Assembly (NCBI RefSeq): GCF_024204665.1
Contig: NZ_CP100355.1
Coordinates: forward strand, 3,267,451-3,331,450
Direction: 5' to 3'
DNA: 64,000 nt
Origin: Natronosalvus rutilus
Lineage (GTDB): Archaea; Halobacteriota; Halobacteria; Halobacteriales; Natrialbaceae
The position numbers and the translations under genes were made by a program. The stretch's first letter is position 1; every line of letters starts with the position of its first letter. Shown piece after piece: positions 1-64,000 of the stretch. Below the pieces are notes generated by a model. The model was not told where the DNA came from. It worked only from the letters and a program-made list of their open reading frames with translations, and did not search any database.

Positions 1-564
1 CGATCGGTTCACCGGGTGGGCGACGACACGGCGTCGCTGTTTACGGTCACGAACGCCGACGCCGAAGAACTGGCGACGGCCGCCGACGGTCTCGAGGGAA
101 TCGACCTCGCAGTTCTCGTCGAGCGGGCGGACCGCACGCTGATCGAACTCAACGCCGAGGACGACCTCGTCGAGTGGCTCTCTGAACGCGGCATTCTCGT
201 CCAGTCGATCGAGGCCGAGGACGGTCGCGCCCGCGTGACCCTCGAGATTCCGCACTCGACGAACGTTCGCAGCGTCGTCGAGTCGGTCCAGGCGCGGTAC
301 GACGGAACGGACGTCATTTCCTTCCGCCAGCACGAACGTGGCGGCGAGACCCGCGAGGAGTTTGCCGCCAGACTCGAGGACGAACTGACCGAACGCCAGT
401 TCGCCTCCCTGCAACGGGCGTACCTCGGCGGCTACTTCGAGTGGCCCCGTCCAACCACTGGCGAGGAACTCGCCAGTTCGATGGGCGTCTCGCGACCGAC
501 GTTCCACGAACACCTGCGGAGCGCCGAAGCGAAACTCTGTCAGGCGTTCTTCGAAGGTGAGTGA
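1..564 (+). CDS. Bat-type HTH transcriptional regulator, 3' part
   Basis: The reading frame is open from the first base of the window, so the gene begins upstream and the GTG at 16 is probably an internal valine. The visible part ends in the HTH_10 domain of bacterioopsin-activator (Bat) type regulators: about 60 residues with an LTERQ opening, an alternation of helices and a FHEHLR recognition-like helix, followed by a short tail. The region before it is the compact alpha/beta domain that normally precedes HTH_10 in these proteins. It probably binds DNA in the cytoplasm; upstream PAS or GAF sensor domains are common in the family but cannot be seen here. The target genes are unknown. Confidence 0.85.
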   Translation, partial: RSVHRVGDDTASLFTVTNADAEELATAADGLEGIDLAVLVERADRTLIELNAEDDLVEWLSERGILVQSIEAEDGRARVTLEIPHSTNVRSVVESVQARYDGTDVISFRQHERGGETREEFAARLEDELTERQFASLQRAYLGGYFEWPRPTTGEELASSMGVSRPTFHEHLRSAEAKLCQAFFEGE

Positions 565-673
565 AGTGACGTTCGTCGAAGGCGAGTAAGGCGAAGAAAG
601 ATCACCCTAGACTCGCTTACTGGGCCGTAGTCGCCCCTTAGCGCCGAAAAACCGAGTAGGACGGTCACCCGCG

Positions 674-681
674 TTTATATA
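674..681 (+). promoter_or_regulatory. TATA box of the DUF1328 gene
   Basis: A TTTATATA box is centred about 28 nt before the ATG at 706. That spacing puts transcription start at or next to the start codon, so the mRNA is probably leaderless, as is usual in haloarchaea. Confidence 0.6.
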
Positions 682-705
682 CTCGTCTGTGGTGGCAACG
701 CACAC

Positions 706-888
706 ATGCTCGAGATCCCACTCCAGATCGGTGGCGGCGGCTTCCTGTACTGGGCGATCATCTTCTTCGTCCTGGCGATCATCGCCGCGGCGGTCGGGTC
801 CCGCGGCGTCGCCGGGGTGAGTATGGAGATCGCACGGATCTTCGTGTTGATCTTCATCATCCTCGCGATCGTCGCCCTGTTACTGTAG
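706..888 (+). CDS. DUF1328 (YtjA-like) small membrane protein
   Basis: The product is 60 residues, almost entirely hydrophobic, with two membrane segments (about residues 12-30 and 42-60) joined by a short loop holding GSRGVAGVS. This size and loop match the DUF1328/YtjA family of tiny inner-membrane proteins found in bacteria and haloarchaea. No function is established for the family. The ATG at 706 is supported by a TATA box 28 nt upstream. It is monocistronic: the next gene starts 238 nt downstream, after a low-complexity spacer with two imperfect copies of a GAGGCCG-AAAACAGAGA motif. Confidence 0.8.
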
Positions 889-1126
889 CCGCCCTCGAGT
901 GTCGGTACTCGGAGTCCGAGACTCGAGGCCGAAAACCAGAGAGGAGACCGGTAATCAGAGAGAGGGAGCCGGAGATACGAGGCCGGAAAACAGAGAAGCG
1001 ACGCCAGCGTGCGGGCTGGCTACCGGGTCGAGACCGTCGTCTTCTTCGCAATGTAAGTGGATCCGGTTACGTGCCTGTGGGAACGCCTAACAGGCTCCGC
1101 CACGAATATAACGAACAGGGTTTACC

Positions 1127-3046
1127 ATGACTGAACTCGGCGGCTTTCACGACAGGGTTGCTCGCATCGATCTCTCCTCGGAGTCGGTCGATTACGAGTC
1201 GGTCGACGACGACGACGCCCAGAAGTACATCGGGGCTCGCGGACTCGGCGTAAAGTACGTCTTCGAAAACGGACCAGACGTCGATCCCGAGGGGCCAGAG
1301 AACCTGCTCGCGTTCATGAACGGACCGCTGACGGGCACGCAGGTGCCGATGTCCGGGCGAATCGCGGTCTGTACCAAATCGCCACTCACCGGGACCGTCA
1401 CCGACAGCCATCACGGCGGCTGGTCCGGCGCTCGGCTGAAGTGGGCCGGCTTCGACGGCCTGCTGTTCGAAGGCAGGGCCGACGAGCCCGTCTACGCCGT
1501 CGTCGAGGACGGCGAGGTCGAACTCCGGGACGCCTCTCACCTCTGGGGAAGCGGCGTCCACGAGACCCGCGACCGACTCGAGGAGGAAGTAGACGGTGCG
1601 TACGGGAAGAACCTCTCGCTGATGGCGATTGGTCCCGGCGGCGAGAACGGCGTGAAGTACGCCTGCATCATGAATGAAGACGACCGGGCCTCCGGCCGGG
1701 GCGGCACCGGCTGCGTGATGGGGTCGAAGAACCTCAAGGCGGTCGTCGTCAAGTCGACGACGAAGATGCCCAAGCCCGCGGACCAGGAGACGTTCAGGGA
1801 GGGCCACCAGCAGGCGATGAAGGCGATCCAGGAATCGGACGTCACCGCGCCCAACGAGGGTGGCCTCTCGATGTACGGGACGAACGTCCTGATGAACATC
1901 GGCGAGGAGATGGACGGCCTCCCGACGAAGAACGCCCAGTACACCTCGACCGAAAGCATGCGCGAGGCCGAGGGCGTCGACATCGACGCCGAGCGCGTCT
2001 CCGGGGAGAACGTCCGCGAGAACATCCTCGTCGACGAGCCGACCTGTCACTCCTGTCCGGTCGCCTGCAAGAAGGAAGTCGAGGTGCAGACGATGCACAA
2101 GGGCGAAGAGATGAACGTCAGGACGGAGTCCTACGAGTACGAGTCGGCCTACGCGCTCGGCCCGAACTCCGGGCACACCGACCGCGACGCCGTCGCCCTC
2201 ATGATTGAGCGCTGTAACGACGTGGGCGTCGACACCATCGAGACGGGAAACATGATGGCGATGGCCATGGAGATGTCCGAGCAGGGCAAACTCGAGGAGG
2301 GCGACCTCGAGTGGGGCGACTACGAGACGATGATCGACATGATCGACCGGATCGGTCACCGCGAGGACGATCTCGCCGACCTGCTCGCGGAGGGTCCGCG
2401 TCGGGTCGCCGACCGCAAGGACGCCCACGACAACTCGCTCGCGGTCAAGGGCCAGACCATCGCCGCCTACGACCCACGTTGCATGAAGGGAATGGGCATC
2501 GGCTACGCCACCTCGAACCGCGGGGCGTGTCACCTGCGCGGGTACACGCCCGCCGCCGAAATTCTCGGCATTCCCGAGAAGGTCGATCCCTACGAGTGGG
2601 AGGGCAAGGGCGAACTGACCGCCGCCTTCCAGGACCTCCACGCCATCTCCGACAGCTTCGACATCTGCAAGTTCAACGCCTTCGCGGAGGGCATCGAGGA
2701 GTACGTGGACCAGTACAACGGCATGACCGGCCTCGACGTGAGCGAGGACGAACTCATGGAAGCCGGCGAGCGCATCTACAACCTCGAGCGCTACTACAAC
2801 AACCTCGCCGGCTTCGACGGCGCGGACGACTCCCTGCCGGCGCGCTTCCTCGAGGACGGCATCCGCGGCCAGGGCGCCAGCGAGGGCGAGTACTGCGAAC
2901 TCGATGAGATGAAAGAAGAGTACTACGAGCACCGCGGCTGGGTCGACGGCGTCGTCCCCGACGAGAAACTCGACGAACTCGGCATCGACATGGGCCCCGG
3001 TACCGGCGTCTCGGCGGGCGACTCGCCGGCTCCGGCTGACGACTGA
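1127..3046 (+). CDS. aor: Tungsten aldehyde ferredoxin oxidoreductase
   Basis: The product (639 residues) belongs to the AOR family, which oxidises aldehydes to carboxylic acids and passes electrons to ferredoxin through a tungsto-bispterin cofactor and a 4Fe-4S cluster. The cluster ligands are visible: C307, C310 and C314 in the CHSCPVAC motif, and a fourth, C514, in DICKF. The N-terminal beta-rich cofactor domain (about 1-210) is followed by two helical domains. Full family length is present, with a haloarchaeal acidic tail rich in Asp, Ser and Pro. The gene stands alone; a formaldehyde dehydrogenase-like gene follows 250 nt downstream on the same strand behind its own promoter region, so a shared role in aldehyde metabolism is possible. 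The natural substrate cannot be read from the sequence. Confidence 0.93.
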   Translation: MTELGGFHDRVARIDLSSESVDYESVDDDDAQKYIGARGLGVKYVFENGPDVDPEGPENLLAFMNGPLTGTQVPMSGRIAVCTKSPLTGTVTDSHHGGWSGARLKWAGFDGLLFEGRADEPVYAVVEDGEVELRDASHLWGSGVHETRDRLEEEVDGAYGKNLSLMAIGPGGENGVKYACIMNEDDRASGRGGTGCVMGSKNLKAVVVKSTTKMPKPADQETFREGHQQAMKAIQESDVTAPNEGGLSMYGTNVLMNIGEEMDGLPTKNAQYTSTESMREAEGVDIDAERVSGENVRENILVDEPTCHSCPVACKKEVEVQTMHKGEEMNVRTESYEYESAYALGPNSGHTDRDAVALMIERCNDVGVDTIETGNMMAMAMEMSEQGKLEEGDLEWGDYETMIDMIDRIGHREDDLADLLAEGPRRVADRKDAHDNSLAVKGQTIAAYDPRCMKGMGIGYATSNRGACHLRGYTPAAEILGIPEKVDPYEWEGKGELTAAFQDLHAISDSFDICKFNAFAEGIEEYVDQYNGMTGLDVSEDELMEAGERIYNLERYYNNLAGFDGADDSLPARFLEDGIRGQGASEGEYCELDEMKEEYYEHRGWVDGVVPDEKLDELGIDMGPGTGVSAGDSPAPADD

Positions 3047-3088
3047 TTGCGAGGCCGACTCGAAGGTCGCGACTCCGATCACGACGTA

Positions 3089-3094
3089 TTTTTT
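3089..3094 (+). terminator. T-run behind the aor gene
   Basis: A run of six T residues lies 43 nt after the stop codon. Archaeal RNA polymerase terminates at such T-tracts without needing a hairpin, so this is a plausible terminator. Confidence 0.4.
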
Positions 3095-3297
3095 CGAGTC
3101 TCGTGGGTAGCGACGGCCACCCGCGTTGCCGCTCGATCGAATCGGGTACCAACGTTCCAGTCGGTACCAGTCTCACGGCAGCCGATTCGTTCCAGCGTGC
3201 GAACCGACAAGAGCTAAATATTTCGCGCCGGGGCGATTCCGCACACGGGAACCTTTACAACGACGTTAGTGGTCCGTTCCTCGAGGTTTGATACCCA

Positions 3298-4464
3298 ATG
3301 TCAATGAGCGCAGTCGTATACCAGGGACCGCACGGCGTGGCCGTCGAAGAGGTCGACGAGCCACAGATCGAACACGAAAACGACGTCGTCATCGACATCA
3401 CGACGACGTGCATCTGCGGCTCGGACCTCCACATGTACGAGGGCCGGACCGCGGCCGATCCAGGAATCGTCTTCGGGCACGAAAACATGGGCACCGTAAC
3501 TGAGGTCGGCGACGCCGTCACGACGCTCGAGGAGGGCGACCGTATCGTGCTGCCGTTCAACGTGGCCTGCGGATTCTGTCGGAACTGCGAGAACGGCTAC
3601 ACCGGCTTCTGCACCAACGTCAATCCGGGCTTCGCCGGCGGCGCGTACGGCTACGTCGCGATGGGACCGTACAAGGGCGGCCAGGCCGAGAAACTCCGCG
3701 TCCCCTTCGCCGACTTCAACGCGCTGAAACTGCCGGAGGGGAACGAACACGAGGACGCCTTCGCGCTCCTGGCGGACATCTTCCCGACGGGGTGGCACGG
3801 CACCCGCCTCGCGAACCTGCAACCCGGTGAGTCCATCGTGATCTTCGGGGCCGGTCCGGTCGGGCTGATGGCGGCCTACAGCGCCATGATCCAGGGCGCC
3901 TCGGAGATTTACGTCGTCGACCGCGTCGAGAGCCGCCTCGAGATGGCCGAGGACCACTGCGACGCCCATCCGATCAACTTCGAGGAGTCCGACCCGGTCG
4001 AACAGATCGTCGACCAGCACGGGGACGAGGTTGACAAGGGCGTCGACGCCGTCGGCTACCAGGCGATCGACCCCGAGACGGACGTCACCGACGACGCGTA
4101 CGACCCCGCCCGCGAGAACCCCGCGGTCGTACTCAACCAGTTGATCCAGACCGTCAGGCCGACGGGCGAAATCGGCGTACCGGGGCTGTACGTCCCCTCC
4201 GATCCCGGCGCCCCGGACGAGATGGCCGCACAGGGCCGCCTCGGCATCGACTTCGGGAAACTCTTCGAGAAGGGCCTGCGCTTTGGCACCGGCCAGTGTA
4301 ACGTCAAGCAGTACAACCGACAGCTCCGAGACATGATCATCGAGGGCCGCGCAGACCCAAGCTGGGTCGTCTCGCATCGAGTCGGCCTCGAGGAAGCCCC
4401 CGAGATGTACGAGCGCTTCGACGAGCGAGAGGAGGGCGTAATCAAGGTGTTGCTTGAGCCCTGA
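3298..4464 (+). CDS. Zinc-dependent formaldehyde dehydrogenase-like (MDR family)
   Basis: A 388-residue zinc alcohol dehydrogenase of the medium-chain family. Catalytic zinc ligands are C40 (CGSD) and H61 (GHE). The structural-zinc lobe is C91, C94, C97 and C105 in CGFCRNCENGYTGFC, and the Rossmann motif GAGPVGLMAA follows near residue 180. Length and the long insertion after the Rossmann fold resemble the glutathione-independent formaldehyde dehydrogenase group, which keeps NAD tightly bound and can dismutate aldehydes. Two in-frame ATGs (3298 and 3304) are possible starts. A T6 run at 4484 may end the transcript. The true substrate could be another aldehyde or alcohol. Confidence 0.88.
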   Translation: MSMSAVVYQGPHGVAVEEVDEPQIEHENDVVIDITTTCICGSDLHMYEGRTAADPGIVFGHENMGTVTEVGDAVTTLEEGDRIVLPFNVACGFCRNCENGYTGFCTNVNPGFAGGAYGYVAMGPYKGGQAEKLRVPFADFNALKLPEGNEHEDAFALLADIFPTGWHGTRLANLQPGESIVIFGAGPVGLMAAYSAMIQGASEIYVVDRVESRLEMAEDHCDAHPINFEESDPVEQIVDQHGDEVDKGVDAVGYQAIDPETDVTDDAYDPARENPAVVLNQLIQTVRPTGEIGVPGLYVPSDPGAPDEMAAQGRLGIDFGKLFEKGLRFGTGQCNVKQYNRQLRDMIIEGRADPSWVVSHRVGLEEAPEMYERFDEREEGVIKVLLEP

Positions 4465-4483
4465 GGGGTCGCGCGGAATCCGA

Positions 4484-4489
4484 TTTTTT
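4484..4489 (+). terminator. T-run behind the dehydrogenase gene
   Basis: Six T residues begin 20 nt after the stop codon, in a position consistent with an archaeal intrinsic terminator. It also separates this gene from the oppositely oriented zinc-finger gene beyond it. Confidence 0.45.
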
Positions 4490-4536
4490 GCTCGTGACCT
4501 CCGTGACGAGCACCGGCCAGTCGACCGAGGTGAGCC

Positions 4537-4725
4537 TCAGCTGCGAACCCAGGCCATCGGGTGATCATCGCGGAGGTGATCCTGGTACCGTTTGATCAGT
4601 TCCGGGTACGACCCTGCAACCGCGTGCCACCCGCAGTGATCGCATCCCCGTTCGACTGTGTCGTTCGCGCTCTGGACGTATCCGCCCCTTCCGCACATGC
4701 AGAACGCGGTCCACTGTGTCGACAT
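4537..4725 (-). CDS. Small zinc-finger protein
   Basis: The likely product is 62 residues, starting at the ATG complement at 4723-4725; an open extension upstream (to 4857) reads as non-coding. It carries a C-x-C and a C-x2-C pair (FCMC and CDHC) with conserved glycines, then a helical tail with histidines (HLRDDH), so it is probably a single zinc-binding fold. Tiny zinc proteins like this are abundant in haloarchaea and mostly uncharacterised. It is divergent from the small gene at 4786, and the 60-nt space between them would hold both promoters. Confidence 0.7.
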   Translation of the reverse strand: MSTQWTAFCMCGRGGYVQSANDTVERGCDHCGWHAVAGSYPELIKRYQDHLRDDHPMAWVRS

Positions 4726-4785
4726 AGCCTTTGTGTTATTGGCCCTCGCCCGCGCGACAGGTTCACTTCGGTCGGAGAAACTGGT

Positions 4786-4968
4786 ATGGTCGCGAACGGC
4801 GTACCCAGATCCATGTGCCAGTACTGTAGCTACACCCTCCACGACGGGTGGACGCAATTGCTCGAGTACGACGACGTCTACCAGGACGCGTTCTCGGACG
4901 GCGTGGCCGATCAGTCAACGCACGGTTTCCACGAGTCCTGGGAGGAACTCAGCGACCAGCTCGCGTAA
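4786..4968 (+). CDS. Small CxxC hypothetical protein
   Basis: The ORF gives 60 acidic residues with one CxxC pair (MCQYC) near the N-terminus and an aromatic-rich middle. A GGAG sequence lies 8 nt before the ATG at 4786, and an alternative ATG at 4813 would start right at the CQYC motif. Amino-acid composition is typically haloarchaeal, which supports coding, but I do not recognise a family. Its 3' end overlaps the 3' end of the convergent COG0523 GTPase gene by 20 bp. Confidence 0.5.
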   Translation: MVANGVPRSMCQYCSYTLHDGWTQLLEYDDVYQDAFSDGVADQSTHGFHESWEELSDQLA

Positions 4969-6154
4969 CGAGCGCCTCCAGCGGAAACGAATCGGTCGAT
5001 GCGTCCACCGTCTCGCGGTCGTCGTCGACCAGACAGGTTTCTAGTTCCTCGCGAATCTGCGGTTCGTCCATCTCACGACCGATGAACACCAGTTGGGTCG
5101 TCCGGTCGTCGGCCGGTCGCCACGGACCGATGGGACCGGCTTTCACCGACGGACCGGCCTGGCTGACGCCGATCACCTCCTCGCGGTTCGCGACGTGGCA
5201 GACGCCCTTGGCTCGAACGATGGCTCCGTCCCACTCCTCGAGCCAGGTCGCGAGTCGCTCCGGGTGGAACGGGGTCTCGGAGCGAAAGACGAAGGAGGAG
5301 ACGCCGTGTCGTTCGGCGGCGCCGGGTTCAATGTCGTGGTCGGCGTGGTGGTCGTGGCCGGCGTCGTGATCGAGTTTAGCGCCGTTGTCGTGGTCGGCGT
5401 CGTGACCGTGGTCGTGCCCACTTCCCTCCCCACGCAGGTGGCGCTTCCACCCCTGGGAACGGCTCGCCGCCTCGAAATCGAACCGACCGGTATCGAGCAC
5501 GACGTCCGGGTCCACGTCACAGTAGGTCGTTCGGAGCCGCGTCGCTCGCGGTTGGAGCGTCTCGACGACGGCTTCGATTTCCTCGAAGACGTCCTCGGGA
5601 ACCGCGTCGACCTTGTTGAGCAACAGGACGTCGCAAAACTCGATGCCCTCGACGAGCACGTCGCTCAGCGGTCGATCCGCGTCCGGCTCGAGGTCGTCCG
5701 GGAGGCGGGCCCCGGCGTCGAACTCCTTCCAGAAGCCGTACGTGTCGAGGACGGTGACCATTGTGTCCAGCCGAAACAGGTCCGGATCAGCGTCGCTCGC
5801 GTCCGTTCCCTCGAGGAACACCTGAGCGATGGGAATCGGCTCGCTGATTCCCGAGGCTTCGACCAGCAGGGCGTCGAACTCGCGGCGTCTCGTCAGTCGC
5901 GTCGCTTCCTCGAGCAGGTCTCCCCGCAACCGACAGCAGATACAGCCGTTCGAGAGGTCCACGATGCCGTCGTCCTCGTCGTCACTGGACCGCGCGATGA
6001 GATCGGCGTCGACGTTCACCTCCCCCATGTCGTTGACGATCACCGCCACTCGGCGTCCGCCGGGGTTCGACAGCACGCGGTTGATCAGCGTCGTCTTTCC
6101 CGCGCCGAGGTAGCCGCTGACGACGGTGACGGGAACTGGCCCTTTGCTCGTCAT
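4949..6154 (-). CDS. CobW/COG0523 family metal-chaperone GTPase
   Basis: A 401-residue G3E GTPase. Visible motifs are the Walker A GYLGAGKT (residues 14-21), the metal-binding CICC (71-74), and NKVD for guanine recognition near 180, followed by a C-terminal CobW_C domain. Between the two domains, at roughly residues 247-280, is an unusually His/Asp-rich stretch with more than ten histidines, typical of members that bind zinc or other divalent metals. COG0523 proteins deliver metals to client enzymes or help under metal shortage. The client is unknown; the neighbouring zinc-finger genes are suggestive at most. Confidence 0.9.
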   Translation of the reverse strand: MTSKGPVPVTVVSGYLGAGKTTLINRVLSNPGGRRVAVIVNDMGEVNVDADLIARSSDDEDDGIVDLSNGCICCRLRGDLLEEATRLTRRREFDALLVEASGISEPIPIAQVFLEGTDASDADPDLFRLDTMVTVLDTYGFWKEFDAGARLPDDLEPDADRPLSDVLVEGIEFCDVLLLNKVDAVPEDVFEEIEAVVETLQPRATRLRTTYCDVDPDVVLDTGRFDFEAASRSQGWKRHLRGEGSGHDHGHDADHDNGAKLDHDAGHDHHADHDIEPGAAERHGVSSFVFRSETPFHPERLATWLEEWDGAIVRAKGVCHVANREEVIGVSQAGPSVKAGPIGPWRPADDRTTQLVFIGREMDEPQIREELETCLVDDDRETVDASTDSFPLEALVTRAGR

Positions 6155-6388
6155 ATGGTATCGAGGACCACGACGAGCGTACTAAACGACCGGGTGGCTC
6201 TCGTTGAGAGTCTCGAACGCTGATGCTCCCTCCTTCGAATCGTCGGGGCTGACTCGAGCGGGCGTCGCTCGACGCCGAAGTGCGGACTGAACGAGGATCC
6301 GAAGCGAAGACCGACCGAAACACCGAAAGCCGCCGAACAGCTCACTCCAAATCGCTCCTGTGCGCTGCCTCGCCCCGCTCAGTCGTCG

Positions 6389-6868
6389 TCAGCATATCGG
6401 CTCGCTCGTGCCGTAGGCGGCGACGACCACTGCGGCCTGGTACGCCCCAGATTCCTCCTCCGTCGTTTCGACCTGGACAGACGGCTCGTCGAACGCCCAG
6501 TTTCGGAGGGCCTGGCCGGCCTCGAGACCGTCGAGGGCGCGCTCGCGAACCGAATCGGGGTCAGTCCCGGTCGTCTCGTAGAACAGGCCCGGACCCTCGC
6601 CGCCGTCGGATTCGGCCCACGCGAGGGCGGCGCTCGCCGGTTCGTTATCGGCGGCCGTCGCGTGTCCCTGGACGACGGTCAGCCGATTTCCGACCGGGCC
6701 GAGGTCGGGGGCGGTTCCGACCGCCTCGACGCGAGCGGTCGCCGGAATCACGGACGAGACGGTCACGAGGTTGTAGTTCTCGATTCCGGCGTCCGCGAGC
6801 GCGCCGTCGTAGGCGGCCATCTTCGTCGGTCCCGCGGCCGATCCCCAGACGACCCGAATAGTGCTCAT
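6389..6868 (-). CDS. pdaD: Pyruvoyl-dependent arginine decarboxylase
   Basis: The 159-residue product matches PvlArgDC, which converts arginine to agmatine, the first step of archaeal polyamine synthesis. The proenzyme cleaves itself at a serine pair to make the pyruvoyl group; here this is S38/S39 in the VSSVIP motif. Downstream, GQALRNWAF and the C-terminal VVVAAYG strand fit the family, and length is normal. The start is the ATG complement at 6866-6868; upstream in-frame sequence is the shadow of the PAN gene. It lies 91 nt downstream of PAN on the same strand, so co-transcription is possible. Confidence 0.88.
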   Translation of the reverse strand: MSTIRVVWGSAAGPTKMAAYDGALADAGIENYNLVTVSSVIPATARVEAVGTAPDLGPVGNRLTVVQGHATAADNEPASAALAWAESDGGEGPGLFYETTGTDPDSVRERALDGLEAGQALRNWAFDEPSVQVETTEEESGAYQAAVVVAAYGTSEPIC

Positions 6869-6959
6869 GAACGGACGTGGGTGGACGACGGCGTAAGGAC
6901 TTGCGATTTCGGGTCGATTCGAAACGCCACGGAACGCGGTAAAAACGGCCTCGAGTTCC

Positions 6960-8186
6960 TCAGTCGAAGAAATAGTTCGCCGACGTGACGACTTCCGCGT
7001 CGCCGGCCTCAATCTTCTCGAGGGCGGCTTCGAAGTCTGACTGCCCGACGGTCGTCCGGTCGTCGCGGATGGCGAACATCCCGGCTTCGGTCGTGACGGA
7101 TTCGATTTCCGCGCCCGTGAAGCCAACCGTCTGTTCGGCGAGGACCTCGAAGTCGACGTCGTCGTCGACGTTCATGGTTCGCGTGTGAATCTCGAAGATC
7201 TGCTGTCGTCCCTCGCCGTCGGGTTCTGGAACCTCGATGAGGCGATCGAACCGACCTGGACGGAGGATCGCGTCGTCGAGCATGTCGAACCGGTTCGTAG
7301 CGGCGATGATGCGAATGTCACCGCGCTCGTCGAACCCGTCCATCTCGCTCAGGAGCTGCATCATCGTTCGCTGGACCTCGGCGTCGCCGGAGGTCTTCGA
7401 CTCGGTACGCGTAGCGGCGATGGCGTCGATCTCGTCGATGAAGATGACGGCGGGTTCGCGCTCGCGAGCCATCTCGAAGAGGTCCCGAACCAGTCGGGAG
7501 CCTTCACCGATGAACTTGCGGACGAGCTCGGAGCCGGCCATCTTGATGAAGGTGGCGTCGGTCTGGGTGGCGACGGCTTTGGCGAGCATCGTCTTCCCCG
7601 TGCCCGGCGGCCCGTAGAGCAGGACGCCGGCCGGTGGTTCGATCCCCACGTTCTCGAAGAGTTCGGGCTGGGCGAGCGGTTGCTCGACGGCTTCCCTGAC
7701 CTCTCGAACCTGGTCGTCGATCCCCCCGATGTCATCGTAGTTGACGTCGGGTTTTTCCGTAATCTCCATCGTCTGTGCGCGGGCGTCCGTCTCCGCCGAG
7801 AGGATCCGCTGGATACCGAAGGAATCGTTGACGGCGACGCGGTCTCCGTACTCGAGTTCCTCGGCGAAGTCGGGGCCGATTTCGGTGAGCACCTCCTGGT
7901 TGTTCCCGTGTTGCTTGACGATAACCTCGTCGCCCAGGTGGTCTTCGACGGTCGCGAGGTACAGCGACGAACTCTTGAGGACCTCGTTTTCGCGTTTGGT
8001 ACGGTCGACCTGTTCTTTGAGGCGCGTTCGCCGGTCGCGGGCGGCGTCGAGTTGCTCTGACAGCTGCTCGCTGGCCGCTGTCAGTTGCAGAAAGTGGTCG
8101 TGGAGCGCTTCGAGTCGTTCTTCGTCCGGGAGATCGGGGTCGATCTCCCGGCTCGGTGTGTCGGGGAGCGAGGGACTTCGAGACAT
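6960..8186 (-). CDS. pan: Proteasome-activating nucleotidase (PAN)
   Basis: A 408-residue AAA ATPase that unfolds proteins and feeds them to the 20S proteasome. It has an N-terminal coiled coil (about 22-75), an OB domain (80-130), Walker A GPPGTGKT (192-199), Walker B FIDEID (249-254), a second region of homology with arginine fingers, and a C-terminal helical domain. The ATG complement at 8184-8186 gives the normal PAN N-terminus; a longer open frame to 8366 would overlap the promoter of the divergent gene. The C-terminus ends YFFD rather than the usual hydrophobic-Tyr-X signal that docks PAN on the proteasome. Confidence 0.93.
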   Translation of the reverse strand: MSRSPSLPDTPSREIDPDLPDEERLEALHDHFLQLTAASEQLSEQLDAARDRRTRLKEQVDRTKRENEVLKSSSLYLATVEDHLGDEVIVKQHGNNQEVLTEIGPDFAEELEYGDRVAVNDSFGIQRILSAETDARAQTMEITEKPDVNYDDIGGIDDQVREVREAVEQPLAQPELFENVGIEPPAGVLLYGPPGTGKTMLAKAVATQTDATFIKMAGSELVRKFIGEGSRLVRDLFEMAREREPAVIFIDEIDAIAATRTESKTSGDAEVQRTMMQLLSEMDGFDERGDIRIIAATNRFDMLDDAILRPGRFDRLIEVPEPDGEGRQQIFEIHTRTMNVDDDVDFEVLAEQTVGFTGAEIESVTTEAGMFAIRDDRTTVGQSDFEAALEKIEAGDAEVVTSANYFFD

Positions 8187-8346
8187 CCTGACGACCGAGC
8201 ATAGCTGCCGACGGTACATCTGCCTTTGGGTCGCGGAGAGGACATCGACGCGATTCCGATTCGCCGGCGAAAGCTCACGGCCCGGGCCTGGCATCCGTCG
8301 ACCGCCGCCCGCGCCATTTAAGCGGCCGGGGTTCCCACCCCTCGAT

Positions 8347-8736
8347 ATGGCCACGGGTCTGCTCACAGACGAAACGGCCGATCAGATCGTCACCACCTGT
8401 CGAACCGCCGTCGGCGACAGCCTCCGGTCGGTGACATACTTCACTCGGGACGACTTCGAACAGCTGTACCTCCGCGACGACCTCGAGCGCGACGCCGACC
8501 TCACGAGCTTCATCGGTCACGAATGGCGCGGCTTCAAGACCGCTCAGACCGCCTACGAGGGCTCAGAGCTGGGCGACTACGAGTACACCATCCGCGTGTT
8601 CGAAAACGGCTTTCTCATCCGCGTGACGACCGATCGGGAGGGCGTCTTCGCGACGACCGACGGGCTGACGGTCAAGGACTTCGAAGAAGTCGCGATCGGT
8701 CTCGAGTCGTTCCTGGGTGAGCGCAACCGCGAGTAA
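8347..8736 (+). CDS. Haloarchaeal DUF7522-like hypothetical protein
   Basis: A 129-residue soluble, acidic protein without cysteines beyond one near the N-terminus and without membrane segments. It reads as an alpha/beta protein and resembles the haloarchaeal DUF7522 group, which has no known function. The start at 8347 is chosen because an ATTTAAG box is centred about 28 nt upstream, implying a leaderless transcript; the long upstream open frame is the antisense of PAN. It is divergent from PAN with about 160 nt between the starts. Confidence 0.7.
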   Translation: MATGLLTDETADQIVTTCRTAVGDSLRSVTYFTRDDFEQLYLRDDLERDADLTSFIGHEWRGFKTAQTAYEGSELGDYEYTIRVFENGFLIRVTTDREGVFATTDGLTVKDFEEVAIGLESFLGERNRE

Positions 8737-8742
8737 GCGTCG

Positions 8743-8889
8743 TCAACACGCTTCCGTCCGCTCGTCGTCGTCGCTGGACTCGCCCGGTCCGTCGGGGGAG
8801 CCGATCGGTAATCCCGAGCCGAGTTCCCCGTCGGTACCGAGCAGTCGAGCGAACCGTCGTTTCTCCGCAGCGTACTTATCGAGTGCCAT
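8743..8889 (-). CDS. Small acidic hypothetical protein (48 aa)
   Basis: This short frame begins MALDKYAAEKRRF and ends in a Ser/Asp-rich tail (GESSDDDERTEAC). The basic helix followed by an acidic tail and the GC-rich third codon positions look like a real haloarchaeal microprotein, but no family is recognised. It converges with the gene ending at 8736, with only 6 nt between the stops. Confidence 0.45.
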   Translation of the reverse strand: MALDKYAAEKRRFARLLGTDGELGSGLPIGSPDGPGESSDDDERTEAC

Positions 8890-9098
8890 GCTTCCGACGA
8901 ACGGTCGACCCACGTGTAGTTATGCACGACATTAACGCTGTTTCCCACCGTTGTTCACGGCGAAACGGACGGAAACCGATCGAACGCCAGTGAAATGGTA
9001 ACCGAAGTGACGGGACAGTTCCACTCGGCCCTGACATTGCAGGCTCGCATCCCGCTACTGGCGTAACACCCATTTCCGTACCAACCCTTCGCCCACGT

Positions 9099-9641
9099 AT
9101 GACGGAGTTACCGACCCCTGTTTCCGCCGCACTCGGGGAGCACGAGGCGTTCAAGCTGGTCGACGACGCGACGTACGCGCTCGAGACCACCGTCTTCGAG
9201 ACGCGCGTGACCGCGACCGCCGCCGAGGGGCGGCGAGACGGCTCGTTTACCGTCGTCGTCCGATTGCCGACGCTCGATGCGGCGACCGCCGACCGCGTCG
9301 CCCCGGTCGTCGAAGACGGCTGGTTCGAGACGTTCGAGCGTCGACTCGCGGACGTGTTCACGGTCGCCGAAACGGGCACACACGACGCGCCGCGCATCGG
9401 TCGCGACGACGGAGTCGTGACGGTCTCCCTCGAGTACGTCGCCTGGGACGCCAGGGAGGGAGTCGAGGACGCCAAGGCACTGATCGAGTACGTCGAGGGA
9501 ACCTACGCACAGGGCATCATTCCGGGGTACGAGTACGAGGGGCCCGCGGCGACGCTGGTCGAGAACGCCCAGACCGCGGGAGAGCGGGCTGCAGAAGGCG
9601 CTGCTGGCGACCACGGCGACGAGTACGACAGCCCGTTTTAA
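9099..9641 (+). CDS. DUF5813 family haloarchaeal protein
   Basis: A 180-residue acidic soluble protein beginning MTELPTPVSAALGEHEAF, with a beta-rich core (residues 20-130) and an acidic, Ala/Gly-rich tail ending EYDSPF. The arrangement resembles the haloarchaea-specific DUF5813 family, whose function is unknown. No catalytic motif stands out. It is monocistronic; a 178-nt spacer with no visible gene separates it from the convergent RAM-domain gene. Confidence 0.75.
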   Translation: MTELPTPVSAALGEHEAFKLVDDATYALETTVFETRVTATAAEGRRDGSFTVVVRLPTLDAATADRVAPVVEDGWFETFERRLADVFTVAETGTHDAPRIGRDDGVVTVSLEYVAWDAREGVEDAKALIEYVEGTYAQGIIPGYEYEGPAATLVENAQTAGERAAEGAAGDHGDEYDSPF

Positions 9642-9819
9642 TCACGCTTACTCGCCTCGGCTCACGATGAACGGATGCGCCACGTTAGTGATAGTGGCTC
9701 GAGGCATGCTGTGTTCTCTAGATGATACGAACTCGAGCGATAGATTCCTCCGGCGCGTTTGATCCGGTCCATTCGAGCGACGGACCTGCCGCGCAGTACG
9801 CAATCTCGCAAACGTCGTT

Positions 9820-10050
9820 TCAGTCCATCGCGATGTAGGTCTTCGTATCCGAAACCCCATCGAGACTCTGTATATCGCCCGAAGCCGCCTTCAGGACGCC
9901 GTACACCTCGTCGGCGTCGACCTCCGCGATGATGTCGTAATTGCCGGCGACGATGTGGGCGTCCGAAACGCTCTCGAGGTCGCGGATGCCCGCCAGGAGT
10001 CCTTCGGATTTGCCGGCAGCGGTCTTCACCATGATGAACGCGTGAACCAT
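9820..10050 (-). CDS. Stand-alone Lrp/AsnC ligand-binding (RAM) domain protein
   Basis: The 76-residue product is a whole RAM domain (beta-alpha-beta-beta-alpha-beta, ending TKTYIAMD) with no DNA-binding helix-turn-helix. In Lrp/AsnC regulators this domain binds amino acids and drives dimer or octamer assembly, so the free domain may modulate a partner regulator or sense a small molecule. A close paralogue of the same length lies at 12005, beside trkA. This copy has no partner gene on its strand. Confidence 0.85.
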   Translation of the reverse strand: MVHAFIMVKTAAGKSEGLLAGIRDLESVSDAHIVAGNYDIIAEVDADEVYGVLKAASGDIQSLDGVSDTKTYIAMD

Positions 10051-10211
10051 TACTTCTGTGTGGTACTCCTTGGCACGACTAAAGTGTTTGCCCGGCCACG
10101 GACGCCGACGTCTCGAGAGCCCGTCGAAACTTTCGTATCAAAAGTCCCGCGGTGAGTGCAAGGAGAGGTCGAAGCAGTAACTGGCAAAAACCTGGAGCCC
10201 GAAGTGAGTGT

Positions 10212-10409
10212 ATGGCACGAACCATCACGGTAACTGGCATGAGCTGTGGCGGCTGCGAGGACACGGTCGAATCGGCGCTCGAGGACGTCGACGGCGTGGT
10301 CGAGGCGTCGGCGGACAACGAATCGGACGCCGTCACCGTCGAGGGTGACGCCAACGTCGACGCGCTCGTCGAGGCGATCCAGAACGCCGGCTACGACGCC
10401 TCCGCCTGA
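10212..10409 (+). CDS. Heavy-metal-associated (CopZ-like) protein
   Basis: A 65-residue HMA ferredoxin-like domain with the metal-binding motif GMSCGGC (C12 and C15) near the N-terminus and the usual beta-alpha-beta-beta-alpha-beta order. Such proteins carry Cu(I) or another soft metal to P-type ATPases. No copper ATPase or regulator gene is adjacent, so its partner must lie elsewhere. The ATG at 10212 gives the normal family length. Confidence 0.88.
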   Translation: MARTITVTGMSCGGCEDTVESALEDVDGVVEASADNESDAVTVEGDANVDALVEAIQNAGYDASA

Positions 10410-10448
10410 ATTCGGCCCACTCGCGAACGCCCGCTCGTTCTACACGTT

Positions 10449-11075
10449 TTACCGGTCGATCGGATCGTCGATCCAGTTGTAACACCGGAAGTGCTCCGGC
10501 CGCTTTTCGCTTGTGAGCATCTCGAGGGGGATGAATCCCTCGCCGCCGCGAGCCCCCGCCTCGCGCTCGTCGGGGTCGTCGGAGAAGGTCATGAGCTTCG
10601 CCTTCACCGAAAACGTGACCTCGAGCGTGCCCGTGTGGTTTTCGTCGGGGTCGAACCGCATCGAGACGTCGCCGGTGCCGACGCCGAAGATGGCCCGGTC
10701 AGTCGGCGTCGAGACGCCCACGTCGTGACTGGCGAGGCCGCTCGAGAGGTCCTCGAGCCACACGCGCATCGACTCCCGGTCGAGCGGTTGCTCGAGGTCG
10801 AACCCGCCGTCCTCGTCCATCGACCCGGACTCGAACTCGAAGTCGGGGTAGGCGAGTTTCTCGTCGGGGAGGACGTGCGAGCTCGTTTCCGGGTCCGGAG
10901 GGGTTTCGGGGACGCCCAGTTCGTCGCTGATCGCCGACCGGACGGTCGCTTCGGCATCCGACGGGTCAACCGGTGTCGATTTCGCGTCTTTCGCGTCGCT
11001 TGTGCCGTCCCCGTCACCCGCGTCACCCACTGCTTCCGTCTCGTCGGCCGCTTCCGCCGGCGGTTCCCCGTCCAT
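10449..11075 (-). CDS. Haloarchaeal hypothetical protein, acidic N-terminus
   Basis: The protein is 208 residues. Its first 65 residues are low-complexity Asp/Ala/Glu-rich sequence, and the ordered part (about 70-208) contains strands such as TGDVSMRFDPDENHTGTLEV and a conserved-looking YNWIDDP end. No membrane segment or catalytic motif is visible, and I do not recognise a family beyond its haloarchaeal character. It is convergent with the HMA gene and divergent from trkA. Confidence 0.65.
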   Translation of the reverse strand: MDGEPPAEAADETEAVGDAGDGDGTSDAKDAKSTPVDPSDAEATVRSAISDELGVPETPPDPETSSHVLPDEKLAYPDFEFESGSMDEDGGFDLEQPLDRESMRVWLEDLSSGLASHDVGVSTPTDRAIFGVGTGDVSMRFDPDENHTGTLEVTFSVKAKLMTFSDDPDEREAGARGGEGFIPLEMLTSEKRPEHFRCYNWIDDPIDR

Positions 11076-11259
11076 GCTATCGTCGGTATCTCGAGTCGTA
11101 GCTCATAATCCTGCTGGTCGTTCTCGAGCGACGTGTTCGACGACGTGGTACATTGGATCCGTCGTGGGTCACTCCGACCCGTCGTCATCGCGCCTATCCG
11201 CGCCCGCACAACCGTGAACCGGGGTAACATTATTCACGGCTGCCGGCGTAGCCCACTCC

Positions 11260-12003
11260 ATGCGGTTCGTCATCATCGGCGCCGGTCGGGTCGGCCTCCG
11301 CACTGCGCGCGTATTACGTGAGGAGGGCCACGAGGTAACGCTGGTCGAGTACGACGAGGCGAAGGTCCGCCGGGCACGCGGCCAGGACTTCGAGGTCGTC
11401 CAGGGCGACGGCTCCCGCGAGGAGAACCTCGAGGAAGCGGGCGTCCACCGGGCCGACGCCCTCGGCGCACTGACGGGCGACCTGAACGTCAACTTCGCGG
11501 CGTGCATGATCGCCAAACACCACGGCTGTCGGACGATCATGCGCATCGACGAGGACTACCGCGAGGAGATCTACCGCAAGTACGCCGACGAAGTCGACGA
11601 CGTGATTTACCCCGAACGGCTGGGTGCGATGGGCGCAAAGAACGCCCTGCTGGGCGGGACGATCCGGGCCATCGCGGACATCGCCCAGCACCTCCAGGTC
11701 GTCGAGTTGACGATCACCAACGAGGCCCCGGTTCGGGGGTACACGATCAGCGAACTCCAGTTGCCGGCCAACGCGACCCTGCTCGCGTTCGGCAAGTCGG
11801 GCCACCAGCTCGCGATTCCGACCGAGGACGAGTCGCTCGAGACCGGCGACCGCCTGGTCGTCCTGGCGGATTTCGACGTGTTGAGCGACGTCAGGCAGAT
11901 TCTCGTGGGCGAGTCACCGGACCGGGCGGTGTCGGCCGATGGCGGAATTGTCGACCAGAATCCAGGTGCAGCGAACGGCGGCGAACACGACGGAGGCAAC
12001 TAG
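11260..12003 (+). CDS. trkA: TrkA-type K+ channel/transporter regulatory protein
   Basis: A 247-residue RCK protein: an N-terminal Rossmann TrkA_N domain with GAGRVG (residues 7-12) that binds NAD(H) or ATP, then a TrkA_C domain (about 145-220), then an acidic linker rich in Gly, Asn and Asp. Such subunits sit on the cytoplasmic face of Trk/Ktr potassium transporters and gate them. No membrane TrkH/KtrB gene is adjacent. The RAM-domain gene begins 2 nt after the stop, a tight two-gene operon suggesting that ligand sensing by the RAM protein is linked to potassium control. Confidence 0.9.
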   Translation: MRFVIIGAGRVGLRTARVLREEGHEVTLVEYDEAKVRRARGQDFEVVQGDGSREENLEEAGVHRADALGALTGDLNVNFAACMIAKHHGCRTIMRIDEDYREEIYRKYADEVDDVIYPERLGAMGAKNALLGGTIRAIADIAQHLQVVELTITNEAPVRGYTISELQLPANATLLAFGKSGHQLAIPTEDESLETGDRLVVLADFDVLSDVRQILVGESPDRAVSADGGIVDQNPGAANGGEHDGGN

Positions 12004-12004
12004 T

Positions 12005-12235
12005 ATGGTCACTGCGTTCATCATGATCAAGGCGAATACGGGCGAGGCGGATCGACTCAGAGACAGCGTCGAAGCGATCGAGGGCGTCGAATCGGCGCAC
12101 ATCGTCGCGGGCGACGTCGACATCATCGCGAAGGCGCGCGTCGAGACGCCCGCTGCAGTGAAGGAAATCTCCGCGACGCGCATTCAGGGCATTCAGGGCG
12201 TCGAGGACACCCAAACGTACATCGCGATGGACTGA
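12005..12235 (+). CDS. RAM-domain protein coupled to trkA
   Basis: This 76-residue Lrp/AsnC ligand-binding domain, ending TQTYIAMD, lacks a helix-turn-helix. It starts 2 nt after the trkA stop, so the two are very probably one transcript with linked translation. Length, fold and C-terminus match the solitary paralogue at 9820-10050. In RAM proteins the amino-acid pocket is at the dimer interface; here it might relay a metabolite signal to TrkA. That link is inference from gene order. Confidence 0.85.
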   Translation: MVTAFIMIKANTGEADRLRDSVEAIEGVESAHIVAGDVDIIAKARVETPAAVKEISATRIQGIQGVEDTQTYIAMD

Positions 12236-12278
12236 TCGGTAGTCTCGAGTCGCCAGGGGATCGGTTCGACCTCGGTGA

Positions 12279-12284
12279 TTTATA
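12279..12284 (+). promoter_or_regulatory. TATA box of the disulfide reductase gene
   Basis: TTTATA is centred about 26 nt before the ATG at 12308. This supports that ATG as the start and predicts a leaderless transcript; the longer open frame beginning at 12275 would start upstream of the TATA box. Confidence 0.6.
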
Positions 12285-12307
12285 CTGTTTTGTCGCGTGA
12301 AACCCGT

Positions 12308-13777
12308 ATGCAGGAGTTCGACTTTCTTGTCGTTGGATCGGGTTCGGGCCTCGACGTGGCGAACGCGGCCGTCAACCAGGGACAGTCCGTTGCCGTGGTC
12401 GAAAAGGGGCGTCTTGGCGGGACGTGTCTCAATCGTGGCTGCATCCCCTCGAAGATGTTGCTCTATCACGCCGACGTCCTCGAGACGATCGAGTCCGCCG
12501 ACGAGTTCGGGATCGACGCGACCGTCGACGACGTCGACTTCGCCGGTATCGTCCGCGAGGTCAACGAAGACGTGAAAGCGGACGCCGAATCGATCCGTCG
12601 CGGCCTGCGCTCCTCGTCTGATCACGCCCTGTTCGAGGCCGAGGGACGGTTCGTCGACGACAGAACGCTCGAGGTCTCCGGCGGCGAGGACGACGGCGTA
12701 CAGCTCCGGGCCGACACGATCCTCATCGCGGCCGGGACTCGCCCGACAATCCCGCCAATCGAGGGCATCCAGGACGTCGAGTACCTGACCAGTACCGAGG
12801 CGCTACGCCTCGAGACGCCACCGGAACACCTGGTGATCGTGGGAGGCGGGTACGTCGCGGCCGAACTGGGGCACTTCTTCGGCACGTTCGGCAGCGACGT
12901 GACGATCGTCGGGAGGCGGCCGTCGCTCCTCCCCGAGGCCGACGACGAGGTCGCCGAGGCGTTCACCGACCGATTCGCCGACCGGTTCACCGTCTACACC
13001 GGCCACGAGGCGACCGCCGTCTCGTCTTCCGACGGCCAGGTCACCGTCGAGGCGAAGCCCTACGAGTACGGCGATGGACTCCTCGAGGACGCTCAGCCGG
13101 TGACCGCCACCGGCGACGCGCTGTTGGTCGCCGCCGGTCGCCGCCCGAATACGGATACCCTGAACCTCGAAGCGACGGGCGTCGAGACTGACGCTCGAGG
13201 CTTCGTCGAGACCGGCGAGTACCTGCGGACGGACGCCGAGGGCGTGTGGGCACTCGGCGACATCGTCGGCGAGTACCTGCTGAAACACAGCGCGAACCAC
13301 GAAGCCCAGGCGGTCGCCCGAAACCTCTTCGGAGACGAACTCCAGCCGGTCGATTACGACGCGATGCCGTTCGCGGTCTTCACATCCCCCGAAGTCGCCG
13401 GTGCCGGCGCTCGCGAGGCCGACCTCCGGGACGACGGTCGGGAATACGCGACGAACACGTACCGCTACGAGGACACCGCCCGCGGCGCGGCGATGAAAGC
13501 CGAGGGGTTCGTGAAGGTGCTCATCGACCTCGAGGGAACGATTTTGGGGTGTCACATCGTGGGGCCGGATGCCTCGACGCTGATCCAGGAGGTCGTCGTC
13601 GCGATGAAGTCCGGCACGGGGACGGTCCAGGACATTCGGAGTGCAGTCCACGTTCACCCGGCGCTCCCCGAGGTCGTCCAGCGCGCGTTTACCGGACAGT
13701 TCAGTCGGGGTGACAGCCACGATCACGACGGTCATTCCGGCCACCAGCACGACCACGGCGACAACCACCAGCACTGA
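12308..13777 (+). CDS. Pyridine nucleotide-disulfide oxidoreductase, dihydrolipoyl dehydrogenase-like
   Basis: A 489-residue FAD enzyme of the class I disulfide reductases. It has an N-terminal dinucleotide fold (GSGSG, 10-14), the redox pair C40/C45 in GGTCLNRGC, a second NAD(P)-binding fold (GGGYVAAE) and the C-terminal dimerisation domain with HVHPALPE, whose His-Glu pair completes the active site. The GSGSGLDVANAAVN opening is closer to mycothione-reductase-like proteins than to classic E3, so it may reduce a low-molecular-weight thiol such as bis-gamma-glutamylcystine, known in halobacteria. The last 20 residues hold eight histidines, an unusual probable metal-binding tail. A convergent E1-alpha gene begins beyond it. 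Confidence 0.85.
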   Translation: MQEFDFLVVGSGSGLDVANAAVNQGQSVAVVEKGRLGGTCLNRGCIPSKMLLYHADVLETIESADEFGIDATVDDVDFAGIVREVNEDVKADAESIRRGLRSSSDHALFEAEGRFVDDRTLEVSGGEDDGVQLRADTILIAAGTRPTIPPIEGIQDVEYLTSTEALRLETPPEHLVIVGGGYVAAELGHFFGTFGSDVTIVGRRPSLLPEADDEVAEAFTDRFADRFTVYTGHEATAVSSSDGQVTVEAKPYEYGDGLLEDAQPVTATGDALLVAAGRRPNTDTLNLEATGVETDARGFVETGEYLRTDAEGVWALGDIVGEYLLKHSANHEAQAVARNLFGDELQPVDYDAMPFAVFTSPEVAGAGAREADLRDDGREYATNTYRYEDTARGAAMKAEGFVKVLIDLEGTILGCHIVGPDASTLIQEVVVAMKSGTGTVQDIRSAVHVHPALPEVVQRAFTGQFSRGDSHDHDGHSGHQHDHGDNHQH

Positions 13778-13855
13778 CGCCCGTATCCGCCGAGCGACAC
13801 CACTCGAGAAGCAATCACAGAGACTGCACGTTCGAGACCTGAAGTCGCTCGAGCG

Positions 13856-14902
13856 TCAGTGCTCGAGTTCCTGTACGTCGTGGTCGGCGAGGAAGCCCTC
13901 GAGCCAGGCGCGCTGGTCCTCGAGCCGGGGCGTTGGCTCGTCGTAGACGGGCTCGAACACGTCCGACGGGTCGGGGGCCGGCGCCTCCTCGGCCGTCTCG
14001 ACGGCCGCCTCGACTTCGGCTTCGACGTCATCGCGGACCGACTCGACGACGTCGTCGTCGAGGACGCCCTGCTCGCGGAGATACGCTTCGTAGCGCTCGA
14101 GCGGGTCAGCGGTGCGCCACTCGGGGAGGTCCTCGCGGTCGTCCCGGTAGCGCGAGGGGTCGTCGCTGGTCGTGTGGGCGCCCTGGCGATAGGTCAGGCT
14201 CTCGACGAGGATCGGTTCGCCGTCGCGGGCGCGCTCGAGGGCGCGCTTCGTGACGCCGAGGACGGCCAGCGGGTCGTTCCCGTCGACCTGGACGCCAGCG
14301 AAGCCGTAGGCGTCGGCCTTCTGGGCGATGGTGGCGCTCGCGGTCTGTTTCTCCCGGGGGAGCGAAATCGCCCAGTCGTTGTTCTCACAGAAGAAAACCG
14401 TTGGTGCGTCGAAGACGCCCGCGAAGTTGAGTCCCTCATGGAAGTCGCCCTCGCTCGTGGCGCCGTCGCCGAAGTAACAGAGGACGGCCTCGTCGGACGT
14501 GCGGTAGTTCGCGGCCATCCCCAGCCCTGCCGCATGGGGGATCTGGGTCGCGATGGGGACCGCCTGCGGGAACACGTTGAGGTCGTGATTCGAGGCGTAC
14601 TCGGGGTGGCCCCGCCGAAAGAGAAAGATGTCGCTCATCGGGACGCCGTGAGCGATCTGGAGCGCGTTCGAGCGGTAGGTCGGGACGACCCAGTCGTCCT
14701 CGTCGAGGGCGTGGGCGGCTCCCACCTGCGAGGCCTCTTGCCCCTTGTAGGGCGGGTAGCCGCTCATCCAGCCCCGGCGCTGGAGGGCCAGTGCCCGCTC
14801 GTCGAAGCGTCGCGTCCGGACCAGGTCCCGGTAACACGCGAGCGCCTCCGTCTCCCCAAACGGCGTCTCCTCGAGGTCGTACTCCCCGATGATTCGGTGC
14901 AT
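13856..14902 (-). CDS. 2-oxoacid dehydrogenase E1 alpha subunit
   Basis: The 348-residue product is the thiamine-diphosphate-binding E1-alpha chain of a pyruvate or branched-chain 2-oxoacid dehydrogenase. The ThDP motif is clear: GDG at 145-147 and NN at 174-175. A phosphorylation-loop-like segment (YRQGAHTTSDDPSRYR) follows. The start is the ATG complement at 14900-14902. E1-beta and E2 genes, normally adjacent, are absent: it is flanked by the convergent reductase and a divergent membrane-protein gene. It is therefore an orphan that needs a beta chain from elsewhere, or it serves another role. Confidence 0.88.
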   Translation of the reverse strand: MHRIIGEYDLEETPFGETEALACYRDLVRTRRFDERALALQRRGWMSGYPPYKGQEASQVGAAHALDEDDWVVPTYRSNALQIAHGVPMSDIFLFRRGHPEYASNHDLNVFPQAVPIATQIPHAAGLGMAANYRTSDEAVLCYFGDGATSEGDFHEGLNFAGVFDAPTVFFCENNDWAISLPREKQTASATIAQKADAYGFAGVQVDGNDPLAVLGVTKRALERARDGEPILVESLTYRQGAHTTSDDPSRYRDDREDLPEWRTADPLERYEAYLREQGVLDDDVVESVRDDVEAEVEAAVETAEEAPAPDPSDVFEPVYDEPTPRLEDQRAWLEGFLADHDVQELEH

Positions 14903-15004
14903 GGCGGGTGGGTCACCCGGAGCAGTGAAAGTGGTTCTGGTTCCGATCCGTTTGCTGCGAGTCCAGGTCGACAGGGAAAAGAGCCCCCGGCCGATACTCG
15001 AGGT

Positions 15005-15325
15005 ATGGTGTCGCCCCTCGACGCGATCGGGCTCCTCGTCATCGTCGGCGTCCACACGCTGTTTGCCGCCGTCTCGACCCGGTTCTTCAGGATTCGACTC
15101 GAGACCGACTGGGGGACGCTCGTCTACGTCGCCCTCGTGATTCCCGTCGTGCTGTTCGTCTCGCTGCTGGTTCTCTCCGGCCCGCTGGGACTGGGGCCGA
15201 ATCTCGGGTCGGCAGTGACGGCGTTCGTCGTCGCCATTGCCCTGCCGATCATGCTGGGGTACACGATCGACGTGTTCTGGATGCCACACCCCGAAGAGGT
15301 CGAGCTCCCGGACACCGCGAAGTGA
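15005..15325 (+). CDS. DUF7991-like small membrane protein
   Basis: A 106-residue protein with three hydrophobic membrane segments (about residues 6-27, 38-60 and 68-90), a conserved-looking RFFRIRLETDWG loop after the first, and a cytoplasmic tail with MPHPEEVELPD. It resembles the haloarchaeal DUF7991 group, which has no known function. The ATG at 15005 is chosen because the upstream part of the open frame is the antisense of the E1-alpha gene. It converges with the thymidylate kinase gene. Confidence 0.7.
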   Translation: MVSPLDAIGLLVIVGVHTLFAAVSTRFFRIRLETDWGTLVYVALVIPVVLFVSLLVLSGPLGLGPNLGSAVTAFVVAIALPIMLGYTIDVFWMPHPEEVELPDTAK

Positions 15326-15358
15326 CGTCCCCGTCGAATCGGTGAACTCGTTCCGCAA

Positions 15359-15988
15359 TCAGCGCGCGTCTGTGCCCGGGTCCGCATCCGTGTCCGCTTC
15401 GAGGCGATCTGCCAGCACCGACTCAACGGCCTCGAGGACGTCCTCCGGGGGCTGGCTGGCGTCGACCCGGACAAATCGCCCGGGCTCGTTCTCGAGCAGG
15501 CGTTCGTAGTTCGCCCGCACTTGCGAGAGGTAGGCGGCGTGTTCGAACTTGTTCGTCGCGCCCGCGCGAGCGGCGGCTGTCTCCGGGTCGAGGTCGAGGT
15601 AGATAGTCAGGTCGGGATCGACCGTGAACGCCCGGTGGATGCCCACGATGTACTCCATCGGGCGGGTGATCCGTCCCTCGAGGGTCGCGCCCTGGTAGGC
15701 GTAGCGCGAGTCGGAGTAGCGATCGGAGATGACCAGGTCGCCGCGCTCGAGGGCGGGTTCGATCACGCGCGAGAGGTGGTCGGCGTGGTCGGCGGTGTAC
15801 AGGAAGAGTTCGGCGAGGGAGTCGGCGTCGTCGTCCTCGATCGAGCGGTAGACGGCCTCGCCGTACCAGGATCCGGTTTCGCCCGACGTCGGTTCCCGGG
15901 TGAACGTTGCGTCGGGATAGACGTCGTGGAGCGCCTCCCAGACCGTCGTCTTGCCGGTGCCGTCCAGTCCCTCGAGCGTGACCAACAT
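15359..15988 (-). CDS. tmk: Thymidylate kinase
   Basis: A 209-residue dTMP kinase that makes dTDP for DNA synthesis. The P-loop GLDGTGKT is at residues 7-14, the dTMP-binding [12 protein letters not shown] motif in the middle, and the LID region ([10 protein letters not shown]) after about 140. Length and motif order are normal; the acidic tail (EADTDADPG) is a haloarchaeal addition. The ATG complement at 15986-15988 is the natural start, nine codons inside a longer open frame. It is separate from the neighbouring genes, which point away from or towards it. Confidence 0.92.
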
Positions 15989-16081
15989 ACACGGATATCC
16001 TGCCGTGGGGTACAATTATGTGTCGACGACAGGTCGTCGCTCGAGACCGCGCCGCACGCTGACGTACGCTGTAAGGCCGTA

Positions 16082-16089
16082 CTTATAAG
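16082..16089 (+). promoter_or_regulatory. TATA box of the epimerase-like gene
   Basis: CTTATAAG is centred 28 nt before the ATG at 16114, the spacing expected for a leaderless haloarchaeal transcript. Confidence 0.6.
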
Positions 16090-16113
16090 CCGTCCGACAT
16101 CCTTTCTCGAACC

Positions 16114-17052
16114 ATGAACGTACTGGTCGCCGGCGGAACCGGCTTCATCGGCACGAACCTATGTCGCGAGTTGCGAGACCGCGGCCACGACGTGACCGCC
16201 CTCGCTCGAGAGCCGAACCCCGACTCGGTCCCGGAGGGCGTCGCAACTGTGGTGGGCGACGTGAGCGCGTACGATTCGATCGTCGAGACGGTCGCTGCCC
16301 ACGACGCCGTCGTCAACCTCGTCGCGCTGTCGCCGCTGTTCGAACCGCCGAGCGGGACCAGTCACGAGGAGGTCCATCTCCGCGGGACGGAAAACCTCAT
16401 CCGGGCGGCCGAAGACGGCGGCGTAATTCGATTCGTCCAGATGAGTAACCTCAGTGCGGACCCCGACAGTGAACTCGCCTACTTCCGGACCAAGGGAAAA
16501 GCCGAGAACGTCGTGCGCGAATCCGACCTCGAGTGGACGATCTTCTGCCCGTCGGTGGTCTTCGGAGAAGGCGACGAATTCATCGGATTCACGAAACTGC
16601 TGACAACCCCGTACGTTACGGCCCTGCCCGGCGGCGGCGAGAATCCCTTCCAGCCGATCTGGGTCGAAGACCTGGCCGCGATGATGGCGGACGCGGTCGA
16701 GGACGACCGCCACGTCGGCAAGCGCTACCAGATCGGTGGGCCGGAAGTACTCACAATGAAGCAGGTGACGGAACTGGCCTACGAAGCCGAGGGACGCCCG
16801 GTCACCGTTCTTCCGATTCCGATGGCGATGGCGAAACTCGGTGGCATTCTCGCCGGACCCGTCCCGTTCGTTCCGTTCGGCCCAGATCAGATTCGCTCGC
16901 TCAAAATCGACAATACCGTCGCTGACAACGACGTGACGGCCTTCGGCCGGACCAAGGACGACCTGCGGACGCTCGAGGACTACCTCGGGCTCTCGGGGTC
17001 GGGGTCAGGATCGGAATCGTCACCCTCGAGTCACCAATCGGAAGCCGCCTGA
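16114..17052 (+). CDS. NAD(P)-binding protein of the NDUFA9-like atypical SDR group
   Basis: A 312-residue Rossmann protein opening with GGTGFIG (residues 7-13), the nucleotide-binding motif of epimerase-like SDRs. The catalytic YxxxK is not in its usual context: YFRTKGKAE carries the Tyr and Lys. The C-terminal half with PIWVEDLA and a later RTKDDLRTLEDYLG segment fits the complex I NDUFA9 subunit family, which binds NADPH and may have a structural or quinone-related role. No Nuo genes are adjacent. The last 20 residues are Ser/Gly-rich. Start supported by a TATA box. Confidence 0.82.
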   Translation: MNVLVAGGTGFIGTNLCRELRDRGHDVTALAREPNPDSVPEGVATVVGDVSAYDSIVETVAAHDAVVNLVALSPLFEPPSGTSHEEVHLRGTENLIRAAEDGGVIRFVQMSNLSADPDSELAYFRTKGKAENVVRESDLEWTIFCPSVVFGEGDEFIGFTKLLTTPYVTALPGGGENPFQPIWVEDLAAMMADAVEDDRHVGKRYQIGGPEVLTMKQVTELAYEAEGRPVTVLPIPMAMAKLGGILAGPVPFVPFGPDQIRSLKIDNTVADNDVTAFGRTKDDLRTLEDYLGLSGSGSGSESSPSSHQSEAA

Positions 17053-17074
17053 TGGGCACCAGCCACCAGCGTGG

Positions 17075-18772
17075 TCACAGCCCGGTAATCGTCCCGTCGG
17101 GCCCGACGTCGAGTGTTTTCGCCGCCGGTTCGGCCGGGAGTCCCGGCATCTTCATCACGTCGCCGGTGAGCGCGACGACGAAGCCCGGCCCCGCGGCGGG
17201 GTAGAGCCGGCGAACCGTCAGCGTCCACCCCGAGGGAACGCCGAAGGCAGTGGGATCGTCCGACAGCGACGACGGGACCTTCGAGATGCACACCGGGAGG
17301 TCGTCGAACCCGTGTTCGGCGAGGTGCTCGAGATCCGTCCTGGCCTGGGCGGTGAACTCGATGCCGTCGGCGCCGTATACCTCGGTCGCGACCGTTTCGA
17401 TCTTCTCTCGGACGGAGGCCTCGAGGTCGTACAGCGGCTCGAAGTCCAGCACCCCGCGGTCGGCCGCGTCGCGGACGGCGCGAGCGAGTTCGATCCCGCC
17501 CTCGCCGCCGTTCCGGTACACGTCTGACACCTCGGCCGTGACGCCGCGTTCGCGACAGTGTGTCTGCACGGCCTCGAGCTCGGCTGGCGTGTCGTCAGGG
17601 AATCGGTTGATGGCGACGATTGGCTCGAAGCCAATGCGCTCGAGGACGTCCAGGTGGTGGTCCAGGTTCTCGAACCCCTCCTGGAGCGCCTCCAGGGAGT
17701 CGTCGGTCTCGTCCGCGAGGCCGTCGCTCCCGTGGTGTTTCAGGGCCTGGATCGTCGCGACCAGCACGACGGCGTCGGGCTCGAGGTCGTTTCGCGACAC
17801 GATGTCGAAGAACTTCTCGGCCCCGAGGTCGGCCCCGAAACCTGCCTCGATGACGACGTACTCGGCGTGGGTGAGCGCGAGTCGATCCGCGAGGATGCTG
17901 CTCGTCCCGTGGGCGATGTTCGCGAACGGGCCGCCGTGGACGAACGCCGGCGTCCCGGCGAGGGTCTGGACGAGGTTCGGCCTGATGGCGTCCCGGAGGA
18001 CCGCGGCGACGGCGCCGGTCGCCTCGAGGTCGTCGACCGTGACGGAGTCGCCGTCGACGTCGTAGGCGACGATGACGCGACCGACTCGCCGTTTGAGGTC
18101 GGGAATGTCGCTCGCCATGCCGACGACGGCCATCAGTTCCGAGGCGGCCGTGATGACGAACTCGGCTTCCCTGGGGACGCCGTTTACGGATCCACCGAGG
18201 CCGACGACGACGTTCCGGAGCGCGCGATCGTTCATGTCCATCGCTCGCGGCCAGACGACCCCGTCGGGGTCGATGGCTGGCTCGCCGCCCTGGTGGAGGT
18301 GGTTGTCGAGCATCGCCGCGATGAGGTTGTGCGCGACGGTGATTGCGTGGATGTCGCCCGTGAAGTGGACGTTTATCTCGTCCATCGGAACGACCTGAGC
18401 GTACCCACCGCCTGCGGCCCCGCCTTTGATACCGAAAATCGGGCCGAGCGAGGGCTGGCGGACCGCGACCGCCGCGTTCTCGCCGAGTTCGCCCAGCGCC
18501 TGCCCGAGTCCGACGGTCGTCACGGTCTTTCCCTCGCCGGCCCGCGTCGGTGTCATCGCCGTGACGAGGACGAGTCGACCGTCCTGCTCGCCCGCCGACG
18601 CTCGCTGGACCGCCTCGTGGGTAATCTTCGCCTTGTGCGTCCCGATGCGTTCGAAATCCGCCGGCTCGAGGCCGAGGTCCGCGGCGACGTCTTCGATGGG
18701 ACGATACGTCGCGGCGTTGGAGATCTCGGCGTCGCTGGGTATCGCGTCGAACTGTGGATCCGTCTTGGCCAT
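17075..18772 (-). CDS. fhs: Formate--tetrahydrofolate ligase
   Basis: A 565-residue formyltetrahydrofolate synthetase: ATP + formate + THF gives 10-formyl-THF, used for purine synthesis and one-carbon flow. The ATP loop TPTRAGEGKT is at residues 74-83, preceded by the conserved GTHKAKI start of the family. The KGGAAGGGYAQVVPMD segment and downstream folate-site helices are present. The length equals the bacterial enzyme. Haloarchaea use THF-linked C1 chemistry, unlike methanogens. The gene stands alone, converging with the NDUFA9-like gene with 22 nt between stops. Confidence 0.94.
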   Translation of the reverse strand: MAKTDPQFDAIPSDAEISNAATYRPIEDVAADLGLEPADFERIGTHKAKITHEAVQRASAGEQDGRLVLVTAMTPTRAGEGKTVTTVGLGQALGELGENAAVAVRQPSLGPIFGIKGGAAGGGYAQVVPMDEINVHFTGDIHAITVAHNLIAAMLDNHLHQGGEPAIDPDGVVWPRAMDMNDRALRNVVVGLGGSVNGVPREAEFVITAASELMAVVGMASDIPDLKRRVGRVIVAYDVDGDSVTVDDLEATGAVAAVLRDAIRPNLVQTLAGTPAFVHGGPFANIAHGTSSILADRLALTHAEYVVIEAGFGADLGAEKFFDIVSRNDLEPDAVVLVATIQALKHHGSDGLADETDDSLEALQEGFENLDHHLDVLERIGFEPIVAINRFPDDTPAELEAVQTHCRERGVTAEVSDVYRNGGEGGIELARAVRDAADRGVLDFEPLYDLEASVREKIETVATEVYGADGIEFTAQARTDLEHLAEHGFDDLPVCISKVPSSLSDDPTAFGVPSGWTLTVRRLYPAAGPGFVVALTGDVMKMPGLPAEPAAKTLDVGPDGTITGL

Positions 18773-19006
18773 AGGGAGTACTCGACCAGCCGAAGCGGTA
18801 AAATAGGCACCTGATTGTTACGTGCTGGGAACGGCATACTGCGGCGACGTGAGGCGGGTTTCGACGTGCGGAGCGACCCTCCCCTCAGTTCAAATAATCG
18901 ACCAGTACAGGGGTTTCACGGTGAGGTTCTCGACGCACCCACACCAACGCCGTCTACCAATTCTCGCCGACTTTCAGGGGTGTGAGACTTTCAGACTAAC
19001 ACAAAG

Positions 19007-19014
19007 TTTATATC
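19007..19014 (+). promoter_or_regulatory. TATA box of cetZ1
   Basis: TTTATATC is centred about 48 nt before the ATG at 19058. If start is 26 nt downstream of the box, the mRNA has a leader of roughly 20 nt; no clear Shine-Dalgarno sequence is seen in it. Confidence 0.5.
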
Positions 19015-19057
19015 CCTCATCGCACTGTTTTCGAGTCAACGGAGCCCCCTACTAACA

Positions 19058-20239
19058 ATGAAGTTGGCGATGATTGGATTCGGACAGGCCGGTGGGAAGG
19101 TCGTCGATCGATTTCTCGATTTCGACGACCGGACCAACAGCGGAATCGTCCGTGCGGCGATCGCTGTAAACTCCGCGAAGGCGGACCTCATCGGACTCGA
19201 GAATATACCCCAGGAGAATCGCGTGCTCATCGGCCAGGCCCGGGTAAAGGGCCACGGCGTGGGCGCAGACAACGAACTCGGCGCGGAAATCGCCGAGGAA
19301 GACATCGACGAGGTGCAAAACGCCGTCGACGCCATCCCGACTCACGAGGTCGACGCGTTCCTCGTCGTCTCGGGCATGGGCGGCGGCACGGGTTCAGGCG
19401 GCGCGCCCGTCCTCGCGAAGCACCTCAAACGCATCTACACGATCCCCGTCTACGGACTGGGCATCCTGCCCGGCACGGACGAGGGTGGCATTTACACGCT
19501 GAACGCCGCCCGTTCGTTCCAGACGTTCGTCCGCGAGGTCGACAACCTGCTCGTCTTCGACAACGACTCCTGGCGACAGACCGGCGAGTCCGTCGAGGGC
19601 GGCTACGACCAGATCAACGAGGAAATCGTCCGTCGCTTCGGCATCCTCTTCGGTGCCGGCGAGGTCGGCGAGGGCCAGGAAGTCGCCGAGAGCGTCGTCG
19701 ACTCCTCGGAGATCATCAACACCCTCTCGGGTGGCGGCGTCTCCACGGTCGGATACGCCTCCGAGGACGTCGAACTCAACACCAGTGGTGGGCTCCTCTC
19801 CCGATTTACCGGCGGTGGCGCCGGTGCCGACGACGGCCTCGACGCGGCCAACACGACCAACCGCATCACGAGCCTCGTCCGCAAGGCCGCCCTCGGCCGG
19901 CTGACACTGCCCTGCGAGATCGAGGGTGCCGAACGCGCCCTGCTCGTTCTCTCCGGGCCCAGCGAGTACCTGAACCGGAAAGGCATCGAGCGCGGGCGGA
20001 AGTGGCTCGAGGAGGAAACCGGCAGCATGGAGGTCCGCGGCGGGGACTACCCCCAGAACGTCCCCGAAGTGTCGGCGGCGATCTTGCTCTCGGGCGTGAC
20101 GAACGTCCCGCGAATCAAGCGCCTCCAGCAGGTGGCCATCGAGGCCCAGGACAACATGGAGGACATCGAGTCCCAGAGCAAGGAAAATCTCGAGACCCTC
20201 GTCGAAGACGACGAGGACGAACTCGAGCCGCTATTCTGA
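19058..20239 (+). CDS. cetZ1: Tubulin-like cell-shape protein CetZ1
   Basis: A 393-residue FtsZ/tubulin-superfamily GTPase of the archaeal CetZ group, which controls cell shape and swimming-cell development rather than division. The tubulin signature GGGTGSG is at residues 108-114, the N-terminal GFGQAGGK binds nucleotide, and the sequence closely follows CetZ1 along its length, including a Gly/Ala-rich loop (GGGAGADDG) and an acidic C-terminal tail ending ELEPLF. It would act in the cytoplasm under the envelope. It is followed by cofC and cofG on the same strand, a gene order known in other haloarchaea, though gaps of 214 and 87 nt suggest separate promoters. Confidence 0.95.
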   Translation: MKLAMIGFGQAGGKVVDRFLDFDDRTNSGIVRAAIAVNSAKADLIGLENIPQENRVLIGQARVKGHGVGADNELGAEIAEEDIDEVQNAVDAIPTHEVDAFLVVSGMGGGTGSGGAPVLAKHLKRIYTIPVYGLGILPGTDEGGIYTLNAARSFQTFVREVDNLLVFDNDSWRQTGESVEGGYDQINEEIVRRFGILFGAGEVGEGQEVAESVVDSSEIINTLSGGGVSTVGYASEDVELNTSGGLLSRFTGGGAGADDGLDAANTTNRITSLVRKAALGRLTLPCEIEGAERALLVLSGPSEYLNRKGIERGRKWLEEETGSMEVRGGDYPQNVPEVSAAILLSGVTNVPRIKRLQQVAIEAQDNMEDIESQSKENLETLVEDDEDELEPLF

Positions 20240-20453
20240 GCTGACCGGCCTCCGTCCTTCGTTTTTGGACCACAATTTCGACGTGTTCTGATCGACCTCG
20301 AGCGACAGTCGTCGATCTCTCACTCCAGTCTTTCGTTCCCTTCGAAGACCGACCACGGTCGCTTCCAGTCGTCCCGAGTGATCGACGAAAGGACTGCGCG
20401 ACTCGACGCCGACTCCGAGGCGCTTTTGCTCTCCGGTTCGAAAGAACCGACGA

Positions 20454-21089
20454 ATGCAGGTCGTCGTCCCGTTCGCCGACGAATCCCCCAAATCCCGTCT
20501 CGCACCCGCACTCGAGCGCGAGGAGCGACGGCGACTCGCCCGAGCGATGCTCGCCGACGTCTGCTCGACGCTCCGGGCGGTGGGTCGAGAACCGACGATT
20601 CTCGCGACGAAGCCACTATCGGCATCGACGCTGGACGCGCTCGACGGTCCCGACGTGAACGTGATCGTCGACGACCGGGCGCTCACGCCCGCGGTCAACG
20701 CCGTCCTCGAGTCGGTCGACGAGACGGTCGCGGTCGTCATGGCGGATCTCGCGCTCGCGACGCCCGCGGCACTCGAGACGCTGTTCGAGACGCCCGGCGA
20801 GGTGGTCGTCGCACCGGGACGCGGCGGCGGCACCAATGCGCTCGTCGTTCGCCACCCCGAGTTCCGCACGGATTACCACGGTGCGTCCATCCTCGACCAT
20901 CGGCGGAAGGCCCGCGAGATCGGAGCCAGCCTCGAGACGGTCGACTCCTTCCGGCTGGCGACCGACGTCGACGAGCCAGCGGACCTGGTCGAGGGGTGGC
21001 TCCACGGCGGCGGCCACACGCGAGCGGCACTCGAGGCGTTCGGCTTCGACCTTGAGACGACCGGGGGGCGAGTTCGGCTGGTTCGGTAG
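20454..21089 (+). CDS. cofC: 2-phospho-L-lactate guanylyltransferase
   Basis: A 211-residue nucleotidyltransferase of coenzyme F420 synthesis that joins GTP to phospholactate (or phosphoenolpyruvate). The N-terminal VVPFADESPKSRLAP contains the nucleotide-binding Lys and Arg; MADLALATPAAL and the GRGGGTNAL loop are family hallmarks. Length is normal. cofG, acting on the deazaflavin half of F420, follows 87 nt downstream, so the two serve one pathway. The ATG at 20454 gives the expected N-terminus. Confidence 0.92.
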   Translation: MQVVVPFADESPKSRLAPALEREERRRLARAMLADVCSTLRAVGREPTILATKPLSASTLDALDGPDVNVIVDDRALTPAVNAVLESVDETVAVVMADLALATPAALETLFETPGEVVVAPGRGGGTNALVVRHPEFRTDYHGASILDHRRKAREIGASLETVDSFRLATDVDEPADLVEGWLHGGGHTRAALEAFGFDLETTGGRVRLVR

Positions 21090-21176
21090 GCCAGTTCGAG
21101 AGGTCGTCCGGCGTCGCCCGGTCGACGGTAAAGTGAAGCGTTTTAGGCCGGGGACGACTCCCTCCAGACGAAACCG

Positions 21177-22343
21177 ATGATTCCGGGGGCAGCGGAGTAC
21201 GACGTCGAGGTGTCCATCGCCGAATCCGAGGTCGAGCGTCTGCTCGAGGTGACGCCGAGCGACGTCGAACCCGCCCCCGAACTCTCGTTCTGTCGGAACG
21301 TGTTCGTCCCGCTCACGACGGCCTGCCGGTACACCTGCACCTACTGCACGTACTTCGATCCGCCGGGCCAGGCCTCGCTCCTCTCGCTCGAGGAGGTCCG
21401 CGACATCTGTCGACGGGGCGCCGACGCCGGCTGTACCGAGGCGCTCTTCACGTTCGGCGACGACCCCGACGACCGGTACACGCAGATTCACGACCAGCTC
21501 GCCGACTGGGGCTACGACTCGATCCACGAGTACCTGCGGGCGGCCTGCGAGGTCGCCCTCGAGGAGGGACTGCTCCCGCACTCGAACCCCGGCGACCAGA
21601 CGCTCGAGCAGATGGCCGAGGTGGCGGACGTCAACGCCAGCATGGGCGTGATGCTCGAGACGACGGCCGACGTGGACGCCCACGCGGGGCCGCGACGCAA
21701 GCTGCCCGGCCAGCGCCTGCGGACGATTCGGAACGCGGGCGAACTCGACGTGGCGTTCACGACGGGGATTCTGGTCGGCATCGGGGAATCCTGGCGCGAC
21801 CGCGCCGAGAGCCTGCTCGCGATTCGCGAGCTGCACGAGCGCTACGATCACGTCCAGGAGGTGATCGTCCAGCCCGTCGCGAACAACGAGCGCTGGACGG
21901 ACGGGTCGCCCGGCCTCGAGACGATGCGTCGGGTGACGGCGATGGCGCGGGTCGCCCTCCCCGAGGAGGTGTCAGTCCAGGTGCCCCCGAACCTCGCACC
22001 TGCCCGGGATCTGGTCGACTGCGGCATCGACGACCTCGGCGGCGTCTCGCCGGTGACCGACGACCACATCAATCCGGACTACGCCTGGCCCGCGCTGGAC
22101 GAACTCGAGGCCGTCGCCGAGCACGCCGACGTTCCGCTCCGCGAGCGGTTGCCGGTCTACGAGCGGTTCCTGCCTGCCGACCTGCGAAGTGCCGAGTTCG
22201 ACGGGGTCCTGGCCGACGGCGTCGACGGGAGGGCAGAACAAGCGAGCGACGCGGATGGCCGGACGTGGCTCTCGCCGACGATTTGCCGAGCCCTCGAGGC
22301 CGACGACGACGCCGGAGGACGCTTTCGAGCGACGCTCGAGTAA
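21177..22343 (+). CDS. cofG: 7,8-didemethyl-8-hydroxy-5-deazariboflavin synthase subunit CofG
   Basis: A 388-residue radical SAM enzyme that, with CofH, makes the Fo chromophore of F420 from tyrosine and a flavin precursor. The 4Fe-4S motif C50-x3-C54-x2-C57 is in CRYTCTYCTYFD. The following TIM-barrel segments (EALFTFGDDP, PGDQTLEQ, GPRRKLPGQRL) match the family. cofH is not in the window. The C-terminal tail past about 350 is acidic and variable. It is downstream of cofC and probably shares its regulation. Confidence 0.93.
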   Translation: MIPGAAEYDVEVSIAESEVERLLEVTPSDVEPAPELSFCRNVFVPLTTACRYTCTYCTYFDPPGQASLLSLEEVRDICRRGADAGCTEALFTFGDDPDDRYTQIHDQLADWGYDSIHEYLRAACEVALEEGLLPHSNPGDQTLEQMAEVADVNASMGVMLETTADVDAHAGPRRKLPGQRLRTIRNAGELDVAFTTGILVGIGESWRDRAESLLAIRELHERYDHVQEVIVQPVANNERWTDGSPGLETMRRVTAMARVALPEEVSVQVPPNLAPARDLVDCGIDDLGGVSPVTDDHINPDYAWPALDELEAVAEHADVPLRERLPVYERFLPADLRSAEFDGVLADGVDGRAEQASDADGRTWLSPTICRALEADDDAGGRFRATLE

Positions 22344-22455
22344 CCTGCCGGTTCCGAAGATGCTGTTTACTCGAAGCCGAGTTCGAGAACGGCGCTGTCA
22401 GCAACGGTGACCGGTGTGACTGGGTTTTATGTACGAGTATAACTAATTGAGTACT

Positions 22456-22575
22456 ATGGCAACAGTCAGCGCCTGCCCGAAGTGCGGTTCCAGTTCGCTC
22501 GGCCTCGAACAGCGCGGCTTCGCGTGTGACGATTGTGACTGGGTCGCCTGTCCAGAGTACCTGATGGAAGTGTAG
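22456..22575 (+). CDS. Zinc-finger microprotein (39 aa)
   Basis: A 39-residue protein with two CxxC knuckles (CPKC and CDDC) plus a further Cys in WVACPEY, reading as a single zinc ribbon. This is one of many haloarchaeal zinc-finger microproteins. A TTTTATG box near 22425 lies about 30 nt upstream of the ATG, and AT-rich sequence precedes the gene, supporting its own promoter. It converges with ubaA, with 18 nt between stops. Confidence 0.75.
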   Translation: MATVSACPKCGSSSLGLEQRGFACDDCDWVACPEYLMEV

Positions 22576-22593
22576 GCGCCGCGTCGGTGGCGG

Positions 22594-23439
22594 TTACTCG
22601 GCCGGTAGCAAGCAGGTTTCTTCGTAGCTCGCGTCACGAACCGACTCGATAGCGGGCTCTTCGCCGCAGACTGGACAATCCGGGTTGTGCCTGATTTCGA
22701 CGGTCTCGAAGGTCATTCCCATCGCATCGTACAGCATGAGTCGTCCCTCGAGAGTCTCGCCTTTCTCGAGGAGGAGTTTTACAACCTCGGTCGCCTGGAT
22801 GCAGCCGACGGTTCCTGGAAGGACGCCGAGCACGCCGGTCGTCGCGCAGTCGGGAACCGTGCCGGGTTCGGGGGCTTCCGGGAAGAGACAGCGGTAACAC
22901 GGCGGCGTCGATTCCGTCTCCGCGCCGCGGTTCCGGTTGTCGAACGTCGTGATCTGTCCCTCGAACCGGTAAATCGCGCCGTGAGAGAGCGGCGTCCCCG
23001 ACAGGACGCAGTGATCGTTGAGGAGGTACCGGGTCGCAAAGTTGTCGCTGGCGTCGAGGACGACGTCGTAGTCGGCGACCAGGTCCGCGACGTTCGCCGG
23101 CGTGAGCCGCTGCTCGTGTTTCTCGACGGTGACGTCCGGGTTGAGCTGCGCGACGTAGTCGGCCGCACTGTCCACCTTCGGCCGGCCCACGTCGTCGTCG
23201 CCGTGGATAATCTGGCGCTGGAGGTTCGACCGCTCGACGACGTCGTCGTCGACGATGCCGAGCCGGCCGACGCCCGCCGCGGCGAGGTACTGTATCGCCG
23301 GCGATCCGAGGCCACCCGCCCCGACGACCAGGACCGACCCCTCGAGCAGCCGTTGCTGGCCTTCGGGGCCGACTTCGTCCATGATGACGTGTCTCGAGTA
23401 GCGATCGAGCTGGGTGGGATCGAGGCGAAGGTCGCTCAT
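22594..23439 (-). CDS. ubaA: SAMP-activating E1-like adenylyltransferase
   Basis: A 281-residue ThiF/MoeB/E1 family protein. In haloarchaea this enzyme (UbaA) adenylates the C-terminal glycine of ubiquitin-like SAMPs, for protein sampylation and for sulfur transfer to molybdopterin and tRNA thiolation. The nucleotide motif GAGGLGS is at residues 40-46. Zinc ligands lie in two CxxC pairs (CYRC and CPVC), and the active-site Cys is in CATTGVLGVLPG. The ATG complement at 23437-23439 is preferred over an upstream GTG at 23446-23448. Confidence 0.92.
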   Translation of the reverse strand: MSDLRLDPTQLDRYSRHVIMDEVGPEGQQRLLEGSVLVVGAGGLGSPAIQYLAAAGVGRLGIVDDDVVERSNLQRQIIHGDDDVGRPKVDSAADYVAQLNPDVTVEKHEQRLTPANVADLVADYDVVLDASDNFATRYLLNDHCVLSGTPLSHGAIYRFEGQITTFDNRNRGAETESTPPCYRCLFPEAPEPGTVPDCATTGVLGVLPGTVGCIQATEVVKLLLEKGETLEGRLMLYDAMGMTFETVEIRHNPDCPVCGEEPAIESVRDASYEETCLLPAE

Positions 23440-23530
23440 GCTCTCCACTTCGGACGGGAGCGAGAAAAGTCCGCGGGGCCGAATGCGTCGTCGCTCGAGT
23501 GTGACTGATAATGACTGTCACTACCCGATG

Positions 23531-23538
23531 CTTTATGT
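23531..23538 (+). promoter_or_regulatory. TATA box of the HVO_0416-type zinc-finger gene
   Basis: CTTTATGT is centred about 26 nt before the ATG at 23560. The spacing favours 23560 rather than the second ATG at 23566 as the start. Confidence 0.5.
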
Positions 23539-23559
23539 GCGTGTGTGGTGTGTTGTAGC

Positions 23560-23751
23560 ATGACCATGGCATCATCACCCAACGGTGCCGGAGACGACGT
23601 TTTCGACCAGTTCCTCGCCGACAACGGCCACTCTACGGAGCGAACGGGCTGGAAACGTGATTACAACAAGAAGCAGTGTCCGGACTGCGGCGGCCTCCAC
23701 GATACGTCCGCGACGACCTGTACTGTCTGTGGGTGGGATCCGCGACCGTAG
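23560..23751 (+). CDS. HVO_0416-family zinc-finger protein
   Basis: A 63-residue protein with a flexible acidic N-terminus (GAGDDVFDQFLADNGH), a basic linker with KRDYNKKQ, and one zinc ribbon formed by CPDC and CTVC separated by 12 residues. The pattern, ending in VCGWDPRP, matches the HVO_0416 zinc-finger family of haloarchaea, whose function is not known. ATG codons at 23560 and 23566 are both possible; the TATA spacing supports the first. Confidence 0.75.
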   Translation: MTMASSPNGAGDDVFDQFLADNGHSTERTGWKRDYNKKQCPDCGGLHDTSATTCTVCGWDPRP

Positions 23752-23991
23752 CCAGGATCCGGATCCGAATCGCTATTTTCGCCGTACTCGAGTCGATCGT
23801 AGCGATCGCCATCGCCTGGTGTGCGTACCGCGGTCGGACGAACAGCAGGGCAGGGGCGACACCGCGATACACGTCGCGTTGACGTGGCGCCCCGGCCTCG
23901 TGCCATTCTCTCCCGACCACCATAATTTCATACACTCATAGTCGGTAGAATTATTACGGCGTGTCGATGACGGAGAGACGAGGGATCATCA

Positions 23992-24150
23992 ATGCCGAAA
24001 TGCCAGAACTGCGGTGCGTTCGTGACGGACGCCTATGCGAGAGTGTTTACCCCTCGGAACGTCGACAACCCGCGTGTCTGTCCAGAGTGTACGGACAAGA
24101 TACGCGACGGCGCGGAGATCCGCCGTGCTCGGTCGCCCCGGAATAATTGA
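23992..24150 (+). CDS. DUF7563-like zinc-ribbon protein
   Basis: A 52-residue protein: CQNC near the N-terminus and CPEC after residue 30 form a zinc ribbon around VTDAYARVFTPRN, followed by a basic tail (RRARSPRNN). It resembles the haloarchaeal DUF7563 group, also called rubrerythrin-like-domain microproteins; role unknown. The 240-nt space before it holds no other gene that I can see. Confidence 0.7.
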   Translation: MPKCQNCGAFVTDAYARVFTPRNVDNPRVCPECTDKIRDGAEIRRARSPRNN

Positions 24151-24342
24151 ATTACGCTCCCGGAATTGTCCCGGAATCGCCCCGGTAGTCACCCTCGGAA
24201 CAACTACCGAAATTTTCCAGAACTGGGCCTGTCGGCGAGCCACACCGAGATTCTGTTGCCTCGAGGTCAACGAGAGAGTAAACGCGCCGTCTTTCCCCGA
24301 CTCGTCAATTATTCGCCCGTTCGTCGGATGAAACCCACGTGA

Positions 24343-24348
24343 CTTATA
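24343..24348 (+). promoter_or_regulatory. TATA box of the helicase operon
   Basis: CTTATA is centred 28 nt before the ATG at 24374, predicting a leaderless two-gene transcript (helicase plus M24-like protein). Confidence 0.5.
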
Positions 24349-24373
24349 GGAGTCGCGTCCCTGATATGGTACA

Positions 24374-26308
24374 ATGGCTACAACGGAGACGGACGCGGAT
24401 GCTGAGGCGGGGGCGCACGTCACTCGTCTGTTCGGCGGCCCCGGCAGCGGGAAAACGACGGCACTCCTCGATCACGTCGAAGAGATCCTCGAGGCAGACG
24501 ACGTGACATTTCGTGACATCCTCGTCGTCTCCTACACGCGAGCGGCCGCCCAGGAAATTCGAGAACGGCTGGCCGAGCGCCTCGACGAGAGCCCACGCGC
24601 CCTCCAGGGCAACGTCTGTACGATGCACGCCAAGGCGTACAACCTGCTCGACCTCTCTCGCGGCGACGTCATCGGCGAGAAGGACAAAGAGGAATTCTGT
24701 GAGGACTACGGCCTCGAGTACGAGGACGAATACAGCGGCGCAGGACGACGTACCGCGCGGTCGACGACCATTGGGAACAAGATCATCGCGACGAGTCAGT
24801 GGCTCCAGCGCACCCGCCGGGACGTCGCCGACTGGTACGACGTACCCTTCCAGTGGGACGTCGAGGAAGTTCGACTCCCGCCCGAAATCGACCCGAACGC
24901 CCAGGAGGGGAACAAGTACACGCCGACGTGGCCCTCCGACGACGACCGGATCGACGTCCCCGAGGCGATCCGCGCCTGGCGCAACTACAAGGGACAGGAA
25001 GGCAAGATTGGCTTCGCGGACATGCTTGAGCGGGTAAAACAGCGCTCACTCATCCCGAACGTCGACTACCTGATCATCGACGAGTTCCAGGACATCACGA
25101 CCCTGCAGTACGACGTCTACGAGGAGTGGAAACCCCACGTCAAGCGCGTCCTGATCGCCGGCGACGACGACCAGGTCGTCTACTCCTGGCAGGGGGCCGA
25201 CCCCGCACTCTTGCTCGACGAGGAGGTCGACGAGGACATCATCCTGCCGAACTCCTACCGACTGCCGTCGAACGTCCTCAACGCGGTCAATCAGGAGATT
25301 CGCCACATCGACGTTCGCCAGGACAAGGACCTCAACCCGCGCAAGGAGGGCGGCCTCGTCGAGGCCTACCAGAACCGATCGATGCTCGACCTGGTTCGGA
25401 TGGTCCGCCAGACCCTGGTCGAGGATGACGGGACGATCATGCTGCTCTTCCGGGCGCGGTACCAGATGTTCCAGTTCATCGATGAGTTCATCACCGAGGG
25501 GATTCCCTTCACCGCGCTGACCGACCAGCGGATGTGGACCGATCGACTCACCCAGTACGTCCGCGCAATCGAGGCCATCGACGCGGACGAAGACGTTACC
25601 GGCCTACAAGCTCGACGGCTGGCCGACATGCTCATGGACTCGGCGTTCGGCACCAACGAGCGCGACGCCCTCTTCGACGAGATCGACGAGCGTCAGGAAG
25701 AGTCGGGCATCGACGACCTCGAGGAACTCATGATCCCGGTCGACGTGATCAAAGACTACGCGCCGTTCCTCCCCGGTCCGGCCTCGGCCTCGGACATGGT
25801 CCGTAAGGTGACTAACTTCCAGAAGAAGTCGATCAAGGCCTACTTCGCTATCGGCACCTACGAGGGAATGGCCACCGATCAGGTTCGCGTCGGTACGATC
25901 CACTCCGCGAAGGGGCGCGAGGCCGATCACGTCTTCGTTGGCACCGACCTCACCGAGAAAGTAGTCGAGCAGATGGTCGCCACGGTCGACGACCCCGAGG
26001 ACATCCCTGGCGTCGAAGAGTTCACCAAGACCAGTTCGCCCGTGCCCGTCCTGACGGACAACGAGCGCCGCGTCTTCTACGTCGGCATGTCCCGCGCCCG
26101 GGAACGCCTCGTCCTCCTCGAGAACCTCGTCGACGGCGCACCGACGCTCTCGATCGACGTCCTGCTCAACAATCGCCAGACCGGCGCCGACCTCGAGGAA
26201 CTCGTCGAGCAGGCCCAGCTACCCGAGGCGGAGCGACTCGACGGCGAGGGTGACGTCGACGCCGATGCCAACGTCGACGCCGACGAAGCCGAAGTCGAAG
26301 CGCCGTGA
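24374..26308 (+). CDS. UvrD/Rep-family superfamily 1 helicase
   Basis: A 644-residue SF1A DNA helicase. Motif I is GGPGSGKTT (residues 21-29), motif Ia SYTRAAAQEI, Walker B LIIDEFQD near 235, motif III AGDDDQVVYSWQGAD, motif V TIHSAKGREADHV and motif VI YVGMSRARERL. It is shorter than bacterial UvrD and lacks the usual 2B-domain length, as in archaeal relatives. A repair or replication-restart role is likely. The C-terminal 40 residues are acidic and low-complexity. The next gene overlaps its stop codon by 4 nt, so the two are translated together. Confidence 0.9.
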   Translation: MATTETDADAEAGAHVTRLFGGPGSGKTTALLDHVEEILEADDVTFRDILVVSYTRAAAQEIRERLAERLDESPRALQGNVCTMHAKAYNLLDLSRGDVIGEKDKEEFCEDYGLEYEDEYSGAGRRTARSTTIGNKIIATSQWLQRTRRDVADWYDVPFQWDVEEVRLPPEIDPNAQEGNKYTPTWPSDDDRIDVPEAIRAWRNYKGQEGKIGFADMLERVKQRSLIPNVDYLIIDEFQDITTLQYDVYEEWKPHVKRVLIAGDDDQVVYSWQGADPALLLDEEVDEDIILPNSYRLPSNVLNAVNQEIRHIDVRQDKDLNPRKEGGLVEAYQNRSMLDLVRMVRQTLVEDDGTIMLLFRARYQMFQFIDEFITEGIPFTALTDQRMWTDRLTQYVRAIEAIDADEDVTGLQARRLADMLMDSAFGTNERDALFDEIDERQEESGIDDLEELMIPVDVIKDYAPFLPGPASASDMVRKVTNFQKKSIKAYFAIGTYEGMATDQVRVGTIHSAKGREADHVFVGTDLTEKVVEQMVATVDDPEDIPGVEEFTKTSSPVPVLTDNERRVFYVGMSRARERLVLLENLVDGAPTLSIDVLLNNRQTGADLEELVEQAQLPEAERLDGEGDVDADANVDADEAEVEAP

Positions 26309-27678
26309 CCAAGCGGGCGTCACACTCGACGGCGACTAGCGATACGATGCGAACGCGAGTGAGAGAGACTATTCGAACGCGCCTCGAGGACCGATCGGCG
26401 ACGGCGTTCGTTCACTGTGGGCCGGTTCGCGACCCGTCGATCCGATACTGTCTGCTTGTCAGCAGCGATAGCGTCTGGGAATCGAACGCGAGTTTGAACT
26501 CGAACCCGAGCGCAAGCACAAAGCCTGCCGGTTCGACGACGCTGACCGCGAACGCGCTGACAACGAACGCACCGATTGCTGCCGGCACGCCGGTCGCGAT
26601 CGCCGTCGACCGCGAGCCCGAACTCGAGCACGAGCACGAGCGCTGGTACCTCGAGACGGCGACCCAGAAACAGCGAGCGAACGGAGCAACCCACCCCGCC
26701 GAAGCCGTGGCGAAGGCGATTTCGGAGACACACGGAGACGGCGAGAACGGCGAACGCGTCCTGACACCAGCCACGATTCCACACGATGCCGCCTGCTACC
26801 TTGAACGGGCCGGGTTCACCCTCGCCTCGAGCGACGTCCTGTCGGCACTGCGAGCGACCAAAGACGACGTCGAACTGGCAGCGCTCGAGCGCGCCCAGAC
26901 GGCCGCTCACGACGGCCTCGAGCGAGCGAGGTCGATGCTGACGGCGGCAACAGTCGTGGACGGTGATGGTGATTCCGACCTGAAACGCGACGACGGGCGA
27001 TCGGAAACGGAAACGGAGACGGGAACCAGAATGCGCTCGCTCGAGGGCAGGGCCGAAGTCGAGGTCGAGGGTGAAGACGGGGATGGGGTCGAAGGAGAAG
27101 GGAAAGGCGAGAGTGAGGCTAACCCCCTCACACCAGCCGACATCTCCAGCGCCGTCGACCGAGCCGTTCTCGACGCCGGATGCCGACCGGTGTCGACGAC
27201 CGTGACGGGTGACGATCGGCTAGTAGCCGACCGACCGATCGAGATCGACACCCTGGTTCGGACGCCGTCGGGCTACCACGGCCGTCTCGTTCGAACCCTC
27301 GTCGTCGATCCGAACGGCGGGGCCGAACGACGAGCACACGTCGCGCTCACCCACGCCTTCCGGTCAGTCCGGACGATGGCCGTCGCCGGCGATCACACGG
27401 TCTCCGCCCTCGAGGCCGACCTCGAGGCAGAGATTCGCGCGTTCGGGTTCGGCGAGCCGGACGCGATCGACGTCCAGGTGACGGGGATCGGACTCGAGCC
27501 TCGAGAGCGACCGATCGGTAGCGGTGAGTCAGTCGCCGTCGGGACCACGACCTGTGTCGATGCGGCGGTGGGGACCGACGCTGGACGCGTTCGACTCGCG
27601 GACGTTCTGGTTCGAACCGAAGACGACGCGCAGTGGCTCTCGCCGGCCTCGTGGTCGATGCGGCCCTCGAGCGAGTAG
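26305..27678 (+). CDS. M24-metallopeptidase-like protein, probably inactive
   Basis: A 457-residue protein that starts with GTG inside the helicase stop (GTGA overlap). The C-terminal half has the pita-bread layout of M24 aminopeptidases/prolidases, but the metal site is degraded: the usual GHGIGLxxHE segment reads VTGIGLEPRERP, so the metal-binding His and the catalytic His are replaced, although an Asp in EIDTLVRTPSG remains. It also carries low-complexity insertions rich in Glu, Gly and Asp (about residues 210-265). The tight coupling suggests it works with the helicase, perhaps as a binding module. Function is not known. Confidence 0.65.
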   Translation: MTKRASHSTATSDTMRTRVRETIRTRLEDRSATAFVHCGPVRDPSIRYCLLVSSDSVWESNASLNSNPSASTKPAGSTTLTANALTTNAPIAAGTPVAIAVDREPELEHEHERWYLETATQKQRANGATHPAEAVAKAISETHGDGENGERVLTPATIPHDAACYLERAGFTLASSDVLSALRATKDDVELAALERAQTAAHDGLERARSMLTAATVVDGDGDSDLKRDDGRSETETETGTRMRSLEGRAEVEVEGEDGDGVEGEGKGESEANPLTPADISSAVDRAVLDAGCRPVSTTVTGDDRLVADRPIEIDTLVRTPSGYHGRLVRTLVVDPNGGAERRAHVALTHAFRSVRTMAVAGDHTVSALEADLEAEIRAFGFGEPDAIDVQVTGIGLEPRERPIGSGESVAVGTTTCVDAAVGTDAGRVRLADVLVRTEDDAQWLSPASWSMRPSSE

Positions 27679-27679
27679 T

Positions 27680-27840
27680 GGTCCAGTGGTGGTCGTGGCT
27701 CGTGGGTTGTGGGCTGTGAATCGTGGGTCGTGGGCCGACACTCGTGAATCGTGAGTCGGCACTCCTGATTCAGCGGGGGCGAATCGAGAACCGTGAGCCG
27801 TGAACCGGAATCCGTAACCCGCGAATCCTCTACACTGATC
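27680..27840. repeat. Degenerate GTGRRTCGTG low-complexity tract
   Basis: The spacer is built from imperfect repeats of GTG(A/G)(A/G)TCGTG and its complement, for example a GACACTCGTGAATCGTG segment and nearby variants. No intact ORF with good composition lies in it. Similar degenerate tracts occur at 899-1010 and 55770-55860 in this window. It looks like slippage-prone intergenic DNA rather than a defined element. Confidence 0.5.
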
Positions 27841-27865
27841 ACTAGTCACAGCCACAGGAAAGGAG

Positions 27866-28336
27866 TCACTCCGGCCGAAAGAGCCGATAGGATCCCTGTC
27901 CGGTCGCGACTTCTCGCGTCTCTCCGTCCGGCGTCGTGCTCTCGACGGTCACCTCGCTCACGCCGACGCTGCTTCCCGCCCTGACGATTGTCGCCGTCGC
28001 CTTGAGGTCGCCCGTCGCCGGCCGGAGGTAGTTCACGTTGAGGTTGATGGTCGCCGATCCCGCCTCGAGGGGCTTCTCGAAGGTGGTGTGAAAGACGAGG
28101 CCGCCGACGGTGTCGACGAGGGTCGCGGCGACGCCGCCGTGAATGTCCGGGCGGCGATCACTCCCGTTGGCCCGCGACGGGCGCGTGTTCGTCAGCTTCT
28201 CGTCGTAGGGGATGGCCATGCACATCCGCCCCCCGGAGACGTCCTCGACCGTCGTTCCCAGCCACGAGAGGAACTCGTGGTTCTGGTCGATGTACCCCTG
28301 CAGAACGGTGGCGATGTCGTCGTAGGACGCAGTCAT
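27866..28336 (-). CDS. PaaI-type hotdog-fold thioesterase
   Basis: A 156-residue acyl-CoA thioesterase-like protein of the PaaI group. The conserved HGGVAATLVDTVGG helix carries the general-base Asp, and NLNVNYLRPATGDLKATA is the central hotdog strand. It probably hydrolyses acyl-CoA or aryl-CoA esters in the cytoplasm. The start is the ATG complement at 28334-28336; upstream open sequence belongs to the shared promoter region. It is divergent from the histidine kinase with about 240 nt between starts. Confidence 0.87.
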   Translation of the reverse strand: MTASYDDIATVLQGYIDQNHEFLSWLGTTVEDVSGGRMCMAIPYDEKLTNTRPSRANGSDRRPDIHGGVAATLVDTVGGLVFHTTFEKPLEAGSATINLNVNYLRPATGDLKATATIVRAGSSVGVSEVTVESTTPDGETREVATGQGSYRLFRPE

Positions 28337-28579
28337 ACCCTCGAGTGGGCAAGCCAGCGATTTGGTTCCTGCGTTTGTGCGTTCGCCAATCGAGCCCGTT
28401 CTTCTCGTTCTCCGTCCGCAGCTGCGACCATCTTCCTCTCCCCCCTTGTCTGCCCCCATCAGTGCCACCCTCTCGAGTAGCGACCCCGCTGTCACGTTCG
28501 ATCCGGGGTTTCCGTCTGAACCACCCTCGATGTGAAAAAACACGAACTATCAATAGGGTTCAGTGTAGCCCTCTACGTA

Positions 28580-30058
28580 ATGCGAATCGTTTCCAAACTG
28601 GTCTCCAGGGTCGGCGGCCGGCGGACGATCCTGTATCTCGGCGGATTCTACGCAGTGGTGGCCGCCGGCTTTCCGCTGGCGTACGCATTCGAGTTTCGAA
28701 CGCTCGACGACGTGACCATCATCTCGATCCTGTCGGGATTGGCCGGATTGACCCTTCTCTACGGTGGGTACCAGCTGCCGAACACCGACATCAGGCCCGA
28801 CGCGTACGAGAGCGTGGCCAAATGGTGTCTTCGCGCGATCGGGGCGATGCTCGCTATCTTGCTGTTCGTCCACGTCGTTTCGGGCCTCAGCGACGTCGTC
28901 GCGAACCTCCTCATCCTCACGTCGCTCGCTGCTACCGCCGGTCTCGGGATGGGATACCACGATGGACGGGCGAAGACCCGAACGCTGGACGCACGGGAGC
29001 GCCGACGCGAAGCCGAACGCTACAGCCAGGAACTCGAGCGCTACAAGACGATCGTCGAAACCGTCAACGACGGCATCTTCGTCGTCGACGACGACGGGAA
29101 CTTCCTGCTGGTCAACGATACCTACGCCGAGATGGTCGGGTACTCCCGCGACGAACTCATCGGGTCGCACTCGTCGATGGTCGTCGAGGGCTCGGACACG
29201 GACCCGGAGGTGCTGATGGAACGGGCGAAGCGGGACGTCGAGGACGAATCGGACGAACGACTCTCCTACGAGATGGCGCTCAAGACCGCCTCCGGCGAGA
29301 CGATCGACGTCGAGTGGACGATTTCACCGCTTCCGGGCCGAGGGGCGGACAACGAACCGGGGCTCACCGGCGTGGTCCGTGACGTCACCGAGCGAAATCG
29401 ACGGAAGCGCCAACTCGAGAAACAGAACGAGCGCCTCGAGAGCTTCGCGGGGATGGTCGCACACGAACTCCGCAATCCCGTCTCGATCGGGCAAATCTAC
29501 AGCCGCGAGCTTTCGGCGGACGAGAATCCGGAGGCCCATGCCTACGTCACCGAGGCCTTCGACCGCATCGAGGATATCATCGAGATCATGCTCGTGCTCA
29601 CCCAGGGACGAAGCGTCCACGCCGAGCGCACGCCCATGGAACTCGCGGCGGTCGCCCACGAGGCCTGGGACGAGATCGATGGCGGCGAGGCGACCATCGA
29701 CATCGAGACCGACCGGACGGCGGTAATCGACGAGACGTACGTCCAGCACCTCTTTCGCAACCTCTTCGAGAACGCCATCGAGCACGGCGGTAGCGACGTC
29801 ATGATTACGGTCGGTGATCTTCCGACCGGGTTTTACGTCGCCGACGACGGGGTCGGCATCACCGAGAGCGAGCGCGAGGAGATTTTCAAGACAGGGTACA
29901 CGACGGCCGGCGACCACGGTGGGATGGGCCTCGGGCTCACGTTCGTCCAGGAACTGGTCGACGCCTACGGCTGGGAGTGTTCGGTGACCGACAGCGAATC
30001 CGGCGGTGCTCGATTCGAGTTCGAGAACGTCACCGAGGTCGAGCCCGTCACCAACTGA
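28580..30058 (+). CDS. Membrane PAS-domain sensor histidine kinase
   Basis: A 492-residue kinase with four membrane segments in the first 125 residues (the haloarchaeal 4TM input region), a short coiled linker, a PAS domain (about 155-270), a HisKA domain with the phosphorylated His in VAHELRNP near residue 300, and an HATPase domain with NLFENAIEHGG (N box), DDGVGI (G1) and GGMGLGL (G2). The TM plus PAS layout suggests it senses a membrane or cytoplasmic redox or ligand signal. No response regulator is adjacent. The ATG at 28580 is preferred over an upstream GTG at 28532, which lies in the promoter region. Confidence 0.9.
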   Translation: MRIVSKLVSRVGGRRTILYLGGFYAVVAAGFPLAYAFEFRTLDDVTIISILSGLAGLTLLYGGYQLPNTDIRPDAYESVAKWCLRAIGAMLAILLFVHVVSGLSDVVANLLILTSLAATAGLGMGYHDGRAKTRTLDARERRREAERYSQELERYKTIVETVNDGIFVVDDDGNFLLVNDTYAEMVGYSRDELIGSHSSMVVEGSDTDPEVLMERAKRDVEDESDERLSYEMALKTASGETIDVEWTISPLPGRGADNEPGLTGVVRDVTERNRRKRQLEKQNERLESFAGMVAHELRNPVSIGQIYSRELSADENPEAHAYVTEAFDRIEDIIEIMLVLTQGRSVHAERTPMELAAVAHEAWDEIDGGEATIDIETDRTAVIDETYVQHLFRNLFENAIEHGGSDVMITVGDLPTGFYVADDGVGITESEREEIFKTGYTTAGDHGGMGLGLTFVQELVDAYGWECSVTDSESGGARFEFENVTEVEPVTN

Positions 30059-30083
30059 GTCTCCCTCCTGTCTAACTGCGCCC

Positions 30084-30279
30084 TCAGTGCTCTCGTTTGC
30101 GATCCCACGCGATGTTGGTTGGGATGAAGTGGGCCGCCTCGAGGCTGTGACTCGAGTCCGGATCGTTCCGTTCGGGCGTGTTGATCACGCGGGTATTCGC
30201 CTCGAGTCTCGAATCGAGTCGATGATGTGCGAACGCGCTCGAGCATCGAGCAGAGAGAGTCGTTCGCGGAGAGCGAGTG
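30084..30279 (-). pseudogene. Possible 3' remnant of an unknown gene
   Basis: On the minus strand this stretch reads as a plausible haloarchaeal C-terminus (TRVINTPERNDPDSSH, then LEAAHFIPTNIAWDRKREH and a stop), but no ATG, GTG or TTG start precedes it in frame before a stop. It may be the tail of a gene whose front was lost at the edge of the accessory region, or a chance reading. I recognise no family. Confidence 0.3.
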
Positions 30280-30290
30280 CCGATTTAGTA

Positions 30291-31033
30291 CCTCGTCGCG
30301 TGTGGTGGTTTGGATCGTCGCAGGTGGTGATGGTGGTGGTTCGTCTCGAGAGCGAGACGAGCCCAATCGGTCCAGAAGCGTTCTATCCGTCTAAAGAAGC
30401 AGCGCGGGGCTAACAATGATGTGGTAGCTGGTTGGCAGTGAGGGCGACGTTGGCAACGACAAACCCCCTCCCCGCGCTGATAGGTAGTTATCCTCGAGCG
30501 TTGTAATCGTATCGGCCGAGTCGGGCCGGCCTACACAGTTACTCGAGTCCCCGATAGTGTGGCGAAACGGTCTCCAAAGGACGTTCGTGGGTTCGGGTCG
30601 TCCGGTTCTCGACGACCTCCGTGATGCCCTCGTAGGCCCCGTTGTCGAAAGTGCGCGCGAGAGATTCCTTATGACGAGTACCAGTTCAATCCTTGTATGG
30701 ATGACAACCATACAGAATCGTGTAGATTCCGGTTCTGGAACGATTATTTTGAAACCGCCAGACGGCGGTACTTCAAGAGAGTGCTGTAAGGGTTCTATCA
30801 GTCGCTGATTATCAGCTTTGAAAATTATTAATTGAGGCTGAGAGTCATTTATTCAGAAGTGACCGATGTGTTTATTAGGGATGGTTGAGGTTTCACTATC
30901 AGCATCCAGCGGAACGATGAGAAGCTGACGGAGTGGTTGACGCAGTGCATACCCCCTAACCCATCCGTCGACTGTGGGAATCATTCCCCTGTCAATAAGT
31001 CTTCCTATCGTTCACACGATGCTGTGATTCAAA
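30291..31033. other. 740-nt spacer before the pilin genes, no clear gene
   Basis: The composition drops from GC-rich to clearly AT-richer across this spacer. The only short frame with coding-like residues is a 29-codon stretch at 30697 (MDDNHTESCRF...), too short to call. The last 200 nt are AT-rich and must hold the pilin promoter, but no strong TATA box at the right distance stands out. Confidence 0.4.
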
Positions 31034-31450
31034 ATGCAAATGAAAAGCAAAATTCAAACCGAAGACGAATCGTCCAACCGGGCGGTATCGCCGGTTATAG
31101 GGGTTATTCTTATGGTTGCGATTACGGTGATTCTGGCTGCTGTGATCGCGGCGTTCGTGCTTGACCTCGGACAAGGTCAAAGCTCAAACGTTAACGCTGG
31201 CGTTGATCTTGAGAATAACTCTGATGATACCGTCACGTTCTCTTTAGTTGACAGTGGCAATGCAGAGTACGTTCAAATTAGAAAGTCAGATGGCACACCA
31301 GTTGCGAGCGGCGATATCGATGGTTCTGGTGACTCTAAACTCGAAAACACTGGTGAATCTGTAAAATTGAAAAATTCAAGCTCCGCCACATATACTGCGG
31401 TTGCTGTTAGCGGAGATGATGAAACCCAGGTAGGGTCTCACTCGCCATAG
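31034..31450 (+). CDS. Archaeal type IV pilin, PilA-type (copy 1)
   Basis: A 138-residue pilin precursor. A short charged leader (QTEDESSNRA) is followed by the H-domain VSPVIGVILMVAITVILAAV, the conserved segment cut by prepilin peptidase PibD and used for pilus core packing. The mature part is a small, acidic, Ser/Thr/Asn-rich beta domain ending DDETQVGSHSP. Such pilins assemble into adhesion pili outside the cell. A second pilin starts 31 nt downstream. No pilB/pilC or pibD is in the window, so assembly depends on genes elsewhere. An in-frame ATG two codons on is an alternative start. Confidence 0.9.
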   Translation: MQMKSKIQTEDESSNRAVSPVIGVILMVAITVILAAVIAAFVLDLGQGQSSNVNAGVDLENNSDDTVTFSLVDSGNAEYVQIRKSDGTPVASGDIDGSGDSKLENTGESVKLKNSSSATYTAVAVSGDDETQVGSHSP

Positions 31451-31481
31451 AACACATAATTAAACAGGAATTAACATGTAA

Positions 31482-31880
31482 ATGGAAAGTGAAATTCCAA
31501 CCGAAGATGAATCGTCCAACCGAGCAGTGTCGCCAGTTATAGGTGTCATCCTTATGGTCGCAATCACAGTGGTTCTTGCTGCCGTAATTGCGGCGTTTGT
31601 GCTCGACCTCGGCCAGGGGCAGAGCTCAAACGTTAACGCTGGCGTCTCTATTGAAAACGGATCTGATGGGAACGTGACGTTCCAATTGAACGGCAAAGGT
31701 AACGCTGAGAAAGTTGTGATCCGGAATTCTGCTGGTAATGAAGCAACCCCTAATGACAGCTCAACAGACGCTGTGCTTGAAAACACTGGAGAACAGATTA
31801 AATTTGACAATAGTCAAAGCTATTCTGCAGTAGCTGTCAGCGGTGACGACGAAACCCAAGTAGGAAGCTACGAACCGTAA
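31482..31880 (+). CDS. Archaeal type IV pilin, PilA-type (copy 2)
   Basis: A 132-residue paralogue of the preceding pilin. Leader, H-domain and the following VLDLGQGQSSNVNAGV are nearly identical, the middle is divergent (an Asn/Gly-rich stretch with a different length), and the end again converges on DDETQVGSYEP. It appears to be a tandem duplication whose surface-exposed part has diversified. Spacing of 31 nt suggests one transcript. A GGTCC hairpin lies 44 nt after the stop. Confidence 0.9.
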   Translation: MESEIPTEDESSNRAVSPVIGVILMVAITVVLAAVIAAFVLDLGQGQSSNVNAGVSIENGSDGNVTFQLNGKGNAEKVVIRNSAGNEATPNDSSTDAVLENTGEQIKFDNSQSYSAVAVSGDDETQVGSYEP

Positions 31881-31923
31881 CTGCTTCCAGATTCCCGGTA
31901 TGATTTAAATCTCGGATATGATT

Positions 31924-31939
31924 CGGTCCAATGGGACCG
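31924..31939 (+). terminator. Hairpin after the pilin pair
   Basis: CGGTCC and GGACCG form a perfect 6-bp stem around AATG. It sits between the pilin genes and a convergent gene, a reasonable place for a transcript end, although no T-run follows. Confidence 0.35.
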
Positions 31940-31987
31940 GTCACCCCTCAAAACACTCACTATTTGCCGGGTTGCGATTTCGGAACG

Positions 31988-32784
31988 TTAGTCCGCATCC
32001 TCTATCTCTTCGACCCATTGTGGCATCTCGACAGAGACGTTATTCGACGTGTAGTCGTACGAGATTCCCCTCGTAAACGATTCATCAGTGGTCCAGCTCG
32101 TATGGAGATACTCTACGTAGGTTTCCGCTTCGGGATAACGGTGTACGAGACGTCGGCAGCAGTGACGGTGTACGAATCTGGATCAGCGCGTACCTGTCCA
32201 CTCGAGTCCGTGATTCGGTACCCACCGTCGAACCACCCATTCCGGGGTTCGTATACGTGCTCTTCAGGTGATTCTTGCACACGTTCATAGTTGGTCTCTC
32301 GAAGGTTATCCACTAGAACCGAAGCAGTCGATCCGACTTTGACTGCGCAATCGTCAGTGTTCTCCTCTCGAGTAACGAAAACAACGCCCTCTCCGTCACG
32401 GTCGACGCGAAGGATGTGTTGGTCCTCACGCTCTTCGATTCTCTCGAGGATTTGATCGACGTCGTCCTCGTCAGGGTATTTACTTCGCGTATAGACCGCT
32501 TCGCAAGGTCCAGCCTGATATGAAACACTTTGCAAATTCTCCACAGTGAGAGACTGATATCGCGCACCGTCCTCGACGACGGCTTCCTCTAATACTATGT
32601 ACTCATCTCCGTCGATGGTTATCGCGCCAGAAACGTGGTACTCGTCGCCTTCGACAGCAGTGAACTGCTCGTCTTTCACCGCATGTGGTTCCGACGTACT
32701 GAACGGATACACCATCGATAGAACAAGCGCCAGACAGACAACTACCAGCAGTCCAACGCTGGTTCCTGCAGTTCGACGTTTCAC
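31988..32784 (-). pseudogene. Frameshifted gene for a membrane-anchored extracellular protein
   Basis: From the ATG complement at 32782-32784 the frame codes 223 residues: a hydrophobic N-terminal anchor (about 8-26), then an acidic extracellular domain with two cysteines. This frame stops at 32113, but from 32137 the neighbouring frame continues with 49 coding-like residues (YPEAETYVEYLHTSW ... VEEIEDAD) to a TAA at 31988-31990. One base appears to be missing near 32135-32140. Joined, the product would be about 265 residues. Family not recognised. Either a recent pseudogene or a sequencing error. Confidence 0.65.
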
Positions 32785-33169
32785 TTCTTACACGGCATGT
32801 GAGAAAGTAATAATTCTTGTGTCGAGATGGACCTTAAATTATCTCGGGGGTGGACGTTCAATACCGTTCCTCAAAACTCCATCTACGAGTTCGATACCCA
32901 CGCCCGTCCCCGGCTTGGACGACCGCGCTCGTGGTTGCTGACGTCGATCCGCCCTGGTGATCGATTGGGGAGAATAGAGCGAACTCGAGGTGCCCCTCGA
33001 GCACGGTCATGGGACGTATTCGCCGAAAGCGCAGCAACGACGACGTGAGAAAATTATTTGGGTGTAATTCTGAGATACTATCTGTGCTATCTATCTGGCC
33101 CACACACAGGTTACAGGCCAATCGTGTCTTCTACACAAGACTTATTATCTAATTATAGTAGAGGTGTGT
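32785..33169. other. 385-nt spacer without a supported gene
   Basis: No frame here has convincing composition. The second half is AT-rich and would hold the promoter of the lipoprotein gene at 33170. Confidence 0.4.
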
Positions 33170-33547
33170 ATGAATCGTCGGTCGTTTCTGGCATGCTCCC
33201 TGGTACCTGCTATCGTCACTCTATCCGGTTGCACCTTCGGTCGAGAAGACCACTATCCCCTTCTAATAGAAAACAACAGCAATGATGCACGGAACGTCTC
33301 GGTTACTATCACAGACACCGTCGGCAGGGATCCGAGGGAATTTTTCGCTCGAGAAATCTCGTTAGATGCGGACGATTCCACGCAGTACGACGAAGCGATA
33401 ATAACTGGTGATGCGCCACCTGAACAGGTAGAGGTCTTTGTCGTTATCGATGGAACACAGACGACCGAGGAGACAGATGAACTCCCAGAAGAGGAAATTC
33501 GAATTGTGATTGAAGGACCTGAAAACGCCACGATCGGTTTCGTTTGA
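33170..33547 (+). CDS. Secreted lipoprotein, probably Tat-exported
   Basis: A 125-residue protein with a twin-arginine N-terminus (MNRRSF), a short hydrophobic stretch and a lipobox LSGC, so it is probably exported by Tat and lipid-anchored at C21. The mature part is an acidic beta-rich domain of about 100 residues (ENNSNDARNVSVTITD...), resembling the small immunoglobulin-like lipoproteins common in haloarchaea. Function unknown. The ATG at 33170 is preferred to a GTG two codons upstream because it puts the arginine pair at the normal position. Confidence 0.75.
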   Translation: MNRRSFLACSLVPAIVTLSGCTFGREDHYPLLIENNSNDARNVSVTITDTVGRDPREFFAREISLDADDSTQYDEAIITGDAPPEQVEVFVVIDGTQTTEETDELPEEEIRIVIEGPENATIGFV

Positions 33548-33755
33548 GTTCGCTCGAATATGTTGCTTGTACGTCTCTGTGGTAACTCCTTATCCGTATC
33601 TTCGTAAAGCCCCTCGAGTTCGCCGTTCTCGTCGAGGATTTCCCCGATTCGAGAGACCGCTCGAGTCCACTCGCAGAGTCGATGAAGGCCGTCGACGAAC
33701 TCCTCACACTGCTCGCACTCGCGGTTTTCGACGAGTTGAGTCCTCGACGGCTCTC
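33545..33755 (-). pseudogene. Coding-like remnant without start or stop
   Basis: On the minus strand this stretch reads as an acidic protein fragment with a CEQC pair (ENRECEQCEEF, then LHRLCEWTRAVSRIGEILDE), too well composed to be chance. It has no start codon upstream before a stop and runs on into the antisense of the lipoprotein gene without its own stop. The plus strand of the next 200 nt also shows a short coding-like scrap. This looks like debris of genes removed by insertions or deletions. Confidence 0.4.
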
Positions 33756-33974
33756 CTCAAGTGCAGCGACGGGTTCGGAACACGTTGGCTCATCCAGGAC
33801 GGCGACCGTCGCTTCTCATCCACAGGCAGGATGGGACACCGAATTACGTCGCGATCGAGCTTCATCACTCGCTCTTCGATCGGTCACTCCCCGGTTGTCG
33901 TGCGCAGTGGTTCCCGCTCGAGTCGACGTGGAAATATCGGAAACGTAATCACAATCAAACGGGAACTGACCGAC

Positions 33975-34175
33975 ATGTCACTTCAAGAACCGGGATACAA
34001 AGAAGGGGTAATCGTTGCAGTCGTCCTCTTCCTGTACATCGCCTACGTCGCGAGTGATCCGATATCTGACCCTGGTGTCTTTGTCATGTTGTTCTGGATG
34101 GGACTCGGGTTGATCGCAACCCACCTTCTCTACCGGACAGTCGTCGTGCTCGAGGAGATTCGCGACGCCTTCTAA
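33975..34175 (+). CDS. Small membrane protein (66 aa)
   Basis: The product has two membrane segments (about residues 10-26 and 35-53) and an amphipathic C-terminal helix (TVVVLEEIRDAF). The ATG at 33975 is the likely start; the longer open frame upstream has random composition. It is the last gene before the tRNA-derived repeats of the integrated element. Family not recognised. Confidence 0.6.
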   Translation: MSLQEPGYKEGVIVAVVLFLYIAYVASDPISDPGVFVMLFWMGLGLIATHLLYRTVVVLEEIRDAF

Positions 34176-34396
34176 TCAGCCCCGTCCGTGCAGCGATCAG
34201 TTCTGCTCATGCAGGCCCCCCTCGAGTTGGTGAACGCATTTGCACGACGTGACGAGGGTGCGATCTGGTCCCGTTTGGATCAGGTTGTAGCCACTTGTTC
34301 CCTCCTCGCCGAACAAGAGAAGTGCCAAAGTAGAGGCTTCTGTTTCTGCTACTTGGAACGTAGAGCCGATCGGGACTTGGGCCGTCTGTGAATAGT

Positions 34397-34414
34397 CGCT
34401 ACAGGATTTGAACC
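34397..34414. repeat. Attachment-site repeat, exact 18-nt tRNA-Arg 3' copy
   Basis: CGCTACAGGATTTGAACC is identical to 49453-49470, the acceptor and T-arm end of tRNA-Arg, in the same orientation. GGATTTGAA inside it pairs with TTCAAATCC at 34441-34449, giving a 9-bp inverted repeat. Confidence 0.75.
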
Positions 34415-34495
34415 ACAGTCGTAGCAAAACTGCTCCCTGATTCAAATCCTTCGCGGACGTGATTCGCTCCTCACGTCCGTTCGTCGCAGAATCAT

Positions 34496-34517
34496 GGGCG
34501 CTACAGGATTTGGAACC
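34496..34517. repeat. Second, imperfect tRNA-Arg 3' copy
   Basis: GGGCGCTACAGGATTTG matches the full 3' acceptor side of tRNA-Arg (49450-49466), then one extra G interrupts the match before AACC. A further fragment CCCGTGACAACTT, identical to 49469-49481, follows at 34589-34601. Together they look like a tRNA-Arg 3' portion split by about 70 nt of inserted sequence. Confidence 0.65.
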
Positions 34518-34520
34518 ACG

Positions 34521-34557
34521 GGAAGAGAACCTGCAACAAAGTTGCAGAACCTCTTCC
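34521..34557. repeat. Two-part perfect hairpin inside the att region
   Basis: GGAAGAG pairs with CTCTTCC and, inside it, CTGCAAC pairs with GTTGCAG around AAA, with symmetric AAC bulges. The structure splits the second tRNA copy from its CCCGTGACAACTT part. It could be an integrase or excisionase site or a small inserted palindrome. Confidence 0.6.
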
Positions 34558-34759
34558 ATAACTCGCGCTTCGCGCTGCTCAGCGCTCACCCGTGACAACT
34601 TCCCAGTTCCGGGGTGCTCGGCACTTCGTGCCTGCGCGCCCGGGCTCCTGACGCGGTGGGCCAAGCAAGCCCCCGACTCCACGTGGAAGCGCCAGTCGGC
34701 CACCGCGGCGTGGTTCGGCGGGGGTGGCTCGAGGCACCGTGGTCTTCCTCACAGAGACT

Positions 34760-35776
34760 ATGACCACGACACTCGACCCGATCGACCCAGACGAAGCGTA
34801 CGACATGTACCTCACCGACCGCAAGCCCGACGTCGCGACCAGCACCCTCTACGCCCACCGCTCACGACTCGGCCACTTCCTCCGATGGTGTGACGAAACC
34901 GGTATCGAGACGATCGCCGACCTGACTGGTCGCGATCTCCACGCCTACCGGCTGTGGCGGCGTGACGACGGTGACCTCAACCGCGTGACCGAAAAAACCC
35001 AGATGGATACCCTCCGGGTGTTCATCCGGTGGTGCGAACAACTCGGCTTCGCGCCGACAGACCTGCACCTTGCCGTCCAGAGTCCGACGCTTGAGCCGGA
35101 GGATAACGTCCGCACACAGATGCTCGACGCCGAGCGCGCCGAGGCGATCCTCGAGTACCTCGGGTGCTACGAGTACGCCTCGTTCAATCACGTCGTCCTC
35201 ACCCTCTTCTGGCACTGTGGACTCCGTATCGGCGCCCTGCATACGCTTGACGTCGATGACTACGATCCAACGAGCCGCTCACTCGAGGTTCATCACCGAC
35301 CCGAGAGCGAGACTCCCCTGAAGAACAAAGGCGGCGGCGAGCGCCATCTCGCGCTCGCTAACGACACCTGTGCGATCCTCGATGACTGGCTGGCCAATCG
35401 TCGACCAGCGGTGACCGACGCGTTCGGTCGTGAGCCGCTGTGCGCCTCGCCACACGGTCGCAGCCACAAGACCAACCTTCGGAAGGTGGTATACATGTGG
35501 ACGCGCCCCTGCGTCGTCACCGGCGAGTGTCCCCACGGGCGGACGATCGACGACTGTGACGCCGCTGGCTCGACGAAACCCTACGCGTGTCCGTCATCAG
35601 TGTCGCCGCACGCGATCCGGCGTGGCGCGATCACCCACTGGCTAAAATCGGAGTGGCCCGACCATGCCGTGAGCGATCGGGCGAACGTCTCGCGAGAAGT
35701 GCTCGAGGTTCACTACGACCAGCGCTCGGAATCGGAGAAGATGGAACAGCGACGCCAGTATCTGGATACCATCTAA
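34760..35776 (+). CDS. Tyrosine recombinase / integrase
   Basis: A 338-residue XerC/D-type integrase with an N-terminal SAM-like core-binding domain (about 5-100) and a catalytic domain with R156 (CGLRIGAL), H284 and R287 (HAIRRG), H293, and the nucleophile Y319 in HYD. A lysine in KNKGGGERHL is the likely beta-hairpin Lys. An insertion of about 30 residues before the HxxR motif carries four cysteines (C251, C257, C266, C277) and may bind zinc. The start ATG at 34760 leaves no gap to the att region. It should integrate and excise this element at tRNA-Arg. Confidence 0.9.
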   Translation: MTTTLDPIDPDEAYDMYLTDRKPDVATSTLYAHRSRLGHFLRWCDETGIETIADLTGRDLHAYRLWRRDDGDLNRVTEKTQMDTLRVFIRWCEQLGFAPTDLHLAVQSPTLEPEDNVRTQMLDAERAEAILEYLGCYEYASFNHVVLTLFWHCGLRIGALHTLDVDDYDPTSRSLEVHHRPESETPLKNKGGGERHLALANDTCAILDDWLANRRPAVTDAFGREPLCASPHGRSHKTNLRKVVYMWTRPCVVTGECPHGRTIDDCDAAGSTKPYACPSSVSPHAIRRGAITHWLKSEWPDHAVSDRANVSREVLEVHYDQRSESEKMEQRRQYLDTI

Positions 35777-35784
35777 TCCCTTCC

Positions 35785-36415
35785 GGCTCTGTTGAAACCC
35801 TTGATAGGTGATATGATTCGAGAGACGTGCTGCATACAGAGCGCGAATGTGGCACGAGATCTGATTCAATTTGTGATGGGGAGGATCACTCAATACAGAT
35901 GAGCTATTTTGGCACATCTCGGTCAGAATCGAAAGCGAATCTTCTACAAGGGGAACATCAAGCAAGGAATGGGACTATTCATGTGCTCCCTGACTGAACC
36001 TCCTCACCTATTGTGGTCTTACCGTCACCAGTTACATTGATCTGGTATCCATAGTATGTGAATTTAGCAACAGATGTGTCATTCGGTGACGACTCGACAA
36101 GCTCTTGGAGTCTCTCGGGATCAACAGCCTCGTAGAGTGGGGGGAGGTTGATTGGATCGGTGTTTTCTCGATCCGATATTTTGGAGACAATGGTATGGGT
36201 AATATGCACTACGTTGTAGAAAATGATCCACCGAGGAAAAAAGGCTCGTTCACTCAATTAATAACACTTCGGATCTTCTTCTATGGTCAGTCTGCATCCG
36301 TAGGTGCTGGTTGGTTTCGGACTAAGCACATGGAATAAACGTGTGTGCCGTGCTGCACTCAACCTCTATATTCAGCAGGCGAATCCAATAAGATACTAAG
36401 GATTTCAACAGAGCT
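35785..36415. mobile_element. IS6-like non-autonomous element with 8-bp target duplication
   Basis: GGCTCTGTTGAAACCC at the left (35785-35800) and the inverted copy GGATTTCAACAGAGCT at the right (36400-36415) match at 14 of 16 positions and have the CTCTGTTGAA form of haloarchaeal IS6-family ends. The flanks TCCCTTCC (35777-35784) and CCCCTTCC (36416-36423) agree at 7 of 8 positions, the duplication size of IS6 elements. No transposase is inside; instead a HalOD1 gene occupies the middle. It sits 8 nt after the integrase stop. Confidence 0.65.
35979..36257 (-). CDS. HalOD1 output-domain protein
   Basis: The product is up to 92 residues and carries one HalOD1 domain (about 33-88): a LPPLYEAVDPERLQELVES opening followed by FTYYGYQINVTGDG. 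This haloarchaeal domain usually is the output of response regulators or stands alone, with an unknown target. The frame opens with TTG at 36257; a GTG at 36209 would give a 76-residue protein closer to the usual size. It lies entirely inside the IS6-like ends, so it may have been moved by them. Confidence 0.7.
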   Translation of the reverse strand: MSERAFFPRWIIFYNVVHITHTIVSKISDRENTDPINLPPLYEAVDPERLQELVESSPNDTSVAKFTYYGYQINVTGDGKTTIGEEVQSGST

Positions 36416-36586
36416 CCCCTTCCCTATCTTTCTCGACTCTTTTCTCACAACTCCACAGTGACTTTCCCTATTCATGTTGTCGAAGAAGCAACTCTTCACG
36501 TCGAGAGAGCCATCTTCTCTATGAAATATTCCGATGGTAACAATTGTGTTTGGACTATGTGTAATGGTGCTGTAGTATGAGATTGC

Positions 36587-37084
36587 ATGGCACGAAAAAT
36601 AGCAAGCGGGGAGATTGGGGAAGAATCGTTCGACGCAGTACCCACGGGGCGCCGAATCGCGGTGATGAAACTTGTTCCAGCCGTCGTGCTGGGCGTGCTC
36701 ATCGGTGGCCTCGTGGCCCTTTCGTTGTCGAATATCGGCGGTGCGGCGGCCGGGTTCGTTGTGGCTACGTTGCTGTCGGCGTACTATCTTTACCGAAAGC
36801 CTCTACCGAGCGCTGTGTTCGGGACGGGACTGTATCTGACCGCCGGCCTACTGGTCTTAGCGCCGATCCTCTTCTACGTCCCGACGATCCTCGCCCCGGA
36901 TGGCAGTTCTGGGGCGGAAGAGGCTGGTACGTTCATCGGTAGTATCCTCGGTCTGTTTCTCTGGGGGTTCGTCTTCTTCCTCATCGCCCTCGTCGTATTC
37001 ACGCTGGGGTACTTCAGTAATCGACGCGCTAAGAAGAAACTCAGCGCTCGAGCGAGCGCCTCACGGGGGAGCTATGATCCGTAG
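36587..37084 (+). CDS. Four-segment membrane protein
   Basis: A 165-residue protein with four membrane helices (about residues 30-50, 54-68, 80-102 and 118-145) and a basic C-terminus (NRRAKKKLS). Two starts are possible: ATG 36587, or ATG 36665, which begins directly at the first helix. Its 3' end overlaps the next gene by 11 nt, so the two are translationally coupled and probably form one unit with the secreted DUF4352 protein. Family not recognised. Confidence 0.65.
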   Translation: MARKIASGEIGEESFDAVPTGRRIAVMKLVPAVVLGVLIGGLVALSLSNIGGAAAGFVVATLLSAYYLYRKPLPSAVFGTGLYLTAGLLVLAPILFYVPTILAPDGSSGAEEAGTFIGSILGLFLWGFVFFLIALVVFTLGYFSNRRAKKKLSARASASRGSYDP

Positions 37085-37997
37085 AGTCTTCCTCGGCGTC
37101 CTCGGCTCGATCGTCGCCACCGCGGGCACGAGCGCCTCAGCGGCCGCACAGGAGGACACGAGCGCGGTCGTCGGCGAGTTGATCGAGGGGGACCCGTTAC
37201 ACCTCGTCGTCGAAGGAGCGCGGCTGACGGACTCGCTCGGTGAGTTTACGGAGGCCGAGACAGGGTCTGAGTTCCTCGTCGTCCGGATCGCCTACAAGAA
37301 CACGAGTGAGGAGTTCCACACGGTGAGCGGCCTGCTGAGCACGCGCGTTCGCGACGACGAGTCCTATACCTACGATCAGAGCTTCTACGGGACGGCCGAA
37401 GCACTCAATGACGGCCAGATCGCGCCGGGCGAGGTCGAACGCGGGGATCTCGTCTACGAGGTGCCCGAGGATGCGTCGGGGTTCATCCTCGAGTTCGACT
37501 TCGATATCGGCCTGTTCGGCGACCTCGAACGAGCGGTGATCGATCTCGAAACGACGAGCGACGACCCAGCGACGCTCGAGCAGGAGCTCGCCATCGACGT
37601 CCACGGGATCGGCGACACCGTCGAGCACGAGGGGACGGCCGTCACCGTCAACGAGGCAACCACGGAGACGCAGCTCGACGAGTTCACCGAGGCCGCAGCT
37701 GACCACGAGTACGTCGTCGTCGACCTCACGGTCGAAAACACCACAGGCGAGGAGCAACACGTCTCGACGCTGTTGCAGATGCAACTCAAGGATGGAGAGG
37801 GACTGAGTTACGACGACGATCTGGGCGCCACGTCGTCCCTCGAGCGCGCCTTCGAGCAGGGGGCGCCGATCGCAGACGGTGATGAGCGCCGAGGCCAACT
37901 CGCTTACGAGGTCGAGGCGGGGCGCGAGCCACTGTACTGGGTGTTCGAGTTCTCGCTGTTCGCCGAGGGGGACAAGACGTTCTGGCAACTCCGCTGA
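37074..37997 (+). CDS. Exported protein with two DUF4352-like domains
   Basis: A 307-residue protein: signal peptide (RRVFLGVLGSIVATAG...AAAQ), then two homologous immunoglobulin-like domains of about 130 residues each, both carrying the pattern 'hEYVVVDLTVEN' and 'RGQLAYEV', the mark of the DUF4352/TarT-like family of extracellular proteins. It probably faces the outside, anchored or free. The ATG overlaps the stop of the upstream membrane protein, pointing to a joint function at the cell envelope. Confidence 0.75.
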   Translation: MIRRVFLGVLGSIVATAGTSASAAAQEDTSAVVGELIEGDPLHLVVEGARLTDSLGEFTEAETGSEFLVVRIAYKNTSEEFHTVSGLLSTRVRDDESYTYDQSFYGTAEALNDGQIAPGEVERGDLVYEVPEDASGFILEFDFDIGLFGDLERAVIDLETTSDDPATLEQELAIDVHGIGDTVEHEGTAVTVNEATTETQLDEFTEAAADHEYVVVDLTVENTTGEEQHVSTLLQMQLKDGEGLSYDDDLGATSSLERAFEQGAPIADGDERRGQLAYEVEAGREPLYWVFEFSLFAEGDKTFWQLR

Positions 37998-38807
37998 CTG
38001 AATTCTATTATTATGGTTCACCAACTCAATAGAACTGGACTTATTCCTTCTTTCTAACAATTCCCTAACGAGACTTTTTGTTTCGTCCCCTAAAGGTTTA
38101 AAATTCCATCAAAACCGGAATGCTCTATGCAATAGCGTACCGAGCAGTAGCCATGTAATCATTCAGAAACCGCACGGCCCGGTGCAACGGGCCGTTCACG
38201 CCCATATGGGCATTGGCTGTAGGGGGAACTCCGCACGGGAGCTCCGTTTAAGAGTTCTACTGTGACCTCCTTAGCGTTTCGGAGTCACGATCCTCTTCGG
38301 GGCGTCGTCCGGGTTCTCCCTCAATTCGACGAAGAATCCATCCACCTACTGAGATGTCTATCGAGAACACGACCACCGGAAGACGACGACAGAAAGCGAC
38401 CCTTCGACCATCAGTCCCCTCGAACCACCGGAAGGGGCCAGAGCTTGCGTCCGCACACATAGCCATGCCCGCCGTGTCGATCGATCAGAGGACCACGAGA
38501 CGCGGGTGTAGCTCTCTGGGTACCACGACAGACAACTACCCGAGAATTTTTTCTTTTTCTTCTTCGGGCTACGCGAGACCACCCCCGCCACGAGGTCAAA
38601 TCAGCGAACCGCCAGTAGAGGCGCTACAACCGCAAATTAGGTCCGTCGTCGAAATTTCATTTCGACACCAACCACCACCCCCCTCCACACTCTCCCTGTT
38701 AGTAGAAGGAAGTAGTAGTGTAGCTGTTGGGAAATTGAATAAATCGCCCCTGCCGCTGGCAGGGCCTGTTGGCAGCCATGGCCGGGTGGTTTGGCGGGGT
38801 GGTTTCA
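37998..38807. other. Hairpin-rich 810-nt spacer, possible origin or control region
   Basis: No frame here looks coding. It holds an 8-bp perfect hairpin (ACGGCCCG, loop GTGCAA, CGGGCCGT, 38174-38195), directly followed by the 12-nt palindrome GCCCATATGGGC (38200-38211), an AT-rich stretch (38080-38150), and a pyrimidine-rich run CCACCACCCCCCTCC near 38670. The arrangement before a plasmid-like gene would fit a replication origin or control region, but no known origin motif is recognised. Confidence 0.4.
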
Positions 38808-39956
38808 ATGGATGACGAACGCATGCCGGTCGACTGGTTCGTTCCGGAGGAGGAACTGTCGCGGTTCGAGGACTACGTTGAAGCCGAATTCGGGGCGTAT
38901 GAGGGTGAGCTCGGTCGCCGAGTCGAAGAGGCAATGCGGGAATACGCCGAGCTCGATACTGATGACGCAGCAAGTGAGGCGTTGCTCGATGAGTGCCTTG
39001 CACATTCGGCCGACGAAGAAGAAAAACAAAAAACCACAACCGGCCTTGACACACTCGCAAACAAAGACACGAGACGAGCACAATCGTGTGTCAATCCTTA
39101 TGTTCGAATGCGGTTCAAACAATGGGCCGGTGAAAACTCCGATGATTGCTACGGCGTCGAGTTAGCGCGGGCACTTCGTCAGTACCGAACGAACTCCCGC
39201 AGCTCGCGTATCCGTTCGAAACTGGAACGGTTCGTGGATAGCGAAATGGATGAATCACCCATGCCCGTAGGTGGTGGATCCGATGATCACGGAAACGAAT
39301 CCGCGACTGATGACGAGGAAGGAACCCGTGAATCCGGTACTGTTGTCGATCGTCGAGTGCAGACCCTTGTCGATCAAATACATGGGAAATCCGACAAGAA
39401 ACAACTTCACGTCGACAAGGATATCCGCCCGCTTTTAGCCGCATGTGACGGGATTACTGACGACCCTGCCCCCCAGACAGTCGATAAGTACGCCGACTTA
39501 ATAGCCGAAGAACTCGATCTCAAGCGGCATCCACGGTGCTCGGAGTTATACATCCCGTCCGAAGAGTTTCCACGAAAACCCGACCACATACCCACGGAAT
39601 GCTGGGTACCTGTCTCGGAACTCGACAGAAACCCTGTAGGTCGGGCACGACGAGTTTGCATCGAAACTGGCTATCGAGCGATATCCAATAACGGGAAAGC
39701 TTCGATCGATACCGACGAAATCCTTGACGAGGTCCTTGAGGGCGAGATAAGCAAAAGAACGGCACGAGAGACAATGAAAAAGGCAGCAGAGTTTGGCGGT
39801 AACGGCTTCAATTACACAACGAGCCACGGTGCAAAGAAACGCGTACTGAAGGTCAATCTCAACGTTCTTCAGGAGCATAACCCCGAGCTCTATAACGAGA
39901 TCGTTCGCTATTATAATGGCGAAACGGGTTCGGAGGATGAGAGTGATCAGCGATAG
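38808..39956 (+). CDS. Plasmid/virus-type hypothetical protein
   Basis: A 382-residue acidic protein from the ATG at 38808; the ATG at 38769 would add 13 residues of unlike composition. The first 70 residues are helical (EEELSRFEDYVEAEFG...), a central linker is very acidic, and the C-terminal half has a SKRTARETMKKAAEFGG segment that looks like a DNA-binding helix pair. Lower GC codon use than the core genome marks it as acquired. I recognise it only as the kind of protein found on haloarchaeal plasmids and proviruses; a replication role is possible given the hairpin-rich region before it, but unproven. Confidence 0.6.
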   Translation: MDDERMPVDWFVPEEELSRFEDYVEAEFGAYEGELGRRVEEAMREYAELDTDDAASEALLDECLAHSADEEEKQKTTTGLDTLANKDTRRAQSCVNPYVRMRFKQWAGENSDDCYGVELARALRQYRTNSRSSRIRSKLERFVDSEMDESPMPVGGGSDDHGNESATDDEEGTRESGTVVDRRVQTLVDQIHGKSDKKQLHVDKDIRPLLAACDGITDDPAPQTVDKYADLIAEELDLKRHPRCSELYIPSEEFPRKPDHIPTECWVPVSELDRNPVGRARRVCIETGYRAISNNGKASIDTDEILDEVLEGEISKRTARETMKKAAEFGGNGFNYTTSHGAKKRVLKVNLNVLQEHNPELYNEIVRYYNGETGSEDESDQR

Positions 39957-40532
39957 CCGGAGCCACTTACGAACCACTACTGTCCGTCACCTTGCCGCAA
40001 CTGCTCTTTATTCGAAGAGATCACCATACGCAATATCTTGTAGAGCAACCGGCGTAGATGATGATTTCACGTCGGACACCTTGATGCGTCGAAGAACGGG
40101 GAAGCCGACCTATTCCACCCCCGACGCGAAACTGGGACTCCCATACTGACCATTCGGGGTACGTGACCGCTAAACACGTCCGTCATTCGGATCCTACTGT
40201 CCTTATAAAGTCTGCGGCAACGAAATTTCGTCCTTCAGTGACAGTGTTCTTCACTGTCTATCCGCTCTTCTTTACTACCAGCGACTCTTAGCTCGGCGGA
40301 GATGACGTAGTCATCTCCGACAGTCTCATTTCTGAGAGGGTATGGGTAGTAGATACCTATCTGCGCTCGGATGCGCACCTCGATCTCGTGAATCGGACGC
40401 TTCCAGCTCTGACCTTTCGAATAAAGTTAGATATCTAACACCACTGATTCACTGAATGAAAGGTAGGTGCCAACACGCCCAGCGGTATACACGGCCTCTC
40501 ACGCCCGTCAGCGCGTTCTTTCTCTGGTCAGG
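39957..40532. other. Spacer with two strong hairpins
   Basis: No gene is supported. GACAGTG/CACTGTC (40240-40258, loop TTCTT) and the 10-bp perfect stem CGGAGATGAC/GTCATCTCCG (40297-40319, loop GTA) stand out. They lie beyond the 3' end of the convergent regulator gene and may end transcripts or bind proteins. Confidence 0.45.
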
Positions 40533-40853
40533 TCATTCATCATTCCCGACTGCAGACGCGCTCTCGGCGGCTGTGGTGCCCTTCTCGCCGCCACTGGTAG
40601 CTGACTGCGCGATGAGCGTCTCGAGATCGACGCCGAGATCGTCTGGGACCCACCAGACGCGGCCTCGAGCGCCGACCTGCTTCGAGGCGAGAACCTCGCG
40701 ATCGACGAGCTCCTCGAGCTTCTTGTGTGCCGTCCGTCGAGCGATCCCAACTGCCTCAGCCACTTCGTGGGAGGTCAGCGGCTCCGCGGCATCCTTGCGA
40801 TCGACGAATGCCTCGAGGCACACGTTGGCCTCAACTCTGTACGGGCGTGTCAT
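40533..40853 (-). CDS. Winged-helix transcriptional regulator
   Basis: A 106-residue protein with a winged helix (about residues 10-70): helix 2-turn-helix 3 is TSHEVAEAVGIARRTAHKKLEELV and the wing ends RGRVWWV. The rest is an Ala/Ser/Glu-rich tail. Small regulators of this kind often control replication or excision genes in haloarchaeal plasmids and proviruses. It is divergent from the SWIM gene, with a 225-nt shared control region that it may bind. Confidence 0.75.
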   Translation of the reverse strand: MTRPYRVEANVCLEAFVDRKDAAEPLTSHEVAEAVGIARRTAHKKLEELVDREVLASKQVGARGRVWWVPDDLGVDLETLIAQSATSGGEKGTTAAESASAVGNDE

Positions 40854-40988
40854 CGGTGATTTGGACTACGCCACCGAGTACCTTAGTTCGTTCCGTTGAA
40901 GGCTGTGCCTTTGAGGGTCTATCTCCGTAAACGAAAGTCTCGGGCGTCGTGAAAGGGCTTTATAGTCTATGCCGTTGTAGGTATAGAT

Positions 40989-41061
40989 GAGGACAGACGG
41001 CCGCCTCGGCGTGTTACGGTTGGAGAACGCGCGGGTGCTGGCACACCCGCGGCCGGTCCTC
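40989..41061 (+). promoter_or_regulatory. Structured 5' leader of the SWIM-domain gene
   Basis: A TTTATAG box near 40966-40972 predicts transcription start near 41000 or slightly before. The leader can fold: GAGGAC (40989-40994) with GTCCTC (41056-41061), CGGCCG (40998-41003) with CGGCCG (41050-41055), and an inner GCGGGTG/CACCCGC hairpin (41031-41050). AAGGA precedes the ATG at 41079 by 4 nt. This is unusual in a genome of mostly leaderless mRNAs. Confidence 0.45.
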
Positions 41062-41078
41062 AATAGGGATGAAGGACC

Positions 41079-41648
41079 ATGTCAACCTACGCAACCGACC
41101 GCAAAAACGGTATCGACGTCGAATCGATCGAGCGCCGCGACGTGCGTGCGCTCACCGAATGCATGACGGTGATGGAACACGCCCCCGAGGTGGCGGGCGC
41201 CGACGGACTTTTCCTCGTCGTCACCCAGAGCGGCAAGACGTACACGGTCGATGTGCTCGACGAGCCCCGCTGTACGTGCCCGGACGCCCAGTACAACCTG
41301 CCGACCACCGATGGTCGGCGGACGTGTAAGCACGCGAGTAGGGTCACCTACGAGACGGGAATGCGGCCGATCCCGGCGTGGGTGAACCGCGACGCGCTCG
41401 AGAGCCAGCTGCTCGAGGCCACCCACGTCGACGGCGAGCCCGTGTTCGCTGCTGGTCGCGTGGCTGGCGACGGCAACGACGTCGAGACCGACAGTGACGA
41501 GCGTGGCACGACACGGCGGGCGATCGCCGATGGCGGCTGCGACCGTCCGGCCGACTGTTGTTGTGTCGGCGAGCTCCCGTGCTTCATGTGCTGGCGGGCT
41601 GGCTTCCGAACGCCGGCTGACGAGAGCGCGAGGGAAGCCGATGAGTAG
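41079..41648 (+). CDS. SWIM zinc-finger protein
   Basis: A 189-residue protein with a SWIM finger (C65-x-C67 ... C83-x-H85 in CTCPDAQ...TCKH) after an N-terminal helical region that includes VVTQSGKTYTVDV. A second Cys cluster (CDRPADCCC and CFMC, about 163-178) may bind another metal. SWIM domains bind DNA or partner proteins; small SWIM proteins are frequent in haloarchaeal mobile elements. The next small zinc gene overlaps its end by 8 nt, forming an operon. Confidence 0.8.
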   Translation: MSTYATDRKNGIDVESIERRDVRALTECMTVMEHAPEVAGADGLFLVVTQSGKTYTVDVLDEPRCTCPDAQYNLPTTDGRRTCKHASRVTYETGMRPIPAWVNRDALESQLLEATHVDGEPVFAAGRVAGDGNDVETDSDERGTTRRAIADGGCDRPADCCCVGELPCFMCWRAGFRTPADESAREADE

Positions 41649-41856
41649 TGCATCAGCCACAAGTAAGCCAACGTGTGCCGACTGCGGGCGGCTGGTCGAT
41701 TCAGGGGTACTCGAGATCGTCTCGACGGGGTTCGGCCCCGGAAACAAGTACACCCTCGATTTCTGTTCGATCGTGTGTCGGGCGCGCTGGCGGGGTGACG
41801 ATGTCGTCCTCGCGACGACCCGGCAAGCGAAGCTTTCGGCGTTCGGCTCGTCGTAG
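41641..41856 (+). CDS. Small zinc-binding protein
   Basis: A 71-residue protein with CADC near residue 12 and a CSIVC motif near residue 43, which together may form one zinc site. ATG at 41641 lies inside the SWIM gene's stop region (8-nt overlap), so it is translationally coupled to it. A longer frame from 41494 is the antisense-free shadow of the SWIM gene in another phase. Function unknown. Confidence 0.65.
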   Translation: MSSASATSKPTCADCGRLVDSGVLEIVSTGFGPGNKYTLDFCSIVCRARWRGDDVVLATTRQAKLSAFGSS

Positions 41857-41872
41857 TCTCAAACCGGCCATC

Positions 41873-41888
41873 GGCTCTGTTGAACTCC
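41873..41888 (+). repeat. Solitary IS6-like end
   Basis: GGCTCTGTTGAACTCC matches the left end of the IS6-like unit at 35785 at most positions. No inverted partner is visible within the next kilobase, so it is probably the surviving end of a deleted element. Confidence 0.4.
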
Positions 41889-42198
41889 ATTCACAATCGA
41901 TTTGCCATCATAGTGTTCAAGATCGGTGAATGACATAAACAGATCTTCACCAAAACGGAAATAGCATGAGAATTTGACAAAGATATTTGGTTGTTCGTGG
42001 TGTTGAGTGGGAATACGGCAGGACGTGCCTCTGACCACTACTATCCTGCCGTTTTCGCTGGACTGTCGCAAAGACTGATAACAGCCTCACCCAACACGAA
42101 TAGTAACTCTGTAGTTCAAGCTAAATGCATGTGAAAAGAAGCATTCCAGTAAAAGCACCCAAAATATTTGGGAAGAATCGGTATCTCGTTAATATCCA

Positions 42199-42678
42199 TT
42201 GGTGGACACAGTGACTGTGAGTGCCTGTGCAAATCGACGAGATGGTCGTGCGTTTGATATTTTGCTGGTGGAACCAGATTCCGAGAGTGTCTCGCGATTC
42301 ACTGAGTCACTCGAGGCAGCAGCGAATGCGAACACTGTAACGATTGTCCCCACCAGCGCTGACGCGCTCGATTTCGTCAATCAACGCGGCGACTATACCG
42401 AGGCGCCACGGCCTGATCTCGTTCTGCTCGATCTCCACCTTCCCGACGCCAGTGGAACAGAAGTGCTCGCCGAAATCAAAAATCACCCCCAAATCCGACA
42501 GGTTCCGATCCTCGTACTGACGTCGTCGGATGCGCCGGAAGACATCAATCAGTCGTATGAGCTCCACGCGAACGCCTATCTGCAAAAACCGGCGTCGCCA
42601 GACGAGTCCGATCAGCTTGTTCAGGCGATCGAGGATTTCTGGCTCAATTACGCTCGCCTCCCGCCGAAGGAACAATAA
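42199..42678 (+). CDS. Receiver-only response regulator
   Basis: A 159-residue CheY-like receiver domain: acidic pocket E25/D27, phospho-acceptor D78 in LLDLHLP, T108 in LTSS and K130 in YLQKP. No output domain follows, the usual haloarchaeal single-domain type that acts by phospho-dependent binding to partners. No ATG precedes it; TTG at 42199 or the next codon GTG is the start. No histidine kinase lies in the element, so its kinase is chromosomal or absent. Confidence 0.85.
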   Translation: MVDTVTVSACANRRDGRAFDILLVEPDSESVSRFTESLEAAANANTVTIVPTSADALDFVNQRGDYTEAPRPDLVLLDLHLPDASGTEVLAEIKNHPQIRQVPILVLTSSDAPEDINQSYELHANAYLQKPASPDESDQLVQAIEDFWLNYARLPPKEQ

Positions 42679-42851
42679 GTGCCCCCTCCGGTAAGCAAGC
42701 ATAATTAGAGAGGCACACCTTACCCAAAAAGAACCCAAGAGTAGTCTGGGAGATTGAAGATATACTCACTCTTCGTGTGTAGTGTTCATTCAATTTCTCG
42801 TGAATGCGTGATGGTTTTATCAGCCAATGGCCTGATAGTGGGAACGAAGAG

Positions 42852-43007
42852 ATGACTCGAGAACAATATCGAGTGGGTTTGTTGTGTGAATGGTGTGGGA
42901 GAATGATGACTGGACGAACTGCAAGGGACGGCAAACCACAGTTATACAACCGATCTACGTGTTCATGTGGAAGTAAAGACTTCTCACCCCTAAACGAAAC
43001 AGACTGA
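42852..43007 (+). CDS. Small zinc-ribbon protein (51 aa)
   Basis: The product has CEWC near the N-terminus and CSC near residue 41, with a basic GRTARDGKPQ loop between them. The ATG at 42852 is the probable start; an upstream extension to 42804 has poor composition. It converges with the metallopeptidase remnant. Function unknown. Confidence 0.55.
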   Translation: MTREQYRVGLLCEWCGRMMTGRTARDGKPQLYNRSTCSCGSKDFSPLNETD

Positions 43008-43038
43008 TCAGTACCGCCCGTGTAGTGAGCGTTCGAGC

Positions 43039-43590
43039 TTAGACTGAGAGCGTGTTGCCGTTAACACGAAGCCATTCCCGCCGGTCCTTATAGTTGGGGA
43101 AAGGGTCCCGACCGTATTCCAGAACGCGTCTGAGTGGTCGTCATGAACGCTGTGCGCCATCTCGTGGACGATCACGTAATCTTGGATGCGAACGGGCGCG
43201 AGGATCAGTCGCCAGTTCAACCGGATCGTGCCGTCGAGATACTCACCCGAGCTCCCCTCGAGCTCGCCAACCACGATCGGGACCGATGAGAGGCCGAGTT
43301 TCGCCTCGTAACGCATGCTCCGCTCGGGGAGATTGGCCTCGGCTCGTTGAGGTATCAATCGACGATGGCTTGGCACTTGCGGCGGATGCTGACGTGATCG
43401 CTCGGCGCGTCGAACCGATGAGTGCGGAGGGTGAACTCGTTGCCGTCGAACGAGAGGCGCAACTCGAGGAGGTCGGCCTCAACATCGGAGATCGAACACA
43501 ACAACCCCGTTTTCTCGAAAGTTCCGCGTCATCGAGCGATACACGTCGCCAAGCTCGTCCCATTCAGGAGGTCGTGGACACCCCTACCTA
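43039..43590 (-). pseudogene. Decayed YgjP/M48-like metallopeptidase gene
   Basis: On the minus strand the zinc site HEMAHSVHDDH and neighbouring segments are clear (YEAKLGLSSVPIVVGELEG; GTIRLNWRLILAPV; DYVIVHEMAHS), but the reading frame is broken several times. The N-terminal part reads in two frames (FRENGVVVFD then SDVEADLLELRL), a TGA follows QAIVD, the frame shifts again before AEANLPERS, and a one-base loss at TLFPNYKDRREW changes frame before the last stretch, which ends at a TAA (43039-43041). Such proteins often accompany type I or II restriction systems, and this one lies just behind the restriction-modification gene. Confidence 0.75.
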
Positions 43591-43604
43591 AGCGATCAAT
43601 AACG

Positions 43605-46538
43605 CTACCCAGTAAAATCAGTGAGACGAGTACTCTCCCTCGCCTCAACCACACCTTCCAACTCAATGACCTCCTTCTCCTCTGCTCGATCAACCAACAC
43701 CTCAGTCTGTTCGCCAGCTCCTTCACGGCGATTCTCCACAAGAGCGGTCACTGCCTGCTTCACCTCATCGAATCGATCCTCCGCGTCGATGACGTTGAGT
43801 ACCGCCTTGTCCAACTCGTTCCGCGCTTCCTTAACAGCATCAGATTCGTCCGGGTCCTCTGCTTCGTCCTCCGCCTGCATCAACGCCTCGAACGCCTCAA
43901 CAATACGCTCCGCCTCCCCATCACTAACCTTGCGCGGATCAACAATCGACATCTGTTCGGCCTCGTAGCGCGCCATCCGAGATCGAGTCATACTCTGACC
44001 GCTCGCCTCCCTACCCTCCAATTCTCGAGTCATCCACGCCAACTTTGAGTTCAAAATTCCTGTTAGGAGCTTGTCGCTAACATCGTCGTCAGGCTTGATG
44101 CAATGGAATTGGTAGTCGACGAACGCATTGGCTTCATTCCAGACGGCCCGGTGCTGCGTCCACAGGAACTCCGCCATCGCTACTGGCGGCCTGTACTGCT
44201 TGATGTCCTCGATATCGAACCACACCTCTCGCCGCTTGCACCGATCGTGGTGCTGATGGCCTTCTTCCTCGCCTTTCTCGACATACTCCAGTAGGGTGTC
44301 GTGGCCGTTGTCCTCTAACCATCCCTTCACGTGTTCCAACGCGGTATCGCCGAACTCGGGGCCGTCGTCAAGCGCCTCCTCAACCAAGTCGCGCACGTTT
44401 AGCACACCCCACTCCTTTGCAGCCTCATCGTCGAACCGTATCTTGGTGATCTGCCCGCTCGCTTTGATCGCCGGAGACGCGTATTCGTCAAGGCCGAGCT
44501 CTTTCCACTCCCCCATTCGGTGATAGAAGTAGGTGTTCCCACCCACCTTCTTTCCAAGATGGAGGTCAGCAACGTCCTGCAATTCGCAGATCCCTTCTCC
44601 GTGTAGCAGTTCGAAGTAGGCGGGTGGCGCGTTGTAGTACAGACTCCACTTCGCGTTCTCACGGAGGGCTACTTGAGAGGTCGCGAGCAATCGGTACTCG
44701 TCAGAGATGATGAGTTTGTCACTATCGAACTCCTGTTCGACCTCCTCGGCGAGGTCGTCCAAGTCCATTCGCTCTTTGACTTTGATGAACTTCACTCGGT
44801 TGTCGTCTCGTTCCCATTCATCTTCGCATTTTTCGACGATGACGACGGTGGCACCGATGAGAGCATCGTCAAACGTCTGCGACGTGAACTTGATGACGGC
44901 GTTGATCTTGTAATGATCTAAGAGGAATTGTTGCAGGTCTTCGCCGTACTGGCTGCTCAACCACCGGTCGCTGGTGATGAATCCGAGTTTCCCGCCGTCT
45001 TTTAGGAACTCGGTGGCGTGTGTGATGAAGTAGCTGTAGATGTCCGAGAATCCGGATAGGTAGTCGGCGTCAAGACCGGAGAGGTGGCTTCGAACGTTCT
45101 CCTTGTCGCCGATGTTCTGATATCGGATGTACGGAGGGTTGCCGACGACGGCGTCCATCCCACCAATCGCGTTTTCAACATCACCGCTCTCCCACTCGCT
45201 TCCACCCGCACCGGCTTTGACGCGCCCAAACCGGAGGGTGTTGGGGTTGATATTGAAGAAGTCGCTAACTTCGACATTCACTGTTTCAGTATGTGAGGTC
45301 AGGTCTTGGATGGAGAGGTTGATCGCCGACAGATGGGCCGGGAACCGATTGATGTCGACACCATGAATCTGACTTAAAATCTGTTCGTGCCCGCCTTTCT
45401 GCTCCGGCAACAACTCCTTCTTCCGATTATAAGCGCTCACGAGGAATCCACCGCTTCCGCACGCAGGATCCATCACTTCGTCGCTCCCGTCGTCGATGCA
45501 AAGACGCGTGATGAGGTCGCAGATCGCAGGAGGTGTGTAGTACTCACCCATCTCGTGCCGACGGTCGGCTGGGATCACACCCTCGTAGATGCGGCCGATG
45601 ACGTCCGAATCGAATTGGCTGAGGTTCTGGTCGTCCAGTTCAATCACGAAATCGCGCACACGACTGGCGACCGAGTCGAGTGGAATTTCGCTGTAAATCT
45701 CGTCGTGGTCGAAGATCGCCTCGAAGTCGACCTCCGTAACAACATGGTCGAAGTACTCCTCGAGATCCTCTTTGACGCGGAAGGGACTGACAGCCATTGA
45801 TTCAATCTCATCCCTGTACGTCAGCGAGTCCTCCAAGATTTTATAGAATAGAATCTTGTTGATCAGCAAGTAGGCAGCTTGATCGGCGAACTCCGCTCGA
45901 ACTTTCGCCTGATCGTCCTCATCAGCATCCTCATAATCAATCCCCTGCGTATCAGTCCAATACTCGAATCGAGCGCGGAAATCCTCATCCTCGTCGAGAT
46001 GCTGCTTCAACTCTGACTCCAACTTCGGGGAAATCTTCTCGTGAAGTGATTTCATCCGCTCAACGAACGCGTCGTCATCCGCGTCCCACTGCGCATTTCC
46101 AGCGCGAATCCGACCGATTTCATCGAGGAACGTGTCGGCGAACTTCTCGAGACTGCCGATTTCGTACGACTTGGTCGATCGCTGCAGGAGTGGCACGCCT
46201 TCTTCGTATGCGTCGTAGATAACCAACCGCGACCCATTGAACGTCGCGAAGTAGGGCGCGCCGATGTCGCCCGCGTACCGGAACGCCTGCCTAATGACCT
46301 TCGGGGCGTACGGGTCGATGTCATTTCGAGGCCTGCTACTCCCATCTGGGGCCTTTGCTTCGATAACCATCGCGGGACTGCCGTTCGATTCGAACAGGAC
46401 GATGTCGGCGAATCCGTCGATGTCTTCCCCGTATTCTGGGCGGATGTCACCGAATGTGAGGCCGTTCCGGTGGGGGTCATCCGAGACGGCATTCGCCAGA
46501 TGCCGGTAAAATTCAAAGTGGATGTCCGCTTCGCTCAT
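43605..46538 (-). CDS. Fused restriction-modification protein (type IIG-like)
   Basis: A 977-residue protein combining nuclease, methylase and specificity parts. A PD-(D/E)xK nuclease domain is at the N-terminus (D45, E60 and K62 in FADIVLF...MVIEAK), a helical connector follows, and the N6-adenine methylase has EYYTPP (332-337), motif I DPACGSG (357-363) and motif IV NPPY (467-470). The region from about 620 to 900 is the likely target-recognition part, and the last 90 residues form a coiled coil. One polypeptide could thus both cut and protect DNA. The ATG complement at 46536-46538 is the best start; GTG/ATG codons upstream add little. A decayed metallopeptidase gene follows it. Confidence 0.85.
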   Translation of the reverse strand: MSEADIHFEFYRHLANAVSDDPHRNGLTFGDIRPEYGEDIDGFADIVLFESNGSPAMVIEAKAPDGSSRPRNDIDPYAPKVIRQAFRYAGDIGAPYFATFNGSRLVIYDAYEEGVPLLQRSTKSYEIGSLEKFADTFLDEIGRIRAGNAQWDADDDAFVERMKSLHEKISPKLESELKQHLDEDEDFRARFEYWTDTQGIDYEDADEDDQAKVRAEFADQAAYLLINKILFYKILEDSLTYRDEIESMAVSPFRVKEDLEEYFDHVVTEVDFEAIFDHDEIYSEIPLDSVASRVRDFVIELDDQNLSQFDSDVIGRIYEGVIPADRRHEMGEYYTPPAICDLITRLCIDDGSDEVMDPACGSGGFLVSAYNRKKELLPEQKGGHEQILSQIHGVDINRFPAHLSAINLSIQDLTSHTETVNVEVSDFFNINPNTLRFGRVKAGAGGSEWESGDVENAIGGMDAVVGNPPYIRYQNIGDKENVRSHLSGLDADYLSGFSDIYSYFITHATEFLKDGGKLGFITSDRWLSSQYGEDLQQFLLDHYKINAVIKFTSQTFDDALIGATVVIVEKCEDEWERDDNRVKFIKVKERMDLDDLAEEVEQEFDSDKLIISDEYRLLATSQVALRENAKWSLYYNAPPAYFELLHGEGICELQDVADLHLGKKVGGNTYFYHRMGEWKELGLDEYASPAIKASGQITKIRFDDEAAKEWGVLNVRDLVEEALDDGPEFGDTALEHVKGWLEDNGHDTLLEYVEKGEEEGHQHHDRCKRREVWFDIEDIKQYRPPVAMAEFLWTQHRAVWNEANAFVDYQFHCIKPDDDVSDKLLTGILNSKLAWMTRELEGREASGQSMTRSRMARYEAEQMSIVDPRKVSDGEAERIVEAFEALMQAEDEAEDPDESDAVKEARNELDKAVLNVIDAEDRFDEVKQAVTALVENRREGAGEQTEVLVDRAEEKEVIELEGVVEARESTRLTDFTG

Positions 46539-46597
46539 ATTCCTCATCTGCTCAGGCCACGGTTTAAGTTGTTTCGCACATATCCCAATGCCTACAG

Positions 46598-46858
46598 ATG
46601 GAAGATGTGCCACAACCCGCTTCGAAACCCTACTCGCCCGACGACCGTGTTCGTGTGTACGTGGGCGAGGACGATGCTGACAGTCGGTTCCATGGCAGCA
46701 AGTGCGTGGTTGTAGACTGTTTCGAGGACGATCTGAACGAGGAAACCGGACGGACGCTCGACCGATACTCGTACCGCATTAGGCCCGTCGACGGCGAGAA
46801 TCCATTACCGGTTGGGTTCCGGCACTTCGACCTCGTGCCCGTCGACAGGAGCGAGTAG
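46598..46858 (+). CDS. Small haloarchaeal hypothetical protein (DUF8139-like)
   Basis: An 86-residue acidic protein rich in strands (RVRVYVGEDDADSRFHG ... YSYRIRPVDG ... FRHFDLVPVD) that could form a small beta-barrel. It resembles small haloarchaeal proteins grouped as DUF8139; function unknown. It is divergent from the restriction-modification gene with about 60 nt between starts, so a shared control site is possible. Confidence 0.65.
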   Translation: MEDVPQPASKPYSPDDRVRVYVGEDDADSRFHGSKCVVVDCFEDDLNEETGRTLDRYSYRIRPVDGENPLPVGFRHFDLVPVDRSE

Positions 46859-46864
46859 ACCCCT

Positions 46865-47047
46865 CTATTTCGCCTCGAATTGATGGACGGCCTCCGTTGG
46901 ATCCAGCCTGTGCTGGTCGGCGAGTTCCATGGCCATCTGCCACGCCCGATCGGCGTTCCGGGGTTCAGCTGCTTCGAACTGGTACGAATAGCGCACGAGT
47001 GCGATGATCGTGATCAGATCGTCCTGAGCGTGTTGTGATGGGATCAT
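46865..47047 (-). CDS. Small helical hypothetical protein (60 aa)
   Basis: The product is mainly helical (DDLITIIALVRYSYQFEAAEPRN, then a DRAWQMAMELADQHRL helix). It converges with the preceding gene, 6 nt apart. Composition is haloarchaeal, and the length and helical layout suggest a small antitoxin-like or regulatory protein, but no family is recognised. Confidence 0.5.
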   Translation of the reverse strand: MIPSQHAQDDLITIIALVRYSYQFEAAEPRNADRAWQMAMELADQHRLDPTEAVHQFEAK

Positions 47048-47526
47048 ACCCGGATTGGCCGCTGCTTCTGGTTTAAACCTTCACCCCCACCTACGAGATC
47101 AATTATGGTTCAAACCAGTTTAGACCCCCATAGAGTCCGGAATTAACTAAGACGATGCTTCATCGAACATCTTACTGGGGCGTTGCCCCGTGGTTCAGGG
47201 GAGTCGTCCCTCTTTTGTGGACTCGAGATCCTACACGCGCAGAACCATCGCCCCTGTCGACCCAGATCTATTCAAGCGAGTGTGAAGCCCGAGCCGCAGC
47301 GAACAACGCAGCAACGGGATCCCGTGCGAACGAGCCGAGCACATCATCTATCACTAGTCGACACCAATATGCTAGCCCCCAGCACGTGTGCTATCACCTG
47401 ACGTGGACTTACGAGACGCACGCCTCTGCTCGACCGTTCACGGAATCCTCATCAATCACATGTGACTGAGAAGATCAGTTCGGAGCCAGAGAACCCGAGT
47501 GGGACGAGGAACAATAGGTGTAACGT
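47048..47526. other. 480-nt spacer, no supported gene
   Basis: The frames here have random composition. A GGGGC-GTT-GCCCC hairpin occurs near 47177-47189. The region separates the restriction module from the peptidase pair. Confidence 0.4.
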
Positions 47527-48492
47527 TCAGGCGATTACTTCCGTAATCGGGGCAAGAAGATCGTCCTGCCGAAGGAGATTGCGCTGAACGTCATCCTTCC
47601 CCGTCCACGAGCGAGGCCCAGTACCGTCCTTGCTCTCCAACAATCCAACATCCTCCAGCTGGATGAGGTACCGCGGGAGCTTGAATCGCTTCTGCTTCCG
47701 ATTATTCCCCGAATAGTTCCACTTCATCACGTCGTCGAACTCGTGCTCCCCCATCCGAGGCATTTCAGACTGCCCCAGCGCGCTGTAGTAGTAGTGCCCG
47801 GAGAGAAGAAGGTGCGGGCCGAGAATCTCACGGATCGTACCGATGTGTTCCGCCCCCTTCTTGAAGAAGTGCGCCATCGCCGCGTTCAGATGCTCGGGCG
47901 GCGAGTGCGGCTGCGCCAGTATCTCAATGAGGATGTTATCGGCCTCGACTTGATCGTTCTCCCACCGGACGAGGTCGACATCAGCGAGGATGTCGACGTA
48001 GTCACGGTACTTTTGCTCATCAACCGAACTCATCTCGGCCAGTTCTTGCGCGGTGATCGGTCCTTCAATGATTAGGTGGGAGAGTACGTCGAGGATCGGC
48101 GTGTACCTGTGTTCCGGGAACGGCAATTGCGAGAATTTCTTCGCCGACGATCGGACGAGCGCCTTCTGAACAGTGTCCTCAACCTTCTTCTTTTGCCTTC
48201 GAATCTCGGACTCGATCTCGTGCAGGTGAGATCGCGACACCTCTCCCGATGCAGCGTCTACTGCGATCTCGCCGATTGGCTCCGCTTTCATAAACTTGAC
48301 ATCGACCGGTTTGTCGCGTTCTTGATCGAAGATGACGCGCGGGAGGCGGATTTCTAGCGGATAAATGTACTCAGACTCCGTGACATTAACTTCACCCAAC
48401 CGCGGCAAGTTGCCGATCTCGAAGGCCAACGTCTCTTCGGCCTTCCTACGGGCTTCTATTTCGCTGATCAGTCGTCCGGTGTCCGTGTTCAT
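47527..48492 (-). CDS. PepSY-like / winged-helix protein partnered with the peptidase
   Basis: A 321-residue protein. Residues 40-90 read like a PepSY-type fold (YPLEIRLPRV ... GEIAVDAASGEV), 90-125 form a helix, and about 130-180 is a winged helix (ILDVLSHLIIEGPITAQELAEM...). The rest (about 190-321) is helical and aromatic-rich, with SGHYYYSALGQSEMPRMGE. No membrane segment. It starts inside the stop of the upstream peptidase gene (ATGA overlap), so the two are made together. I recognise no family for the whole protein; the PepSY label is by pattern only. Confidence 0.6.
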   Translation of the reverse strand: MNTDTGRLISEIEARRKAEETLAFEIGNLPRLGEVNVTESEYIYPLEIRLPRVIFDQERDKPVDVKFMKAEPIGEIAVDAASGEVSRSHLHEIESEIRRQKKKVEDTVQKALVRSSAKKFSQLPFPEHRYTPILDVLSHLIIEGPITAQELAEMSSVDEQKYRDYVDILADVDLVRWENDQVEADNILIEILAQPHSPPEHLNAAMAHFFKKGAEHIGTIREILGPHLLLSGHYYYSALGQSEMPRMGEHEFDDVMKWNYSGNNRKQKRFKLPRYLIQLEDVGLLESKDGTGPRSWTGKDDVQRNLLRQDDLLAPITEVIA

Positions 48493-49115
48493 TCTGAGTC
48501 CTCCGTGAGCGTTTCTTGTAGTACTGCTTGTTCGTGTAGATCAACTGTGATCAGGCGGTTAAGCGTTGTGTCCCAAGCGTCCGCCACTAGATCCTTCGGA
48601 TAGACATCGTACATTCGCCCCCATGGGTCGTTCAAGACAACGCGTCGGTCGTCCATCCCGGTTACGACCACGGCGTGCAGTGGGCCCGGTTCTTCGTAAC
48701 CTTGTAATCGCATCGAGTCGACGACCGCGATGGTGGGGAGGGTGTCTTCCAGTGCGTTTTCCACGACGCTGTAGAGGGAGTCCATCGGTGGGGCGCCCCG
48801 CCACGTTTTCAACTTCCAATTCACCGGTTCCGTTTCCTCTGACAGGGCGCCGAGGTCGTCTTGGTTCGGCGCCCATCCGCTTTGACGGATTCGGATGTGA
48901 TTTTTCATTTCGTCGGGGCGCAGGACAGGTGTCGCGTCTTGCACGGGGTCGGAGGGGTAAACAGTTGAGATGTATTGGAGGGTCATCCACATCGCGTATA
49001 GTAGGCACTCTGGCTCTCGATCGGGCTGCGTGTGCCCGGGAACGCGTAGTGCGTCTATTCCGTCCACCCTTGTCCACGGGGATGGTGTGCTTTCAGCGCG
49101 TGAAATGGGAGACAC
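48489..49115 (-). CDS. C39-like cysteine peptidase
   Basis: A 208-residue cytoplasmic-looking protein with a papain-like layout as in C39/transglutaminase-like peptidases: catalytic C37 in PECLLYAMWM, H147 in GPLHAVVVTGMDDRRVV, and N162/D163 in LNDPWG. The His/Asn-Asp spacing and the GPLHAVVV strand are characteristic. It has no signal peptide or transporter domain, unlike bacteriocin-processing C39 peptidases. It is first in a two-gene operon with the PepSY-like protein and lies next to the tRNA end of the element, a common place for recently acquired defence or offence cargo. Confidence 0.7.
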   Translation of the reverse strand: MSPISRAESTPSPWTRVDGIDALRVPGHTQPDREPECLLYAMWMTLQYISTVYPSDPVQDATPVLRPDEMKNHIRIRQSGWAPNQDDLGALSEETEPVNWKLKTWRGAPPMDSLYSVVENALEDTLPTIAVVDSMRLQGYEEPGPLHAVVVTGMDDRRVVLNDPWGRMYDVYPKDLVADAWDTTLNRLITVDLHEQAVLQETLTEDSE

Positions 49116-49448
49116 CTCGGCAGCGGTACACGTCTGGCGTAGACGTTAGAGTGCTGATACAAAGGTCTTTCTCTGTGGTGATCGCCTCGCTCTCAATGAT
49201 GTTCGACCTCCGAGCTCGTGGCTTCGGTTCAACATGCGCGGGCGCGTGCTGATCAATCAGTACCGCCGCGACTCCAACTGGCGTGTTGCCCGTGATTTAT
49301 GTTCCTGCGCGTGGGTGTAACTCTCGAGGAATTCGCACGACAGCCTCGACCCCCGTGCCAGATCGTCATGAACTCTCGAGCGGAAATCGACCGATCGTTT
49401 ATACGGCCTCGCCGCTTTCGGTCAACTTCCAATCGACTAAATTGAGAA
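49116..49448. other. 333-nt spacer between the peptidase pair and tRNA-Arg
   Basis: No gene is seen. On the plus strand it holds AT-rich bases near 49296-49310 and no long repeats. It is the element's end sequence next to the tRNA, where recombinase arm sites could lie. Confidence 0.4.
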
Positions 49449-49523
49449 TGGGCGCTACAGGATTTGAACCCGTGACAACTTGGTCCGAAGCCAAGCACTC
49501 TGTCCAGACTGAGCTAAGCGCCC
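49449..49523 (-). tRNA. tRNA-Arg (anticodon TCG)
   Basis: On the minus strand the sequence folds as a complete tRNA: acceptor GGGCGCT/AGCGCCC with discriminator A, D-arm GCTC-GAGT-like with AGTCTGGACA loop, anticodon stem CTTGG/CCAAG around loop CTTCGGA, a short variable loop, and T-arm ACGGG-TTCAAAT-CCTGT. The loop gives anticodon TCG, reading CGA and related arginine codons. No intron. CCA is not encoded. Its 3' end is the target of the integrative element at lower coordinates. Confidence 0.95.
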
Positions 49524-49678
49524 TCACCACCTGCTTTTCGTCCACCCGGTATAAGTCACTCGATTCAGGTCGTCTGAGTCACGTGGTCTCACTCTCGAGG
49601 CCGCCGCTGGCCCCTGTTCCCAGGTGGTGATAATCACCAGCATAGATACCAGTAACGGTAACCAACTCGTAAGTAAGC

Positions 49679-49861
49679 ATGACTGTCTCCGAAACCCCGG
49701 TCAAGTCACCTACCGACCGATCAACCGACGTACTCGAGTTGCTCACCGACGAGGAAGGCACCTGGACGATGGTCCCCATGGGTGCAACCGGTGACGAGCG
49801 GATGACTCAGTGGATTTCCGTCGATAGCGCCGTGCTGTGTGAACTCGAGGAGATGCGCTGA
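49679..49861 (+). CDS. DUF7511-like haloarchaeal small protein
   Basis: A 60-residue protein with TDEEGTWTMVPMGATGDERMTQWISVDSAVLCELEEMR, where the 'TxWISVD..L..L' end resembles the DUF7511 group (haloarchaeal, function unknown). It has no metal motif or membrane segment. It lies outside the integrated element, beside the tRNA. Confidence 0.6.
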   Translation: MTVSETPVKSPTDRSTDVLELLTDEEGTWTMVPMGATGDERMTQWISVDSAVLCELEEMR

Positions 49862-50082
49862 TCACATCGGAGGCGTATACCAAACTTGGGTCCTCCAGGT
49901 CCACTCTGCATTTTCGTTGCGACGGTGGAGTCTTCAGGCGTTCTCGAGGGAATTCGTCCTCGAGCGGATTAGGCCGAGCCCGAACCCGAACTCGAGCGTC
50001 CTCAAGCAACCCCGATCAACCTCGAGCACCCACAGCCGGACGTATCGGTCCGTTTATACGGAATCGATGAGCACTCCAGCAC

Positions 50083-50928
50083 ATGGCGACGGGAGAGACG
50101 ATCCGCGGGCTACTCGAACTGACGCGGCCGATGAACGTCGTCGCGGCCTCGGTGCTGACGTTCATCGGCGGGTTCGTCGCCGGCGGAGTCGGTGAGGCGC
50201 CGCTGCACCTGGGCGCGGCGGTCGGGGCGACGGCGTTCGCCGTCGGTGCGGGGAACGCGATCAACGACTACTTCGACCGGGAGATCGACCGGATCAACCA
50301 GCCACAGCGCCCGATTCCTCGAGAGGCGGTGTCTCCACGAGGGGCGCTGGCGTTCAGCCTGGTCGCGTTCCTCGCTGCCGTCGCGTTCGCCGTCACGTTA
50401 CCGCCGATTGCGATCGCCATCGCGGTGATCAACCTCCTCGCGCTGATCACGTACACGGAGTACTTCAAGGGGCTGCCCGGAATCGGGAACGCGCTTGTGG
50501 CCTACCTCGTCGGAAGTACGTTCCTGTTCGGTGCGGCCGCCGTCGGCGACGTCCAGGCGGCGGTCGTCTTGTTCCTGCTCGCTGGCGTATCGACGCTGAC
50601 GCGGGAGATCATCAAGGACGTCGAGGACGTCGACGGCGACCGCGAAGAGGGACTCAACACGTTGCCGATCGCGATTGGCGAACGATTGGCCCTCCACATC
50701 GCGACGGTCCTGCTCGTCGTCGCAGTGGTGGCGAGCCCGTTTCCGTACCTAGACGGCTATTTCGGCGTCGCGTACCTGCTCGTCGTCGTCCCCGCGGATC
50801 TCGTCATGCTGTACGCGGCCGTCGAGAGTTACCGGAACCCGACGGCGGGGCAATCACACCTCAAGTATGGCATGTTTCTCGCGGCGCTGGCGTTCATCGT
50901 CGGTCGCGCCGCGTTGCTCCTTACGTAG
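50083..50928 (+). CDS. Geranylgeranylglycerol-phosphate geranylgeranyltransferase (UbiA family)
   Basis: A 281-residue prenyltransferase with about eight membrane helices. The two Asp-rich motifs of the UbiA family are present: NDYFDREID (61-69) and DVEDVDGDREEG (near 190). The enzyme adds the second geranylgeranyl chain to make digeranylgeranylglyceryl phosphate, the core of archaeal membrane lipids. Length and the N-terminal ELTRPMNVV segment fit the archaeal enzyme rather than menaquinone or heme prenyltransferases. It stands alone. Confidence 0.9.
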   Translation: MATGETIRGLLELTRPMNVVAASVLTFIGGFVAGGVGEAPLHLGAAVGATAFAVGAGNAINDYFDREIDRINQPQRPIPREAVSPRGALAFSLVAFLAAVAFAVTLPPIAIAIAVINLLALITYTEYFKGLPGIGNALVAYLVGSTFLFGAAAVGDVQAAVVLFLLAGVSTLTREIIKDVEDVDGDREEGLNTLPIAIGERLALHIATVLLVVAVVASPFPYLDGYFGVAYLLVVVPADLVMLYAAVESYRNPTAGQSHLKYGMFLAALAFIVGRAALLLT

Positions 50929-51147
50929 TCCTTCGTCACGCCGCCTCGAGACCGGGTAGCCGACCGTGCAGCGTTGCCGATCTTATTCGCCATCCAATAT
51001 TCTCGTTTCCGACGCGAAACACACGTAGACAACTGTATAATCAAAAGTACTATATCCCGCTTACTGCATCTACATACCATACGTCAGTGCAGTCACCGGG
51101 GAGTGCCGTCGACCGTGACCGTGGCTGCCGACAACGGGGTATCTGGT

Positions 51148-51771
51148 ATGTACGATCTCGCAGACGTCCGCCCGGAGGAGTCGATTGCCCCGGGGACGAA
51201 CGTGCTGATTGCTGGGCCGCCGCTCACAGGGAAGCGCAATCTCGCGCTCGACGTGCTCGCGAGCGGCGCCGACGGGGGAGAGGGGACGATAATCGTCACG
51301 ACGAAAGACAGCGCCGGGAAGGTTCTCACCGAGTTTACGACGCGGACGATGAACGACGATCCAGACGTGGGGGTCGTCGACTGCGTGACCAAACAGCGAG
51401 GGATCGGCACGGCCGACGACGACCCGCGGATCAAGTACGCGTCCTCGCCGGTCGACATGACCGGAATCGGGATCAAACTCTCTGAGTACCTTCAGGACTT
51501 CTACGAGGTACGTGGATTGACCGAAAACCGCATCCTCCTGCACTCGATTTCGACGCTGCTCATGTACTCGGACCTCCAGACCGTGTTTCGATTTCTCCAC
51601 GTCTTTACCGGCCGAATCCAGAGCGCTGACGCCCTGGGCGTCTACGTTATCGACTCGACGGCCCACGACGACCAGACGATGAACACGCTCAAACAGCTCT
51701 TCGACGGCGTCGTCGAGATCGACGAGGGAGGCGACGGCGAGCAGACGATCCGAACGGCTGGATTATCCTGA
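51148..51771 (+). CDS. RAD55/RecA-like ATPase
   Basis: A 207-residue RecA-superfamily protein. The P-loop reads GPPLTGKR (23-30): the usual Thr/Ser after Lys is replaced by Arg, so ATP binding or hydrolysis may be altered. Later strands (ILLHSISTLLMY, GVYVIDS) correspond to Walker B-like and following regions. Haloarchaea have many such proteins (RAD55-like or DUF7504/HTR-like ATPases) linked to signal transduction. The ATG at 51148 is preferred; upstream open sequence is promoter. Function unknown. Confidence 0.75.
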   Translation: MYDLADVRPEESIAPGTNVLIAGPPLTGKRNLALDVLASGADGGEGTIIVTTKDSAGKVLTEFTTRTMNDDPDVGVVDCVTKQRGIGTADDDPRIKYASSPVDMTGIGIKLSEYLQDFYEVRGLTENRILLHSISTLLMYSDLQTVFRFLHVFTGRIQSADALGVYVIDSTAHDDQTMNTLKQLFDGVVEIDEGGDGEQTIRTAGLS

Positions 51772-51974
51772 GTTCGACGGTGCGTCTCGAGTGGAGCCAG
51801 TTTTCCGGCTAGTTTCATCGTTCGGCTGCTGATTGGTCGAGAGTCCTTCGACTCGAGTCACCAGTCCCCGTCCAATACCCATCGAGCCCCGTCGAGCCCC
51901 CGTCACGACCCTCTCCAGTACCCGTCCGCCAGAAAATAGATACGTTGACCCGCTTCCAGCACGAAGCTCGCATC

Positions 51975-52385
51975 ATGCCAGTAACCGACGATGCCACGCT
52001 GCAGGAGATTCTCGAGCGAGAGACGATCGCCGTCGTCGGCTGCTCGGGTACGCCGGGGAAGGCAGCACACGACGTTCCGACGTATCTACACCAGCACGGT
52101 TACGACGTGATCCCAGTGAACCCGTACGCCGACGAACTCCTCGGTCGCGAGGCGGTCGACGAACTCGCCGACGTCGACGAGGAGATCGACGTCGTCTGCG
52201 TGTTTCGGCCCAACGAGGAGGTGTCGAGCATCGTCGACGCGGCCCTCGAGCGGGCGGACGCCGACGTCATCTGGACGCAACTGGGAATCGGCGACGAGGC
52301 CGCCACCAAGCGAGCCGAGGACGCGGGTCGGACGGTCGTCCAGGATCGGTGTATGAAGGTCGAGCACCGGCGGTTGATGGCGTAG
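51975..52385 (+). CDS. CoA-binding domain protein
   Basis: A 136-residue single CoA-binding Rossmann domain of the YccU type: AVVGCSGTPGKAAHDVPTYL near the N-terminus, VIPVNPYADELLG (the conserved NP turn), and DRCMKVEHRRL at the end. These proteins bind CoA or related nucleotides; their function is unclear. It is followed by the convergent cysteine synthase gene. Confidence 0.88.
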   Translation: MPVTDDATLQEILERETIAVVGCSGTPGKAAHDVPTYLHQHGYDVIPVNPYADELLGREAVDELADVDEEIDVVCVFRPNEEVSSIVDAALERADADVIWTQLGIGDEAATKRAEDAGRTVVQDRCMKVEHRRLMA

Positions 52386-52427
52386 TTTTGGGCAGTAGTA
52401 GAGACTAGCGAACGAATCCGCTTTCCG

Positions 52428-53408
52428 TCACCCTTCCCACTCCTCGAACGAGCGATAGATCCCCTTCGAGAGGTAGCGCTCGCTCGAGTCGGGGAACACC
52501 GTGACGACCGACTCGTGAGGGGCGTCGATCTCGCCGCTGGCGATTCCCTCGGCGACGTGTCGTGCGGCGACGCTGGCCGCGCCGGCGCTCGAGGCGACGA
52601 GGTGGCCCTCCTCGGCGGCGAGACGCGCGAGTTCGTCGTGGGCCGCCCGGTCGCCGACCGCGAAGACGTCGTCGACGAGGTCGGGGTCGAACAGTTCGTT
52701 CGTCTCGACGTTGTGCGTGCCGATCCCCTCGATCTTGTACTCGCCTTCTTCGCGATCTTCACCCAAGAATTCGCCGTAGAGGGAGCCTTCTGGTTCGACG
52801 GCGGCGACGTAGGTTTCGGGGTCCTGTTCACGAGCGTAGCGAGCGAGACCCATGAGCGTCCCGGCCGTCCCACAGCCGGCGACGACGGCGCCGACGGATC
52901 CGTCGAGGGCCTCGTAGATTTCGGGGGCGGTCGTCTCGTAGTGTGCTTCGGTGTTGAGCGGGTTGGAGAACTGCTGGGGGACGACGGCGTCGTCGAGTTC
53001 TTCGGCCAGCTGATGGGCCCGTTCGATCGCCCCGTCCATCCCGTCCGAACTCGGCGTGTTGATGATCTCGGCACCGAGCGCCGCCATCAGCTGCTGTTTC
53101 TCGACGCTGAAGCGCTCGGGGACGACGAAAATCGCGTCGAGTCCCAGCTGGCCGGCGGCGACGGCGATGCCGATGCCGGTGTTGCCGGCGGTCGGTTCGA
53201 TGATCGTCCCACCGGGTGCGACGTCGCCACGCTCGAGCATCCGTTCGAGCATGTAGCGGCCGATACGGTCCTTGACGCTCCCCCCCGGATTGAACGTCTC
53301 GAGTTTCGCGTAGATCGGGATGTCGGTCGGTCCCTCGTGGATCCGCACGAGCGGCGTCTCACCGATCGTCTCGAGCACCGAATCCAACGGTCGCTCGTAG
53401 GTCGTCAT
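52428..53408 (-). CDS. cysK: Cysteine synthase (O-acetylserine sulfhydrylase)
   Basis: A 326-residue PLP enzyme that makes cysteine from O-acetylserine (or a related acceptor) and sulfide. The PLP lysine is K46 in NPGGSVKDR; TAGNTGIG (substrate loop) and GCGTAGTLMG (phosphate-binding) follow. It is cytoplasmic. Cystathionine beta-synthase and phosphoserine-using relatives share these motifs, so substrate is inferred. The start ATG complement at 53406-53408 gives the usual N-terminus. No cysE gene is adjacent. Confidence 0.9.
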   Translation of the reverse strand: MTTYERPLDSVLETIGETPLVRIHEGPTDIPIYAKLETFNPGGSVKDRIGRYMLERMLERGDVAPGGTIIEPTAGNTGIGIAVAAGQLGLDAIFVVPERFSVEKQQLMAALGAEIINTPSSDGMDGAIERAHQLAEELDDAVVPQQFSNPLNTEAHYETTAPEIYEALDGSVGAVVAGCGTAGTLMGLARYAREQDPETYVAAVEPEGSLYGEFLGEDREEGEYKIEGIGTHNVETNELFDPDLVDDVFAVGDRAAHDELARLAAEEGHLVASSAGAASVAARHVAEGIASGEIDAPHESVVTVFPDSSERYLSKGIYRSFEEWEG

Positions 53409-53578
53409 CGTGCTGGCAAATGTTACCCCTGTTGTTAGGTCTTCTCATCAGCACTGGCGCGGGCGTCAGTTCGGAGCGCGAGCCGCCAGAAAAAGCCGTG
53501 CTGGGCCGAAAACCCTGTCTCCAGTGGTGGCCGATACCAACGCCGGATCGAATACCGACGCCGGATCGAAGCCGGTCG

Positions 53579-53914
53579 TTACTCGCTCGGCTGGGCCGGC
53601 ACGTCGGTGTCTGCGTCTTCATCCGCGTTCCCTTCCGTCTGAGTCGATTCCTCGGCGTCCGTTCCCTCCGGGTCGTCGATCGCCGCATCGGCGAGGATCT
53701 GCTCGCCGTCGATCCCGTGCTCGTCGGCGATCGCGAGGAGGAGCGCCCGCTGTTCGGTGACGTTGTGGTCGAGCTTCGTCACCGTGTTGTGGGTGTCGTC
53801 GACTTCCTCCTCGAGGTGGATGATTCGCTGCTGGAGTTCCTGCACCTGGCGATACATGGCTTCCGCGCGATCCGAGAGGCTCTGGATCTTCTTGGCCGTA
53901 CTGCCGAGTCCCAT
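53579..53914 (-). CDS. DUF5798-like coiled-coil protein
   Basis: A 111-residue protein that starts MGLGSTAKKIQSLSDRAE and runs as a coiled coil through residues 15-75 (QVQELQQRIIHLEEEVDD...), then ends in an acidic, Thr/Asp/Glu-rich tail. This matches the haloarchaeal DUF5798 group. Function unknown. The start is the ATG complement at 53912-53914; a longer open frame to 54148 is unlikely by composition. It is divergent from the membrane-protein gene at 54051. Confidence 0.8.
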   Translation of the reverse strand: MGLGSTAKKIQSLSDRAEAMYRQVQELQQRIIHLEEEVDDTHNTVTKLDHNVTEQRALLLAIADEHGIDGEQILADAAIDDPEGTDAEESTQTEGNADEDADTDVPAQPSE

Positions 53915-54050
53915 ACCAGCCGATGCGAGCGCCAGCGGGTTGAGTGTTGTCTTCCATCTCGTCGCGCGTATCCGCTCGCCCTCGCCTCCAGGTTCGCGTG
54001 AGGGCTCGACAATCGCCGCAATTAAACGATCCGCCTTCGATCCCTCGAGC

Positions 54051-54464
54051 ATGTACCCACACCAGCGACCACCCACGCTCGGGGTCGTCGCGGCGCTCGC
54101 GTACGTGCTCGCCGCACTCGCGCCGTACGTCCTCCTCGAGGTCGACACGAGCGTCCTCGAGGTGTACTACGCCGCCGGGATCGCTGGCCCGAACCTGCTC
54201 TCGTTGTTCGCGCTCGTCGCAGTCGTCCTCTTCGCGGCGGGGAGACAGGCCAGGACCGAACCGGACCTGGTCGCCGGCGTGACGCTCGTCCTGGGACTGG
54301 TCCTGTTGGCCGTGACGGCCCTCTGGGCCGTTTCGGTCCCTGAAAGCGTCGCCTTCGAGGCCGGCGCCGACTGGTTCGTGTACCATCGCTGGCTCACGAC
54401 CGCGATTTCGGCCGTGATTCCCGCTGCTGCCGTCTGGTACGCCTGGACGCTCGATCTCGTCTGA
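54051..54464 (+). CDS. DUF7548-like membrane protein
   Basis: A 137-residue protein with four membrane helices (about residues 9-30, 42-62, 72-92 and 110-130) and short polar loops, one holding ESVAFEAGADWFVYHRW. It resembles the haloarchaeal DUF7548 group, which has no known role. It is monocistronic, between a divergent coiled-coil gene and a co-oriented hypothetical gene. Confidence 0.75.
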   Translation: MYPHQRPPTLGVVAALAYVLAALAPYVLLEVDTSVLEVYYAAGIAGPNLLSLFALVAVVLFAAGRQARTEPDLVAGVTLVLGLVLLAVTALWAVSVPESVAFEAGADWFVYHRWLTTAISAVIPAAAVWYAWTLDLV

Positions 54465-54596
54465 TTCTGTTCGGCCCGTTCTCGCTTCTCCCGAACACGA
54501 TTCAGCAGGCTGAAAACTACCGCCGCCGTCACAGTCCGTCTGTTCTACCAATATTTCGACAGGAAAGCTTATGACGCGCTACTCAGGTTATCGGGT

Positions 54597-54926
54597 ATGG
54601 CACGTGACACTCCGGCAGCAGACGACGCGCAAACACCACAACACCACTCCACCCTCCCGAACCTCGTGACCATCGTCGGTCGCGGGGTCCCCTCGAGTTT
54701 CGAAATCACGGTCGACGGCGACATCGAGATGGTCGACGACGAACCCACCGAGTCGGCCACCGTCGTCTCCGGAAGCGGCGCCGAAGGTGCGGTCGACACC
54801 GGTGTCAGGCGGTTCCGATTCTCCGGGGAGATGGCGAACGTACGCGTCGTCGACTGGAACGGAAACACCGCCCCCGAATCGACGAGCGTCCCGACGGTTC
54901 ACGTCGATTACGGCGTCACGAACTGA
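54597..54926 (+). CDS. Small beta-rich hypothetical protein
   Basis: A 109-residue protein whose first 20 residues are disordered (ADDAQTPQHHS) and whose remainder reads as a beta sandwich: LVTIVGRGVPSSFEITVDG, then VRRFRFSGEM and VRVVDWNGNTAPES. It has no signal peptide and no cysteines. It looks haloarchaea-specific; function unknown. Confidence 0.65.
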   Translation: MARDTPAADDAQTPQHHSTLPNLVTIVGRGVPSSFEITVDGDIEMVDDEPTESATVVSGSGAEGAVDTGVRRFRFSGEMANVRVVDWNGNTAPESTSVPTVHVDYGVTN

Positions 54927-55112
54927 TCCTCTCGGTTCTTCGCTCTATCGTGCGACCAGCGACAGCAACGCCGACGGTAACGGTGATGGCGACGACAACC
55001 GCGATATCTGGCGTGACACATCCAGTCACCGACCACCGATAACAACCTCGAGCGGACACGCAGTCACGACCGTAACGACTACGTCTCGAGAATTCGTCGC
55101 GGTCGGTAACCC

Positions 55113-55691
55113 GTGTCCGACGCCGACTCGAGCGACATCGACCCGTCGCCCACCATCGACGACGAACTCCTCGCTCGCGCCCGGATCCACGCGCGAGACG
55201 TCGACATCGACGTCGACTGGGACCGCCTCGAGTGGGACGTCTCGGCGCGAGCGAAGCGTCGGGCGGGGGCCTGCCGCTGGCAGGCCGACCGCGAGGTGGC
55301 GACCATCGTGCTCTCGCGGCGGGCCTACGAGGCCTACGACTGGGAGACCTTCGCCGCGGTCGTTCGTCACGAACTGGTCCACGCCTGGGAGTACCAGCGC
55401 TTCGGCGAGTCGGGCCACGGCGAGCGATTTCGCCGCGTTGCCGCCGAACTCGAGGCCCCGCGTCACTGTCCCTCGTTCGCGGAACCGCGGTACGTCCTGC
55501 GCTGTCTGAACGATGACTGCGACTGGCGGGCGCGTCGCCACCGTGCGTCGACCCCGGTGACGACGCCTGAACGATACCGCTGTGGAAACTGCGGGAGCGA
55601 TTACGCCGTCGAACACGCCGAGAGCGGTCGGCGCTGGACGACCGCGAGCGAGTACGGCGGCGCGAAGGCCGCCCTTGGCGACGACTGGTAG
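55113..55691 (+). CDS. SprT-like zinc metalloprotease
   Basis: A 192-residue SprT-family protein, beginning at GTG 55113. Active-site zinc ligands are H86 and H90 in HELVH with catalytic E87, and H102 (GHGERF) as the third ligand. A C-terminal zinc ribbon is formed by C131 and C136 with C157 and C160. The related eukaryotic Spartan removes DNA-protein crosslinks, and a similar DNA-linked role is possible here. It has no membrane segment. A low-complexity spacer of about 225 nt follows. Confidence 0.85.
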   Translation: MSDADSSDIDPSPTIDDELLARARIHARDVDIDVDWDRLEWDVSARAKRRAGACRWQADREVATIVLSRRAYEAYDWETFAAVVRHELVHAWEYQRFGESGHGERFRRVAAELEAPRHCPSFAEPRYVLRCLNDDCDWRARRHRASTPVTTPERYRCGNCGSDYAVEHAESGRRWTTASEYGGAKAALGDDW

Positions 55692-55917
55692 CGAGAGGGA
55701 ACGCGATCTCGAGGGTTCGAGACGTCTGTTCGCTAGGAACGCCCGGAATTCAGTGCCTTTTCTCGGTGCTCGAGGTTCGTCGATTGGTGCCTGCTGCTCG
55801 TTGTCCGATGCCTGGTACTCGATTCTCGGTACTCGACAACCGACCCCGAATACCCTGCACTCGTCGGATCGGGAGGGAATCCCGTACAGTTATCTCCCTG
55901 CCGTGGGCGGTCGTCGT

Positions 55918-56736
55918 ATGGACGTCGTCAAGCGCGTACACATCGTGCCCCTCGGCTACGAGTTCGACCGCGTCCTCGAGCCGATTTGCGACCAGCGGGC
56001 CGACCTCGTCTACCTCCTCGAGCACCCGACGGACGATCCGGATCGGGTCGTCCCCGACTACCGTGAGGACCTCGTGACGGATCTCGAGTCAGCCGCGGCC
56101 ACGGTTCGTCGCCGCGAGTGCGATCTGACGGACGTCTACGCCGTCCTCGGGGAGGTGACGACCCTGGCCGACGAGCACGCGACCGATTCCGTCTACGTGA
56201 ACGTCTCCGGCGGCGGCACCATCGCGGCCATCGGCGCGACCATGGCCTGCATGGACGTCTCGACCGACGCGACCGCCTACTACGTCGAACCCGAGGGGTA
56301 CGCACACGATCCGACGATGGCACCGATCTCGAACGGGGCCGCGGACGTCTACGGCCTCCCGACCTATCCGATCGAGTCGCCCACCCGCGACCAGATCGCG
56401 ATCATGGGCTTTCTCGCCGACCCCGCGGCCTGGGACGGCTATCACGAGGACCGGACGACGCCACCGAAGAAGAAAGACTGCATCGAGTTCGCCCGGGACG
56501 TCGGCCTCTCGTTCATGGCCGATCGCGCCCCACCGGAGTCCCACCCCGGCGGCGAGGACAAGGGTGCCTTTCGCGTCCTCGACACGCACGTTCTGGATCC
56601 GCTCGAGACCGACGGCTACGTCGAGATCGAGTCGGTGGGTCGGCGTCGCGTGATCACGCTCACCGAACAGGGCGAAAACGCGTACCGGGCGTTCAGGCAC
56701 AAACTCGAGTACGCCGAGAACTATCCTGGGGAGTGA
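55918..56736 (+). CDS. CARF-domain / winged-helix regulator (DUF6293, HFX_2341 type)
   Basis: A 272-residue protein. Residues 1-150 are a CARF-like Rossmann fold (KRVHIVPLGYEFDRVLEP; VYVNVSGGGTIAAIGATM), which in CRISPR-associated and stress regulators binds cyclic oligoadenylate or other nucleotide second messengers. The C-terminal part (about 165-270) is a winged helix (QIAIMGFL, then DTHVLDPLETDGYVEIE and VITLTEQGENAYRAF). It resembles the HFX_2341 transcriptional regulator family. No CRISPR array, cas gene or cyclase is nearby. The ATG at 55918 is used; the upstream open frame is spacer. Confidence 0.8.
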   Translation: MDVVKRVHIVPLGYEFDRVLEPICDQRADLVYLLEHPTDDPDRVVPDYREDLVTDLESAAATVRRRECDLTDVYAVLGEVTTLADEHATDSVYVNVSGGGTIAAIGATMACMDVSTDATAYYVEPEGYAHDPTMAPISNGAADVYGLPTYPIESPTRDQIAIMGFLADPAAWDGYHEDRTTPPKKKDCIEFARDVGLSFMADRAPPESHPGGEDKGAFRVLDTHVLDPLETDGYVEIESVGRRRVITLTEQGENAYRAFRHKLEYAENYPGE

Positions 56737-56890
56737 CGGCGTCTCCTGTCTTCCCCGTTTGCCCGTCGAGTGACGGCGGTTCCGGTTGTACTCGTCCACC
56801 CGCCGAGTGATGGCGGCGACTCGTGTCCTATTCGTCCACCGTCGAGCGACGGCAACAACTCCTATTCTACTCTTCCGCCTGCCGAGTCAC
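56731..56890. repeat. Degenerate 37-40 nt tandem repeat
   Basis: The motif GAG(T/C)GA(C/T)GGC recurs at 56731, 56768, 56805 and 56844, with a further partial copy at 56884, spaced 37, 37, 39 and 40 nt. Several copies also share CTCGTCCACC or a variant at the end of the unit. The units are imperfect over their whole length, so it is a decayed tandem repeat, not a CRISPR. It overlaps the ends of the genes on both sides. Confidence 0.6.
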
Positions 56891-57124
56891 CGCACCCGCG
56901 CGGATCCAGGGAGCGGTGATGGCAACGTACCCTGCTGCTCCGCCGACGAGGAGCACGTAGAACGCCCACCTGGGCCAGGCCGTCTCGAGGAACAGGAGCG
57001 TCAGGAAGACCGTCCAGAGGGTGAGGATAGCGAGGTCCGCGAGGAGTCGGATCCAGCCGAGGACGAGCGTCCGATACGATCGCGAGCCGTCGGTCGAGTC
57101 GTGTCGTCGTGATGTGGTGGTCAT
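56867..57124 (-). CDS. Small membrane protein (DUF8119-like)
   Basis: An 85-residue protein with two membrane helices (about residues 28-50 and 54-73) after a polar N-terminus rich in Ser and Arg. It resembles the haloarchaeal DUF8119 group of unknown function. Its 3' end lies in the tandem repeat. It starts 46 nt downstream of the protease gene's stop on the same strand. Confidence 0.7.
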   Translation of the reverse strand: MTTTSRRHDSTDGSRSYRTLVLGWIRLLADLAILTLWTVFLTLLFLETAWPRWAFYVLLVGGAAGYVAITAPWIRAGAVTRQAEE

Positions 57125-57169
57125 TGGTATTAGGTGCTCTCGTGAGCAGGTGTTGACGTTGACGTGCGT

Positions 57170-58339
57170 TCAGAAGTGAAACCCGTGCTGTTCGGTCAGC
57201 TGATAGGCCGCGATACCCCAGACGTAACTCTGACCGGGCCACCAGGTTCGGGCGTTGTTGAAGCCCGCGATGAGGACGCTCTCGTCGTCGCTGACCGGGT
57301 CGGCGTGAAAGCTCACCGACCCGCTGTCGCCGTCGGCCATGTCCGTCTCGTCGCCCCATCGTAGCTGGCCGCGACGACACACCGAGCCGGTGAGACAGGA
57401 GACGGCGTCGATGCCCTGGATCTCGCCGCTCGTCTGGCCGGTGAGCGCGCCGACTTTCTCGAGGGGCTCGTCCCGGGCGACCAGGTCGGCCAGGCCGTAC
57501 CGGGTGAACTGTCCCTGAATGTCGTACTGGCGGTCTCCGTCGATCGTGCTGCTCGGCCGGTACGGACCCGTCGGTTCGATGGTTACGACGTCCGCAACCG
57601 GATAGCTCTCGGTGACCGTTCCGAGTTCTGTCCGTTGGCCGTTCTCGAATGGGAGGGAGACGGTCGCCCCGCGCGCGTCCTCAACGCTGTCGAACGCGTG
57701 GTGGGCGGTCGAGAAGTAGCGGGAGTTGGTCCCGGGCTCGTACAGCGCCGGTCCGAGTGTGGCGATACTCGTATCGGTCTCACAGGAGATGCCGGCCGGA
57801 ACGAGCGTCGACGCCGGGTCACGCGCTCGACGAGGTTCGCGCTGGACGTCGTCCTCGAGGCCGTCCAGATTTCGAATGGTATCGACGTTGATCGACACGC
57901 CGTCGACCGCCCGATCGACCACATCGCGAACGGCGTCGGCTTCGACGGATACTTCGACGGTGATCGTCGCGCCACCGTCGTCGTACGTTCCCGGGACGAC
58001 GGCGCTCCCGAGGTAGCCGGTGATCGTCGACTCCGCGAGGAGTTCGTTGAGTTCGAACGCTTTGGAGACGCTGGCGTACCACGACGCCGGCACCGATCGC
58101 GTGCGGGTGTCGACGGACCACGGGTCGTCGGGGTCCGTCCGAACGAGGGCCGTGACGACGGGAACCTCGCCGTCTTCTGCGGCGAGGAAGTCGTCGACGC
58201 CGAGGACGCGAGCCAGGCCGAGGCTGTACCCCGCCGCGACGAGGGTCCTGATGAACTCGCGTCGATCCATGCCGCGAGCGACCCGCTCGCGGAGAGACGC
58301 CAGTCGCTGTTCGGTCGACCCGTCGGTATCAGAACTCAT
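57170..58339 (-). CDS. Trypsin-like (S1) serine protease with a Tat-type signal
   Basis: A 389-residue protein. Its N-terminus carries DRREFIRTLVAAGYSLGLARVL (residues 25-46), a twin-arginine export signal with hydrophobic stretch. Catalytic residues of the S1 fold are likely H in YFSTAHHAFD, D in ADVVTIEP and S in MADGDSGSVSF (GDSG). Two cysteine pairs may form disulfides (CETD and CLTGSVC). It is probably secreted or envelope-bound. The start ATG complement at 58337-58339 is chosen because upstream open sequence is spacer. The substrate is unknown. Confidence 0.8.
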   Translation of the reverse strand: MSSDTDGSTEQRLASLRERVARGMDRREFIRTLVAAGYSLGLARVLGVDDFLAAEDGEVPVVTALVRTDPDDPWSVDTRTRSVPASWYASVSKAFELNELLAESTITGYLGSAVVPGTYDDGGATITVEVSVEADAVRDVVDRAVDGVSINVDTIRNLDGLEDDVQREPRRARDPASTLVPAGISCETDTSIATLGPALYEPGTNSRYFSTAHHAFDSVEDARGATVSLPFENGQRTELGTVTESYPVADVVTIEPTGPYRPSSTIDGDRQYDIQGQFTRYGLADLVARDEPLEKVGALTGQTSGEIQGIDAVSCLTGSVCRRGQLRWGDETDMADGDSGSVSFHADPVSDDESVLIAGFNNARTWWPGQSYVWGIAAYQLTEQHGFHF

Positions 58340-58743
58340 CGTGGCTCGAGAGACGAGCGTAGATGGCCCTCCTACGGGGAAAGCTAATTCTCCCGTACAT
58401 CGACAGGTCGAGTGCACAGATCGAACAATCCACACTTACCCACTAAACTGGTGTACTTGCGTGAGTCCGGGGTACACGTCGAGCGTGCACTATTGTGGCG
58501 GAGGTTACGGGGGCTGGCGCTCGGAACCGCCACTCGTTCGCACTCGTCTCGCACTCATCTCAGCGTCCTTCGCCGATCTCCGAGTCGTTCGGTTCCCCTA
58601 CTCGCCGACGCGCCGAGAGACTGTCTCGAGGGGTGCGACACGGTACGTCAGGAGACTGCTCCGAGGGATGTAATACGGTATCACGAACCCCGCGACCGGA
58701 CGAAAGGGAAAACGGTTTTTCCCCCCTCCTCGCAGAATTTGCC
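58340..58743. other. 404-nt divergent spacer, no supported gene
   Basis: The frames here have random composition. It must hold the promoters of the protease (minus) and the carboxylase gene (plus); the only AT-rich pieces are near 58435-58450 and the T-run TTTTTCCCCCC at 58715. Confidence 0.4.
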
Positions 58744-60525
58744 ATGAACGTTCGTATCGGACCGGGTGCGTCCGACGAGGAGGCGTCGGCGATCGGGACG
58801 GCGCTGGCCGAGTACGTCGGGAACGAAGTCGAAGTATACGTCGGCGACGGGGAGGAACCGGCCGTCGTCGTCTCGCCGCCGGATTCGATCTCGAGTTCGA
58901 GCCACGGCGACGGCGCCACAGGCGCCGCAGCCACCAATCAGGCTGCTGCCACGGCGTCCGCCACGGAGGACGACCTCGGCCCGACCGAACGCGAGGAGAA
59001 ACTCCTCGAGGAAATCGAGGAGATCCTCGAGGGGGGCCACGAGAAGTACAAGGAACAGTTGCCCGAGGAGGGGAAACTGTTCGTCCGCGACCGGATCGAC
59101 CTCTGGTTCGACGGCGAGAACAGCAAGTTCCTCTTCGAGGACGGCAAATTTGCGGAGTTCGACGCGGACGACCGCCTCCCGGCGGACGCCCTGATTACGG
59201 GCGCGGCCACCTTCGAGGGCCGGGACCTGCACTTCATGGCCAACGACTACACCGTCAAACGCGGATCGATGGCCGCCAAAGGCGTTGAGAAGTTCCTGCG
59301 GATGCAACAGCGCGCCCTGAAGACCGGCCAGCCGGTGCTCTACCTGATGGACTCCTCCGGGGGGCGAATCGACCAGCAGACCGGCTTCTTCGCTAACCGC
59401 GAGGGGATCGGCAAGTACTACTACAACCACTCGATGCTCTCGGGGCGCGTGCCACAGATCTGCGTCCTCTACGGTCCCTGCATCGCCGGGGCAGCCTACA
59501 CGCCCGTCTTCGCCGACTTCACCATCATGGTCGAGGGGATGTCCGCGATGGCCATCGCCTCGCCGCGGATGGTCGAGATGGTCACCGGCGAGAAGATCAG
59601 TATGCAAGAGCTCGGCGGCGCTCGCGTCCACGCGACCGAGTCCGGGTCGGCCGACCTGGTCGCCACGGACGAGGAACACGCCCGCGACCTCGTCGCCCAG
59701 CTCGTCACCTACCTGCCCGACAACGCCGACGAGAACCCGCCTCGAAGCGAGCCTCGAGCCCCCGAAAAGTCCCCGGACGGCATCGACTCCATCGTACCCC
59801 AGCACCCCAACCGGGGTTACGACATGGTCGACGTCATCGAGCGGGTCGTCGACGCGGGCAGTTACTTCGAGCTGAAACCCGACTACGGCAAGGAAATCAT
59901 CACCGCCTACGCCCGGATCGACGGCCGTCCCGTCGGCATCGTCGCCAACCAGCCGGCCCACCGCGCGGGGGCCATCTTCCCCGACGCCGCCGAGAAGGCC
60001 GCCGAGTTCATCTGGAAGTCCGACGCGTTCAACGTTCCACTGTTGTACCTGTGTGACACGCCCGGCTTCATGGCCGGTTCGCAGGTCGAGAAGGACGCCA
60101 TCCTCGAGAAGGGCAAGAAGTTCATCTACGCCACGTCATCGGCGACGGTCCCCAAACAGACGGTCATCGTCCGGAAGGCCTACGGCGCGGGCATCTACGC
60201 GATGGGTGGCCCGGCCTACGATCCCGAGAGCATCATCGGCCTCCCGTCGGGCGAGATTGCCATCATGGGCCCCGAGGCGGCGATCAACGCCGTCTACGCC
60301 CGAAAACTGGCCGAGATCGACGATGTGGACGAGCGCGCCGAGGAGGAAGCCCGCCTCCGCGAGGAGTACCGCGAGGACATCGACATCCACCGCATGGCCA
60401 GCGAGGTCGTCGTCGACGAGATCGTTCCTCCGAGTTCGCTCCGGGAGGAACTGGCCAACCGCTTCGCATTCTACGAGGGGCTCGAGAAGGACCTGCCGAG
60501 CAAGAAACACGGGACGATTCTGTGA
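58744..60525 (+). CDS. Acyl-CoA carboxylase carboxyltransferase with extra N-terminal domain
   Basis: A 593-residue protein. Residues about 130-593 are the biotin-dependent carboxyltransferase (propionyl/acetyl-CoA carboxylase beta type) with both crotonase-like halves: GGRIDQQ and AGAAYTPVFAD in the first and GIVANQPAHRAGAIFPDAAEKAAEF and GAGIYAMGG in the second. The first 50 residues (MNVRIGPGASDEEASAIGTALAEYVG...) resemble the small epsilon/PccX subunit that haloarchaeal propionyl-CoA carboxylase has as a separate protein; a Ser/Ala/Gly linker (about 48-85) joins it. No biotin-carboxylase gene is adjacent. Product: (methyl)malonyl-CoA. Confidence 0.87.
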   Translation: MNVRIGPGASDEEASAIGTALAEYVGNEVEVYVGDGEEPAVVVSPPDSISSSSHGDGATGAAATNQAAATASATEDDLGPTEREEKLLEEIEEILEGGHEKYKEQLPEEGKLFVRDRIDLWFDGENSKFLFEDGKFAEFDADDRLPADALITGAATFEGRDLHFMANDYTVKRGSMAAKGVEKFLRMQQRALKTGQPVLYLMDSSGGRIDQQTGFFANREGIGKYYYNHSMLSGRVPQICVLYGPCIAGAAYTPVFADFTIMVEGMSAMAIASPRMVEMVTGEKISMQELGGARVHATESGSADLVATDEEHARDLVAQLVTYLPDNADENPPRSEPRAPEKSPDGIDSIVPQHPNRGYDMVDVIERVVDAGSYFELKPDYGKEIITAYARIDGRPVGIVANQPAHRAGAIFPDAAEKAAEFIWKSDAFNVPLLYLCDTPGFMAGSQVEKDAILEKGKKFIYATSSATVPKQTVIVRKAYGAGIYAMGGPAYDPESIIGLPSGEIAIMGPEAAINAVYARKLAEIDDVDERAEEEARLREEYREDIDIHRMASEVVVDEIVPPSSLREELANRFAFYEGLEKDLPSKKHGTIL

Positions 60526-60803
60526 GCCGATAGGCGCATTCTGTGAGCCGACAGGCGATCACTCGACGCGTATTTCGACGCACTCGTGAGCGAGTGTGAG
60601 CGATGCCAATCGCCCGCGAGTGCGGCCGACTACGATCTCCTGCGAGTGTAGCCGACGCCGACCGCCTTACGGCCTGTAGCGTCCGCTTACTCGCCAGTAA
60701 CTCGAGCGTACACTGTCCTCGAGACTCCATAACAATAGCCGGCTCCGCGGTAGCGGGAGACGCTCTCGCTGGTTCGCGCCGGTTCGATTCCGGCAGGGAG
60801 CGT

Positions 60804-61169
60804 ATGTCAACGGACGGCCTCCGCGCCCGGGTCCAGCAGTCTCGTCGCCTTCGACTCGAGACGGCCCGGATGGACGGCCTCGAGACCATCCTTTGGCTGG
60901 TGGTCGCCGTCTCGCTCGTCGGCGACGTCGTCACGACGTTCGTCGGCCTTCAGCTCGGCCTCGCGGAGTCCAACCCCGTCGCCCGCGGGGTGATCGACAA
61001 CTGGGGGCTCCTCGGGATGCTCGCGCTCAAGGCGGGCGCCGTCGCCGTCGCGCTCGTCTGCCGAACCGTCCTCGAACGAACCTACCGGCCGATCATCCCA
61101 GCGGCGCTCGCGTTGCCGTGGGTGACGGCCGTGGTGCTCAACGTCTACCTGATCTCATCGGTTCTCTGA
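60804..61169 (+). CDS. DUF5658-like membrane protein
   Basis: A 121-residue protein with three membrane helices (about residues 26-50, 67-87 and 98-120) and the conserved-looking loop QLGLAESNPVAR between the first two, characteristic of the DUF5658 group. Function unknown. The ATG at 60804 is chosen; the upstream open frame crosses a GC-rich hairpin (AGCGGGAG/CTCTCGCT at 60752-60770) that looks non-coding. Confidence 0.75.
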   Translation: MSTDGLRARVQQSRRLRLETARMDGLETILWLVVAVSLVGDVVTTFVGLQLGLAESNPVARGVIDNWGLLGMLALKAGAVAVALVCRTVLERTYRPIIPAALALPWVTAVVLNVYLISSVL

Positions 61170-61212
61170 GTCGGTGGCGTGAGAGCAATGGGTTGAGGAC
61201 GCGGTGGTCCGC

Positions 61213-61845
61213 TCACCGACTCGCCTCGAGGGATACCGCCGATCGCCTCTTCCCCGGGTCGTAACTCGCTCGCGTGATCGTGTATCGGATCGCGTCGGCC
61301 GGTTCGTCGACGGCCATCGTCCACCAGTTCCGGAGCCGACAGTCCCGGCTCCCGCCGAGGCGCTCGACGTACCGGTCGCAGGCTCGGAGCGAGCGCTCGT
61401 TGTCCGCCTGGACGAGCACCGAGACGACCTCGAGGTCGAGGCGGTCGAACGCGAGGGTCACGAGTGCGTCGGCCCGCTCGCCTGAGTAGCCCTGGCCCCA
61501 GAAGCGCTCGCGGAGCCAGATCCCCAGGTCGCCGGTTCGCTTCGCCCAGTCGACGCCGAGGCCGCAGGTGCCGGCGATTTCGTCGGCCTCGCCCTGGCTG
61601 TCCAGCGGTCGAATCACGTAGTCCGCCGATCGCGATTCGTTCCAGGCGTCCTCGCGGTTCTCGAGGAACTCGAGGGTCTCGTTCGGCGTCTCGTGTGGGT
61701 CCCAGGGCGTGTGCCTCGTCACGTCGTCGATGGCCGGGTCCGAGTCACAGATCCGGTAATACGCGAGCGGGTCGACCGTCTCGCTCGAGAGTCGCTCCAG
61801 GCGGAGGCGGTCGGTTTCGATGGTGTCGGGAAAGAGGTGGCTCAT
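61213..61845 (-). CDS. GNAT-family N-acetyltransferase (copy 2)
   Basis: A 210-residue RimJ/RimL-type acetyltransferase: ETDRLRLERL opening, DLGIWLRERFWGQGYSGER as the acetyl-CoA-binding strand and loop (RxxGxG/A form Q-GQGYSG), and VLVQADNERSLRACDRYVERLG. It overlaps the preceding gene by 4 nt and is its paralogue. Family enzymes acetylate ribosomal proteins, other N-termini or small amines; the substrate is not known. Confidence 0.85.
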   Translation of the reverse strand: MSHLFPDTIETDRLRLERLSSETVDPLAYYRICDSDPAIDDVTRHTPWDPHETPNETLEFLENREDAWNESRSADYVIRPLDSQGEADEIAGTCGLGVDWAKRTGDLGIWLRERFWGQGYSGERADALVTLAFDRLDLEVVSVLVQADNERSLRACDRYVERLGGSRDCRLRNWWTMAVDEPADAIRYTITRASYDPGKRRSAVSLEASR

Positions 61846-62549
61846 CGACCCCGGTCAGTGCCCTCGTCCGCTCGTTCTTCTCGTACCCCCGCGTCGAGTT
61901 GCCCTCGAGACTCGTCCGAAAACGAGACGCCCACGTCCAGCCGATCCTCGCACTCGCGGTACTCCTCCCGGGAGACGCTGTAGCGATACAGGTCGATCGG
62001 CTCGCCGTCCTGGACGCGCCAGTTGCGGAGGAGGCCGTCGCGGCCGCCGCCGTGGGCCTCGGTGTAGCGCTCGATCGCGCGGTTCGACTTCTCGTTGTCG
62101 ACCAGCGCCGTGACGGCCACCAACTCGAGGTTCAGGCGCTCGAACGCGAGTTCCATAAACGCGGCTGCGCGCTCCCCGGAGTACCCGCGCCCCCAGAAGC
62201 GCTTGCGGAACCAGACCCCGAGGGTCATGGTTCGCTTCTCCCAGTCGACCGAAAAGCCGGCGTCGCCGGCGAACGCGCCAGCGCTGTCCTCGCCGTCGCG
62301 GAGGTACACGGCGTAGGAGCCGCCGTTCGAGTCGTCCCACTGCTCGCTGACGTACTCGAGGAACTCGAGGGTCTCTTTTGGGGTCCGGTGGGGATCCCAG
62401 GTGACGTACCTCGTCACCTCCTCGATCCCCGGGTCCGACGAACAGATCTCGTAGAGGTCGAACAGCTGGTCGGCGTCGATCTCGTCGACGTGGAGCGCCT
62501 CGAGACGGAGCCGGTCGGTTTCGATCACCTCGGGAAAGAGCACGGTCAT
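61842..62549 (-). CDS. GNAT-family N-acetyltransferase (copy 1)
   Basis: A 235-residue paralogue of the following gene with ETDRLRLEAL, LGVWFRKRFWGRGYSGERAA (acetyl-CoA loop) and TALVDNEKSNRAIERY. It is about 25 residues longer because of an acidic C-terminal extension. The stop overlaps the start of the next GNAT gene (ATGA), so the pair forms a coupled duplication. Substrate unknown. Confidence 0.86.
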   Translation of the reverse strand: MTVLFPEVIETDRLRLEALHVDEIDADQLFDLYEICSSDPGIEEVTRYVTWDPHRTPKETLEFLEYVSEQWDDSNGGSYAVYLRDGEDSAGAFAGDAGFSVDWEKRTMTLGVWFRKRFWGRGYSGERAAAFMELAFERLNLELVAVTALVDNEKSNRAIERYTEAHGGGRDGLLRNWRVQDGEPIDLYRYSVSREEYRECEDRLDVGVSFSDESRGQLDAGVREERADEGTDRGR

Positions 62550-62857
62550 ATCGACCGAGACGAACGCGGGGTAAAAAGTACTATCCAGGGTGTGTTAACC
62601 AGCCACAATAGATATTGTTGCGCGAGTTCGTCGTCATCGCTCACGAGAGTGTGACGACAGCAGCCTCGGGGGCACAGGAGAAAGCGGATGTGGCGAAAGG
62701 AGTGGGCGAGGCGGTGAGTTGGCCTCGTTTCCCGGGAACGAGGCGCGACGGGCCGAGACGACGCGCAATGCCGGTCGTGACGTGAAAAGCGTCTTGTAAC
62801 CGGCATCAGTAGGTGGTAGGCGAGCGGATAAAAACCCAGTGGTCTCGGCAGCGTAGA
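62550..62857. other. 308-nt spacer, no supported gene
   Basis: AT-rich near 62575-62620, which would suit the GNAT promoter; otherwise no gene, repeat or hairpin of note. Confidence 0.4.
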
Positions 62858-63748
62858 CTACAGTCGCCGATCCCGCAGGGCCGGAAACCGCGACCGGACC
62901 TCCGAAACCGTCCCCGCGTCGACATCGGCCATCACCAGGGCGGGGTCGTCCCCGCTCGAGGCCAGTACCGTCCCCCAGGGGTCGTAGACGGTCGACCGTC
63001 CGAGCAGGGAGGCCTCCTCGAACGACCCCGACCCGTTGATCGTCGCCACGTAACACTGGTTCTCGATCGCTCGCGCTCGAGACAGCGTCTGCCAGTGCTC
63101 GAGGCGCGGGTACGGCCACGCGCTCGGGACCAGGATCAACTCGACGCCCTGGTCGACCAGCCGTCGGTACAGTTCCGGAAACCGCAGGTCGTAACACGTA
63201 CTGACGCCGACGGTGAGCCCGCAGACCGTCGCCGTCTCGATGGCCTCCCCGGGGACGAGGAGTTCGGTTTCGGCGGATTCGTACCCGAACAGGTGGTGTT
63301 TCCGGTAGACCAGCTCGAGGTTGCCCGACGCGGAGAGCAGCGCGGTAGTGTTCGCGTATCCCTCGTCGGCGGGCGTCTCCACCGAGTCGGTCGCCGCGAG
63401 GTCCTCGACGAAGCTGCCCGTGAGGACGGCGACGTCGTTCTCGATGGCGGCGTCGCGAAGTCGGCCCAGGGTCTCTCCCTCGAGCGGTTCCGCGCTGCGC
63501 GCGTACAGATCGAACTCGAAGTACCCTACCGTGAAGAGTTCGGGCAGGGCGACGAGGTCGGCACCGCGAGCGGCCGCTCGTTCGATCGCGTCGACCGCCC
63601 GGTCGCGGTTACCCTCGAGGTCGCCGGCCTCGACCGCCAGTTGGGCGAGTGCTAGGGAGATGCCCTCGTTCTCGTTCACGTCTTCGCGCCCGGCCGCTCC
63701 GTGCTCGTCTGTCGTCGCCTCCGCCGCCGCGTCGGTATTTTCGGTCAT
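62858..63748 (-). CDS. Nitrilase-family carbon-nitrogen hydrolase
   Basis: A 296-residue amidase of the nitrilase superfamily with the Glu-Lys-Cys triad: E70 (ALPELF), K in YRKHHLFG, and C in STCYDLRFPELY. The N-terminal 25 residues are disordered. The best match by pattern is the omega-amidase/Nit group, which hydrolyses deaminated glutathione or omega-amides, but related amidases share these motifs. The start ATG complement at 63746-63748 is chosen over a longer open frame with poor composition. Confidence 0.87.
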   Translation of the reverse strand: MTENTDAAAEATTDEHGAAGREDVNENEGISLALAQLAVEAGDLEGNRDRAVDAIERAAARGADLVALPELFTVGYFEFDLYARSAEPLEGETLGRLRDAAIENDVAVLTGSFVEDLAATDSVETPADEGYANTTALLSASGNLELVYRKHHLFGYESAETELLVPGEAIETATVCGLTVGVSTCYDLRFPELYRRLVDQGVELILVPSAWPYPRLEHWQTLSRARAIENQCYVATINGSGSFEEASLLGRSTVYDPWGTVLASSGDDPALVMADVDAGTVSEVRSRFPALRDRRL

Positions 63749-63815
63749 GGTGGTGTGTGAGTCCGTCGTGCGTGTCTCGTCTACCGTACTCGTGACCCGC
63801 CCGTCGGCGTCCCGG

Positions 63816-64000
63816 TCACTCGACCTCGCACTCGAGTTCGCGCTGCAGGTTCTCGAGTTCACCGTCGAGGTTACGCTTGAAGAAGCGTTCGACGCCCGGC
63901 AGGTGTCCGTCGACGACGAAGGTATTGTCGACGCGGCTTCCTCCGTCTGTCTCGGTGATCTCGTGTTCGCCCGTGACGTCGAGCAGCTTCGACCGGCCGA
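63816..64000 (-). CDS. SRPBCC (START-like) family protein, 3' part
   Basis: The frame is open to the window edge, so the gene starts beyond it. The visible 61 residues read GEHEITETDGGSRVDNTFVVD, then GVERFFKRNLDGELENLQREL, the final strand and long C-terminal helix of a polyketide-cyclase/START-like ligand-binding fold. Haloarchaea have many such proteins; the ligand is unknown. Confidence 0.7.
   Translation of the reverse strand, partial: GRSKLLDVTGEHEITETDGGSRVDNTFVVDGHLPGVERFFKRNLDGELENLQRELECEVE

Follow-up and report, generated by a model that had tools for sequence, protein, structure and literature searches.

Two overlapping genes of Natronosalvus rutilus, encoding a predicted C39-like peptidase and a putative winged-helix protein, raise the question of whether they form a system of their own and whether that system could serve against viruses. 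Defence has been charted far less in archaea than in bacteria, and this pair is compact, occurs in two archaeal classes, is absent from the profile libraries searched and lies in an interchangeable defence slot. We examined it in the window, that is, the whole stretch of 64,000 nucleotides analysed here, and in 391 Halobacteria genomes. The results support a real, co-inherited two-gene system, and we regard the pair, which travels as cargo beside restriction genes, as a promising candidate for an antiviral module not described so far.

The first gene encodes a predicted C39-like peptidase

The two genes are laid out as follows:

48489..49115, minus strand: C39-like (predicted papain-fold) cysteine peptidase gene, GTG start, 208 aa; Q30, C37, H147, D163
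47527..48492, minus strand: partner gene, ATG start, 321 aa
48489..48492, minus strand: ATGA start/stop overlap of 4 nt, identical in all 10 window-type pairs

The AlphaFold model of the peptidase (pLDDT 83) matches the C39-like structure 3erv in Foldseek (E 2e-6), and 3erv is also its best sequence match in the PDB (E 0.008). VIA-align aligned the model with PeiR (Z 15.9), the C39-like 3erv (Z 15.1) and the C39 domain of PCAT1 (Z 14.9), and further with phytochelatin synthase Alr0975 (Z 14.5) and CtaG (Z 12.9). Against Pfam C39_2 the window protein scores 21.2 bits, just under the cut-off of 24, and the orthologue at locus L028 clears both Pfam cut-offs (PF13529, 28.3; PF03412, 23.0). The product is thus predicted to be a cytoplasmic protein of the papain-like, C39-type peptidase fold, and not, as could have spoken against the first-pass annotation, a protein of unrelated fold.

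In an alignment of 10 window-type proteins, C37 and H147, both named for the peptidase in that annotation, are invariant, and so is Q30, the oxyanion position seven residues before the Cys. For the acid residue it had offered N162/D163: D163 holds, being replaced by Asn in one relative, and N162, which is not conserved, drops out. The Cys-His-Asp/Asn triad and the oxyanion Gln are also present in the pairs of another archaeal class. Neither the peptidase nor its partner has a transmembrane or hydrophobic segment, in agreement with the earlier view that the peptidase is cytoplasmic and that neither protein has export signals.

The protein therefore shares its predicted fold and its Gln-Cys-His-Asp active site with the Peptidase C39 and C39-like families (PF03412, PF13529; 3erv, the PCAT1 domain, PeiR), from which it differs in being stand-alone and cytoplasmic, with no fused transporter, in having an obligate PepSY-like/winged-helix partner, and in having lost the active site in some lineages. 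A C39 family possibly associated with pseudo-murein binding domains, arCOG10864, has been described (PMC4158269).

The partner probably joins a PepSY-like region to two winged helices

The domains predicted for the partner are:

residues ~1-88: PepSY-like N-terminal region
residues ~90-122: long helix
residues ~125-195: winged helix 1
residues ~223-301: winged helix 2, followed by a short tail

The model of this protein is of low to modest confidence (pLDDT 66, pTM 0.37). A PepSY-like N-terminus, as the annotation had suggested, has two independent supports, both weak, and we hold it with moderate confidence. The first comes from sequence: Pfam PepSY (PF03413) does not match the window partner itself, and it is the top match in two distant homologues (residues 7-93 and 9-96; E 0.019 and 0.009), at 15.7 and 16.8 bits against a cut-off of 24. 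The second is the VIA-align match, in the pLDDT 66 model, of residues 5-112 to 5boi, the C-terminal domain of the PepSY protein YpeB (Z 8.6, 87 residues, rmsd 4.2).

VIA-align placed winged helices at 125-195 and 223-301 of the same model, a TrmB-like match covers residues 136-178, and Foldseek returned only generic winged-helix regulators. The first of these is the winged helix already proposed; the C-terminal region, earlier described as tyrosine-rich, is probably a second one.

The two genes are inherited together

The four-nucleotide overlap noted in the window recurs in every window-type pair. The window-type peptidase occurs in 9 of the 391 Halobacteria genomes, with the partner beside it in 9/9, and a plasmid of Haladaptatus carries a tenth pair. 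When the same 391 genomes were searched with a profile of all partners, 31 full-length partner genes were found in 30 genomes, and a C39-like gene stands directly upstream of each of the 31; 28 of these are intact and three are decayed, by a frameshift (L092), an in-frame stop (L104) or truncation (L106). No partner without a peptidase-like gene or its remnant was found among these genomes, so that separate occurrence of the two genes, which would have undone the proposed system, is not what is observed. A scan of genome contigs with sequence patterns gave only six Halobacteria loci because the patterns were branch-specific. In another archaeal class of the same phylum, the pair is present in three sampled genomes, with the Gln, Cys, His and Asp/Asn all in place.

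Peptidase and partner have diverged in step (overall r 0.97; within branches 0.98 and 0.91). When the window is compared with Natronorubrum halalkaliphilum, its closest relative at 92-95% identity, the peptidase gene has a dN/dS of 0.04 and the partner gene one of 0.05, which indicates that both genes are real and under selection. Together with pairing conserved across two archaeal classes, these low values argue that the pair did not arise by chance, and we hold its architecture and obligate pairing with high confidence. At L087 and L088 (genomes G286 and G348) the pair proteins are identical and the genomes are assigned to different families, so a recent horizontal transfer must be assumed there.

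The pair is a cassette in a variable slot of a tRNA-Arg element

The pair sits on a 15-kb element integrated at a tRNA-Arg gene, with these features:

34494..34517: attL, a copy of the tRNA 3' end; in sister genome G006, where the site is empty, attL and attR are joined
34724..35776, plus strand: tyrosine recombinase (integrase) of the element, adjoining attL; nucleotide block 96% identical in sister genome G007
43480..49187: variable cargo slot, holding here the IIG enzyme and the pair
43605..46613, minus strand: type IIG-like restriction-modification enzyme, 1002 aa, second cargo of the slot
47526..49169, minus strand: block common to the window and Natronorubrum halalkaliphilum, 86% nucleotide identity
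49448..49471: attR, the 3' end of tRNA-Arg (gggcgctacaggatttgaaccc)
49449..49523, minus strand: tRNA-Arg (TCG), which holds the integration site

Both the position at the tRNA end and the restriction enzyme had been recognised before. Sister genome G006 has the empty site, without the element, and G007 carries the same element with a complete type I restriction-modification system (HsdR 990, HsdS 399 and HsdM 520 aa) where the window has the IIG enzyme and the pair. The 1.64-kb block common to the window and Natronorubrum consists of the two genes and about 54 bp upstream only; it ends at the stop codon of the partner, and its flanks differ. Since the block held in common with another genus covers the pair alone while the surroundings differ, we conclude that the two genes move as a cassette.

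Some further features of the region were recorded. Beside attL lies a second, degenerate copy of the tRNA-Arg 3' end (window 34387-34414), a similar copy of which is kept in G006, and this suggests that the site had been used for insertion before. In low-GC DNA immediately left of the element, two adjacent genes (31034-31450 and 31482-31880) encode type IV pilin-like proteins with a NRAVSPVIGVILMVAITV motif. Between the IIG enzyme and the pair are two small genes of 86 aa (46598-46858) and 60 aa (46865-47047); in Natronorubrum (L027) DNA homologous to their region is found on the opposite flank of the pair, and at L074 a small gene resembling them occurs close to the pair.

The surroundings are enriched in N6-methylase genes

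Of the 31 pairs, 7 have an N6-methylase gene at a distance of 10 kb or less, against 0.28 expected (Poisson P 2e-8), and the neighbours at other loci include type I restriction-modification, IIG/DrmMI-like, PLD-helicase and IetA/McrBC-type genes. The island location is an enrichment and not a rule, since most of the 31 loci have no N6-methylase gene within 10 kb and in one genome (G059, L076) the pair lies between housekeeping genes; the enrichment also fits general cargo of mobile islands. Our confidence in an antiviral role, for which the evidence is one of location, is moderate to low.

As in the earlier annotation, no named system could be matched: PADLOC-DB 2.0.0 gave no hit for the two proteins, nor for members of the other branches, NCBIfam and PHROGs hold no model for the peptidase or the partner, and a literature search found no description of the gene pair. 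The idea of a virus-borne gene found no support, as scans of viral contigs and a phage collection gave no convincing relative.

The active site was lost at least twice while the pair was kept

The family comprises the window-type branch and a second branch, which has active members (L072-L076 and others). Cys and His are retained in 19 of the 28 intact haloarchaeal pairs, as well as in those of the other archaeal class, and one or both are lost in the remaining 9. One clade of the second branch lacks both residues (L035-L038, L087, L088); in a separate clade the His is lost in L071/L097 and L101, and both residues in L039/L102. At least two changes, on well-supported branches of the partner tree, are needed to account for the dead state. 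Conservation of the catalytic residues, on which the proposal of an active peptidase had depended, therefore holds for most pairs and fails in at least two lineages.

That these proteins belong to one family was assessed by profile comparison. Compared directly, the window-type and dead branches give E 0.021; the dead branch matches an intermediate branch at E 1.7e-38, the window-type branch matches that intermediate at E 0.0048 with Cys, His and Asp aligned, and the partner comparison gives E 1.7e-13. It is the intermediate branch and the partners that link the dead branch firmly to the window type. In the His-less pair L097/L101 the peptidase-like gene has a dN/dS of about 0.05 and the partner gene one of 0.03, which indicates that the His-less form is maintained by selection. 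That dead versions have been retained speaks for a binding function on which catalysis can be superimposed, and we propose that, where Cys and His are gone, the C39 fold persists as a subunit that only binds. Because active sites have disappeared repeatedly while the partner stayed, it can be asked whether the system works through cleavage or through binding.

A gated C39 subunit and its alternatives

The combination of a PepSY-like domain, winged helices and obligate pairing with a C39 protein suggests a gated peptidase or peptide-recognition module. The reading that we favour, tentatively, is that the two genes form a mobile module associated with defence, in which a PepSY-winged-helix partner holds a C39 subunit for recognition or cleavage. 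The cytoplasmic C39/papain-fold subunit would recognise, and in most lineages cleave, a protein; the partner would be its dedicated regulator, with the PepSY-like domain probably docking on the C39 subunit and restraining it, and the two winged helices coupling the complex to DNA or another ligand. A change in the partner linked to infection could then release or redirect the C39 subunit, which in lineages without Cys and His would stay as a binding-only subunit. We infer complex formation, PepSY inhibition, DNA binding, the antiviral role, the trigger and the substrate, and our confidence in the detailed mechanism is low. If it is true, PepSY-type control would operate inside the cell, joined to a winged-helix protein.

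A bolder version, possible and somewhat doubtful, is an undescribed archaeal immune system in which the C39-fold protein, active or dead, is sensor or effector and the PepSY-double-winged-helix protein is the gate, the dead lineages having given up cleavage for signalling by binding only, with lineage-specific membrane proteins encoded just downstream as possible intermediaries.

Known systems resemble the pair in part. In SleB-YpeB and in PepSY propeptides, a PepSY-type partner works with a hydrolase and is thought to keep it inactive; these act in spores or outside the cytoplasm, involve other enzyme families and are not known to have winged helices. ImmA/IrrE-type metallopeptidase-repressor pairs, with a cytoplasmic peptidase beside an HTH protein, follow a general logic like that of the pair, with an enzyme class unrelated to the C39-like peptidase; cleavage of the partner is unlikely to be the sole mechanism here, because dead-peptidase lineages exist. 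A precedent for these lineages is the C39-like domain (CLD) of HlyB, from the RTX exporters, which has likewise lost a catalytic residue, the Cys, and is needed to recruit the substrate (PMC6363468, PMC8277102); the CLD is part of an ABC transporter, whereas the dead proteins here are separate and stand beside a winged-helix partner.

It is also possible, and in our view rather unlikely, that the pair is a regulatory switch of the element or host, in which a DNA-bound winged-helix protein, set by a C39-fold sensor that cleaves if active and binds if dead, controls other genes and does not act on viral infection directly. Two winged helices and the tolerated loss of catalysis would suit such a switch, and known regulator genes adjoin defence operons, CapK/CapS being an example (PMC13373217). 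No constant target gene lies nearby, however: the pair is a stand-alone cassette without fixed neighbours, and it may be flanked by housekeeping genes, as at L076.

The first-pass annotation had left the choice between an anti-phage and a toxin-antitoxin design. The position in a defence cargo slot speaks for the former, and the latter, with the peptidase as toxin and the winged-helix partner as antitoxin and autorepressor, has become unlikely. It would account for the overlapping genes, the patchy distribution, the mobile element and the DNA-binding type of partner; but at least two lineages have lost catalytic residues with the genes still paired and under strong purifying selection, which argues against a simple toxin-antitoxin system. 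The partner is, moreover, encoded second, exceeds the peptidase in size and in conservation (mean identity in the window-type branch 0.52 vs 0.43), and never occurs in the 391 Halobacteria genomes without a peptidase-like gene or remnant.

We give little weight to a chemistry other than proteolysis, in which the C39-like enzyme would modify a protein or peptide of host or virus as a transferase, deamidase or isopeptidase: the structural matches do include phytochelatin synthase Alr0975, the pseudomurein endoisopeptidase PeiR and CtaG, but otherwise the best matches, by sequence as by structure, are to C39 or C39-like peptidases, and fold alone cannot tell chemistry. The classical C39 role, processing of RiPPs or bacteriocin-like peptides, is very improbable, since the loci have in common neither a conserved transporter nor a small ORF and neither protein has a transmembrane segment, even though the closest solved domains include the C39 domains of PCAT/AMS exporters and loci that combine a C39 peptidase with double-glycine peptides are known from archaea (PMC6393860).

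Membrane protein genes adjoining the partner

A membrane protein as a fixed third component was considered and set aside, as the window and several loci have none; such a protein could at most be accessory. At five branch-A loci a conserved multi-TM protein of about 148 aa starts a few nucleotides past the partner stop codon (L026:16596-17042, L030:11239-11706, L031:8175-8621, L032:7763-8206, L034:8319-8765), and these may be three-gene operons. The gene of a different membrane protein converges on the partner at L028/L029, with a 4-nt overlap. In the dead-peptidase clade, a gene for a DUF2254-like membrane protein converges tightly on the partner (L035:10279-11886, L036:9818-11731, L037:10217-11992, L038:3-1214, L077:470-2047).
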